DNA of 64,000 nucleotides from Branchiostoma floridae. Lineage: Eukaryota > Chordata > Leptocardii > Amphioxiformes > Branchiostomatidae. Below are positions 1-64,000 of this stretch, in pieces; the first letter of the stretch is position 1; every line of letters begins with the position of its first letter. A program made the position numbers and the translations under genes. Location: NCBI RefSeq assembly GCF_000003815.2, contig NC_049989.1:21893128-21957127 (forward strand). Reading direction: 5' to 3'. The notes below the pieces were generated by a model that saw only the letters and a program-made list of their open reading frames with translations, was not told the DNA's origin and did not search any database.

Positions 1-365
1 ATTTATTGTTAACTAGGGGCTGATGGAGAATGGTCAGAATCGCCAAAGTGATGGAGAATAGTCAGAATGGCCAAAGTGATAGAGAATGGTCAGAATGACC
101 AGAGTGATGAAGAATGGTCAGAATGTCCTGAGTGATGGAGAACTTGTGGTAAGAAGTGCCAAAGTGATGGAGAATGGTCAGAATGGCCAAAGTGGTAGAG
201 AATGGTCAGAATGACCAGAGTGGTGGAGAATGATCAGAATGACCTAAGTGATGGAGAATGGTCAGAATGGCCAAAGTGATGGAGAATGGTCAGAATGACC
301 AAAGTGGTAGAGAATGGTCAGAATGACCTAAGTGATGGAGAATGGTCAGAATGGCCAAAATAAGA
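1..365. repeat. 28-bp minisatellite
   Basis: About a dozen tandem, imperfect copies of a 28-base unit of the form GATGGAGAATGGTCAGAATG followed by GCCAAAGT. The copies vary between GGCCAAAGT, GACCAGAGT and GACCTAAGT. The array is cut by the window start, so its full length is unknown. No exon edge is recognisable in the unit. Confidence 0.9.
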
Positions 366-1338
366 CATAGAAGTCATAGAAGGTTTATAATGGTCAATTT
401 GACTGGAGACAGAAGGGATTGATGAGGGACCTACTAGACCCTGGAAGCAGGCTGTTAGGTGATACATTCATGACGTGTACAACGCATGTGCATGTGAGCA
501 ACGCTGTGGGCAACGTATGTGCATGTACAATGTACAGGAGTCATGACGTACTGCTATCATTTGCATTTTGCATGTTCATGAGAAGAAACTCATTTGCATG
601 TTCGTGAGAGTTAAAAGGCCCCGTTACCGGTTTCTTCACGTACCCATTGACGTTTCTTGGCGCGATCGAGTAGAAGAGAAATTATGTCCAACCTGACAGA
701 GGAGACGTCGTTCCGAGAGCGTCCTGGCGGCCAGGCTGTGTTTCAGGTTCGACTGGAGTTTGTTTTTACAACTTTCTGATAAAAATTAAGTGCTGGGTTG
801 AAGCGATGGCGATAGAATTGTAAAATTTGCTCTCATCGATCAGCTCGGAAGGGTACAAGCAGGCGGTCTCCCTGTTCACAGATGGCACTGTGGTAGGATC
901 TTTGCTAGTCTGGTTACTCCAAACCTATTATAGTTGCCGAGCCTCTTTTTTCATACTTAATATTTTCCTAAGATGATTAAAATCTTTGCTTTTGTGCAAG
1001 GCACATTCATCTTGTATTGTCTTGTTGACTTCGTGTTGTGACACAAACAAAATGTGACATCGTGGCATCCCTGTATACAATCAACACCAGATGTAGGGGC
1101 GGGAGGGTGGTGGTAGGGGGAGACCCTGAAGACAGCCATTGGAAGAGCTGCAAATCCAGAATAATACTGAATAACGGTACCCATAACGGTACCATCACAC
1201 CATTTTGAGATAGGTCACTAGTAATCTTAATGTTGACAAAACCAAAGTACAGCGACGTTTGTAAGTAAGGCAAGGCGATCTTGGAAATATCACGAACTTC
1301 AAGGCGGATTGGGTTCTAGGGTGTCACATAGCATCAAA
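366..1338. other. non-coding stretch, no gene seen
   Basis: I see no convincing exon. Short open frames here lack family resemblance and good splice context. Its right edge is the target site of the transposon that starts at 1339. Confidence 0.5.
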
Positions 1339-2583
1339 GAGGGTCTGCATGCCTTTTTCCGTTAAGCGTTACGAGCCATTTTAATTCACCGTTAATCGTT
1401 ACCGATCCTCTCTAATTTAACGTTAATCGTTATCTGTATATTCTTCGTGAAGCGTTATTGGTCGTTTTAATTCAACGTTAACCGTTATTTGATATCCCGA
1501 ATTCACCGTTAAGCGTTACCAAGAAATTTTTCGTAACCCGTTATACACACGAAGTCAAATGCCAGATAGAACCCCGGAAATTGCAGGAAATGGCGTTTCA
1601 AAGGGTCCAGATTTTACAATTTTCTCCGAGCCTTTCTCCGAGCTCTGGACAGGGTAAAATATGTTGCGGAAGCGTCGCCCTCAAAAAACTTGATCACTCA
1701 TACAGATTTCAGTGTAAACTTAGCTTAGTTTCGGGCAAAAAGTACTCCTAGAATGCAGAAAATTAGGTTTCTCCGGACCTTCATTGCGACGGCTGGAGCC
1801 TTTGGCGCTCACGATGACATGGTGAAAATATGTTAGGGGCGTGGGTAGGCACAAAAAACTTTTCTCTCTAATAGAATGTCATTTAATTTAGCTTCGTGTT
1901 ACAGCAAAATGAGTCCATCAAAATGCAGTAAATGGCGTTTCAGATGGTCCAGATTTTAATTTTCCCGGACTTACATTGCAACGTCTCGTGCCTTCTGAGC
2001 TCGAAAAGGTAAAATATGTCGGGGGCTCTGGGGGTGGAGGCCAAAGCTATAATCATTGTGTAATTTGATGAAAATGTCAAAATCAACCTAGCTTAGTCAG
2101 TCGGCAAAATTTGCCGAAAATCCAGGAAACAGCATTTAAGAGGGTCTTGATTTTAAAATTTTCCCGGGGGAGCATAAATTTTCCCGAGGGGATGCGTCGC
2201 GCCTTCGGCGATCCATGTGCTGAAACAATGGTTCAATCCCCCCATAAGAAATTTGCTGCCGCCGTCTCTGTGGTGGGCCGGGAACTCTGCCTCCGTCAAT
2301 TTACAGATGTCATGGACAATGTCCCTGTCATTCCTCCGGGTTCTGGGCACCTATTCTGGGCTGCATTTGTCATTAGTCGGATATTTTCCCCCATTGATAT
2401 AACTACTCTAGCGTTGTATAAATAGGAATGCACGTCAATGTTACTTTCAACGGTGTTATGTTTTGTAACTCCTTCTGAATTTACCGTTAAGCGTTACCGG
2501 GCCTCCTGAATTTACCGTTACCCGTTACCGGGCCTCCTGAATTCACCGTTAAGCGTTACCAAGACCCCCCCATACAGACCCTC
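1339..2583. mobile_element. non-autonomous DNA transposon with GAGGGTCTG termini
   Basis: The element begins GAGGGTCTGCATG and ends with the inverse CATACAGACCCTC. It is flanked by a 6-base direct repeat ATCAAA at 1333-1338 and 2584-2589, which I read as the target-site duplication. Subterminal blocks near both ends repeat the motif CCGTTAAGCGTTACC. The interior (about 1561-2180) holds three or four diverged copies of a unit of about 180 bases containing AAATGGCGTTTCA and CCAGATTTTA. No transposase frame is present, so it must be mobilised in trans. The same termini occur on the element at 38403-39261. Superfamily not assigned. Confidence 0.75.
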
Positions 2584-2589
2584 ATCAAA

Positions 2590-3452
2590 CAACTAGTACG
2601 TGGTAAATCCGAGAACGTCCAACTTCTCCAAGGTGGGGATAGAATTTCACTCAGAAGTCAGGTGAGGATTTGCTTTTCGGACCAACTTAACAAGATCCCG
2701 CCGTATCAATATGATTGTAGACATTGTGACGTTTCTTATTTTTTCATGCGGGTAAACAAATTTTCCTGTCCCCAAAGAAACGAATACTAGGTTATGCAAC
2801 TCTGTTGCTCGAACAGAAATAAGCGCTGCAGAGTTTAAACAAGAAATCTTTTAAGAAAAGCTGTGCATTGCCGCGTATTTTATGACTGAACTGCTGAGAG
2901 CGACACCTATCTTCTTCAGTAGGAAATGCAGCAAAAGGGGATATTGGAAATTTACCTCATTATCATAATTTATGTCACATGAATTATTGGCACATTAAAC
3001 AGGTTTTGTAAAACTTTTTGACCCACAATGAATATGCAATATTTTTCATTACAAAATAAGTTCCTTCTGATGCAATTTGTGATATATCGTTATATAAACA
3101 TGGTGAGTTAAAGCGTAGATTTATTACGCTGGACCACATACAGTAACATGTGTCTAGAAGAGAGTTTTAATACTCGCCTGGAATGTACCATTTTCTAACT
3201 AAGCAATGAAACTCGGCAAGGAAAGAAGGGCCTTTGGAAGGGGCTTTGGAAGGGCTGGGTTAAAAGGTCCGTCCATGGAACCATGGAAGAAAGCTGGCAT
3301 AAGGCATTGCCGCTGGCGCGGCAATGCAAAAATATCACCAAAGTCACAAGTAAAGGAGTCAGGACCTCTTCAGAATGCTCCCCACCCATTTGTAAAGATG
3401 GTTTCTTCCACATGGAGACACATGATAGGATGACCAATGGAGGGTACCATTT
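2590..3452. other. non-coding stretch upstream of the zinc-finger exon
   Basis: No gene recognised. It is probably intron or 5' flank of the zinc-finger gene and ends in an assembly gap, so an upstream exon could be hidden. Confidence 0.4.
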
Positions 3453-3603
3453 NNNNNNNNNNNNNNNNNNNNNNNNNNNNNNNNNNNNNNNNNNNNNNNN
3501 NNNNNNNNNNNNNNNNNNNNNNNNNNNNNNNNNNNNNNNNNNNNNNNNNNNNNNNNNNNNNNNNNNNNNNNNNNNNNNNNNNNNNNNNNNNNNNNNNNNN
3601 NNN
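3453..3603. other. assembly gap (N)
   Basis: 151 unresolved bases, immediately upstream of the splice acceptor of the zinc-finger exon. Confidence 1.
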
Positions 3604-3623
3604 ATTTTCTTTCCTCTTGCCAG

Positions 3624-4673
3624 ATGGAAGACTCAGCCACAGATCTGCACCAGAGCCAGGCCTGTCCAGAAACAGACGATGGAGGGACAGGTAAACTGCG
3701 TAGCCAGACTCACAGTGGGGAGAGACCACATCGGTGTCGGGAATGCGAGTTCGCCACATCGAAGATGTCCGCCCTGAAACGGCACGTAAGGACGGAACAC
3801 GCCGCGGGGAAGAGGAAACTGACGGAGAAACACTGCTGTCCACACTGTGAGTACGATGGGGCCAATATGAAGCTGCACGTCAGGACTCACGCTGGTGGGA
3901 GACCACACCAGTGCCCGCACTGCGAGTATTCAGCATCGCAGAGGGGTAACCTAAAACGGCACATAAGGGCTAAACACACCGGTGAGAGACCCTACATTTG
4001 CGGACATTGTGGCTACTCAACAGCAAATAAACAGCACCTTGTGCATCATGTAAGGGCAACGCACGGTGGTGAGCGACCATTTCAGTGTGCTGTTTGTGAC
4101 TATTCCGCTGCACGAAAGATCACATTGGAACGCCACATCCTGGCAAAACACAGTAACAGTCGGCCGTACAAATGCACACAGTGTGACCACTCTGCAGTGA
4201 CCAAAAACAATTTAAAGGTTCATATGAGGTCACACACCCATGAGAAACCATACAGTTGTGAGATGTGCGATTTTTCTACCGGGCATAAGGGCAGTTTGAA
4301 TAAGCACATGGCAACCCACACTGGGGAGAAACCTTACAAGTGTGAAGTCTGTGATTATTCCACTGCTCATATGTCCAGTTTTAAGACACATATGGCCACT
4401 CACACCGGTGAGAAACCTTACAAGTGTGGAATTTGCTGTTATTCTGCAGCTCATATGTCCAATTTGAAACGTCACATGGCCACCCACACTGGAGATAAAC
4501 CATACAAGTGTGACATATGTGACTATTCTGCAGCACAAGTGTCTAACTTAAAGTATCACATGGCCACTCACACAGGTGAGAAACCTTACAAGTGTGGAGT
4601 GTGTGACTATTCTTCAGCACGAATGTTTACTTTAAAGCGTCACATGGCTTCTCACACCGGTGAGAAAAGCTAA
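3624..4673 (+). CDS. C2H2 zinc-finger protein, terminal exon
   Basis: Single open exon of 349 codons. A pyrimidine-rich tract and CAG (3611-3623) sit directly before the first ATG, so 3624 may be the first base of an internal or last exon rather than the true start. Residues 1-30 are acidic and polar. Eleven C2H2 fingers follow to the C-terminus, joined by TGEKPY-type linkers in the last half, and the protein stops just after HTGEKS. Finger 2 is short: nine residues instead of twelve lie between its second Cys and first His, so it may not fold. Fingers 8-11 have helix contacts (-1,2,3,6) H-S-S-T, H-S-N-R, Q-S-N-Y and R-F-T-R. Tandem fingers of this type bind DNA in the nucleus, usually as transcriptional regulators. 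No KRAB, BTB or SCAN domain is visible here. Orthology not assigned. Confidence 0.9.
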   Translation: MEDSATDLHQSQACPETDDGGTGKLRSQTHSGERPHRCRECEFATSKMSALKRHVRTEHAAGKRKLTEKHCCPHCEYDGANMKLHVRTHAGGRPHQCPHCEYSASQRGNLKRHIRAKHTGERPYICGHCGYSTANKQHLVHHVRATHGGERPFQCAVCDYSAARKITLERHILAKHSNSRPYKCTQCDHSAVTKNNLKVHMRSHTHEKPYSCEMCDFSTGHKGSLNKHMATHTGEKPYKCEVCDYSTAHMSSFKTHMATHTGEKPYKCGICCYSAAHMSNLKRHMATHTGDKPYKCDICDYSAAQVSNLKYHMATHTGEKPYKCGVCDYSSARMFTLKRHMASHTGEKS

Positions 4674-4962
4674 AAACACTTGGAAGTTGCTTTCATAACG
4701 ATGAATGAATAGATAAATAGAAGAATAGAAGTAGTATGATAACGTGAATGAAGAATGAGTAAAGAGAATACTCATGAATGTTCACACCAAACTTGTTTTC
4801 AGAGCATTTATTCATAAGTACGAACGTCACACTACATCCTCAAAGGAAGTCGTTTGGTTTATATGGATGTTGTGACAGTTAGCCCAGCCTCCTTCGCTGA
4901 CTTTTAGCAGTGCTGGCTTTTACTTTATGGGTGAGCACTTGTTTGTGATTCTAAGGTAAAAT

Positions 4963-4968
4963 AATAAA
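4963..4968 (+). terminator. polyadenylation signal AATAAA of the zinc-finger gene
   Basis: AATAAA about 290 bases after the stop codon, in AT-rich sequence. It is the first clear canonical signal downstream on this strand. Confidence 0.55.
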
Positions 4969-5092
4969 ATGAAATGTTCTCTACTGCTGGGAGAGTGAGT
5001 TTTCTCCCATTAATTAGAGAACCTTGCCAATGTGAACAAACACTCTCCCATAAAATAAATGGCAGCGCTGCTAGAAGCCTGTGAAGGGAGGA

Positions 5093-5236
5093 GGCTTTGG
5101 GTTAGCCTGGAGTCCAGCCTTGTTTGCTTAAGCCCACTACCGAAGAAGGACATTCGGTAGCGGAACAAACGTGGAGTGACCTTCAGGAGCGGACTAAAAC
5201 AAACATGGCTGGACTCTGGGCTAGCTTCGGGTAGCC
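5093..5236. repeat. short imperfect inverted repeat
   Basis: GGAGTCCAGCC near 5109 pairs with GGCTGGACTC near 5207, and CACTACCGAA near 5138 pairs with TTCGGTAG near 5154. It looks like a small MITE, but I could not define the target duplication. Confidence 0.4.
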
Positions 5237-5414
5237 TGTATTACACAATCTCTCGCTTTTTTTATGGCTAACATGTAACAGGCTCTTCCTCATAAGAACT
5301 TGCGGCCATGCACATCCATCTCGGGAGAACCATAATCCTTGAGTTACCAATGGGAGCGCAGGACTCTGATGCACCTTTGAATATCCCTTCAATAGGAGCC
5401 CAGGATGCTGTTAC

Positions 5415-5600
5415 TATGGAAACCAGGCACTGTATTCTGTTCATCATCAACATAAGGTCGTTGTTGATCGTACGTGAAGATAATTTTTTTTTTGGGGGGG
5501 GGGGATGTCAGACAAAGGGGGGATGATTTTGATAAAGGGGGTTGATGTTGGGGGGGGGGGGGACCATATTTTGTTCATCATCAGCACGAGGTCCTTGTTT
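5415..5600 (-). pseudogene. two degenerate copies of the tail of SLC25A1 exon 6c
   Basis: On the minus strand, two blocks (about 5548-5600 and 5415-5465) resemble the last codons of exon 6c. The exon ends DELVLLMNRI-stop, whereas the copies read KDLVLMMNKI and NDLMLMMNRI without a stop at the same place. Each copy carries the adjoining downstream G/C-run sequence, so the unit is the stop-codon edge plus its 3' flank. I infer non-functional tandem duplicates. Confidence 0.6.
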
Positions 5601-5688
5601 GGGATGGTGATGGTTGGGGCAGGGTGGTGGTCAGACAAGGGAGGGGGGTCATTTAATTCTAATTAAGGGGGTTGATGCGGGGGGGGTA

Positions 5689-5791
5689 CTATATTCTGTT
5701 CATCAGCAGCACCAGCTCATCGTACATAGCAAAGGCCAGGGCCACCTCACTGGAGGAGCGCAGCAGTCTCGGCTGGATCCCCTTGTAGAAC
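5689..5791 (-). CDS. citrate carrier alternative terminal exon 6c
   Basis: Minus-strand exon preceded by a C-rich tract and CAG. Spliced to exon 5 (15357), it completes an Ala codon and continues FYKGIQPRLLR, then SSSEVALAFAMYDELVLLMN, then RI and stop. That aligns with the sixth helix of SLC25A1 and gives a 332-residue protein. It keeps both arginines of the PRLxR motif. It replaces VCLD by SSSE and replaces the Lys of the cytoplasmic-side D-E-x-x-K motif with Leu. It is the most distant of the three last exons (9.6 kb from exon 5). ATTAAA on the minus strand at 5652-5657 could be its polyadenylation signal. It could instead be a decaying duplicate, although the frame is open and in phase. 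Confidence 0.65.
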
Positions 5792-6000
5792 CTGGGGGGT
5801 AGAAGGGAGGGGGTCAGGAAAGGGGGGAAGGTCAGGAAAGGGGGGTAGAAGGGAGGGGGTCAGGTCAGGAAAGGGGGGTAGAAAGAGGGGGGTGTCAGAT
5901 AAGGGGGTAGACGGGGTGTCAGGTAAGGGGGTTAGAAGGGAGGGGGTGTAACAGAAGGGTGTAGAAATGAGGGGGTGTCAGATAAGGGGGTTATATGGGT
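5792..6000. repeat. G-rich minisatellite abutting exon 6c acceptor
   Basis: Tandem G-rich units (AGAAGGGAGGGGGTCAG and GGAAAGGGGGG variants) begin at the 3' splice site of exon 6c. Read in the sense of the gene (-), this is a long pyrimidine tract. On the + strand it has many runs of four or more G and could form G-quadruplexes. Confidence 0.8.
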
Positions 6001-8628
6001 ACAGGAGTAGGTGGTGTATGAACTTAATGAAGGATTGTGTAGGGTGTTTGTCAAACCAAAATCATCAAGCTGCTCTCTGTGCATTTCCAGACAGGCTGAA
6101 GTCACTCCTCGTGCATTTATCATCTTGGGGTACTTTCTTTCGACACGTCTCCAAATTCTTCAGGTTAAGGAAATACATCTGCAAGGCAATTTATTTTGCC
6201 CTCGCGCCATATCTGCGGCATCTTCTCAGAAATGACGCAAACTGTTTATTTTGCCATGGATAATCTTTTTTTTACTAAAAAAGCACATTAAGTCATTTCA
6301 TCTTCAACACAAAAACACAATGACAACGATGCACCTCCAGACTCCATTTATTTGCCAGTTTACAGACATGACATGACACAGAAGTTCATCTTCCACTGGA
6401 CAACTAGGAACTACCTACAAAAATACCACATAGATTATTTACTATACATGTTGATTTCTCTTCAATTTTCTATTCCCAGCAGCAAGAAGCAAGAAAGTAC
6501 ATTGTTTAAAAAGTGTTGAATGAGAGAAACATACACAGACTTTTGCAAGAAATTCATCTGAAATCTACATGCAGTACATGTACAAGGAAAGGAATGTTTT
6601 AGATTGAGTCAACAGATGCAGAAATTTAATGTTAAGCCAGAACCAATCAGATGGCTTCATTCCATAAACCAGTGTTCTGATTGGTTGTGACATCATTAGT
6701 TTGGCTGTCACTCAATTTACAATCTGATACATTACAGTGTCCCTAAAACAGTAACTTATGAAAAATATGTTTGTGCAACAACAAAAAGTTGCTCAAAGCA
6801 CACTTATCCACTAAGATTAATTTTCTGGACATTTTTTTTACATTTCTATGGAAGCAGATTCATACATCAATATGGCCCTAACTTGCTGTGCCATCCACTA
6901 AACATTAGTTGTTTTATATAATATTAGAAAACATATTTGGAAGAAATCTCAAGCAGAGTGTATCTCAAATTGGCCACACTAACTCAGCTGCTTGGTTCAC
7001 AGCAAAACACAAACTGAAGAAATTAAGGCTTATACTCCAATTACTCCAAACCCATCTAGGTGCTGTTTGCTTTGGAAGTCTCTTGGACACTGGAAATGGG
7101 CAAAACAAAGTCTATTTTTTCGTCTTAGGATTTTGAAGAAAATAATGCTGGACAGGAAAATCCAGTATGTACTGATTTCCATTTCCACATCTTAACTGAT
7201 CACCAGAACATCTGATCATGACGTTTGGAATATAAAACGAGCAGATGGCAGACAGAGTTGCAAGTCGGCCACAGCTCAGCACAAATGAATGACTACATCT
7301 CCTATGGATTGAAAATCTAGACAAAATGCACTCAACAGTGTTTGCTTATCACAGAGTCCTGATGACTGGAATAGTTACTGTGACATTGACGCCAGGGCTA
7401 TCTCCAGCTTGACTTGTTTTCCCACTATTTGGTAATGTTTTTTCCATCCCCTCCAATTGGTTGGGAGCCCATGTTGTTAACTTGTAAATCTGTCATGATT
7501 ATGAAAACACAATTTTTTTCAATTTTCTGCACTGAAGTTCAAATGTCTGGACAGATAGGGCGAAATGTTTGTTTGCCCCAACAGGCAGATTTCCGTCCCA
7601 GGACGGAGGGACGGGTCCTAGAGACAGATAGACATCCTCACACAGCACCTATACCAGTGGCAGGCCTCTGACTTCAACAGTTACGGGTACATCTGCACCC
7701 TCACACGGCACCTGATAGTTGCAGGCCTCTGTTTCGGTTTGAAAGACGGTAAAGTTGGGCATTTTGCTGCATCTTTTCTTTGATGCCAGACATCACATCA
7801 CACCACGTTTGACACACTGACATCCCCACCCAAGGCCACACCAGTTTACTTTGTTGGTTCTCATGCACCAAAAATGTACTGGGAGATCAACTTGAAGTTG
7901 AGGAGAAGAGTTGCACCTTCGTGCACACAGTTCAAATAAAGCCATGCTTTAACAAAGCTCTTCCCCAATGGTCATGTTTCAAATTTCTCATGAGAACAGA
8001 CAAAATAACTTTGTGTGACCTTGGTGTACATTGGACCCGACACCCTGAGTTACTACATACAACGCCCCCCTCCCACCCCTGCCCCCTCCAAAACCCCTGA
8101 CCCCCTCCCACCCCTGCCCCCCTCCCATTAACACCCAGGAAAGCCCATAGGTATACAGATAGAAACGCTGAGGATTTACATGAAAGCTACATGTACATTT
8201 TCATCACAAAACTTTCCAGTAAGGATTTCACAAAGAAAATATTTTCTTGTAATAAATTTTCACCAAACATTTCCACACTTCAGATCTGTTGTTGAATTCA
8301 ACAGAAACAGTCTCTTTGGACGATTCACTCAAAAGAATTTCCGATCAGATATACAGAAATTCTGATAAAATCCAAAACAAGATCCAAAACCTTTCACATC
8401 CAAGTCTTACAACTTTTCACGAGCTCTGCAAAACACTCAATTAGCATGAAAGATAAAACACGGACTAAACAATTGTACGTTTTGTCCCACCGCTTACTGT
8501 CTATTGCACATTCTTACAAAGCTTTAACCTCCTCTCTGCTAAGCCAGTCTTTTGGCACAACGTCTGTACTGGTCACAGGCTTACAAGGCAGGAGGATGGT
8601 TAAAAAATAATAATATCATAGAATCTAC
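6001..8628. other. non-coding; intron or possible long 3' UTR of SLC25A1
   Basis: No coding exon recognised. AATAAA on the minus strand at 6347-6352 could end a transcript using exon 6b, which would make much of this stretch 3' UTR; that is inference. A C-rich tract lies near 8065-8130. Confidence 0.4.
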
Positions 8629-8630
8629 TA

Positions 8631-8809
8631 CAGTAGAAGCCATTTAATTGCACAGCTTATTTGCCAGCGTATTTCGTGCAATTATCCGGCTGGTGCAATA
8701 ATGCGAAGTTATCCAGCTGGACCACACCAGTTTGGGATTTTGGGATTCCGTGCAGTTAACAGAAGTGTGCGTTAATCCATTGTGCAATTAACTGGCTTCT
8801 ACCGTACTG
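8631..8809. mobile_element. MITE with CAGTAGAAGCC-type termini, TA target
   Basis: Inverted ends CAGTAGAAGCC and GGCTTCTACCGTACTG continue inward as ATTTAATTGCAC and GTGCAATTAACT. It is flanked by TA at 8629-8630 and 8810-8811, which fits a Tc1/mariner or pogo-type non-autonomous element. 179 bases, no coding capacity. It overlaps the next element by a few bases. Confidence 0.7.
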
Positions 8810-9011
8810 TAAATCCATTTACTTTTGCGGAGGTTTTATTTTGCAGATGGAGGGAAAGTGTTTATGCTGCATGTAAAATCCTCGGTTAAAGTGATTCTGT
8901 AGTACGGCAGTGATAAACTCACCGGAAATGAATATTCCTGGTGCAATAGGTTTTTAGTGCAAAGTTAACTGCAAACACAAAACCACCGTGAAAGTTTGCA
9001 GATCTACAGTA
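8805..9011. mobile_element. MITE of the TACTGTAAAT family, copy 1
   Basis: Ends TACTGTAAATCC and GATCTACAGTA, with interior TTTTGCGG and CCGTGAAAG. Two related copies lie at 45122-45333 and 51874-52068. Confidence 0.65.
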
Positions 9012-9582
9012 CTTGCACCTGAGGCCTACATATCAGTGTAGTCTACAAAATTAGAGTCTGTTCCCATTTATAACACTTAGTAGTGCATAGATTACAATTA
9101 AGCCTACAAACACATCTGCACAGTGTCATGTAACATAGGATGGAGGTGGCAGTGGGCTTTTACAAGAGAATAAAACTACCTAAATCTTTAATAATTTTCA
9201 TTATGGAATACATCATAAAATGTATATTTCTTAATTATCGGCACTCCAGCTAAAGTATAACAAAAGATGGTCATTGGATTCTACAACAATTAATACAAGA
9301 ATTAATACAAGAAATTTCTAAAGATTTTTTTTCTTTGCTACAATTCTCAAAAAAGTTGTACCCAACAAAAATTACATTTTCATAGGTTTCATTTTCATTC
9401 TATGTTAATATATCTGATTATTGTGATGGCAATATTAGCCAAAAAGAAAAAAAGAAAAATCAAGTCAAGAGTTATAAAAGGTGTTATACAAACCATGCTG
9501 AAGTCGTCACTTTCATGACAGGTTTTCATGGCACGTGGATTTCCACAGGTTATGGTGACAATGATCACATTTCCATGCCACG

Positions 9583-9734
9583 TAAGACCACACCAATTTT
9601 ATGTCTTGGTTTGCCGAGTCTTTGCTCTATATTTTTCTTTTGTAATTCTAAAAAAAGGGCGACAACTCCCGTTCACAAATTTCACGTTATTTTTGACTTG
9701 ATTGAAAACCAATAATAAAATTGGAGTGGCCTTA
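9583..9734. mobile_element. MITE of the AAGGCCACACC family, copy 1
   Basis: Terminal inverted repeats of about 30 bases: TAAGACCACACCAATTTTAT at the left and its imperfect inverse ending GGAGTGGCCTTA at the right. Other copies are at 48395-48783 and 62689-63057. Confidence 0.7.
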
Positions 9735-9845
9735 ACAAAATTAAGATATTACTGATGAACGTGCATGAAAAACCACAGCACAACCGACGGACGCCGTCGT
9801 CATGGAAACCACCAAAACGACCCGATCCGTGCATCCGAGTTACGG

Positions 9846-9960
9846 TTAGTCGGTCTTCCAGACCACGTTTAACATCTTCACGACTTCCTCGTAAATAACG
9901 AACACCATGGCAACGTCCAAACACACGCGGCTCAGCCGGGGAAGCGTGCCCTTGTAGAAA
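9846..9960 (-). CDS. SLC25A1: citrate carrier terminal exon 6b (canonical-like)
   Basis: 115 bases in the minus sense after GTCCGCAG. It completes Ala299, then [20 protein letters not shown], then [17 protein letters not shown] and stop. It is nearest to the vertebrate C-terminus (KVWKTD). Arg307 and Arg310 correspond to human Arg282 and Arg285. It has the same length and phase as exon 6a. Confidence 0.9.
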
Positions 9961-12900
9961 CTGCGGACGGAACGGAGAGACCCATGCATCAATGCAACAA
10001 GCATAACTACAACCATGCAGCAAAATAAGTTACAACGTCAAGACTACGTCACACACATGGCTGAAAAGCAGAATGGAGAATTACAATATGTAGGTGGAAA
10101 TGTTGATTGTAAAGCACTGCCTCATTCACAAAAGTATCACAACAAGCAAAACTCCAACCAGGCAGCAAAAAAAGTTACAATGTCAAGACTACGTCAGGGC
10201 GGCAGCGACACCACAATCACACATGGCTGGAAGGGAGATGGAGAATCACAAAATGCTGGCGGAAGTGTTCATCGCACAGCACTATACAGCATTCACAAAG
10301 GCATCACAACAAGCAATGATTACAGCACATGTGCAAGTATATGGTGCAAGAAAAATAAGTTACAACGTCAGGATTATGTCAGGGTGGCAGTCACATGATA
10401 TTACACATGGCTGAAAAGCAGGTGAAAAGTTACAAGATGCAGACAGTAGTGTAAAAGTTGATTGTACAGCCCTCCTCATTCACAAAAGCATCATCACAGC
10501 AAGCAATGTTTACAGCACATGTGCATAGAAGGCAAGCAAATGCTGTATCTCAATTCAAATCTAAACATACACAGATCAACCAGCCTAGGGAATGTGACCT
10601 TCCAGGAGCAGTGAAGGAAAGGACAACACTTTCATCCATCCTGGCATTATTTCTGCATGCAAATTTGGGACATCCCAAAGAAATTCAATGTGTTAGCAAG
10701 GATGTGTAAGTGTCACGTGTCCTAAACTCAGCAAAACCATGGGGTATTCCATAGACACTATGCAGAAAATGGCAGGGAATGGAATGGATGGGATCAAGAA
10801 AAGGAAGCGAAGCCAGACTCACAGCAAGACATGCGTGAAAAGTAAGAAATCAGGAGCAACAGACGTGTTAAAGAGACACCAGCAAAACCACCACAGGCTG
10901 AAAAAATGATGGGCACTCCTGGACCAACATGCACCAAAGGACCTGCCAATAGTAATATTGTGATTATCAAGTCCTAAAGATGGTGTTGGTATGTGGAAAT
11001 ACTGAGCTATGATGTTTCATGTTAACAAACGTCAGTGTTTTTTCTATCCTGAAAGCAGCTTATAATTTATTGTTTTATGTATGGGTATGTATCTGTTCTC
11101 TATATGCCACACTGGTTATAACTATGTCAAAAACCTCTAGAAAGTCCTGTGCATACTGGAATCATGTACTGTGATATGGACATTACTCAATACCGCCTAC
11201 TCTCCTTGTAGAGGTTGGTGGGGAAAATCGTGACCTTTTCATTATACCACTGTATGACTTCTTATTTTATCAGCCTCCTTATAAAAAAGACGGCATATAA
11301 GGAAAAGGTCACGATTTTCCCCACCAACTTCTGCTTGGAGAGTAAATACCTCCTACACTGTAGTTAACTAAGTTCCTATGTGAGTTGAGCTGCATATTTT
11401 CCACTGAAATCTAGTACACTGAACTGTCCTCATCATGGCACACTGATGGTGTGCAAATTATCGGCTTGGAAGTGATCTACACATGATGATACTGTTTGTG
11501 TTATATTTTGATATGTGGTATTGAGCTTCAAACTAAGTATGGATCTGTGTCAGTGATGCATAAGTTTTTCAGGCCACCAAACAAATGAAAGCAAGAAAAA
11601 CCCTGGACAAACATGAGAAAAAACCTTTTAATCTGTTATTTTTTTCATACAGATTTTCTGCCAGTTACAAAGACATTACAATGCGTCAATGATAGAGAAG
11701 AATCAATGTCAACGATGTCCAAAAGAATCAAACTTTACATCAACAATGCTTTTGTGTCTTCCCAAGAGTGCAACAAATTTGGAGTACTTTTAGACATCTC
11801 CCTAACAGTTAGTGTGTTTGTATTGAGCTCAAGCAAGAACAACTTCATTTTTCACCAATGAAATCACCAAAACCTACAGTATGCCTGACCTAATGTCCTA
11901 AAGTAAACATTATTCATTTTTCTAAAAAAAATAAGACTTTCCGTGCCTTCGAATTCATTGATGATGACTTTGAGTCCGTTCGTCTACTTTAAGGATTTTT
12001 GTGATCATTCTTTAGGCCACTATATCAAGCATTCAAATCCCCCAAATCTTACAAGACTGACCAAAAATAAACCGCAGTATCTGAGACTATATAACAATAA
12101 GATCCACAATAAGACAATTTTTATTATCAGCTTGTTCAAGCTTGACTTTGAATCCATTCTGTTACTTTTAGTATGTTCAAGGTCATTTCAAGGTCATTTA
12201 TCAGGCCAGACAACGGCAATGAACTTGACGGCCTCCTCGTAAATGGTGAAGACGAGGGCTGCGTCCAGACACACCCGGCCGAGGCGCGGCACGGTCCCCT
12301 TATAGAAGCTGTGAGCGGCACACACACACACAGACACACGCAACGTTAGCCGGGAGAGAGAGAGAGAGAAAGGGGGAAGAGAAGACAGACGACAGAAGAA
12401 CAGCGTTCATCACTTTACGTTTGGAAAGACTCTGGGAATGGGGAACATCTGATCAACCTGAAGTCTGATATCAGAAACACTTGCTTCTAGTGACGCTCAA
12501 GAAGAGTGATGGATGAATGAATGAATGAACTTTATTTAACTGGATGTCACTTGAAACTTTCGGAAGTAAATCTACATTTTTTATTCAGTTGAAGAGAATT
12601 GTATTTGAATATTGTTAACCTGGTTGTCTAACCTTCATAAACACTTGCTACTGAATTTAGTTTTAAGTGGGGAAAAATACTCCTTGTGGAGAAGCCATTT
12701 TTGTTAATTAGCTCTAAGATTAATTAATTTCAATTAGCGCCAACTCCCTAAAGTCTGCTACCATTATAGTCACATGACTGACCTATGTCCTTTCCTGACC
12801 CCATGTGACGCTAATTCACCTTTATCCGCGGGGTAACCTATAACCATTGTAGTGAAAAACAGTATCTATGGAGATCAAAGTGACGAACAGTGGTGTCAAA

Positions 12901-15900
12901 TTGCAATATTTTCAATGCAATATTTGGAAAATTTTGCAGTTTGAAACCACAGTACAGCGACTTCAGTTCATTTTCTTAGATACCCTTTATAGGTAGGTTA
13001 CCCTGCAGATAAAACTGAACTAGCATTACTAGTATCAACTTTACATCACCCCCTTGCTAATGTCTATGTATTAATCAATTGAATCTTCCTGGCTGACTTC
13101 GGTCCCCTGGGTGGTCCTCTTGGGCAGGTTTTATTGTACTCCTATCCGCTGGTTCCATATTTACGTTTTACAAAAAGAGATATTTGTCTTCCACCCTCTG
13201 GTAAGTTTGGCATGCATGTCCAGAGCCTATCTACTCTGCCCTGAGTCAGAAAGGTTTTCATCTAAGTTTCTAACCAGATTTTTCCAGATCCCAGTTTCTT
13301 ACCAAATGTAAAATGGAAACAGACATAACCACAGCACAGACCCAGGAAGGTAGAGACAATGAGAGTTCCGTTCTCCATGTGTCACACCAATGGGTCCTTT
13401 AATAATATGCCTCCAACACAAACATAAGTTTTCACAAACAAATCTTATGAAATACGTCCCAACAAATTTTGACAAAACAATTTCCCATACCAATCAGCTA
13501 ATGTTTTGAGTAGAATTCCTGTGTTTTAGGTAAAACTTGTATGAATTTCATCACATTTATATGAACACCTGTAAGGCACCCATTCATTAGTGGTGCATAG
13601 GGCTGGGTATCGGTACAGCGTACCGGTACAAAACCGTTTTTTCTTATTGGACCGGTACAGAAAAACCGGACCTGAAAAAATTAGGTGGACCGGATGTTGG
13701 ACCGATTAGAAAATTAACATATTATTTGATCAGGCATTCACACGTTTTGGCGCTTGCAGTTGGAAGAAAATGTCAAGAGTGAAGTAGAGTAGAGTTTATA
13801 GTAATTTCTACCAAGGTTTACAGTCAATCTTACAGGTGCAGTTAGCGTTGTAGGATTGTAAAACGCCAGTGTAAGTCTAATACTCCACCAAACAGATTTC
13901 TTTGTAGTGAAATGGACCATTGGTATGAGTCATACTGAATCAGGTCCAGGTTCAGGTCCGGACCTGGACCTGATCCTCTGGACCTGAACCGGACCTGGAC
14001 CTGAATTTTCTGTACCGGTACCCAGCCCTAGTGGTGCACAAAACAAAAAGCCAGTATACGGAGGCTGCTGTACTTGGTGACACAGGGACAGAAGACTCCA
14101 CGTCTCTACCTTAATGGATCTTTTAAACAGACAACAGAACAGCAGAGATAGGAACACACATGCACGACACAGGAGGACTCTAGTTCTTTATACTAGAGTG
14201 GGTGGACTCATTCTTTAGCTAACTGACATCTATCGCACTGCTGTCATCCCTCAGTAAGACATCGGGAGCCACATAGTTCTTGTTTAGAACCTCTATCAAG
14301 CCATTAAGGCTAGAGGCCACTGAAGAAGTTGTAAATAATGAAACTCGTTCAAAAGGCTGAATAAAAGTTCTTAACTAGAACTTTCCAGATGTCTCACTGA
14401 GGGATGACTGTTGTGTGATAGATGTCAGTTAGCTGAGAAATGACTCCACTCTACTATATACTATTAGTTCTTTAATACATACTGTCGCTCAGCTGAAATA
14501 CTCTCCATGTTATTTTCTCTCTTTTATCAGGAGTGAGTTGGGCTGTTTTTGTCTTAGTAGACCTAACCATATTTTTTTTCAAGAAACTTTTTCTTTTTCT
14601 TCTGTTTTTTTTCCAAACCCATTTGACACTTATGGAATGCATCTTTTCCCGTTTTTAAGACATTGCTGCTGTATTCTTAAGTTTCCAGGCATCTACAAAG
14701 CGTGTAATGTTGAACAGTAAAAGTTTATGTGTGGAAATCAAAAGTGAAACACGTAGCGGACAATGAAGTGCGGACAATTGCAATATGACTATAAAGGGTA
14801 CAGCAATAAAAGTATTCAGCATAATGATATCTACAAAAAACACTAAAATGTGACTTGGTTATGAGTGATGGATGAGTTCAGATGAGAACAAAATGAAGTC
14901 TGGAGGTGCAGTTCTAGTAAAAGTTGCTAGACTACTGCAAAGTGAAGATAGAATGATATTGGGGAGGGGCAAAAGTCAGCATTCAGAAATGGTGAATTTG
15001 TTGGACAAAGTTTGATGTTGAGTTCAGCACTGATCGCATTAACATCTTTAAACTCTGGGTAATAATGAATGCCACAAAGCTGAGTTTTATGAATGCCATC
15101 TGTGCACACATCATTAATTTCTATCTGTTGCCTTGAACAAAAATTGGATATTTTGAAGAAGTGCAGTCCATCAAAGTTTTGCATTTCCAAGTTTTGACAG
15201 TAGATGGGACAATGGTCTGTTGTCTTGGAATGACAGAATTCAATGACAACATTGTGTCTTCTAGCACTGAACTGTGACCTTGTAGTTTCATTTCCTATAA
15301 CAGATGTCATCCATAAAACTCTGTGTGGCTCTAGAACAGAAGGAGAGTCTACTCACGCCCTGGGTCCTTCGTGCTTGGCGATCTTGACTGCGCAGTCCCA
15401 CGCACTCTTGTACTTATGTGCCTCTAGACCCTGCCAACAGAAAAACACTTGTGTTGGTATCACACAGAAGTTTCACAGGTTGGTCTCACATGTGTGTTTC
15501 ACAAGTAGGTCTCAGGTTTCACAGGTTGGTCTCACATGTGCCACTTACGAAAGGTAGTGAAACATCTGACTATTTCCAAAATCAATCCAGTTGCTTGAGT
15601 AACTGCTTTTTGACATAACTTATTACCTGGATGTCTAACCTTCACCAACGGCTCTCTTGCTAATGTCTGACTATTTGCTATTTAGCATGTCTTATCACCT
15701 GGAAGTCTAATCATAGTTGACATGGTCTGACATGTGTGTTTTACAGGAGGGTCTCACATGTCAGTTTCACAGGCATGACATCACTTTTATATTCAGAGGT
15801 TTTACAAATCCAAGGTCTCACATGTCTGTTTCACAGGTGGGTCTCACACTGCTTTACCAGTTAAGCAAAACAAACAAACAAAAACAAGCCTGACCTGCAT

Positions 15901-18900
15901 CCTGGTCTTCACTACGTCGATGGGCGTGTTCCCGAAGACGCTGGCTGCGCCCGCCGTCGCGCCGAACGCTGCCGTGATGAAGGGGTTGATGTTTTTGCTG
16001 AGGTCGTCGCCGCGGTACCAGTCCTTTAACGAGTTCATCACCAGGAAGCGGATCGCCTGATTGGACCCCTGCTTCAGTATCGTGGGAAACAAACCTTTGT
16101 ACGTTCCACCGATTCCTGGGGAAAACAAAGGCTTGTCAGAGCTGTCAGTCATGGCGGTTACCATGGTGATGACCAGGAATAGTTTTTTCCTCATTGGATC
16201 TAGACAATCATCATGGCAATACATGAATTTTTTAAAGTGCGTACTATACAGCATCAGGAGCTCTGGCTTTTGGAATAGGTACTGGTCCAGAAATACTCAA
16301 GGCCATCAGTGATGTCAATCACCTCATGGTTGTCATGTTGATTGAGTTATAAGCTATCAGTTGGCTGGTTACAAGGTTTTAAGCTAGAGTGTGCAACTTT
16401 CTGACGATAATCTTTGCTTGAGGTGAGACAAATTTCCCTTGTCCCATTGTCATTGTTGGTCCCTTTGCCCCTTTCCTGATGTCCCTCCCACTAGACTTAC
16501 CCTGTTCCCTGACGATCTCCCTGACCCCGTGGAAGAAGCCCCTGTACTTGGGGTTGCCCGACGTCTGGTCGTGGATGAACTTCACCTTGACCGTCTCCAT
16601 GGGCGTGACCACGAACACCGCCTCCGACGCGCCCGCCATCAACCCGCATAAAAAGCTGTTGCCCTTTGACAGTTGACCTCTCTCGTTACGCATCATGTTA
16701 CTGAAGAACTCAAAAGCACCAAACCTGTAAAGGGTGAAAGGTCAGGGGTGACAGGTCAGAATGCAGAGGTCAGGAGTTAAAAAAAGATACTATCTGCATC
16801 AACGACACGAGGAAAAGCAAATGTCCAGGGTGTCATGTTCAAGTCTTCTAGCGTTTTCTTATCTGAATGAATGAATGAGTGAGTGAATGAGTGAGTGAAT
16901 GAATGAGTGAATGAGTGAATGAATAAATGACTGAATAAAAGAATGAATGAGTGAATGAGTGGATAAATATTAAGTGAATGAATGAATTCAATATATGCAT
17001 AAATGAATGAATGAATGAATGAATGACTGAATAAACAAACGTGTAAACCCCTGTCCGTACCTGACTGCTGCCTGAATGAATGAGTGAATGGATGGATGAA
17101 TGAAGAAATGAATGAATAAGTGAGTGAGTGTGAGTGAGTGAGTGAGTGAGTGAGTGAGTGAGTGAGTGAGTGAATTAATGAATAAAAGAATGAATGAATA
17201 AACATGTAAACCCCTATCCCCACCTGACTGCTGCCTTGGGTATGGACCCGTAGACGAGCGAGAATTAATGAAGGAGTGAATGAATGAATGAATGAATGAA
17301 TGAATGAATGAATGAATGAATGAATGAATGAATGAATGAATGAATGAACAAACATGTAAACCCCTGTCCCCACCTGACTGCTGCCTTGGGTATGGACCCT
17401 TAGACGAGCGAGAATGAATGAATGAGTGAATGAGTGAATGAATGAATGAACAAACATGTAAACCCCTGTCCCCACCTGACTGCTGCCTTGGGTATGGACC
17501 CTTAGACGAGCGAGAATGAATGAATGAGTGAATGAGTGAATGAATGAATGAACAAACATGTAAACCCCTGTCCCCACCTGACTGCAGCCTTGGGTATGGA
17601 CCCGTAGACGAGCGAGAATAAATGACTGAATGAATGAATGAATGAATAGAATGAATGAATGAATGAACATGTAAACCCCTGTCCCCACCTGACTGCTGCC
17701 TTGGGTATGGACCCGTAGACGAGCGATAATGAATGAGTGAATGAGTGAATGAATGAATAAAAGAATGAATAAATGAAAAAACAAATGTGTAAACCCCTAT
17801 CCCCACCTGACTGCTGCCTTGGGTATGGACCCTTAGACGAGCGAGAATGAATGAGTGAATGAATGAATGAATGAATGAATGAATGAATGAATGAGTGAAT
17901 GAATGAATGAATGAGTGAATGAACAAACGTGTACCTGACTGCTGCCTTGGGTATGGACCCGTAGACCAGTGAGCTGAGCCCGCGGTACAGCCCGCGCACG
18001 CCGTGGTCCCGTACCGTGGCCTGCACACAGTGCACCGGCCCGCGGTACTTGGGAGGGTTCGCTTTCTCGTCCAGCTGCAGCTGTGTCTTCACGTACTCTG
18101 TGGGGAAGGTGATGCAGATCTCGATCCCGCCCGCAATGCCACCTGGAACAACAAACAAACAAACAGGTGAGTACCCACCCGAAATGCCACCTGGGGACAA
18201 CAAACAAACAAACAAATAAACAATCGGGTGAGTAAACGTGCTGCGTTTTCACATACTCCGTGGGGAAGGTGATACAGATCTCGATCCCGCCAGCGATGCC
18301 ACCTGGGGACAACAAACAAACAAACAGGTGAGTACCCACTGCGATGCCACCTGGGACAACAAACAAACAAACGGGTGGGTACCCACCCGTGATGCCACCT
18401 GGGACAACAAACAAACAAACAAACAGGTGAGTACCCACCCGCGATGCCACCTGGGACAACAAACAAACAAACAAACAGGTGAGTACCTGCCCGCGATGCC
18501 ACCTGGGACAACAAACAAACAAACAAACAGGGGAGTAACCACCCGCGATGCCACCTGGGACAACAAACAAACAAACAAACAGGTGAGTACCTGCCCGCGA
18601 TGCCACTTGGTACAACAAACAAACAAACGGGTGGGTACCCACCCGCGATGCCACCTGGGACAACAAACAAACAAACGGGTGGGTACCCACCCGCGATGCC
18701 ACCTGGGACAACAAACAAACAAACAGGTGAGTACCCACCCGCGATGCCACCTGGGACAACAAACAAACAAACAAACAGGTGAGCAAACATTGTATATCTG
18801 TATACCAACAAATATTCGCTCAATATAATGTATCTCCCTGACTCTCAAACATTTCAGCAAGAAGTTATGCTGAAAACTGAAGGCTGAAAGGAAAATTTGA

Positions 18901-21900
18901 ACCTGACTACATGTACGTTTACTTGTGTAAAGCTAGTTCACCTTTATCTGCGGGTTAACCTATATCCGTTGTTTATAGAAAAAAAAGGTATTTGGGGATA
19001 GCGAGTTGACAGACGATGGTTTCAAACCGTATATTGAATATCTTACAATTTCAAACGTCCGTTGACATGATACTGTATCCCTAAATACCTTGTTTTTATT
19101 AACAACGGATATAGGGTACCCCACGAATAAAGGTGAACTAGTACTAGTGTTACCAACTTGGTACAACAAACAAATTAAGTAAACATTCACTCAAACCCAT
19201 CTGGTTCTTGGACATTTTAAAAGAGCGCAAACCAGAAGTTTGGAGCAAAACTTGAATACAACAAGTTTATCTGTTTGAGTTCTCGGAAATAAACAGGAGA
19301 ATAATATGAAAGTAGAAAAACTTGACTATGACTATAATATTTATATATGAATCCACTCTCTGAAACTGTGTCTACAAGGTACAGACTTTCTCCTAGGACT
19401 CTGTTTTCCAGTTTAGTATCATCTTCCAAAATTTGAGAACAAAACCCATCACTAGATCTTGAAAGAATCAATATGAAACAGTAGATCAATCAATCAATGG
19501 TTTCCCAGGAAATGCCGCTGCACGTTTCCTAACGTTGCTAACGAGGTTACATCTGATTATTAACGACCTGGATACCAATAAAGTCATTTGTCCAGATCAG
19601 ACCCGTACTTCATCCCCTGCCCTGATCGCTAAACCTAATTCTGGTCACACGGCGCAGTCCGTCATCTACGTTACCATGACAACCAGGGGGCGGGAAAGCC
19701 CCCGCACCAGCGGAACAGTTTCGTCTGACATTTAATCTCAGAAAACGATTCATAGCGTAATGATTTGGCGGCATACTAAAATCAGTTATTGTTTCTCACA
19801 CAGGAATATATCATATCTATATATATATAAAGTCAATTGAACATTTTCTCATGAACACAACTTTGTTTTTCTGCTATAGAAACGTTTCTGAAGTCTAGAT
19901 TCTGCTGTTTTCTTTAGTGTAAAACAACATCCGTGCTCAAATGCTGCCTTACGGTATCGTTTGACATTTAATCTCAGGAGACGATTCAGCGTAATGATTT
20001 GGTTGCAATAAAATCAGTTCTTGTTTCTCACACAGGAATATATCCTATCTATATATATATATATAAAGTCAAGTGAACATTTTCTCATGAACGCAACTTT
20101 GTTTTTTTAGCTATAGAAATGTTTCTGGAGTCTAGATTCTGCTGTTTTCTTTAGTGTAAAACAACATCTGTGCTCAAATGCTGCCTTACAAAGAGGAAAA
20201 CAGCAGAGGAGACTGTAACATCCACTCTCACAATACCATCAGGTGCCATAATAATCACCACATGAGAAAAAGTTCAACGTTGCTGAAAGGGTTGTACAAA
20301 TGTGGCATCAGTTATCAGATATTGAACTTAATTTTAACACAATCGTGAGAAGGCCTTTATAACAAGGTGTCTTGATGTGGCGCCAGTGGCGGTATTATGG
20401 CACCCGGTGGAATTATGAGAGTTGATCCCTGAAACATTTGTACAGCACAAAAATAAGGTTGCATTCATGAGGAAACTGTGTTCAATTGATTGATTAACCA
20501 GGGGAGTATTCTTAAAGTCAGCAGAGAGCTGGAAAAATTCCCTGAAACTGAGGATACCAACTTGGTGGTACTGTGAGATTTTTCTCAGTCTTATTTTTCA
20601 TTAAATTGAAAACCAACACATTAATAAATGAATTAATCAGCTATTGTGAAAAGAGTGATAAAAATGGCATTATGTTAAATTGAGCAGCAACAAATTTAAT
20701 TGCCAGACAAGTATCATGTAGCATTCATATGTAATAAGAGTTGCCCTTGAGCTTGCCCTCAATCTGAATTGAATAAACCAGTTTTCCCAAGCTGGGCCTC
20801 ATCAAGTCATATACATGGATGACGTCAAAAAACAGGCAGCCTAAAAACAGTTGCTAGACAGCTAATTGTGAACTTTAAGTTAGTACTAGTAATACATTTA
20901 AATATAATTTGTAATTTTGTGATAAGTAATTTTGCAAAATCCCAGATACAAGAAAATGCCCGTTTGGTATAATCATTTGATGCTTAGAGAAATCTGCCGA
21001 GAGAAAGACATTTGATTTTCAGTAACAATCTTTCACCAAACAGAGGAAACAGCAAACTACACTGCCCTGCCCTGTAAGGGTCACAGATAATTCCCTAGGT
21101 ATCCGTCATGTTATATTTACCCCCCCTCTAGACACAATTGCAATCAGGACGTCCGAGTGACGCTAGCGCAGGAAGATTTCCCCGGGGATCGTTCCCACGC
21201 CCTTCTCCGCCCTCCCGCTACACGTGCGCCGACTGTTCGGACACGATAAGGAACGGACAGAGTTTATCTTCCACAGGGAAGCGATAGGGAATGGAATCCT
21301 AATGACCTAAACTGTAGTCCAAATTGATGGCTTAATAAACACTGGCAACCTTGCTGTAGTACTTAGGATTATAACTAGGAAGTTGTGGCTGTGAGAATGG
21401 AATCTTCCACAAGAGCAGAGATAGAGAATGGGTTCCTAAACTGTAGTCCAAATTGATAGCTTAATAAACACTGGCAACCCTGTTGCAGTAGAAGGTAGTG
21501 GCTCTGAGAATGGAATTTTCCATAATTTGTCTTTCTTGCTTGCATGGAACGGAATTTTCCTTCTGGCGGAATTTTCTGATTTTGAAAATATCCTGTTCTA
21601 TTTAATTTGGTCCTCTTCCGATTTTGTAACCTCAAATAAAGTATGCAAGCCGACTTTGGCAACGTATTGGGACCACTTTTCAATTTTAAAAAGTTTTAAA
21701 AGTTTTAAAATTGCGTACTTTAATCGAGAAAATACGGTAGTCCAAATTGATAGCTTGATAAAACCTCAGGTAAGGTCTTGATTGTGAGCGAGAATGGAAT
21801 TTTCCATGCTTTGTCTTCCTTGCATGGAACGGAATTTTCTTTCTGATGGAATTTTCCGATTTCAAAGTATCCTGTTTCCGTCGGACTGGAATTTTCCACA

Positions 21901-24900
21901 GTATTGACCTTAAAAACTCAGACCATCATAATCATTATTCATCAGTCTTGCAACCAAACAAAATGGATGAAATCTTTAAGATCTACAGATACCCTTACAT
22001 AAGACCAATCAATCAGTAAGTAGCCTACTAGTACGTCAATGCGTTTGAGTTTCCTTACCTTCCCTGTAACCTTCAAACTTTACCAGTTACATCGATCACA
22101 TCTATAATATTAGTATAATGACTCATACACACAGCATCTACCTGCAAGCATTTCTAATCCTCAGGAAACGAGAACAACAGATGATACACCGGATATTAAG
22201 TGACTCTGAGCCATGAACAAATCAATGGAGCTGAAATCGTTCCTCCACCCCTTTCCAATTTCAGTTGACCTTGAAGTGTTCCGGACATTTACTTTATAAT
22301 ATAGTGTTCTATTGTGTAGCACTGGGAGGTATGAATCAATACTGGAGCCCAGAACAGTTATTATATAATTCTTCTCTCGCATCATAAATGTTCAAAAGTG
22401 TTTTCTCTTAGAAAAGGTACTGTAACCACAACTTGTATCAGGCTTATAACATAAGCATGTTTATTGGAGAGTTACACTTACAGGTGAATGTGGTGGAATT
22501 TGATACTAGTAATGCCGATATACAGTGTATATGATACTCCCTCGTATGATACTCCCTCGACTTGGCTTCCTGAAAGAAGATCATCTTGGGATGTTGCCCA
22601 CGTCTGGTGGGCAACATGATACTATCAACATCATAACATACCATGTTAAACTGAATTTTTCTTGCACAAAAACACTTTTAACGCCAACCACATTGTGAAA
22701 TACTTGTCTGCTAGTTGCCAAGGCTGTCTGTCAGTGCCATTGTCTGATAACATTTCTAAGTAGTTATGGGTCATAACATGACCTCCTGTCACACAAGAAC
22801 AACCTGCTGTCAATCATAATTAAGGAACACCTGCCAGAGACCAATCACGTCCCAGCATTGTGTCGACGCCCACAGACCAGCCTTGTGTGTTTACCAAGAC
22901 TCAAGGACAAAAGTGGAAGTACAAGGGTATTTAGATCATAACAACACAGCCAGGGAGGCCACATGAGGCCAAGCAAAGAGAAAACACTGCAAAATATGTT
23001 CTGTTTTGTATTCTGTTTTGTGTACTAGTACCGTATCTACTACTAGTTCCTGTTCTTATCTATTTGTATTAAGCACAATTATATACAATAGAAAGTTCAG
23101 TATAACTTATACTGAACAATGGACTCACAGTAAAATTCTTATACTATAAGAATTTTACTGTGAGTCCATTGTTTGATCGTTGTGTTTTGTGTGTGTGGGG
23201 GGGGGGTGCAAAAGCTTTGAGAAACACTGTAGAATGCTGTACTAAAGCAATGCTACGTATGTAGATTATTTTATATTTCTTTTAGTAGAAGCAAATTCCA
23301 GAGGCCTTTCTTACCAAAAAACTTTCCTTGACTACGTCGTTTCAGCTGGACAAAGCACGTTAGAAAGTTTGAGAAATGCCAAATTTGTTGTCAGATAATT
23401 TACCCCAGTTTACAGTAATAGACAAACTTGCCAGCATGGCATGTCATGGTCACACCACTAACACACCACCTGTGACCAATCACAGCTCAGCACACCACCT
23501 CTGGAGCCAATCAAAGGCCAGCTTTAGGGCTGACGCCCACAGACTATGTTCATGAGGGGAGAGTTTGGCTCTCTGACGTAAATCCAGGCACTGGGACAGA
23601 ACAAAAACTCACCCTGCGGCTAACTAGTCAAAACAACCACATAAATACCAGTGGGAATGTCACTCTCCAAATTTAAAAGCCACCATTCTGGAAGCCTTGC
23701 ATTTTTCACTCAATGGCAAATGAATGATACAAGTTTCACACATTTTCTAAATGACACGGAACATGTTTCATTCTGTCACAAATTAATCAAAGAAACATTC
23801 CTGCAATGAACTGCTTAGACATCTAGCTAGAACATTACAAAATACAAAACAGATGAAAAAAATGGACAACTTTCCAAGACGTCCCTCAGATGTTTCACTC
23901 AGATTGTATCCAATATCTTTCCATTTCATCAGTGATGGAGAATTTCAGTTTCCAGAACTCATTCTCTAACCTCGTTCTATGTCCTTCATGAAATATGTTA
24001 TCTAAACTGACTCTGTATGTTTTACAGAGTTTGGCTCTCTGACGTAAATCCATGCACTGGGACAGAACAAAACCAACCCTGGGGCGAACTAGTCAAAACA
24101 ACCACATTAGATACCAGTGGGAATGTCACTACCCAAATTTAAAAGCCACCATTTTGGAAGCCTTGCATTTTTACTTTTCACTCAATGTAAAGTGAATGAT
24201 ACAAGTTTCACACATTTTCTAAATGACACAGTACATCTTTCTTTCTGTCACAAATTAGTTATAGAACCATTCCTGCAATGAAGGTTAGATATCTAGCTAA
24301 GAACTAGTAGAAGATTACAAAATACAAAATAGATAAAAAATGGACAACTTTCCAAGGAGTCAGATGTTTCACTCAGATGTTTCACTCAGATTGTATGATC
24401 CAATATCTTTCAATTTCATCAGTGATTGAGAATTTCAGTTTCTAGAACTCATTCTAAAAGCTCATTCTATGTCCTTCCTGAAAGATGCTATCTGAACTGA
24501 CTCTTTTATAGGATTTACACAGAGGCTTGATGTATTTTGTATTATAGATGTAATGTTTGACCATTTCCCAGTGATAGCCTCCGGGCCCATGTAGCCTCAG
24601 TGTCTCCCTGATGGAGTGTTCCACGGATCCAGCCTTAATGAAATCTCTGACGCACACTCCGGACTAGGTTATGAATTTAGATGGGAAATCTCGTCAGCCC
24701 TTAATGATTTTCCTGTCAGGTCAGATTAAATGTTTCATGACTCAATTATAACTTAATAGGAGGTGACTTTGCAGAGAGATGAAACCAAACACAACAGGGG
24801 GTTACAGTCCGGATCATATCAGCTTACAAAAAACAATCAGATTCAGAGGCTGAATAGAATGGATCAATTTCTGGTTTGGTAGAAGAGAGTGAAATATCAT

Positions 24901-26622
24901 CTCCATCATCATCATCATTTTGGGCTATTGATGCAGTCCTTACCAGGCTCCACAGGTTGCTGGGAAAATAGTAGAAATCCCTCAAATAGACAGGTAATAT
25001 ACCAGAGGAGTTAGCTGACTTGGTTTGCAAACTGTTACTTTTTTGTTCGGATAATCCCTCTGTCATGTTACTCGTCTATTTAGCCAATTTCTAGTACTGT
25101 ATTTTTCCAGTGACCCTTGGAGCCTGGTGGAGATAATTATTGATGGACTCAATATTTTGAATCTACAAAAAAAAGTAATAGTAAATGAAAACACAGAAAA
25201 ATCACACCACATTCACCTGTAACTCTTCAATAACATGTTTATGTAGTCTGATACTTTATACAAAAGGTGGTATTATCAGCCTGATCTCCACCAATCAGCA
25301 ACTGCCATGCAGGCGACGCCCACAGTACTTAAGTGGGTCATTGAACTCAACAGGCCTGCTTGACAAGAAATCTGCATTTACAGAACATTTAGTCTGATTT
25401 TCTCACAACATTTGGGATAACCACCATAAACACCATCGTTTTGAATGTAGCAAAATCCTTGTAACCTAAGGGGTGACCTTATGTTGCCTTCTGACATCAT
25501 CACTAATAAAACAAGTGTAATTATAGCCATGGGACATCTCATGTGGTTTGACTGCACAGGATCAAATTTGTAACGACATAATCCTCAATTTAGAACCATT
25601 CTTCTGTGACAATATTGGGCTGGGATTGTCTGAGAGACCAGAAAGGTCCTCCTGGTTGTAATATATTACTTCGAAGGCAACATGTGAGGGAGGGGGATGA
25701 ATGGAAAATTCCACCGTCATGGGGCATAGGGGCGGTCCGACTACTGTTCAACACTGATTAATACTAGTAACTCATACAACAACGGCACAAGGACACAGAC
25801 TAACTCAACATCTTAACTTGCTCTCTCTAACATCTCTAAGATCCATTTAAAGTTTAAGTCTAAACGCAAACGGTACGTGGATTATCCGAGAGTTCGTGCG
25901 TGCTTTTGGGCCGTTTTATGCGCGGCTACTCTGATCTGAGTGATTGTTTTGGTAACGGGGGGAGGGCGGAAAATTCCCCCGAGAGAACACGCCCACTTTT
26001 TAATTAATGCAAGATTGTCTGAGCAAACAGCAACTTTGTGGGGTGTTGATTTGTAGTAGTAACAAATCTCAGGACATGGGAAATGTGGGCAACATAAACT
26101 GGGTGACAAGATTAGGACTATTGTACACGGATGTGTAGGATTTACGAGGACTTCTAAAAGTACGCACCCGTGCTTTAATTAAAGTCATACACACATCATT
26201 AGCGCTCTAGGCAAGACTTCAAGGATAAATTTACAACTGCCCAAACCTCCCTTTCTTTTCTGGGCTTGTAAAACTGCTGTTTACTCAAGATATTTCCAAG
26301 AAAATCCGGCGGAAACAGGAAAACCCCAAACCAAACTTGCTTGATCACGGTGATTCGAACTCAGCCATGACCGTCGTGTGTTGGAGTTTGTAAAAGACAC
26401 ACGTAAATGTCATCCCTGGATATGTAAACCATGAAGATAACGTGAGTACGTACCCGCTATGATAGCCTTGCCAGGGTGGGTGAGCTTGACGCTACCTGAC
26501 GGAGCCGCGGCGCCCAAGTTCCGCGGATGGGCCGTCAGGACGGGGTTAACCAGCGACGTGGGGTAAGTCCTGGGCGCCGTGCCGCCCATTCCCGTCAGGA
26601 TAGGCGAGTCTCTCCGATCCAT
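9846..26622 (-). CDS. SLC25A1: mitochondrial tricarboxylate (citrate) carrier, exons 1-5 plus 6b
   Basis: Joined on the minus strand from 26622-26454, 18142-17935, 16724-16501, 16115-15895, 15430-15357 and 9960-9846. All junctions are GT-AG and in phase, giving 336 residues (human about 311, with a shorter N-terminus). Three mitochondrial-carrier repeats are visible. The PX[DE]XX[KR] signatures are PTEYVK (70-75), PMETVK (167-172) and PIDVVK (265-270). Stretches such as [29 protein letters not shown] and [10 protein letters not shown] are almost identical to vertebrate SLC25A1. By family knowledge it exchanges citrate/isocitrate for malate across the inner mitochondrial membrane, supplying cytosolic acetyl-CoA for lipid synthesis. 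With exon 6b the C-terminus is NVVWKTD, as in vertebrates, so I treat 6b as the canonical end. Exon 2 is flanked by arrays of its own edges. The gene is head-to-head with TEKT1. Confidence 0.93.
10008..10530. repeat. three tandem copies of a ~165-base unit
   Basis: Three copies starting near 10015, 10170 and 10350 share AAGTTACAACGTCA, ACACATGGCTG and CATTCACAAA. They lie just upstream, in gene sense, of exon 6b. No exon sequence is recognisable in the unit. Confidence 0.8.
10531..11197. other. intronic sequence of SLC25A1, nothing recognised
   Basis: Between exons 6a and 6b. No coding or RNA feature seen. Confidence 0.5.
11198..11344. mobile_element. MITE with long inverted repeats and 9-base target repeat
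   Basis: Arms of about 40 bases: TACTCTCCTTGTAGAGGTTG at the left, and at the right the inverse ending CTTGGAGAGTA. Flanking AATACCGCC and AATACCTCC match at 8 of 9 bases, suggesting a 9-base target duplication as in Mutator-like elements. Confidence 0.7.
12120..12125 (-). terminator. polyadenylation signal AATAAA for exon 6a
   Basis: On the minus strand, about 70 bases after the stop codon of exon 6a. This supports exon 6a as a genuine terminal exon. Confidence 0.55.
12194..12308 (-). CDS. SLC25A1: citrate carrier alternative terminal exon 6a
   Basis: 115 bases in the minus sense after CGCTCACAG. Spliced to exon 5 it reads A, then [20 protein letters not shown], then [17 protein letters not shown] and stop, giving a 336-residue protein of the same length as with exon 6b. 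It retains the PRLGR motif and the E-x-x-K pair. Differences from 6b lie in the membrane face of the helix (Val-Ala-Met to Ala-Ala-Leu) and at the C-terminus (WPDK for WKTD). It is the terminal exon nearest to exon 5 (3 kb). A minus-strand AATAAA follows at 12120-12125. GC-rich coding composition and conserved sense argue against pseudogene status. Confidence 0.88.
12811..13023. mobile_element. MITE of the CTAGTTCACCTTTATC family, copy 1
   Basis: Begins CTAATTCACCTTTATCCGCG, then GGGTAACCTATA; the right end is the inverse, with ATAGGTAGGTTACCC and ending GAACTAG. A sister copy lies at 18933-19141. Confidence 0.65.
13024..13597. other. intronic sequence, nothing recognised
   Basis: No exon, RNA gene or clear repeat seen between the two flanking MITEs. 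Confidence 0.45.
13598..14030. mobile_element. hAT-like MITE
   Basis: Terminal inverted repeat TAGGGCTGGGTATCGGTAC at the left and GTACCGGTACCCAGCCCTA at the right. It is flanked by a perfect 8-base target duplication GTGGTGCA at 13590-13597 and 14031-14038, the length typical of hAT elements. The interior has repeated GGACCTG and CCGGTACAG motifs. 433 bases, no transposase. Confidence 0.88.
14191..14464. mobile_element. MITE with ~75-base inverted repeats
   Basis: Left arm TACTAGAGTGG... AGCTAACTGACATCTATC; the right arm is its imperfect inverse. A 10-base direct repeat TAGTTCTTTA occurs at 14181-14190 and 14465-14474, suggesting a 9-10 base target duplication. A partial relative of one arm occurs near 32400-32475. 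Confidence 0.7.
14475..15356. other. intron 5 of SLC25A1, nothing recognised
   Basis: No further exon seen between the MITE and exon 5. Confidence 0.45.
15466..15850. repeat. scattered short repeats near exon 5
   Basis: Variants of TTTCACAGGTTGGTCTCACA recur between exons 5 and 4, tandemly near 15466-15540 and singly near 15730-15850. They do not contain exon sequence. Confidence 0.6.
17061..17934 (-). repeat. array of SLC25A1 exon 2 donor edges in intron 2
   Basis: In gene sense, the last ~40 bases of exon 2 (codons for [13 protein letters not shown]) with their 5' splice site and the start of intron 2 are repeated downstream. Full copies have exon-end equivalents at 17807, 17689, 17578, 17476, 17374 and 17224, with a truncated one at 17061; the true exon ends at 17935. 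Full copies carry GTGGGG donors where the true exon has GTACAC. They are separated by variable (TTCA)n microsatellite, spacings 102-150 bases. Three copies change the Tyr codon TAC to TAA. The long open frames rich in HSFIHSF over this block are microsatellite artefacts. Confidence 0.92.
18143..18790 (-). repeat. array of SLC25A1 exon 2 acceptor edges in intron 1
   Basis: Twelve copies in all, including the true one, of the 3' splice site plus the first ~12 bases of exon 2 (GTGGCATCGCGG). Exon-start equivalents lie at 18142 (true), 18190, 18302, 18350, 18398, 18450, 18502, 18554, 18606, 18654, 18702 and 18750. Spacing is 48 or 52 bases, a difference of one AAAC unit. Each copy carries a T-rich tract from (GTTT)n and nearly all keep CAG. 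GTGGGT follows the 12 bases in several copies and resembles a donor, so each could in principle act as a 12-base in-frame micro-exon. Confidence 0.92.
18241..18302 (-). pseudogene. partial copy of SLC25A1 exon 2 (first ~21 codons)
   Basis: Inside the acceptor array, one unit extends through the first 21 codons of exon 2 ([21 protein letters not shown] in two pieces, [10 protein letters not shown] and [11 protein letters not shown]), then diverges. Compared with the true exon it has seven nucleotide differences, all synonymous. No clear donor follows, so by itself it would not make a full exon. Confidence 0.8.
18933..19141. mobile_element. MITE of the CTAGTTCACCTTTATC family, copy 2
   Basis: Left CTAGTTCACCTTTATCTGCG; right inverse ending AATAAAGGTGAACTAG. 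The interior pairs ATATCCGTTGTT with AACAACGGATAT. Confidence 0.75.
19724..20190. repeat. tandem duplication of ~230 bases
   Basis: Two copies (about 19724-19955 and 19956-20190) share GACATTTAATCTCAG, CACAGGAATATATC, an ATATAT run and GTGTAAAACAACATC. Located in SLC25A1 intron 1. Confidence 0.85.
20191..21289. other. intron 1 of SLC25A1, nothing recognised
   Basis: No exon or clear repeat seen. Confidence 0.45.
21290..21900. repeat. interleaved duplications in intron 1
   Basis: CTGTAGTCCAAATTGATRGC with TTAATAAACACTGGCAACC occurs near 21310 and 21435, with a related piece near 21740. GCATGGAACGGAATTTTC occurs near 21540 and 21820. Confidence 0.7.
21901..23094. other. intron 1 of SLC25A1, nothing recognised
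   Basis: Apart from a short hairpin (GTTGCCCAC / GTGGGCAAC near 22594-22616), no feature seen. Confidence 0.4.
23095..23173. repeat. two adjoining palindromes
   Basis: 23095-23117: 10-base arms GTTCAGTATA and TATACTGAAC with a 3-base centre. 23115-23173: perfect 29-base arms around a single C at 23144, the left arm beginning AACAATGGACTCACAG. Could extrude as cruciforms. Confidence 0.9.
23562..24490. repeat. tandem duplication of ~465 bases
   Basis: GAGTTTGGCTCTCTGACGTA begins both copies (about 23562 and 24028). They stay aligned through ACCAGTGGGAATGTCACT and AATTTCAGTTTCYAGAACTC, with many point differences. Located in SLC25A1 intron 1. Confidence 0.85.
24491..26453. other. intron 1 of SLC25A1, nothing recognised
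   Basis: No exon seen. A GAGTTCGAATCAC-like stretch (minus strand, near 26345-26360) resembles a Pol III B-box, but no tRNA cloverleaf could be drawn. Confidence 0.4.
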
Positions 26623-27026
26623 GGCGAATAATCAAACCTTCTCAACGATCTCGTCTTCAAATCTGCGTCCGGGACATCCAGGTGATCCCGCAACGTGCAC
26701 GTAAAACACGTAGACGACGTCAAAACGTCACGTTGGAAACGTCCTCTGCTCGCACAGCCGACGGCGCTCGAATGACGGCCAGCGAAAACACGACCTTTGA
26801 CCTACACGCATGCGTTCTGCCAAGGTCAGAGAAAAACTCTTATTTCATCGAGTTCGCATAAAATAATCATATCATACAATATAATACTTGTAAACTTGCA
26901 TATTAAATACCATAAATTGATAGAACTAAGAGAAAAATAGAAAAATTGTGACCTGGACATATCACGTGGTTTATAGTATCCAATCAGACGGAAGGTTTGG
27001 CTGTTGTAGCAACAAGTCAGCTGCTG
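26623..27026. promoter_or_regulatory. divergent SLC25A1 / TEKT1 promoter region
   Basis: The citrate carrier start codon (26622, -) faces a probable TEKT1 5' exon (+). Between them are two CRE-like half sites (GACGTCAAAACGTCA, 26724 region), an E-box CACGTG at 26963-26968 and a CCAAT box at 26980-26984. No TATA box is obvious. Shared promoter use is inference from the spacing. Confidence 0.55.
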
Positions 27027-27039
27027 GTTGCTAGGGAAC
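27027..27039 (+). promoter_or_regulatory. RFX X-box motif upstream of TEKT1
   Basis: GTTGCTAGGGAAC fits the X-box consensus RYYNYY-N(1-3)-RRNRAC exactly, with a one-base spacer. A second palindromic RFX-like site, GTTGTAGCAAC, lies at 27003-27013. X-boxes mark promoters of ciliary genes controlled by RFX factors, which suits a tektin. Position relative to the transcription start is inferred. Confidence 0.65.
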
Positions 27040-27059
27040 AGGGATCGAGTTGTGTTCAA

Positions 27060-27177
27060 CACTGCCGCCATTCAGAACACACACAATCAAGAGGTTGTCC
27101 TCAAACACTCGCGCTCTGCTGGTTTTCCTCACGAATTCTCACTGTGCAATTCCTGTAGAGGTACTCAAGAACTAAAG
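27060..27177 (+). other. TEKT1: candidate TEKT1 5' untranslated exon
   Basis: The stretch ends ACTAAAG followed by GTGAGAG, a strong donor, and has no long frame. It could splice to the acceptor at 29007-29008, which lies 6 bases before the TEKT1 ATG. Its start is a guess. Confidence 0.4.
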
Positions 27178-34383
<7,206 letters not shown>

Positions 34384-34404
<21 letters not shown>

Positions 34405-34625
34405 CTGGGACAGTATATAGTCTAGCTGTAGTTTATATCACACCACTGGTTTATCAACATCAAGAGCTTCTAACTATGTCTAGCTGTAGTTTACATCCCA
34501 CCTTTGGTTCATCAACATCAACAGCTTCTAACCTGGAGATTATATAGCCTATACATGTAGTCTACATACCACATCCAGAGTTTCTATCCAGGACGCTAGT
34601 CTACATGTAGCTGTAGTCTACATCC
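34384..34625 (+). repeat. copies of the TEKT1 stop-codon edge in its 3' UTR
   Basis: CATCAACATCAAGAGCTTCT followed by AAC (the INIKSF-stop codons) occurs at the true end (34384-34405) and again near 34456 and 34512, with a weaker copy near 34568. Each is followed by related CTAGCTGTAGTTTA spacer. Units are about 55-70 bases. Confidence 0.85.
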
Positions 34626-35613
34626 CACCACTACTTTACTTTTGTTTCTGCACCTTTCTGCAAACAGGCATCAATCTTTATCTGCCATTTTTGAAAGAAA
34701 AAAAAATGTCAAAAGATAATTATGCATAATTTGAAGTTTACACGTCAAGTATTCCATACAAAAGAAAAGATACCTGGGGTAATTTTTGGTGCTGCATTGT
34801 TGGGCGGCCTGAATGGTAAAAGTTGGTGCCTCTTACAGACAAACCCAGAAGTGGTATCTACCCTGCAAGGTCAGAAGGTGCAGAAATGAACTTGAACAAG
34901 GCTCAAAAATCACATGCTGCAGTCTGGTCTGTCCTGGTCACATGTTGTACACGGAATCACAAATACAGTGTTACAGCAGTCTGTATCTCGCACAGTGTCA
35001 AAATCTACTGATGTCCGATCAACCAGTTTATCTGTACACCATCAGTGTTTCTACCGAGTACCTTATGATATTTATATGCTCTCAAATCAGACTGAGCCCA
35101 AAGGTATGACAACTCACAATGAGACCTCTTCCAACGTTACAGTGAGGTTACAACATGTCTACTTGTTGTTGTGTCACAAGTAAACTGAATTCTGTGTTGT
35201 CTCCACAGACAGAACTGCCACCTTGGCAAATTCGTATACTACGTAGAAAATACTAAAATGTGTCAAAAAACTATTATTTTAATTTATCAGCAGTACTTGT
35301 AGTGAAATAAGCATGTGTTGCACTGAGATGTGGGATGTAAAACAATGTAGTAATAGTGTCCTATAAGGTGGAACAGTAGGGGAAACGTAAGGTTTAACTA
35401 ATCACACATTGTATTGTTGCTTTTACAATTTAGCCAACGTCAATGTTTTCCAAAGAAGTGACAAAGAACATGATTTCATTTGTATTTTATTTGTATATGG
35501 ACAGTTTTGGGTCCTTTATATCTCTTTACTATATTAAGTCCTAATCTGTACAAACCCCTCACTTGCTGATCTATTGTACATATTACACATATCTGTCATG
35601 CTGACATCTTATC

Positions 35614-35619
35614 AATAAA
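35614..35619 (+). terminator. TEKT1: polyadenylation signal AATAAA of TEKT1
   Basis: About 1.2 kb after the stop codon and before the convergent cupin gene. Earlier signals cannot be excluded. Confidence 0.45.
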
Positions 35620-35944
35620 TCTTCATATAAACCTACTTCTGTGGGATTGTTGGACTGAAGCCTGTATTCTTTGTGCTGCAGAACAGTGGAATTTGAATCC
35701 CTATGTAACTCACAGTATATAGCAGTATTGCAACACAAATCTAAACACAGATGAAAGTTTCTCTGCTCATTGAACATAGTAATAAACCTCAACTTGAATG
35801 GATTTCTCTTAGTGTTCCAAGCTGTGATTGAGCAAAATCCACGCGCACAGTGCTTGTCTCTTGTAACACTTTCTAGGGAACATTCTTAACATTCTTGGAC
35901 TACGCCTTTGTGTGGTTTGGGCTTGTTGTCGCCTGGACACGTTC

Positions 35945-36369
35945 TTTCAATGATTTTCATTTCCTAGTGTGTCTAGGTTGATAATCTTCGTTCGCAAAGC
36001 AAAACCGAGAGAGATAGAGAACAACATTGTTACATTTTTAATTTCTTGTGTGGTTTCTTAAAAGAAAGTATTGTAATGATCGTCATTTCCTCGTGACATC
36101 TATTAAATGATTGATTCTAATAAACTGACAACATTCTTGCTTGGTTCAAAAGTTTCTTCTAAAACAAAATTCTTGTAACGGTTGTCATTGCCTATTGACA
36201 TCTAAACTCACAACATTATTGTGTGGTTTTAAAGTTTCGTATGAAACCTTGTAGTCCTTGTAGCTGTTATCATTTCCTATTGACATCTCAACCGACAACA
36301 TCCTTGTGTGGTTTTAAAGTTTTCTATAAAGCATAAGATGATGATAAAACAAAGTCCCTGTAGCCGTTG
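35945..36369 (-). repeat. copies of the cupin gene stop-codon edge
   Basis: The cupin frame ends (gene sense) TTTAGACGCCACCAGGAAA then TGA. Downstream, blocks of the form AGATGTCAATAGGAAATGAC recur near 36271-36293, 36186-36210 and 36085-36105, with a poorer one near 35955. Each is joined to spacer whose + strand reads ACAACATTMTTGTGTGGTTT. Unit about 85-100 bases. Confidence 0.75.
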
Positions 36370-37017
36370 TCATTTCCTGGTGGCGTCTAAACTGACGACC
36401 GCCTCCTGACCTACGACCTCCGCACTGTGTACCGCTCCGCGGGGAACTTCTAACCAATCACCAGGCCCCAGCACCGCCTCCTGTCCGTACATGGTCATCC
36501 GGAAACGCCCGCTGACGACGCCATCGATCTTATCCACCGTGTGGGTGTGGTCAGGGAAATACGTCCCAGGGGGGTACACATACCTGGAGGGGGGAGACAC
36601 AGTATTGTAAGGGGGTTAACATCATTATAAGGGGGTACACATACCTGCAAAACAGGTGTAGATGCAAAATTACTTCCACATCGTATGAAATCCTTCAAGG
36701 GGGTGCTGAATCACACTTTGAAAACTTTGATGATGATGATCAAGCACTTAAAAGAACCCACCACACTTCTCTATATAGTATAAGAGTAGAGGTTTGCCCA
36801 AATGTGCAGTTGCCAAACGAATAAACCAATGAAATTAAACACTTTATCTCTTACTTGAGATTCTGGGACTAGAACATTTTAATGAACAAAGCACAAATAT
36901 AAATTTGTCTGCTCACTTTGTGACTCTGAATCCCTGCGCTTCTATTTTCTTCCGCATGGCGGCCTCAGCGAGCTGTCCATCCGCTGACGAGTTCCAGTGG
37001 TGCACGTTCACAGACAT
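36370..37017 (-). CDS. small single-domain cupin protein
   Basis: Two coding exons in minus sense, 37017-36917 and 36583-36370, with a GTGAGC donor and a C-rich acceptor. Joined in phase they give 104 residues starting MSVNVHHW. The first cupin motif region reads YPPGTYFPDHTHTVDKIDGV and continues with VSGRF; the second reads LGPGDWLEVPRGAVH. These match the two conserved cupin motifs. The HxH pair and the later His could bind a metal, but the usual Glu between them is not in the canonical place (Asp-Lys-Ile-Asp instead). Cupins include small enzymes and binding proteins, and substrate cannot be told from sequence. An acceptor-like CTGTACAG lies just upstream of the ATG (exon edge at 37030), suggesting a 5' untranslated exon farther up. 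Convergent with TEKT1. Confidence 0.88.
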
Positions 37018-37393
37018 GCCTTTTACACACCTGTACAAACATGCCTCACAAATTCAACAACACGAACAGACTGTCTACAGCATAACGCTCTCTTTGTGCA
37101 GACCCAGGCGTTCATACAAAAGGCTGAAAGACTACGAAAAACCAAGGAGATTATCTTCTGATAACCTTCCTGGAAAAGCAAATTATCCTCATTATGACAA
37201 CAATAGCGTGAACGGATGTAACGTCAGTCCAAATACAACGTGTGATCCTAATCGTGGTTGTTTGCATACCGTACAAATCTCTAGGCCTCTCCCATACGTT
37301 AGTGTGTTATACATAGTTTAGGGGAGACATGCAGCTATGCCGACCATGAGAGCGGATTTAGTGATCTATCATCAAAACGTGACACACCTCCCT

Positions 37394-37493
37394 NNNNNNN
37401 NNNNNNNNNNNNNNNNNNNNNNNNNNNNNNNNNNNNNNNNNNNNNNNNNNNNNNNNNNNNNNNNNNNNNNNNNNNNNNNNNNNNNNNNNNNNN
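37394..37493. other. assembly gap (N)
   Basis: Exactly 100 N, probably a gap of unknown size, in the 5' flank of the cupin gene. Confidence 1.
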
Positions 37494-37734
37494 GCCAAAA
37501 TCTGAGCAGACGGCCGAAATTTCTGTCGTGTGCGACTTCCGGATAAGCGCATGAAAACGCAAAGCATCAAAAGCATAGTAATCCTTCAACTTATATAGAT
37601 GTGACCGTAATATAATAAAATAATTCATAATGCAATATATGAATTATTAGTATTATTTAATTGGTGATGAATCTTCTATTTTTGTTTTGAACTTTATTTC
37701 GCGGATTCTCGGACTCTTTATTAGCTTGTACGTG

Positions 37735-37880
37735 CGGTATGGAACACAGAAGTGCCCAGGAAGAAGACGTGACGGAAGAACGCCGGACTCATCTTAAACC
37801 TTAAGGCCACTTTCCTCTGATTCTGGACGTCAAGACGTGCACAGGAGCGACGCCAGGTATTCCGAGACGGCTACGCTAAG
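37735..37880 (+). other. candidate first exon of a gene extending rightwards
   Basis: A GC-richer block ends CTACGCTAAG followed by GTAGGTGACG, a good donor. It lies in a position divergent from the cupin gene. There is no long frame, and no partner exon is recognised up to 64000. Weak call. Confidence 0.25.
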
Positions 37881-38402
37881 GTAGGTGACGTCTCAGCTTA
37901 CCTGTACGCCATGGAGCCCGTTTGTGGCTGGTGTTGTGTCGGGATGATATTTTTTGTGCGTGAGTTTTGGTCCGACCGGTTCCACATGTTACCGCAGAGA
38001 GAGAGAACATTTCCCCTGTCTGGTGCAGGTCTGGCTTACACCAGCTTACACACAACACGGACTGGGCAGAGTGGACATGATACTAGCAGGTTATCTGGGA
38101 TCAGAGGACAGATGGCACAGAATTTTGTGATATAATCTTGTTGTTGTTGTTGTTGTTGTTATTGTTGTTTTGTCATCATCATCGTCATCATCAGTACTGT
38201 CAAGGAGGTTTTTATACTGTGTGCTTCTATATTTGTTATGATTTTGTAGTTTTTCCGTGTGGCTTGAAACGTAAGTTGTAAGGCCTTGTAGAAATGTCCA
38301 GGAATAATTATGATATGTTAATGGATAGATCTTTCCCCAGGGCTTATTCATGAAAGGGATGGCCACATGCTACATTAGAACAGTATATCATACATGTGTA
38401 CT

Positions 38403-39261
38403 GAGGGTCTGCATGGGGGGTCCCGACAAAGCTTTACGCCAAATTCAGAACACTCTTATATATGTATTACGCTAAGATCAAGGGATGTCTGTTTGCCTTG
38501 CTACAATTTACGTGAATAAGACGGCTTTCCACACCAATTATGGAAATCAACATGTAGGGTGCCTGCACCTTACAGGGGTCAGTCTTTTTACCGGAAAACA
38601 GAGGAAAACACAGTTAAACACCGGAAAACACATGAAGGAGTGTATAATCTACTGAAATACAGTATGTTTTGATGAGTAAACATGACAGGTCGCTATGTTT
38701 TGCCACAGAATAATCTACATATGGCCCTGGAATGAAGAAATTGTCAGAAAATGCATGAGACGACGGGCCGGACCGCCGCCGCCGCCACCCGGCGGCCATG
38801 TTTGTTTTTATTGCAGAATACATGTTTGTTTAGCGGGGTCTGATACTTTCACAACAAGACAGCTGATACCTACCGAACTTCAGTGCAAAAATCTGTTATA
38901 TATTGGCATAAATATAATATATATGAATCTACTCGGATTGTGATAAGAATCTGTTTTCTGTATTTCTTAATAAAGCTTGCAACGTTACATAATTTTGCAC
39001 AATCAGCACGTCCAGTCCGCCGGGTGGCGGCGGCGGTCCGGCCCGTAGTCTCATGCATTTTCTGACGATTTCTTCATTCCAGGGCCATATGTAGATTATT
39101 CTGTGACAAAACATAGCGACCTGTCATGTTTACTCATCAAAACATACTGTATTTCAGTAGATTATACACTCCTTCATGTGTTTTCCGGTGTTTAACTGTG
39201 TTTTCCTCTGTTTTCCGGTAAAAAGACTGACCGCCTTACAGAACAGAGCATACAGACCCTC
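38403..39261. mobile_element. foldback DNA transposon with GAGGGTCTG termini
   Basis: Begins GAGGGTCTGCATGGGGGGTC and ends GCATACAGACCCTC, the same termini as the element at 1339-2583. Possible 6-base target repeat TGTACT / TTTACT. Inside are long, nearly perfect inverted arms, 38577-38795 and 39017-39232 (about 217 bases each), with GC-rich inner ends (GGACCGCCGCCGCCGCC). The open frames starting MFCHRIIY are the same arm read twice, not genes. Confidence 0.85.
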
Positions 39262-41688
39262 TTTACTGTAAACATGAATGAACATGGATAAGGTCTTTAG
39301 GAAAAGGGGCTGCTTTGCATCTGTAAAACCCCTAGCAGTGTCTAATGTTATATACTTTTTAATTCTCTATTATATGATGGTTGTCAATCAATCAATCAAG
39401 AACCCTTTCATGTAATACCCAGTGGTGATAATCCATCCATTCACTCACAATTTCATTATCTTTACTAGTATCATTATCTCCTGGTCTTTGCTAGTATTAT
39501 TATGTGCGAGCACTTCATTCACTTTCTCCTATAAATCTGCAGAGACATTGTCTAAGCCCATGGGTTGGGCTGTAGCAAATTAATTCAGGACATACAGATC
39601 ATATTAAGTTGTGTGTTTGTTTGAATAAAGTTCCTGAATGGGGAGCATGCGGCTCCAGCGTCTTTTCTGAAGATGTGGCGTAAGTGTGAACGGTTGGCTT
39701 GAGGTTGTCCTTCCCCACTTACTACACAGATCATATTAAGGTTATACCAAGTTTTTTTATTTATTTATTGATTGGGCTTTTCCACAGCAGTGGTAGGTAG
39801 GGTGGAACAGGTGTTCTTTGCAAAGGTCACCAAGGACATACTCATAATGAATTTATACAAGAAATGTTCAATATATAATGAGAACAGAAATGATAAATCA
39901 ACCTGGTAAAGGATTCAATTAAAATAAAGAATTTCAAAATATTTCTGAACTGGAAAATAAACAAATTGTTAACACTCTAGCCTGTAGAAAAATCCAGTTT
40001 TAGGAGTGTATATGGGCCAGTTTTCATCTCAGGACAGGTTTCTATCTTTATGATTTATTATTTTTACTTCAAATGCCTGGGGACCAAAATGATAGACATC
40101 AGCGTAGCCTTGGTCAGACTTTTACCTGGTTTGCTAGTTTGTAAGTTGCTTACTTTTTTGCTTGGTTAGTTGGCTCGTTGGTTTCTGGTTAGATGATTGT
40201 TTTCCTAGAAGTGAACTTAGGAGGGTTATCAAAAGAGATTTCAGAAGGAGGTCTCTGATTTGTGTTTGTTTGTTCGTTTGTATGTTAGTATCGTCAGCCA
40301 AGTCCTGAAGTAATCAAACGTTTGGAGGAAAAGAGTTTTGCAGAAATGCAGATTTCCTGGTCCCTCACCTGGCCAGGTGGTGCGGACACGCCCGTGCTCA
40401 GGTTCAGGTTCATTACCTGCCTCAGGGGGGCGCTTGGGTATCGATTACACCCCGAGGGTCAGAGGTCACAGACAATTGGCTATCGATTTAAAAGTGACAG
40501 GTCAGAGGTCACCAGGGAGACCTGTCCTGTCAAGGACAAATGTGATGAGTGGGGAAAGTGAAATAAGAGAGTGAAAGTGATGAATGACACCTGAGTTCAT
40601 CAAACCAAGTCACTGCAGACTGGTATTTTTTTTCTAAGTATTAGCTCAATTTTTTTGTTCTTGGGTTTGAAAAATATGGCTAGAATCTGAGGGACAGTCT
40701 GTACCATGGTACACACAGTTTCAGGCAGTGAGTATAGTCAGAGACTCAGACTCAAGTGTTCCTCCAAGCACTCTGTTTTCATTTTGCTAGACTTGTACTG
40801 AAAAGGTTCGCAGACATCAAAGATGAATTTTTGTTTCCATTTTGCGTACCGTTTTTTTAATCACTGCTGTTATCCATGGCTTCAGAGTTACAGAAATACT
40901 TGAACTACAATCAGTAAACAAAACAATTAGCAAACAGTAATCTTCTGTTTCTAGAACCCTCTACAAGAAGCTTGATTTTTTTCTGTCCCCGCTGGAAGTA
41001 AGGTTTTCATCACTAGAAAATCCTGTCTTCCTCCAAGAACAGCACAGCTGATCCACAGGCAACATTTATAGACTTTGTCCTGCGTTCCAGCTAAACAAGA
41101 GTGTTTGTGTTGGAAGAAAAGCCAGACAAAGTCTGCAGCCAAGAAAATCAAGTTCTGCACGATCATATTTGTACTGAGGATGAACCCAACTTTTTCTGGC
41201 AGTAGGATTGTTCCATGTTTTAAACCACAGGGGTGGTCATAAGTGTTCATATTAAGTACATAATAGAGCTTGTCAAAAATTGTACATGGGGGAAAAAGCT
41301 TTCTGACAAAAATGTCAAATATGTTGTAGAATGAAATGAAGCCAAATTGATTAAGAAAAACGGGAACACTGACGTAATTTGTGAAAAAAGAGTTGTTACT
41401 TTATCAGAGTATTCTGATATCAAGGAGCTGGAAATCAAACTGCAACCAAAATAAGGTTTACATGTAGGTTGTTCACACTTCTGTTGTGAATTTTTTTATG
41501 CCTAGACATTCCAACCAGGAGACAAAACTTACAAACAGTACAAGGTCACAGGAAACTCTGCACTACTCATTTCTACATGGTTGGTTTCCGTGGCAACCCT
41601 GCCAGTTGGAGGGGACACGCCCCGCTGGTCCAGGCAGGGTGATTGACAGGTGAGAAGGACGTTTGCTTGGCGGTCTCCACGTCAGATG
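39262..41688. other. non-coding, nothing recognised
   Basis: No exon that I can support. The 79-codon frame at 40322 lacks family resemblance. Confidence 0.4.
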
Positions 41689-41702
41689 GTTGCCATGGCA
41701 AC
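41689..41702 (+). promoter_or_regulatory. perfect palindromic RFX X-box
   Basis: GTTGCCATGGCAAC is the textbook X-box. A near-identical site, ATTGCCATGGCAAC, lies at 45668-45681. Neither has a recognised target gene nearby, so function is uncertain. Confidence 0.4.
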
Positions 41703-42417
41703 AGATGGCACCCTCACTTCATCTCACGTCAGACCTGGTCTGGGCTTTCTCTGGGCAGGGTTGGAACTATCGTAGCTACTGCTTTGGTTGCTTCCTGGAC
41801 AACCTGTACATGTGTGACATTTTGGTTGTCCAGCAAGTGTAGCTCAAAGTACCCAGCTGGACATCACGTCTTCTTCCTGGGCACTTCTGTGTTCCACACC
41901 GCACATCAGTCAGGGCACAAAAAGGGAGTCGCAGAGATGAAATTAATGTACATTTACAAGGTTAGATTTCTGCTAGTACTAGTATCTGTATCTGTATCTA
42001 AAACTGTGACTGTGAAGATGTGCGTAATGAATTATACCTGAAATGCAATGTGAAATGTAAGCTGAAATGTCATTTTATAAAGGAAACGGTCAAGCAGGGC
42101 ACGCCACTCATATATTGAGGACAAAACATGGCACTTTTTTGTTATTGCATTGCTAGTGCTGCTTACCTACATGTATGGCTTGATCCACTCACACCGGGAT
42201 GGATTCCTACTCTTTTTGCTAGACTTCTGTGCAGTGCTACTAGTAGTACTAGTAGTAGCAGTTCTGTGTGATGCTGGCAAACCTATTGTTATCCTGAACC
42301 AGGGAATTGTGTTGATCTGGCCTGAGTCCGGGAGTTAAGTAAAGTGCTTGTGTACACTGTTGTAAGTACCTCAGCTCAGCCCCAGTAGTACCAATATGTC
42401 AGTCTGTGCACAGGTGA

Positions 42418-42755
42418 CAGGGCTCAAAATATGCAGGTTAGTGCAGGTAAAATTGGAGCTGTGCAGGTATTTCTGGTGTCTACCTGCACCTAACCTGCAC
42501 TGGACCATATACTGGCTTTACATATACTATGCTGTAGGTGTATTGTGGATTTTTTAGCAGCTGCATTCAATTTGACTGTTACCACTTTTGAAGTATAAAG
42601 AAGTAATAGCAATGGTTCCTCAACAATTTTAGTATGATCCATACTTCCCAAATTCAGAGTGGTGCAGGTAAAATTTGTCTGGTGCAGGTTATTTCCAGTG
42701 TTACCTGCACCAGTGCAGGTATGCAGAAAAAAGGATTTCAAGCCCTGGGTGAACA
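42418..42755. mobile_element. interspersed repeat with GGGCTCRAAAT ends
   Basis: Starts AGGGCTCAAAATATGCAGG and ends GATTTCAAGCCCTGG, with repeated ACCTGCAC motifs inside. Related termini flank 44569-44909, about 55917-57040 and 57168-58024. Confidence 0.5.
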
Positions 42756-42949
42756 TAAGAACAGGGGGCTTGAGTGTGTGGAGAGGACATGGTGTTTGGC
42801 TATGTGATTACTTCAATGGTCTAGCTTTCTCTAAACTGTTGACCACATCTGCAAACCTAGGCTGTGTGACGGGCTCAATAGAGGGTCTGGAGTTAGGAAC
42901 TACATACTTAAAATGTGGCTGCACCTATAGATACATGTATTAGTGTAGG

Positions 42950-43302
42950 ATTATGTTTGTAAGTGTACTTTAGCATATTCTTGAATTGATTTAACTTAAG
43001 CATCTGAAAAAAAAAAGTATATGACTTGGTTGTATCCTTGTTGATATATTATACAGAACGTGAGATTCAAACCCAAAAGAGAGGTAGGAAGGTTTGTGAT
43101 CATAACGTCTTGTCGACACTCTATTTCACCCAAATTGTATTCTGGACACCTCCATATTCAGGTTGGATGCGCCTGTTCGAATTCCCACTGTAAATTCCGA
43201 ACCCTAAAGCTACCCTGTTAAACTTATAGTGGTATGCAGCTTCGGCTGCCTTACCCAGTTACTGAGAAGGGGTTGCAGAGCAGGCTTAACAGGTGGCTGT
43301 CG
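42950..43302. other. non-coding, nothing recognised
   Basis: No gene or repeat recognised before the minisatellite. Confidence 0.4.
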
Positions 43303-43690
43303 GACTAGTCCACTCCACATCTGAGGGGCCAGTAGGACTAGTCCACTCCACATCTATATTATAAGGTGCCAGCAGGACTAGTCCACTCCACATCTGAGGT
43401 GCCAGCAGGACTAGTCCACTCCATATCTATATTATAAGGTGCCAGCAGGACTAGTCCACTCCACATCTGAGGGGCCAGTAGGACTAGTCCACTCCACATC
43501 TATATTATAAGGTGCCAGCAGGACTAGTCCACTCCATATCTGAGGGGCCAGTAGGACTAGTCCACTCCACATCTATATTATAAGGTGCCAGCAGGACTAG
43601 TCCACTCCACATCTGAGGTGCCAGCAGGACTAGTCCACTCCACATCTGAGGTGCCAGCAGGACTAGTCCACTCCACATCTGAGGGGCCAG
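43303..43690. repeat. minisatellite of alternating 33- and 40-base units
   Basis: Eleven copies of GACTAGTCCACTCCACATCT. The first eight units alternate between a short tail GAGGGGCCAGTAG and a long tail ATATTATAAGGTGCCAGCAG; the last three carry the short tail only. This implies amplification of a two-unit higher-order repeat. Confidence 0.92.
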
Positions 43691-44568
43691 CAGAATAGGA
43701 CATATTAGAGAATACAACACAGTTTAATTTGCAGTGCCCATAATACCAGACCAACTGCATACACAAGCTTTTAAAGTTATTACCCACCAAAAAAAAGAAA
43801 CTGCTGTCCTCGTTTAAGGTATACCAGCAGGCAGCTGTACCTTGTACCTGACTATTCCACTCCCTGAAACTGCACATTACCAAGGTAAGACTTTCCTCTA
43901 AATAGTCTAAACCCTGTTTTTCATGTCTCTAACTTAGAAAAAAACTCTCAACTTAGTTAAGAGTTTTTTCCTAATCCAAGAAACAACATGTTGAATTTGT
44001 GTAGTCTAATCTGTGTTTATTATTATTAAAAGTCTGATTATGTCCCAAACTAAACTCTAAACTTTTGGTCAACACTTGAAACGTATTTGGCTAAGTCCTT
44101 CTCCAATTTTCTAATCTGTATTGTCATCATCATTGGTCAGCTGCACCGCAGGCGACTGTAAGTTTCTTCCATGCCCTTCTGTCGGCAGCTATATTGTATC
44201 TGTATTAGACATGGTGGATTTGTTCCACATTCAGCTGAACATTCTACCTGTACCGATATTCCCGCTTGGTTTCACCTGTGTGGTGGTGAGAGTTATTCTT
44301 ACCTGGTCATATTTTCCTTACCTGTGCTCAGGTGAGGCTGTATTGTCACCTGGTGGCCATGCACAACCCATACATGTAGTTATAGGCAAGTGGTATTTGT
44401 ACAATGTACATGGTTCAATTGGGTCACCTGAGCCAATTCGTTACAACCGCTCAGAACAAGGCCAATATTCTTCCTCTTCTAAGTAGTAGTACTCGTAGTA
44501 ATATAGTTATAGTAGTACGTAGTAATGATTTAATCTCCCTTATAAAATACCACAGCTTTGCAGTGTGG

Positions 44569-44909
44569 TGCTCGAAATATTTTTTTAAGCCAGGTTGCCC
44601 AGGCAGCAACCTCAGTCAAAAGCCAGGTTGTGCCATCAACATTTCAGGTTGCCCCACTTCCAAGTTGTTACATTCATCAAATCAGCTACTTATAGTCATT
44701 ATCTTTTCTTCCAGTTACATGTAGCTACTTGATATGCTGTATCTTAAGAAATAGATACAAAAGCTTATGCATGTAGGTGAGGGGAAAAGCAGTGTTCCAA
44801 CTGCAGTATTTCAGGTTGCACACTGTGCTTCCTGGGTTTACAATTGAGTTGCGCCAAGCAAAATGTGGTAGCATCTGCAAGTGTACAAGTGGATATTTCT
44901 AGTGCTGCA
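44569..44909. mobile_element. interspersed repeat, CTCGAAAT family
   Basis: Begins GTGCTCGAAATATTTTTTTA then AGCCAGGTTG, and ends near GTACAAGTGGATATTTCTAG. It shares blocks with 57168-58024 (CAGGTTGC..CCACTTCCAAGTTGTTAC). Confidence 0.6.
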
Positions 44910-45121
44910 GTATGTATACACCATAATAATGAAGTGGGGAAGATAATGCTACACCATAACCAGCCAGGCGGTGCCAGACAGTCTGCCCAGCTGTGGCAAC
45001 CCTGTAGCAACTTGTGATTACGTCTGCCACACCGGGACCCACATCAGCACAAACCCTGCGTCTCAGGAAGTGAAAGTACGGGTACAAGAAAGAGAAAGTG
45101 GTCCTCTGGGCACCTGTGAAG

Positions 45122-45333
45122 TACTGTAAATGCTTTTAAATTCGTGGAGATTTAATTTCGCGTTAACGGGAAAATGGACTTTTTGCGGTGGTTTTAATTT
45201 CACGGTAGTACCATGCACTGTAGTCTCTTCATGCCATGGAAAAATGTCCGCGGTAGTTTTAAATTTGCGGTGAAGCGGCCGCCGCAAAAACAGCGAACAT
45301 TAAACCCTCACAAAAGTTTCTGCATTTACAGTA
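45122..45333. mobile_element. MITE of the TACTGTAAAT family, copy 2
   Basis: Ends TACTGTAAATGC and GCATTTACAGTA. The interior has TTTAATTTCGCG, GCGGTGGTTTTAATTTC and GTACCATGCACTGTAGTCTC. Confidence 0.8.
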
Positions 45334-46030
45334 CCCTTCAAGTGATTAAAATCTATCCACTGAATATCAATGTACATTTCAGTGACAAGTGAAGCAAAAG
45401 ATATTTTGCAGAATATAAAGCCACGTTCGCAGGTCTTGCTGTTGTGAGGATTACAAAGAAATCTCTTTGATCAAATGAAATAAAGCATAATATAAATTGA
45501 GTTCTGAAGGGAAGTAAGATATATCAAACCTGGCTAACTTCCAGCTCGGCACTTCTAGAACTTAGTAGAAGGAACCTGCAGTCTTAGTGCGGTCTCTACT
45601 GTCTCTGGGGTAAAGGTCAGCTAGGAGACAATTTTCTGGGAAGAACAACAAGGCTGGCGATAGAACCATTGCCATGGCAACCAGGCTTTTAGCTAGGATT
45701 TTATTATAGGGAGTCCAAATTTATTGGTGAGTTGCGGTAAGTGACTATTCTAGGGGGGTTCAGGGGCATCCACCTTCCATGGTGCAGAGTTTTTGATGAT
45801 TTTAAGGCTAGGCAAGACACTCAGAGTTACTCATGCAGAACGATTTCTGAGTCTACCCGAAGGGGTGGAGTAAGTCAATGCCCCCTGGGTGGAGATCTGA
45901 TAAGCCATGGAGGTGGATAAGCTCTACATTAACCTGACCCCTCTCCTGGGACAGGCCATGTTTGGGCCAAGGTTTGGACAGCACATTTGTAAGTCAAAAC
46001 TGGTTAAATGACAGAATCAAAGTGACAGAA

Positions 46031-46130
46031 NNNNNNNNNNNNNNNNNNNNNNNNNNNNNNNNNNNNNNNNNNNNNNNNNNNNNNNNNNNNNNNNNNNNNN
46101 NNNNNNNNNNNNNNNNNNNNNNNNNNNNNN
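46031..46130. other. assembly gap (N)
   Basis: Exactly 100 N, likely a gap of unknown size. Confidence 1.
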
Positions 46131-47606
46131 AAAGAAGTCGACCAGTTCTAACGACAGTGCCCTCCAGTGATTTTTTTATATAGTATCTTTGCCTTCCCGT
46201 TCCTACATCATTTCATATTTGACTCGGCCTTTCCTATTTTTTGAGGAAGGTGAATAGTTACAGTTGTTTTAAAAGTAGGAAATCCTTCGATATATCTGTA
46301 CTTTTTTACTTCAACTATGATAAGAAAATACAATGAAGAAACATAAATTGCTGCCAGCTATTGCCCTGATACGGTAACCGTAATATTTCCATACTTCCAC
46401 AAAACATCATCCACCTTTCTACATAGCCAAAATGGATCTGTCCACTGTAGGGAGAATACATTGTTTAATCAGTAAACAGTCCTTTCTTATCTCAAAAGTT
46501 TGTTAATTTGGCCCATATATGGAGCAAACTCATGTTCCAACAAATATTCAAGAATATTATTTTGTATTTAAGTGCATATTTGTGACCATTTTCGTCTTTT
46601 TACTGCATCTTTTCAAGCCAAAGCAAGACAACATGATACGTCTAAAAGACGCGCCATGTGTTTTCAATCGGCCAGGCTCCGGGCCGGCCCGGGAGCATGG
46701 GGACCCCCTGGGACATTGATTGACAGGGATATGATGACTTTTGCATCTCATCTGACTTCGGGAATCGTCGGAAACCAATAGTATTCCTTTTTTTGTAAGA
46801 TTAATTCACGGCATACGTTCGTGTGACACCATATTTGGAAGTGCCATATGCTGGGGGAGGGGTGTGTGCCTGGTTGTATGTATTGAGTTTATGGGCTGTA
46901 CCATTCCTGGGGACCACACGACTCCCAGATAATTTGTATGAAAAAAAAGCATATTTCGGTAATATCTTCGTCATATATGTGATTTGGTGAACAAATATTA
47001 CTAACAACCTTAACTTTGTGTTCACATAACTGCTAGTGACCATCATTTTGGCAGTATTTTGATGTGTTTTTAAATAACTTTAAGACAAACGGACGGCAGT
47101 CTTTGAAACCGGAAGTTGAGATTCGGCCGTAATTTTATTCAAACCTTTGACTATTTCCTTAAATATAACTTGATGGATGTTATGTACATATACTTTTGTA
47201 AGTTGTGTCCAAGTTTCGTTGTAGTAGGATGAAAAATGCCTACGCTACAGGGTTGAAAAGATAGTAACCCCTACGTGCACCCAGACCCGCGCTGGGACAC
47301 TCTGGGGGCACCTTAACTTATTTAAGTTAAAATAGTGCATTCTGATGTAGGGTAGCATCCCTGGTCAATCAGAATTTCTTGCTTGTCAGAGGATTTTCTC
47401 CCCAGTGTAAGGGCGTCCAGTGCCTCAAATTTCTTGTTATTTTAAGAAAGCGCGTCCAGATGAGGAATTGACTTGCGTGCCTGGCTGAAAGCCTGATGTC
47501 AACAATGCTCTCTGGTTAGATGTGAGACTGAAACCACAGGGAGAATGGCGATTCCTGTCAATAAGATATTCCTGTCAATAAGATTTGTTTGGTTAATGGT
47601 TTGCGT
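46131..47606. other. non-coding, nothing recognised
   Basis: No gene supported. The short frames lack family resemblance. Confidence 0.4.
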
Positions 47607-47607
47607 G

Positions 47608-48092
47608 GGGCCGTGTAGCGCTGTGGCAGCATATTCGGCCCGTGAACGAGAGGTTGCGGGTTCGAATCCAGCTGCCGTGTTACCGATCTTGGGCCCTTGG
47701 GAAGGGCACTTTACACGACTTTCTTCACTTTACTCGGGTGAAAATGAGTACCTAGCTTCCGCTAGGGCCGCCTTCTGATGGAGGTCCCGTGTCTGGGAAG
47801 AGCAACACCCCAAGCACGTTAAAGAACCCGCCGCATGTGCGAACATTAGCGGATCAAACCATTCCGGCCTAAAAAGGGGTAGGGAATCTCCCGAGCAGCC
47901 CTCGTAACCCCTGCTTCGCCTATTGGGTCAGTTAGTCCTCACTCATAGTGAGCAATTGGGCTGGTCTCAATCATGATGTTTCTGACCTAGGGCGAAGAGA
48001 TGCTGTTACAGTTCCAATCATGTAACCCGTAACCTTGAGTGGCCTTCAGGCCTTGTTACGTGGTGACCATTAAGTGAAAAAAAAAAAAAAAA
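47608..48092 (+). mobile_element. tRNA-derived SINE with poly-A tail
   Basis: The 5' part resembles a tRNA: GTGTAGCGCTGTGGCAGC (A-box region) and GGTTGCGGGTTCGAATCCAG (B-box). A body follows with CACGTTAAAGAACCCGCCGC and GGGCCCTTGGGAAGGGCACT. It ends in 16 A at 48077-48092. About 485 bases. No intact tRNA cloverleaf is claimed. Target duplication not resolved. Confidence 0.85.
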
Positions 48093-48394
48093 TTTCTCTT
48101 TCACCAAAATAGAAGACTAGTGGCTGGTGATTGAAGTACTAGTGATCTCTACTAGACTAAGTATGCATTTTACAGGTGCAATTGACTGTTTCATGAGCAA
48201 GATGTTTCGTTTTCAGAATCACCTTGCCCTATAGCTAGGCCACACCAGTTTATGTCCTCGGACATTTCTGAAGTAAAAAGCATGAATAAGTCCAGATGAA
48301 AACTCTCACTGTAGACTGGTAGGAAAACTTGCATCTCATTGAAACTGTGCATTTTCTATCCACTTTCTCCTCAGTCACAGTTTATACACCAATA

Positions 48395-48783
48395 TAAGGC
48401 CAAACCAATTTAATTTCTTGGTTCTCAGATTTAAAAGAATTGAAATAAACCTCAACTGGAAAAACATAATGATAATGAAGCCTGAGGACCAGGTTTGTGC
48501 CTTGACTCACTCAGTTTCAGTTTTTTTTATGGGGTGAATACAGTCATATATACAGCCTACCCTATAGCTTTATGATTTCCTCTTGCTATATTACACTAGT
48601 AATGTATTAGTAACTGAAATTGTTGCAATATATTGTATATGTATAGTATTAGATTGTACCCTTTGTTGTATATACATTGCCAATATACATTGTCACTGAT
48701 GCAATTGTTGCGCAATAAACCATCTATCTATATTTTCACTTTTAGAAATCCAGGAAGCAAGAAATTAAATTGATATGGCCTAA
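48395..48783. mobile_element. MITE of the AAGGCCACACC family, copy 2
   Basis: Left TAAGGCCAAACCAATTTAAT then TTCTTGG; right inverse AGAAATTAAATTGATATGGC then CTAA. The pairing runs about 40 bases. Confidence 0.7.
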
Positions 48784-51110
48784 CGTTTTTGTTCAAATCT
48801 GAGAAACAGCAAATTTGTCCCAATTGTACCAGACTGTATAAAGGTTAATCAGTTATGGCAATATCCCCAGAACATTGAAGTACTTGCTGCACATAGGATT
48901 ATCCTGAAGGACCCTTGACTCTGACCTTGTGGTGGCTAGGGTCATGACCTCTCTGACCTTATCTCCCACAGCTTCTCAAGGTCATTACTAAGTGCCTGAA
49001 GGTCACTCCTTGTAGAAATTTCTTCAAAGCAATACTTTCAAATGGCCATAGTCTTGGCACAGACGTCTTGTTTTTCAGGCCTGTAAATTCACTCTAAGAC
49101 ATTTGTTTGAATTCTGCTTGAAGCCAGAAAAATCCAGTAGATCTGGAAAATGCAAGACGTCAATGAAAATATAGTTCGAGTATCATTGTGAAAACAATAT
49201 TCTTAATTTGGTATAAAATGAGGACGTATGTTATCGGTTCAGTGAATGTCCAGGCAAAAGTATCTTTTAGCATTAATAATTAATAATCATCAACTCCCTC
49301 CACATAACGAGCAGCACTTCAAATCTAGCACTTCCAAATATGGTACCCTGGAAATTTGGGGGTGACTTTCCTAATTAAAAGTGACCGCTGCGCTGTATTA
49401 ATCCGCTGCCCTTGGCTGGTGTCGTGTTACTCATGAATTATTCACGCCTCAGACTGTCCCCTGCCGCAGGGTAACCTGATATGGCCTGTCCTCATCAGGC
49501 AGTCTGAGGTCATCCAAAACTAGTCTGGCTTTTTTCTGTGCAATTTATTTGGCGGTACGGTAAATTGTGCAGCTGCAAAATGAGCAAATAAATGCCGTAG
49601 GTAACAAAAAAATATCAGAAAATGTAAGTACTATTGTCATAGAAAACAAAATTGAAAAAAAGATTAAAGAAGAAGATCTGAAGAACACAAATGAAGAGTC
49701 TATTCAGTAAACCATACTCTGCATGTTCAGTCATTTTTCAACCTTCCTGACCACAATTAGATTTCATAATAAAGTCAAATCTTTTTGGCCAAACTTTTTT
49801 TATTCGCACGCTCACATCAGTTTTGGTGTTCCCAGAAGGTTTCACCCATATAATAGAATCAACTCAGCCTAATGCGATGGACATAAAAGTAGAAAATAGT
49901 GACAACATTACCAGGTGTACTAATCCCCCAAAACTTACAGGTTGATATAATCACTCACTACTTACCAACATGCGTCACTCAAAACAGCATTAGGGAACCA
50001 TCATAATGATTTCTGTGTGATTTATCCTGCTTTTACCCATTAAAGTTTCCAATATAATCTGAGAAAATGAAGGTAAAGTGCCATGTAATACATGGACTGC
50101 AGCTGCAACAATCTCTGATTTTTCCTAGTCCATAAATTTGACACAGAAAATTTCAGTGCCGGCACTTTTAATGGCTGCAGCTGATGTAAAGCACAGTAAT
50201 TGCACCGTGGTGAAAAGTGATTTTGGTCAGATTTCGTGTCCAACATGTTGTATATATTTGTTTCACCAATGCAGAAATGAGTTATTGTTAAAGTCTGGTT
50301 TAGGCCTGATTCCACTTCCCTCTAACTTTTAGAGAAACAGACTGTATACGTAACACATGATAAACAATGACTGGTGTACCATAACTTCTGGATGCTACCA
50401 TTGCTTTTCCCCAGGGGAGGAAGGCTTGTGGAAGTGGGTGATTTGAAAGTGAATCTCCCAACGTGCTTGCAAATTTAAGCAGTCTCCTGGATTGCAACCT
50501 CGAAGTGGTAAGAAAAAATACCAAAACTGCAGGGTTAGAATGGCTGTGATCTGTGGATTAAAGTGTCTGTTGTTTAACTGCTTGACACACGGATATAATT
50601 GTCTCAGCTACGGGGGATCATTGTTGGAAACATCTGACCATTTCCAAACTCATCTCCAGTTGCACGAGTAACTGCTCTTTGGTCATTGTTGATTGTTGAA
50701 CTTCTAATTCCTTGATACAAGTCGAAAATGAGAGTTTTTTTGTTTTATTTCGATCCATTTATCTTTCAGGAGGATTGAATAATCACACTCTTTGGAAGGA
50801 ATGATTGTTATAGATGTGTGTTGGATGTAAAGTGTGCCTCAAAGCATCTAGTTTTGGTATTTAAGACGTAGATAAAGTACTCCTATCAAAGCTGGAGTGG
50901 TGGGAATCGTGGATTGTTGAGCTCGCAGCTTCGACTCGCTTTGATGTGGAGTTAATAAGTCCCTGATTGGGGAGAAGAAAGCCTTAAAGGAGCTTCATTA
51001 AGGAGACGTTCTTGTTTCTTAAGTAGCGGGAGAAGCTTATTTCTCTAACCAAGTGGTGTAACTTGATACTACCAGGGAGTAGGGAGGAATTTGATTGGTC
51101 CATTTGTCTT
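48784..51110. other. non-coding, nothing firm
   Basis: No coding exon supported. A block near 49380-49450 and another near 50900-51060 look less repetitive and could be conserved non-coding DNA; that is a guess without alignment. Confidence 0.3.
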
Positions 51111-51117
51111 CAGTACG

Positions 51118-51180
51118 CAGCGTTCGTTAGGGAGGGCTGTGTTCGTTAGGGAGGCTGGGTTCGTTAGGGAGGGCTGTAAC
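51118..51180. repeat. short tandem repeat GTTCGTTAGGGAGG
   Basis: Three near-identical units. Confidence 0.8.
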
Positions 51181-51873
51181 TGTGGGGATGGATGGGGTTG
51201 GAACAGAGGGAGATCGTGTTACTTACTTAATATCTAACAATGACTGACCTGTGCCAGAAATATCATATGGTTTCACACTGTGGTTCTGTACATGTATTTA
51301 GAACCGTGTCACTAGTTTTTCATCCCAAAAGGCAACAGATTGAATATGAAACTGAACATGCTAAATCGGATAAAGGCAATTTCTCAAAAATATTTCCTGA
51401 GGTGTTTTTATCAGATTTGGAAGTTTCAAATTGACTCCACAGGTGCTTAGATTGCTGTATAAAACATTACTAGCAAAGATTGAGATGCGTCAGGATCTGA
51501 TGTTAACGGTATTGTCTGTTAGGTGCCACCCTTCCATTTCTGGAGAAAGCTAGGGACTTTTATCATGGAGGCTCGTCTGTGTTGGTAGTAATCATAGTAC
51601 AATGCTAAACTTTCTTCCCATACAAAGGTACACACGGATCAAATTTGCAACAACCACTGTCACCTTCTTCAGGATCAATACTAGTGCTGATGACCAATTA
51701 CTTCCGAAGGTTAAAAGCTGTTGTATCAAAGGGACCATTTCAATGACTTGCAGTATGGAAAGACCTTATTACCAGCTTATTCCCTCGGCTCTCAGACACT
51801 TTCCTTTCAGATGAAGCCAGATGTCAAGATGAAAACAGAAGACTGAGGGCAAAAATTGAATCTGACTATATAT

Positions 51874-52068
51874 TACTGTAAATACAGAAACTTTTGCAGT
51901 GGTTTAATGTTTGCGGTTTGCAGGTTGGCCGCTCCACCGCAAACATTTTTTCATGGCAGTAAGAGACTACAGTGCATGGTACTACTGCGAACTTAAAACC
52001 CCCGCGAAATGTCCCTTTTCCCGCTACCGCGAAATTAAATTCCCGCAAACTTAAATGCATTTACAGTA
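51874..52068. mobile_element. MITE of the TACTGTAAAT family, copy 3
   Basis: Ends TACTGTAAATAC and GCATTTACAGTA, opposite in orientation to copy 2. It shares TGCATGGTACTACTGCGAAC with the inverse of copy 2. Confidence 0.78.
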
Positions 52069-52566
52069 ACTCCCTATATCTGTGTGTACCAAGGTACAGA
52101 CTTCCCCTCAGACTCTGTTTTCATGTAGATCTTCTAGTTCAGCATCATCTTTTTTAACCCTCTTGCTGCTGCCTAACCCTGTAACCAATAGAAAATGGGG
52201 ACCCAAATGGCCGCTTCAGTGTGTTAAAGGTTAATCTGAAAACCAAGATCATATTAAATTGACTTGGCCTTCTAGAAGTCTCCATTTCTGTGAATTGCAT
52301 CTCAGTAAAGGTAGGGGTATCGGATTCCACTACCCCAGCCGTCGGCAGCGCGCGCCGCTATTGAACAACTTTGTCTCCGATTACTGCAGCAATTAAACTG
52401 TCAGGACGGCCGACCCGGACCGTTTCTCACCTGCGCTTCTTAGCGACCATTGACAGGTAAGAATTGGTCCACTCAAGGTCCCGCCAGGAGGATTCAATAC
52501 GGGGGCAGGGAGGGGAGAGTGTGCTGGGGATGATAGGGAAGGATCTGGAGCTTCTGTCAGATGGAG

Positions 52567-52675
52567 TTTTACAGGGCTGGGATAGGGCTAACAGGCCTGG
52601 GATAGGGCTAACAGGCCTGGGATAGGGTTAACAGTTAGTGGAGTTTTACAGGCCTGGGATAGGGTTAACAGTTAA
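52567..52675. repeat. short tandem repeat GCCTGGGATAGGGCTAACAG
   Basis: Four imperfect units of about 20 bases, one displaced. Confidence 0.8.
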
Positions 52676-53184
52676 TGGAAACTATTCTAAACTTAATTGT
52701 CCCCCTGTCCTGTAAAATATCAGGTAGCTGTATAGACATTTTTTTCTTACCTTTTACATAATTGATTTATTGTATCTGTGCACCCTTGTAATTACCAGGC
52801 TTTGGCAGTGATAGATATTCTTGGCCAACAGTATATTTGTCCTAGAGTCCAGTCTTTGTGCAAAACAAATAGGGGGATATTTGTAGAAAGCGTCAAATCA
52901 AGTATCTGCTAATTGTAGTATTTGCTTATACAATAATAATAATAAGTTTATTTGCAAGTCCGTGCCCGAGGGCTAATTGCAAGTACATGGTATAATCATA
53001 GTGACAATGGACAGTCATGAACAATATTCTACTCTAATACTAGTGTTGGCTATACATGTACTAGCTTGTTATAATTGTTGTAATTTCAATGTAGTTTGTA
53101 ATATTAACTACAACATTTATATAGCTAGCTCCTACTGTGTCGGTAAAACTGCTACTTAAAGTCAGAAGGATGAGATATCAAATG

Positions 53185-53385
53185 TTCTATTATCAGATAT
53201 GGTTGTCTTGGCAACATGTAGCCTGTAGGGCCTGTCCTCGGTGCTGAAGCTGGTGTGTAATGCCGAAGGGCAGTTATACCACTTTATAGAAATAGATACA
53301 GGTACAGAGATCTAAATGTTCTGTTATCAGACATGGTTGTCCCAGCAACATGTTGCCTGTAGGGCCTGTCCTTGGTGCTGAATGG
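53185..53385. repeat. tandem duplication of ~125 bases
   Basis: ATGGTTGTCTTGGCAACATG and ATGGTTGTCCCAGCAACATG begin two copies that continue CCTGTAGGGCCTGTCC and GGTGCTGAA. Confidence 0.8.
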
Positions 53386-54680
53386 TAGTTAGCAAAGATG
53401 GCCCATTCTGGTGTTCAATGGATTCTGCTAAAAATAACTGTCACTCACAGTGATTATTGAAAATATTAGATGGACAGTTGGGACTCTGGGTTTGGATGTT
53501 TGTTAGAAGGTGCTGAAAGGGTTTTCAGGGCAGTAATTCCTACTAATAGTGGAAATTGGAATGCTTTTCAAATTGTGCTTCAAATTGTCAGAGCCTAAGG
53601 GATGAACTAGCATGCCTTAAAACGTTGAGAGGGTGTTGAGGACAGTATTGATGTCTACTTACCATGGAATTTTTGCTTCAAAATGTCAGAGAGTCAAGGA
53701 GATGAGTTAGCTTGCCTTAAATCATTTAGCTCCCATATGTTCTTTTGGTAAAATTGTACCTAAAGATAGCTGAGAACCTCAGAAATAGACCAGGAAGCCT
53801 TCCAAGCCTGAGCTGTTTTTGTGGTCCCAGACTGCCATGATGTAGACAGATGACCCCACCTTACTGGGTAAAACAGAAAAGCTCCCAGCTCCCAGTGCTT
53901 TATCCTGATCACTCTCTGGTTCACGGCCAAACCAACGGGATCGAGCCGGCTTTTCCAACTGGATTGCCTGGTTCACAGGACTGGCTGACCTAAAATATTT
54001 CAAATACAATATCTCTTATTTCTGTTGAAATTAATATGTTATAGTGAAATTTGAACTGTTGTTGTTTTCCAGTGATTTTTTTGCATTTTGAGGGCATGAC
54101 AAAGAAAGAAGTAGTCTTACATTTCCATCTGTGTTAGTAGAAAGACAGAGAGAGACAATGCCCTGCCATTAGTAAGTGAGAGAGTTAGTAGAAATCATTC
54201 GGAAACAAAAGTTGAACTGTTGTTTTCCTGCACATAAATCGAACATACCCAAATTTACAAGAGTGGATTGTTGCTTCCTTGGCAAAGAAGTTGAAGCTGA
54301 AAGTTTGGGCAAGTCCTGCAGCAGGCTGGCAGGTCCTTGTGTTTCTGTGGGTGGAGTAGTTGGTCACGGATATTAGCTATACTTCCAGTGGGCTCTGCAT
54401 ATATATCCTTCAGTCATACATTGGAATCACAATAGAAAAATGTTCCAGTAAGTGTCTACTGTATGACAGAGCTTTGCGAGGGTATCCAACTTGCTAAGAC
54501 AGAAGTAGTGATGTATGATATCGTTCTGCCTAGCTAAAGTTCCCTCTAATATTTGCTACCCCCTCCTGGTTGTGTAACTCCAGCAGGTTCACAGAGAGTT
54601 CACTCAGGTGCTGATGACTGAACATGACGAATAACTGCTGCTGGTACACTCAGTCTCCTGCTGGGATCTGGGCTTTGTTT
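53386..54680. other. non-coding, nothing recognised
   Basis: No feature I can support. Confidence 0.4.
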
Positions 54681-54682
54681 GG

Positions 54683-54770
54683 TCGGCAGGGGGTCTGGGA
54701 CGTGCCACTCAGTTGGCAGGGGGTTTGGGACGTGCCACTCAGTTGGCAGGGGGTTTGGGACGTGCTAATT
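54683..54770. repeat. three tandem units GCAGGGGGTTTGGGACGTGC
   Basis: Units of about 31 bases joined by CACTCAGTTG. Confidence 0.85.
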
Positions 54771-55916
54771 CATTTCCATGGTTACCTGTCATTATGAGAC
54801 AAAACTCAAGAAGAAACCCAAAATTTGTGAAGAAAAATTGAAACTAATTGTTTTTAACCACAAAACTGTGTGAAGAAATAAAGGTACAGACTTTCCTTAA
54901 GAATCAGGATTGTGAAGATTACACCCAAATTTGTTGGACATTCTAGCTGTAATTCTGCATGGGGATAAGATATAGGCAAAGACTTGCATCTAACTAAAGT
55001 CATCCCAAAACTGCCTGCACATTTTCCCCTCAGTGTTCATGTTGATCTTCCAATTCATTATCATATTCATCAGTCACTGGGTTCTGCATCTACATTCTTT
55101 GAAAGTCCTATAGCTGCATTCAGTCTTTCTTCATCCTTTTCCACTGTGCTTTGCATCCTGCAAGCTTCCTTAGCTCCTGGAGTTTCTTTGTTGTTGTGGG
55201 ACAGACTTGCCCTCTGTGCTTTAGGTCTGCTTTCAGCAAGCTAAGCAGGCTGACACAGTGTCTTCCTTTGTGTGCCTTGTATATCTGCTGGAGCCTAGTA
55301 TTGAGAATCTGATGGCGTTTTGTGCAGGTGTGTCTTTTGGCATCCTAAGGATGTGTCAGTATCATTGTTTCGAATTTGAACGGCATAATTTGAGTTGGTG
55401 TGGCCTTTGCAAAACATAGCAGGTCTGCAGGCGCCATAGCTTTGAAGCACATTCCATGTGCACATCTGACATATTCAACTCCCACTGATGTCCGGTGTAG
55501 AGTTCATTGCCTTCTCTTTGACAACATGTTCCACTTTAGATGATATCTCGCGGGAAATAAATGTTTAAACGCTCCCATCCCCGGTTGATAGCCCTGGACT
55601 GTATCCATGTCAGTCTGACTATCTGCAGAGCAGAACCTGATTACACCATCCGTGGCCCCACCAGACTCAGCCATCACTACTGACAGCACCGAATCAGTAT
55701 CTCAATCAGTATTGAATTTCTCCTTTGATAGATCCCAGGCTCCCTTTGTAGAGGAGCGCCGGGTTTTCTACGGGGTAACGTCCGCCTTTGTTGTCGAGAT
55801 TAACCCCTGACATGGCGGATTACGGCGCCGGAGTGTTCTCTGTCGTTTTACGGCCTCCTGACCACAAGTAGTCGTAAAGCACGAAAGGCAGCCAGGTGGT
55901 GTGTAAAGCTGGTCAG
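54771..55916. other. non-coding, nothing recognised
   Basis: No feature I can support. Confidence 0.4.
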
Positions 55917-56033
55917 GCCTTGAAATAGATTTTTCTGCACAAGTAATACTTAAGATCCAGAACAAGTTTTGCCTGCACCACTAATTCTCTTTTAAAGTTG
56001 TTTTTAAAAATTTCCAACTGCAAAATTATAGGT

Positions 56034-56996
56034 NNNNNNNNNNNNNNNNNNNNNNNNNNNNNNNNNNNNNNNNNNNNNNNNNNNNNNNNNNNNNNNNNNN
56101 NNNNNNNNNNNNNNNNNNNNNNNNNNNNNNNNNNNNNNNNNNNNNNNNNNNNNNNNNNNNNNNNNNNNNNNNNNNNNNNNNNNNNNNNNNNNNNNNNNNN
56201 NNNNNNNNNNNNNNNNNNNNNNNNNNNNNNNNNNNNNNNNNNNNNNNNNNNNNNNNNNNNNNNNNNNNNNNNNNNNNNNNNNNNNNNNNNNNNNNNNNNN
56301 NNNNNNNNNNNNNNNNNNNNNNNNNNNNNNNNNNNNNNNNNNNNNNNNNNNNNNNNNNNNNNNNNNNNNNNNNNNNNNNNNNNNNNNNNNNNNNNNNNNN
56401 NNNNNNNNNNNNNNNNNNNNNNNNNNNNNNNNNNNNNNNNNNNNNNNNNNNNNNNNNNNNNNNNNNNNNNNNNNNNNNNNNNNNNNNNNNNNNNNNNNNN
56501 NNNNNNNNNNNNNNNNNNNNNNNNNNNNNNNNNNNNNNNNNNNNNNNNNNNNNNNNNNNNNNNNNNNNNNNNNNNNNNNNNNNNNNNNNNNNNNNNNNNN
56601 NNNNNNNNNNNNNNNNNNNNNNNNNNNNNNNNNNNNNNNNNNNNNNNNNNNNNNNNNNNNNNNNNNNNNNNNNNNNNNNNNNNNNNNNNNNNNNNNNNNN
56701 NNNNNNNNNNNNNNNNNNNNNNNNNNNNNNNNNNNNNNNNNNNNNNNNNNNNNNNNNNNNNNNNNNNNNNNNNNNNNNNNNNNNNNNNNNNNNNNNNNNN
56801 NNNNNNNNNNNNNNNNNNNNNNNNNNNNNNNNNNNNNNNNNNNNNNNNNNNNNNNNNNNNNNNNNNNNNNNNNNNNNNNNNNNNNNNNNNNNNNNNNNNN
56901 NNNNNNNNNNNNNNNNNNNNNNNNNNNNNNNNNNNNNNNNNNNNNNNNNNNNNNNNNNNNNNNNNNNNNNNNNNNNNNNNNNNNNNNNNNNNNNNN
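56034..56996. other. assembly gap (N) inside an interspersed repeat
   Basis: 963 N. The flanks (CTTGAAATAGATTTTTCTGC at the left; GTGCAGGTGGGTATTTCGAG at the right) look like inverted ends of the CTCGAAAT repeat family, so the missing sequence is probably the body of one such element. Confidence 0.8.
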
Positions 56997-57167
56997 ATTT
57001 GCAACTGTGCAGGTGGGTATTTCGAGCACTGGTTATGATTGTGTCAGCGGCCTTGAATACGTGACCTTCACGAGAAACACCTGTTTCACAATGCCGTCTG
57101 TTGTTGTGGGAAAACATTATGAATAAGTAAAGGTGATGACTTTTAAATCAGGTACAGGTACAGGCCT

Positions 57168-58024
57168 CAAAATACATTTTTTAGCCAGGTTGCGCAGGCG
57201 GCAACCTGAATCAAAAACTAACTTGCGCCATCAGCATTTCAGGTTGCGCCACTTCCAAGTTGTTACTTTCTCCAAATTAGCTACTTCTTAGCTAATTAAT
57301 AAACAACATCCATTTATCGATCTTTTGAAAATAAAGACTGCAACAAAAATAATATCTCAAAGAACCATGGAAAAATCGCGACCTCCGTTTAACAGTGACT
57401 ACCGTGCACCCCTCCCCAGTATAGTCATCGTCACACTAGCTGTTTTTCCCGCATTCCATCGACAGTATTGTCCCAAACAAGCACAAAAAAAACCTTCAAA
57501 ATAAGCCTATAAATGTACTTATCGGCAAGGATGTTAGGCGGTCAATGAGTTTTCGTATTTACATTGTCAAAGTTTCATGCCTTGCTGCGTGATTTTTTTC
57601 CCCGCGAATACAGCGTTGGGTCATCAGATATTCCACCAATAGCAGCACCCAGGCGCGCTACGTCACGCCGAAATGGCCAATGGGGTATGACTCTCGCGAT
57701 TCGCGAGATGTGAGTTAGTGCGAGATTTTGCGCGAGAATTGAAGGTAGATTTAAAATGGCGGCTCTATAGCGACCGAAATCCGCAAATTTTGAATTTTGA
57801 GCGAAGTTTCCGGCGGAAAATTAGGGCTTACCAAAGGCGTTCATCCCCAAAACAGGGTGTACATTTTCTGATATCTTTTTAGTAAAGGGCTTGTAACTTA
57901 AGGATCGTTTTGTTTACCCAAAAAATCAAGTTGCGCCATGCGCAACCTGACTTTCTGAACAACTTGCGCACAGAGAAAACTACTTGCACGGAGGGGGTGC
58001 ACAAGTGGTTAATTCGAGCCCTGA
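57168..58024. mobile_element. longer member of the CTCGAAAT family
   Basis: Starts GGCCTCAAAATACATTTTTT then AGCCAGGTTGCG; ends GTGCACAAGTGGTTAATTCG then AGCCCT. Contains a CTCTCGCGATTCGCGAGA palindrome near 57692. About 857 bases, no transposase frame. Family relation to 44569-44909 is clear from shared blocks. Confidence 0.65.
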
Positions 58025-61000
58025 GGTATACACAAGAAACTCGGATCCACCTTAACCTAAACTCACCACACATCAAGCTTTTAGCCAGGCCTGTGTCCTG
58101 TGTGTCTTTTGAGGTGCTGTTCTCAAGATAATGCCCTGAAGACACACTTACACTGGGGAGCAGAACCTATGACAAGCATGAAATACTGATTGACCAGGGA
58201 TGTTAGTAGGTCACTTATGGTCACAGTCTTCAACTGTGCCCTCTCTGACAGTACTTTTGTCCTTCAGGATACCTTAGAATGCACCATTTTAACTTTAAGT
58301 TCTCTAAAACACGCCACCATGGAAGGTGGATGCCCCCAGACCCACCTACAAAACTTTGTCACTTAGAAATTTTGGCTCCTTATATTATATAATAAAATTC
58401 CAGGCTGCATTTCTAGCCCTGCTGATAAACTACAGGTGGCGACACCCCAGATTTTCTGCCGTGTCAGCAACATTTTTACGTGGTCAGACGCAGAAGACGG
58501 TCGGCAGGGTTTATCGGAACCAGCGGAAAATGGCTTCAGTCGGCGACCTTTGGCCCCCAGCTGGGTCTAAACCGGCCCATAAACTGGGCTGGAGCGACGG
58601 TCGATTGAGATTAACCGTCGTCAGGTCGGTTGCCGTTCGGCGTAGGAGTGATTCTGCTCTCGGAGGTACATCCTGCCATTGATGCTTCCACCATAATGTT
58701 GCAGTGTTTTGATTTCCGACTCTCGCCTTGTGGAGGAAGCCTCGTGAGATACACGTATGTCTGTCGAGTGTATTATTAGATAACTCTTCAAAAGCTAAGT
58801 TCAATAGCCAAAGTACAGGTGAAATGCAGGAGAAACACAGCATGTAGAAGATTAGATATCTCCTACATGTGTATCATGCCTTTTTTCCCAGTCAGAGAGC
58901 TTCTAATGTTCGTTTTAGAGGATATATATCAGTGATAAGTTTCTTAATTACCCATAAGAGAATATGATTCTTACATGTTAAGTCTTTTCATCTGTATAGT
59001 ACTAAGTACTAGTGTGCGTAATCCAGTGGTTTCAAACCCTGTCTCTGGACATGCATGCTACTGGAAATTTTGCAGTTGGAACACCTACGTGCATAAGCTT
59101 TTGTATTTATTACTCGATAAGATAAAACATAAGTACTATTTACGTGTACAATTTTGGAAGAAAAGATAATGGGTAAGTCACTGATTTGAAGAGAGTCATA
59201 AGTTGGAAGTAGGACAACTTAAGATGTCATTGACGCAACCTGGCTTTTGACTCGGGTTGCCGCCTCGGCAACCTGTCTGAAAAAGGATAGCTGCTTGGCT
59301 AATTTTTCCACAAGAAGAATGTCCACTAACTGAAGCGGCAGAAGCCGTGATACAATTTGAGCTATCTACAATTGAGCGATCCGTCATACTTCACGGCTAT
59401 CAAATATTCATGGGGAAAACTTCACGCGCAGCCGGCCAGTCAGAAAAATTACCGCATTCCTTCATGTGAGCAATCATAAAGGGCTACTGTCCAACGGCTT
59501 TGTCGGTCTTAAAACGCTGATTCAGACAAAATCCCATCAACCGGCAAGGTCACGTAGAGGTCATGGCTGCGGGGGGGAACGTGGGCTCAATCAGGTGGGC
59601 GGTAAGGCCTCATCAATGTAATTCATTGGTTATTGCATTTAAAGGTAGTGCTAAACTGGGAGGTCAACTTGAAAACATACTAGTACTTCAAGGGGAAGTC
59701 TGTACCTTCAACACACAACGGATTCAGCATATGGATATGATCAGATGCTTGTTTTTTTCATAGTCTTTTGCTTTAAGGATGCAATGTCTAGCCTGGCATT
59801 CCTGGCTAGTTGTTGTTTCCCTGGTGTAAAAATGGGTACCAGACTTTGGTTTGGGAGGTAAAAGGCAGTGGAAGGAAAGGGATGGGCTCCACCTTCCAAT
59901 ACCGTACACTAAACACAGTGGAACGACTCACTGTCCTTAAGAAAGGATTACTTTTTACCTTTTCGTAGCTTATGTTTGATTTTACCACAAAATGTTGGTG
60001 AACCACAGAACTGATTTGGTGCACAGTGAGATTGTTTGTGCCCATCCCAGTGTCTGGAACTCCCAGATGACACATATTGTCAGCAAATGGAGCAGCATCC
60101 AATCCCGGGACCTCTAATTCTCTCTAGTCTTAAACTCGCTGCTTTCTATAAATCTTCTGGTAACGACAGATACCAATTCATTTCCTTGCTTCCCAGACAA
60201 AATTGGCGTAGCTGACTCACTGATAGAATTTTTTGTTGGATGTTATAACTTACAGGACTTACAAAACTACTACAGTAACTAGTATCTTGTTATGGTATAC
60301 TAGTAAGGGATTATACCTTCCATTGCCAGCTTTCTTGTGTAGAGAAATGTAGAGTTTTGAGACAATAGCTGAGAGATGCCACAAAGTTTCCTTTTTGCAG
60401 AAAATGTTATTTTTTTTATCTCTTCCAATATTTCAGCAGCTGTTCTGTTACTGTCATCATGGCAATGTAATCATTCTCCTTGTTGTATTGTGATTAGATT
60501 ATCACACAGATGCGTTGTCGAATCTGATTACTTGTCCTTGCTGCTATTGTAACAACAGGCACTGTGGAAGTCCCAAAGTGATGGAGTCTAAATCCCTCCT
60601 CTTAACTCCAATTAACTGATTACAATCGTGTGTTCACAATCACAAAACAACAAGGGGAAAGAAATCAAGGTAATAAGGGGTTTGCCTTGTCCTGTGGTTT
60701 GTTGGTTTGTTTGTTTAATCAGGGGAAACATACTGCCTTTAGGCGTTTTCCGATGAGGCGGGGCATTGCCATACTGAAGTCAGAAAAATAATTCATTATA
60801 GAGGAAATTGAGAATTTTCCCAGTTTATTGAAGCTGCGTATAAACAGTGCAGACTGTAATCTGTTCTTATTACAACATGTGGGAGAATTGCTTCGTGAAA
60901 CACATTCTCATTTTTCTCCATACAGAGTAGCACAATTCTGCAGCTGCATTCCGTGAGTTTACGTCTCCATGTCCCCAAGTTGCTCGTTGTGAGGAGTAAA

Positions 61001-62380
61001 TTGTCGGTCGTGTTTCGCACGATTCCAGCCCGGCGAATTGCGCCCAAATTGCCGTCTCGGCACGGTGTGAATATTTGATGGCCAATTCGGGGAGGAATCG
61101 CGGCGGTTATCGTTGTGTGGAAGTTTTTTATTGGCTGTGACGGAGGACGTTGATTTTCTGTGTGCGGCAGCTTTGATGGATGGGGGATGGAGTGGTTCCA
61201 ATGTCTCTCAATATCACAGGTGTGGGGAGAATACATCAAGCAGCTGGTCTGAGATTTGATTGATCTGAGTTTGGTCTGAAGTTTTCTTGATGCTTGTCTC
61301 AATTTGATGCAATGCATGTGTCAATGCAAGAATAGATACTAGTAGATCAATCGTTTTCAGAGAAATCTGAACATTTTCTTGTCTCTCAATCTGATACAAA
61401 TGTGAATACAAGAATAGTTAAGTCAATCATTTTCAGAGATATGTGAACATTACCTTGAATGCTTGTCTCTTGATGCAATGCTTGTTTGGCAAGATTAGAT
61501 AAATCAATCAATCATTTTTTTCAGAGAAATTTGAAAGTTTCCTTGAACGCATGTCTCTTGATCTGATATGTGGGCAGGAATGAATCAGTCAATCGTTTGT
61601 AATTGGAATGAAATTTTGAAGTTTTCTGAAATGCTACACATGCACCCTTCTTGATTCTTTGGTTCATGTTAAAGCCAAGACTTCAATACAGCAATGTTTT
61701 CTTAAAGAGTTACACAGTTTGCTTTGCTTGCTTGTGAACCCTTAGGCTCCAATTTGATCAATTTCTCAGTTCAATGTTGCATTTTGCTTTGTAGTGTGAG
61801 AAGCCAGGCTTCAGCAAGGGTGCTTCTGAGATGGTTAATCTGAAGTAATGGTTCCTGACTGCATGATTCACAATCCCCCATCTGGTGTGCACGACGGCCT
61901 CCTCAGTTCAAGGTTTCTTGTGTTAAGCCTGCGTAAAGAGAAAGGAAATCATTCTGGTGTCTCTCAGTGACAAAAAGACAGGAAACCATTATAGTACTGG
62001 TGTCTGTCAGTGACAAAAAGAGGAGTGAAGGGCCAGTATGTACTGGAGTCCTAGACAGCTAGGTAGTGTCTCAGCACACCTGGGTGCTTCAAATCTGTGA
62101 TTGATCTCATTTCATTTTCATTTCATTCCCATGAACTATGTCCATGACTATGACTCCTGGCCCATCAGTAATGGGGTCAACGACCTCCCCTACAGCAGTG
62201 TCCATCCTTATCCTCCACTACCCACGGAGATTAGTGTTAATCCTGACGATGCCTCGGCAGGCACGGAACATTAATCTTATCCTCAACCAGACCCAAATCC
62301 TGCACATATCAGCCTTCATGACAGTCTCCATGTTTCGTATCACAATCATAATCCTGGTCGTAATCCTGTACATCAAGGTC
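58025..62380. other. non-coding, nothing firm
   Basis: No gene supported. A partial inverted copy of the CAGGTTGC repeat block lies at about 59208-59285. The 173-codon minus frame at 60796-61317 shows no family resemblance or codon signal I can use. Confidence 0.35.
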
Positions 62381-62384
62381 CGCA

Positions 62385-62525
62385 CTGTACCCTAATCCTA
62401 ACCTTAATGCCTACACTAATCCTCCACATTAAGGTACAAGCTGAACCCTGATCCTAGCCTTAATGCTTGCCCTAATTCTCCACATTAAAGTACACGCTGA
62501 ACCCTAATCCCGCGTGCTATCCTGT
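62385..62525. repeat. tandem CCCTAATCC / CCACATTAAGGTAC units
   Basis: Two or three imperfect units of about 60 bases containing CTGAACCCTRATCC and CCACATTAARGTACA. Confidence 0.7.
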
Positions 62526-62688
62526 AATCCCGGGCATATCTCAATCACAGGAATTCAGCTGGGGGAAAATTAACTTGAGTCCAACAGTGGGCTAACGACT
62601 GTGCAGGTCGTTATATAGAACACATTACTGTTGAGATATTACAATGGAAATGAGTACCTAGCTTTGGTGAGTAGCAGTGGCAGGCCTT

Positions 62689-63057
62689 AGGCCACACCAA
62701 TTTAATTTCTTGGTTCACGGATTCGCTCGCTCCTATTTTTTGGAAAAAAAAATTAAAATAAAAATTACCACTCAGCAAATTTTCACCATTAATGAAACCA
62801 TTCACCAACTTTCTGGTGTAGCAAATTGGCCTTTATATTATAAGCTCCTTAAAGTGTGGGTACAGGTGCTATTACTGTACAATAATAGTGTTTTTGTACT
62901 TTTTTCAAGCTGAAAACTTTTTTTCTTTATGTTTTGGATCGGTCGTTACCTTTACCCCAACCATTTTACAATTTTTATTTTTATTTTTATTTTGCCCTCT
63001 CGCAACATATTTTTTATGAGAAAATCCGTGAACCAAGAAATTAAATTGGTGTGGCCT
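62689..63057. mobile_element. MITE of the AAGGCCACACC family, copy 3
   Basis: Left AGGCCACACCAATTTAATTT then CTTGGTTCACGGATT; the right end is an almost perfect inverse. About 369 bases, AT-rich interior. Confidence 0.88.
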
Positions 63058-64000
63058 TAGGGGCATGTTCAGGGTATATATAAGTCAGTGTTTCGGAAGT
63101 TCTCCAAATAACAAAGCTGCATCTGCTGGGGCCGTTTTACATGTGGCAGTTCCTTTACCTGTGAAACTATGAGCGTCAGTAGAGGGTGGAGAAGGAATTG
63201 CACACCCCTCCTTTACCTTAAAAACTCATGTGCAGGTCACCGAAGTCACGTCGGGAAGTGACTGTTTGCCTACTTCATTGTCTCTCAAGACAGAAGGATG
63301 CCGACAATTACAGTTGGAAGGATGTAAGAATAATAGGGCACTGTGTATGCCGCAGAGTTCTGAAAGGATTCTCAAAACAATCTCACTGGGAAACATTCTA
63401 CATTGGCTGCCGGATTATCCACATTGTGTATATTGTGTCGCTGAAGTTCCAGAATGGAAAGAAGTAATCAAAATTCAGTTTTTGTCATAAACAGGGAATC
63501 ATATTAGCATGGCCTCAGTATCAGTGTTTTATTGTCGGCAGTGAAATCTGGGTTTATTTCACCGTAAATGTTGTGCCATGTTTTATTATGGCTTTACTGC
63601 AGGCACCATTTTCTGAGTGAGAAGTCTGGTTTGGACCTGCCCCTAGTGCTGAAACGGTGACTGTGATTAAATATGTCTGTCCTTGCAGATTTCTTTGCTC
63701 ATAAAATGAAAAGAATCAAATTATTTTCATAATTATTTGTGCATACATTGCTTTACTAGTTCTATGTTTAGTTTACTTTACTATGTTAAGTTTTAATGTA
63801 CCTGTGTGTTTGTTTTAATGCCTGAATGCGCAATTTGCCTCGCTACAGTGCTGCAATGTAGTTGGAGATTGGAATTGCAATAGATAACTTATCATTATAT
63901 ATCGGCTACATGTTTAGGTATACTGTAGAAAGATTTGGTGCAGAAAAAGAAATGGATATTCTCATGTGAAGAAAAAGAAATTCAAACAAGAGACGGCCTC
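63058..64000. other. non-coding to window end
   Basis: No gene or repeat recognised. Confidence 0.4.

Follow-up and report, generated by a model that had tools for sequence, protein, structure and literature searches.

Can a single mitochondrial carrier gene complete its product with more than one sixth transmembrane helix? The question is raised by a locus of the lancelet Branchiostoma floridae. We find a complete SLC25A1-type (citrate carrier) gene on the minus strand of the window, the whole 64-kb stretch of DNA that was analysed (G000:C11:21893128-21957127), in which exons 1 to 5 are followed by three homologous last exons, 6a, 6b and 6c. Reading from the sequence, we consider it likely that this is a single SLC25A1-type gene whose three alternative last exons stem from old duplications of exon 6, are spliced from exon 5 and have a poly(A) site each.

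Anatomy and identity of the gene

All exons are read on the minus strand. The coding part of exon 1 (26454..26622, donor gtacgt), identified by motif scan and translation at 26622-26454, lies beyond the exons named in the initial annotation. A similarity search of the window gave exon 2 (17935..18142, ending ...PKAAVR), exon 3 (16501..16724, FGAFEFF...REIVREQ) and exon 4 (15895..16115, GIGGTYKG...DVVKTRMQ), and the last common exon is exon 5 (15357..15430, donor gtgagt); the spliced frame is open throughout. The last exons 6a (12194..12308) and 6b (9846..9960) both have 115 bases and encode 37 aa, and both are identified by acceptor, frame, homology, Pfam profile and codon fits. Exon 6c (5689..5791) has 103 bases and encodes 33 aa, FYKGIQPRLLRSSSEVALAFAMYDELVLLMNRI, followed by a stop; it is identified by a very pyrimidine-rich acceptor, by homology and by the profile and drift tests described below. 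The three are spaced as whole exons at 2.3 and 4.2 kb. We take 6b to be the canonical end of the protein, as its WKTD ending agrees with the vertebrate SLC25A1 sequence.

Every intron of the gene starts with GT and ends with AG. Spliced to 6a, 6b or 6c, exons 1–5 give a single open frame with one terminal stop, of 336, 336 and 332 aa, respectively. Exon 5 ends in GC|gtgagt and the acceptors read ag|C for 6a, ag|T for 6b and ag|G for 6c, so that an Ala codon is completed at each of the three junctions, with FYKG next. The positions, phase, lengths and stops that the initial annotation had given for the three exons agree with this, each having an AG acceptor in the same phase. Its term "mutually exclusive last exons" holds in that they are alternative and homologous with one stop each, but they do not behave as mutually exclusive internal exons: 6a, 6b and 6c each carry a stop at the coding end and are thus terminal for coding, which makes them strictly alternative last exons. 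Similar length, the same splice type and phase, a stop codon and homology, the marks of alternative homologous 3′-terminal exons, are all present.

Against the Pfam Mito_carr profile (PF00153, cut-off 22.3 bits) exon 5 joined to 6a, 6b or 6c scores 45.6, 46.9 and 47.6 bits, so that each combination belongs to the carrier-repeat family. The protein, we take it, strongly resembles human SLC25A1. One piece of the human sequence, GTVP(R282)LGRV, could be read from a primer (PMC11759043), and this one piece matches 6a exactly; an equivalent of R282, a residue needed for transport, is present in 6a, 6b and 6c. No sequence named SLC25A1 is among the 10 PDB sequences matched. The identification of the gene as SLC25A1 is very probably right. 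The earlier description is supported in that a gene of this type has three alternative last exons, and in that helix 6 and the C-terminus are encoded by each of them.

As had been noted before, each last exon has its own acceptor, and a candidate poly(A) signal lies near 6a (AATAAA at 12125). The pyrimidine richness of the acceptors was compared with that of the other YAGs in the stretch from 15350 to 5000 (293, with the three last-exon acceptors left out): none of these was as rich as 6c, 2 were as rich as 6b and 70 as rich as 6a. The tract of 6a is UG-repeat-like and ordinary in pyrimidine content, while that of 6c is the richest of the three. The AATAAA for 6a (12120..12125, minus strand) is about 70 nt past the stop and is followed by a U/GU-rich stretch. 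By motif scan on the same strand, the first of seven candidates for 6b is an ATTAAA (9187..9192) and a distal one is an AATAAA with GU-rich sequence downstream (6347..6352); for 6c there is a candidate AATAAA at 4807..4812. The stretches after 6a, 6b and 6c hold 3, 7 and 4 AATAAA or ATTAAA candidates, in numbers to be read in the light of how common these hexamers are by chance in AT-rich DNA. Two TGCATG motifs lie just upstream of the 6b acceptor (9983..10019, minus strand, first bases 10019 and 9988), and on the minus strand from 27000 to 4500 this motif occurs 11 times against about 5 expected. We assume TGCATG to be an Rbfox-type motif; that Rbfox binds here is a guess.

We infer the use of 6a, 6b and 6c in RNA, and likewise how one of them is chosen and what the exchange does. 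The pre-mRNA would be cleaved and polyadenylated after 6a, or splicing would continue to 6b or 6c, and the last exon would then be chosen as the proximal 6a poly(A) site competes with onward splicing.

Origin and maintenance of the last exons

Exons 6a and 6b share 25 of 37 residues, 6b and 6c 15 of 33, and 6a and 6c 14 of 33. Thus 6c is the most divergent: 18 of its 33 residues are unlike those of 6b, and it is without the last four. Even between 6a and 6b one third of the bases differ and silent sites are saturated. The likeness is much greater than chance would give: a search of the 64-kb window with 6b recovers 6a at E=3.6e-15 and 6c at E=2.9e-7. The genome searches covered 513 Mb in 431 contigs. 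With 6c as query (E up to 10; 3 candidates scored) they returned 6c itself, 6b at E=0.019 and 6a at E=1.6, and no more; with the full protein they gave 27 matches at E<=0.001, those outside the locus being 25–43% identical, and the 513-Mb genome yielded no further SLC25A1-like locus. The best ungapped score to 6c is 81 for 6b, 64 for 6a and 52 for the best of 60 carrier segments chosen from 111 family matches across the genome. As 6c is nearer to 6b than to any of these segments, it most likely descends from an SLC25A1 exon, and an origin of 6c by recombination from another carrier was rejected (60 segments at 52 or less against 81). At the DNA level the exons 6a and 6b align with 72% identity over 106 bp; comparison of the flanks gave a single 14-base match between 6a and 6c (E=0.045) and none between 6b and 6c. 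Searches for a second haplotype copy, made with 6c and 6b only, found none. Ancient duplications of exon 6 would have given rise to 6a, 6b and 6c.

Are the copies maintained by selection? In pairwise codon fits omega=1 is rejected for every pair (2dlnL 32.4 for 6a–6b, 21.3 for 6b–6c and 20.8 for 6a–6c), in fits where silent sites are saturated and time is at its bound, so that the omega values are not readable as numbers, and which cannot tell the constrained member of a pair. On a three-branch tree under F3x4 the all-neutral model (lnL -327.3) is far worse than the one-omega model (-303.3). Comparing free with fixed omega on the 6c branch, neutrality is weakly rejected under F3x4 (2dlnL 5.0) and not rejected with equal frequencies (1.65), and letting 6a alone or 6b alone be neutral places the fit 1.9 or 0.8 lnL units under the one-omega fit (F3x4); branch-specific codon models on three sequences have low power.

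Because the codon tests are weak and ambiguous as to the member of a pair, we ran drift controls, asking whether neutral drift could have left 6c carrier-like. Scored alone against Pfam Mito_carr, 6a, 6b and 6c reach 19.1, 20.5 and 21.4 bits, so 6c scores as well as the other two. The controls started from a 6a/6b-like ancestor (a majority sequence of 6a and 6b in which ties were settled in favor of 6c or of the human sequence) and drifted, with stops excluded, to the same 17 amino-acid changes as 6c; none of 100 reached the Pfam score of 6c, and 3 matched the family at all. A local helix-6 profile was built from 41 of the 60 carrier segments, picked by eye for the carrier register and located by their match to 6c, which is a mild bias; on it 6c scores lowest (18.5 bits, with 22.4 for 6a and 22.8 for 6b), and its score is reached by 6 of 3000 drifted sequences, while the score of 6a is equalled by 62 of 3000 sequences derived from 6b by drift. 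At an assumed indel:substitution ratio of 1:8, the frame stays open to the divergence of 6c in 42 of 4000 neutral runs. In codon choice relative to exons 2–5, resampling from the base composition of the window did as well as 6c or 6b in none of 5000 cases and as well as 6a in 22. Part of this coding-like choice could be feigned by local C-richness; against that, sixteen of the 33 codons of 6c end in G, a base that makes up 14% of the 6c flanks. Taken together, the sequence tests favor function, strongly for 6a and 6b as a pair and moderately for 6c. We judge function to be very likely for both 6a and 6b and probable for 6c.

Two other accounts of the extra exons bear on this point. The working alternative last exons could be 6a and 6b only, 6c being a decaying copy or one too rarely used to matter. 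Its divergence (15/33 to 6b and 14/33 to 6a), the loss of the last four residues and the rejection of omega=1 on its branch under just one of two frequency models would fit such decay, and so would its setting: 6c is embedded in C-rich minisatellite repeats and adjoins two degenerate relic copies of its own tail in the C-rich sequence downstream (DLVLMMNKI, 5593-5567, and NDLMLMMNRI, 5462-5433, minus strand), and amphioxus is described as making exon-border copies without disturbing splicing (PMC3087553). Against decay stand a Pfam score at least as high as those of 6a and 6b, which no neutral control reached, an intact frame and stop, coding-like codons and the richest acceptor tract, and we judge this account unlikely on balance. 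That the extra exons are remnants of a whole-gene tandem duplication, or part of another carrier gene downstream, we hold to be very improbable. Tandem gene arrays can pass for alternative exons (PMC3228551), but the window contains no second copy of exons 1, 3, 4 or 5, only border fragments of exon 2, so the locus is not a decayed tandem gene; also, 6c is nearer to 6b than the 60 carrier segments are, and the genome shows no other SLC25A1-like locus. A whole-gene tandem duplication is thereby largely refuted.

Helix 6 and the effect of exchanging it

The three isoforms would share helices 1–5, with helix 6 and the gate end swapped. Common to 6a, 6b and 6c are, in order, FYKG, PRL, R, A, F, Y, E and V. 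All isoforms therefore retain the equivalent of R282, the arginine that follows it (R285 by count) and, at the cytoplasmic end, Y-[DE]-E, and much of the remaining helix 6 and of the tail is changed. By alignment with the ADP/ATP carrier we take the arginine after R282 to be contact point III. In 6c, VCL is changed to SSS just after this arginine and D to E, the lysine after the motif is lost and the tail is shorter. The change R282H in human SLC25A1 is described as transport-dead (PMC11759043), and contact point III on helix 6 is described as nearly always positive and as having no role in specificity (PMC7611774). With both arginines and the Y-[DE] pair retained, all isoforms should be able to bind citrate, and the changes in 6c should act on gating and packing.

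The initial annotation had proposed that alternative sixth helices could change substrate choice or regulation. We favor the second part, and do not regard substrate as the first choice: as contact point III is described as not setting specificity (PMC7611774) and the arginines are kept, altered gating, kinetics or 3′UTR control is likelier than a new substrate. Most likely the isoforms would perform the same citrate/malate exchange with different gating, rate or regulation, and would have specific 3′UTRs as well, without a new substrate class. One gene would then probably yield three differently gated carriers.

It could still be argued that the swap of helix 6 alters substrate preference and that isoform 6c represents a second transport activity, since exchange of helices between carriers has been proposed as a source of new specificities in evolution (PMC13385207) and 6c alters the very residues that adjoin the contact-point III arginine. 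Given that the contact point on this helix is reported not to confer specificity (PMC7611774), that both arginines are conserved and that all isoforms have the same helices 1–5, including contact points I and II, we find this quite improbable. More weight should be given to the idea that selection acts mainly on the choice of 3′UTR, through stability, localisation or microRNA sites, and that the three helices do not differ in function. Each last exon is followed by poly(A) candidates of its own, DNA similarity does not extend into the flanks beyond the exons 6a and 6b except for the one 14-base match, and in the fly, transcripts of sesB differ in the 3′UTR (PMC7504413). However, 6c and 6b differ at 18 of 33 residues, which is more than a choice of 3′UTR needs; we take this idea seriously but think it rather unlikely, and prefer differently gated isoforms that also differ in their 3′UTRs.

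The locus appears to be a natural controlled version of helix exchange, with one protein body and three sixth helices. Comparing the three isoforms would reveal the part played by helix 6 and the gate end in citrate transport, which supplies cytosolic acetyl-CoA. A 2026 analysis has proposed that exchange of helix-sized segments between carriers creates new specificities (PMC13385207), and deficiency of the human citrate carrier leads to combined D-2- and L-2-hydroxyglutaric aciduria (PMC7226361).

Related genes and neighboring sequence

How unusual is such an arrangement? In SLC25A3, the phosphate carrier gene, exons IIIA and IIIB are an internal pair, and the short form of UCP3 simply does without helix 6. 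SLC25A3 resembles the lancelet gene in having alternative exons, and the two isoforms that result are distributed differently among tissues (PMC7226361); the lancelet gene differs in that its alternatives are three last exons, which include helix 6, the stop and the 3′UTR. UCP3 is likewise an SLC25 gene, with long and short transcript forms in humans (PMC4048162), but in the lancelet SLC25A1-type gene helix 6 is replaced rather than missing. Within the same gene family, human SLC25A1 (CIC, pmCiC) and fly sea also have alternative transcripts: the two human isoforms are described as differing only at the N-terminus, where the first exon varies, and the four mRNAs of sea as encoding one polypeptide (PMC7504413). 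The earlier statement that vertebrate SLC25A1 isoforms differ at the N-terminus thus holds for these two human isoforms. A class of homologous 3′-terminal exons with multiple poly(A) sites is recognised, human capping protein beta being an example, and such exons share with 6a, 6b and 6c a similar length, the same frame, homology and a stop in each exon (PMC3228551); the lancelet gene differs in having three copies, which encode a transmembrane helix and gate end. Among the titles and abstract openings that we searched, with few subscription journals covered, we found no report of alternative helix-6 exons in a citrate carrier. The earlier remark that no SLC25 gene is known with swapped last helices needs care all the same, in view of the two forms described for UCP3 (PMC4048162) and of a second lancelet gene with two last exons.

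This second gene lies in the same genome (G000:C171:263500-272500) and resembles the SLC25A1-type gene in its duplicated homologous last exons: two of them, 62 aa as translated, stand about 2 kb apart on one strand. We label it SLC25A19-like by presumption. Unlike in the SLC25A1-type gene, the duplication is recent. The copies differ at 14 codons, 9 of them silent, and four of the five non-silent differences fall in the middle of helix 6. In stretches of 1500 and 1600 bp they align over 226 bp (about 91% identical) and 100 bp only, which speaks against a mere haplotype duplication. No AATAAA or ATTAAA was found after the second last exon within the stretch scanned. It is a tentative and doubtful extension of these observations that lancelet carriers use their last exons as exchangeable helix-6 cassettes, three in SLC25A1 and two in the SLC25A19-like gene, and that the SSS helix of 6c gives distinct kinetics, coupling or substrate range; if true, a shared five-helix body would be completed by differently gated sixth helices.

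Amphioxus genes are described as containing "mirage" minisatellites, in which tandem copies span an exon–intron border with splicing undisturbed (PMC3087553). Exons 6a, 6b and 6c are whole exons and are not of this kind, but both borders of exon 2 are. At 18750-18190 (minus strand) the intron 1/exon 2 border (GTGGCAT after a cag-type site) recurs in ten short minisatellite copies, in addition to one longer copy and the real exon 2; this is a mirage array with many pseudo-acceptors. A copy of the first 21 codons of exon 2 (18303-18241, minus strand) has seven silent and no amino-acid differences from the real exon; the chance that all seven would be silent is about 4e-5, and a duplicate exon 2 that was once functional may have left this copy as its stump. 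At 17844-17223 (minus strand) a second mirage array repeats the end of exon 2 together with its donor (|gtgggg) six times, and three of these copies have an in-frame stop.

On the plus strand, 3429-4673 holds a zinc-finger-like protein frame with many C2H2-like repeats (by eye) and a run of N; it ends about 1 kb from 6c and is thus convergent with the SLC25A1-type gene. Between 6a and 6b, at 11215-11330, an inverted repeat consisting of GGTGGGGAAAATCGTGACCTTTTC and its complement, about 60 bases apart (by eye), is perhaps a small mobile element.
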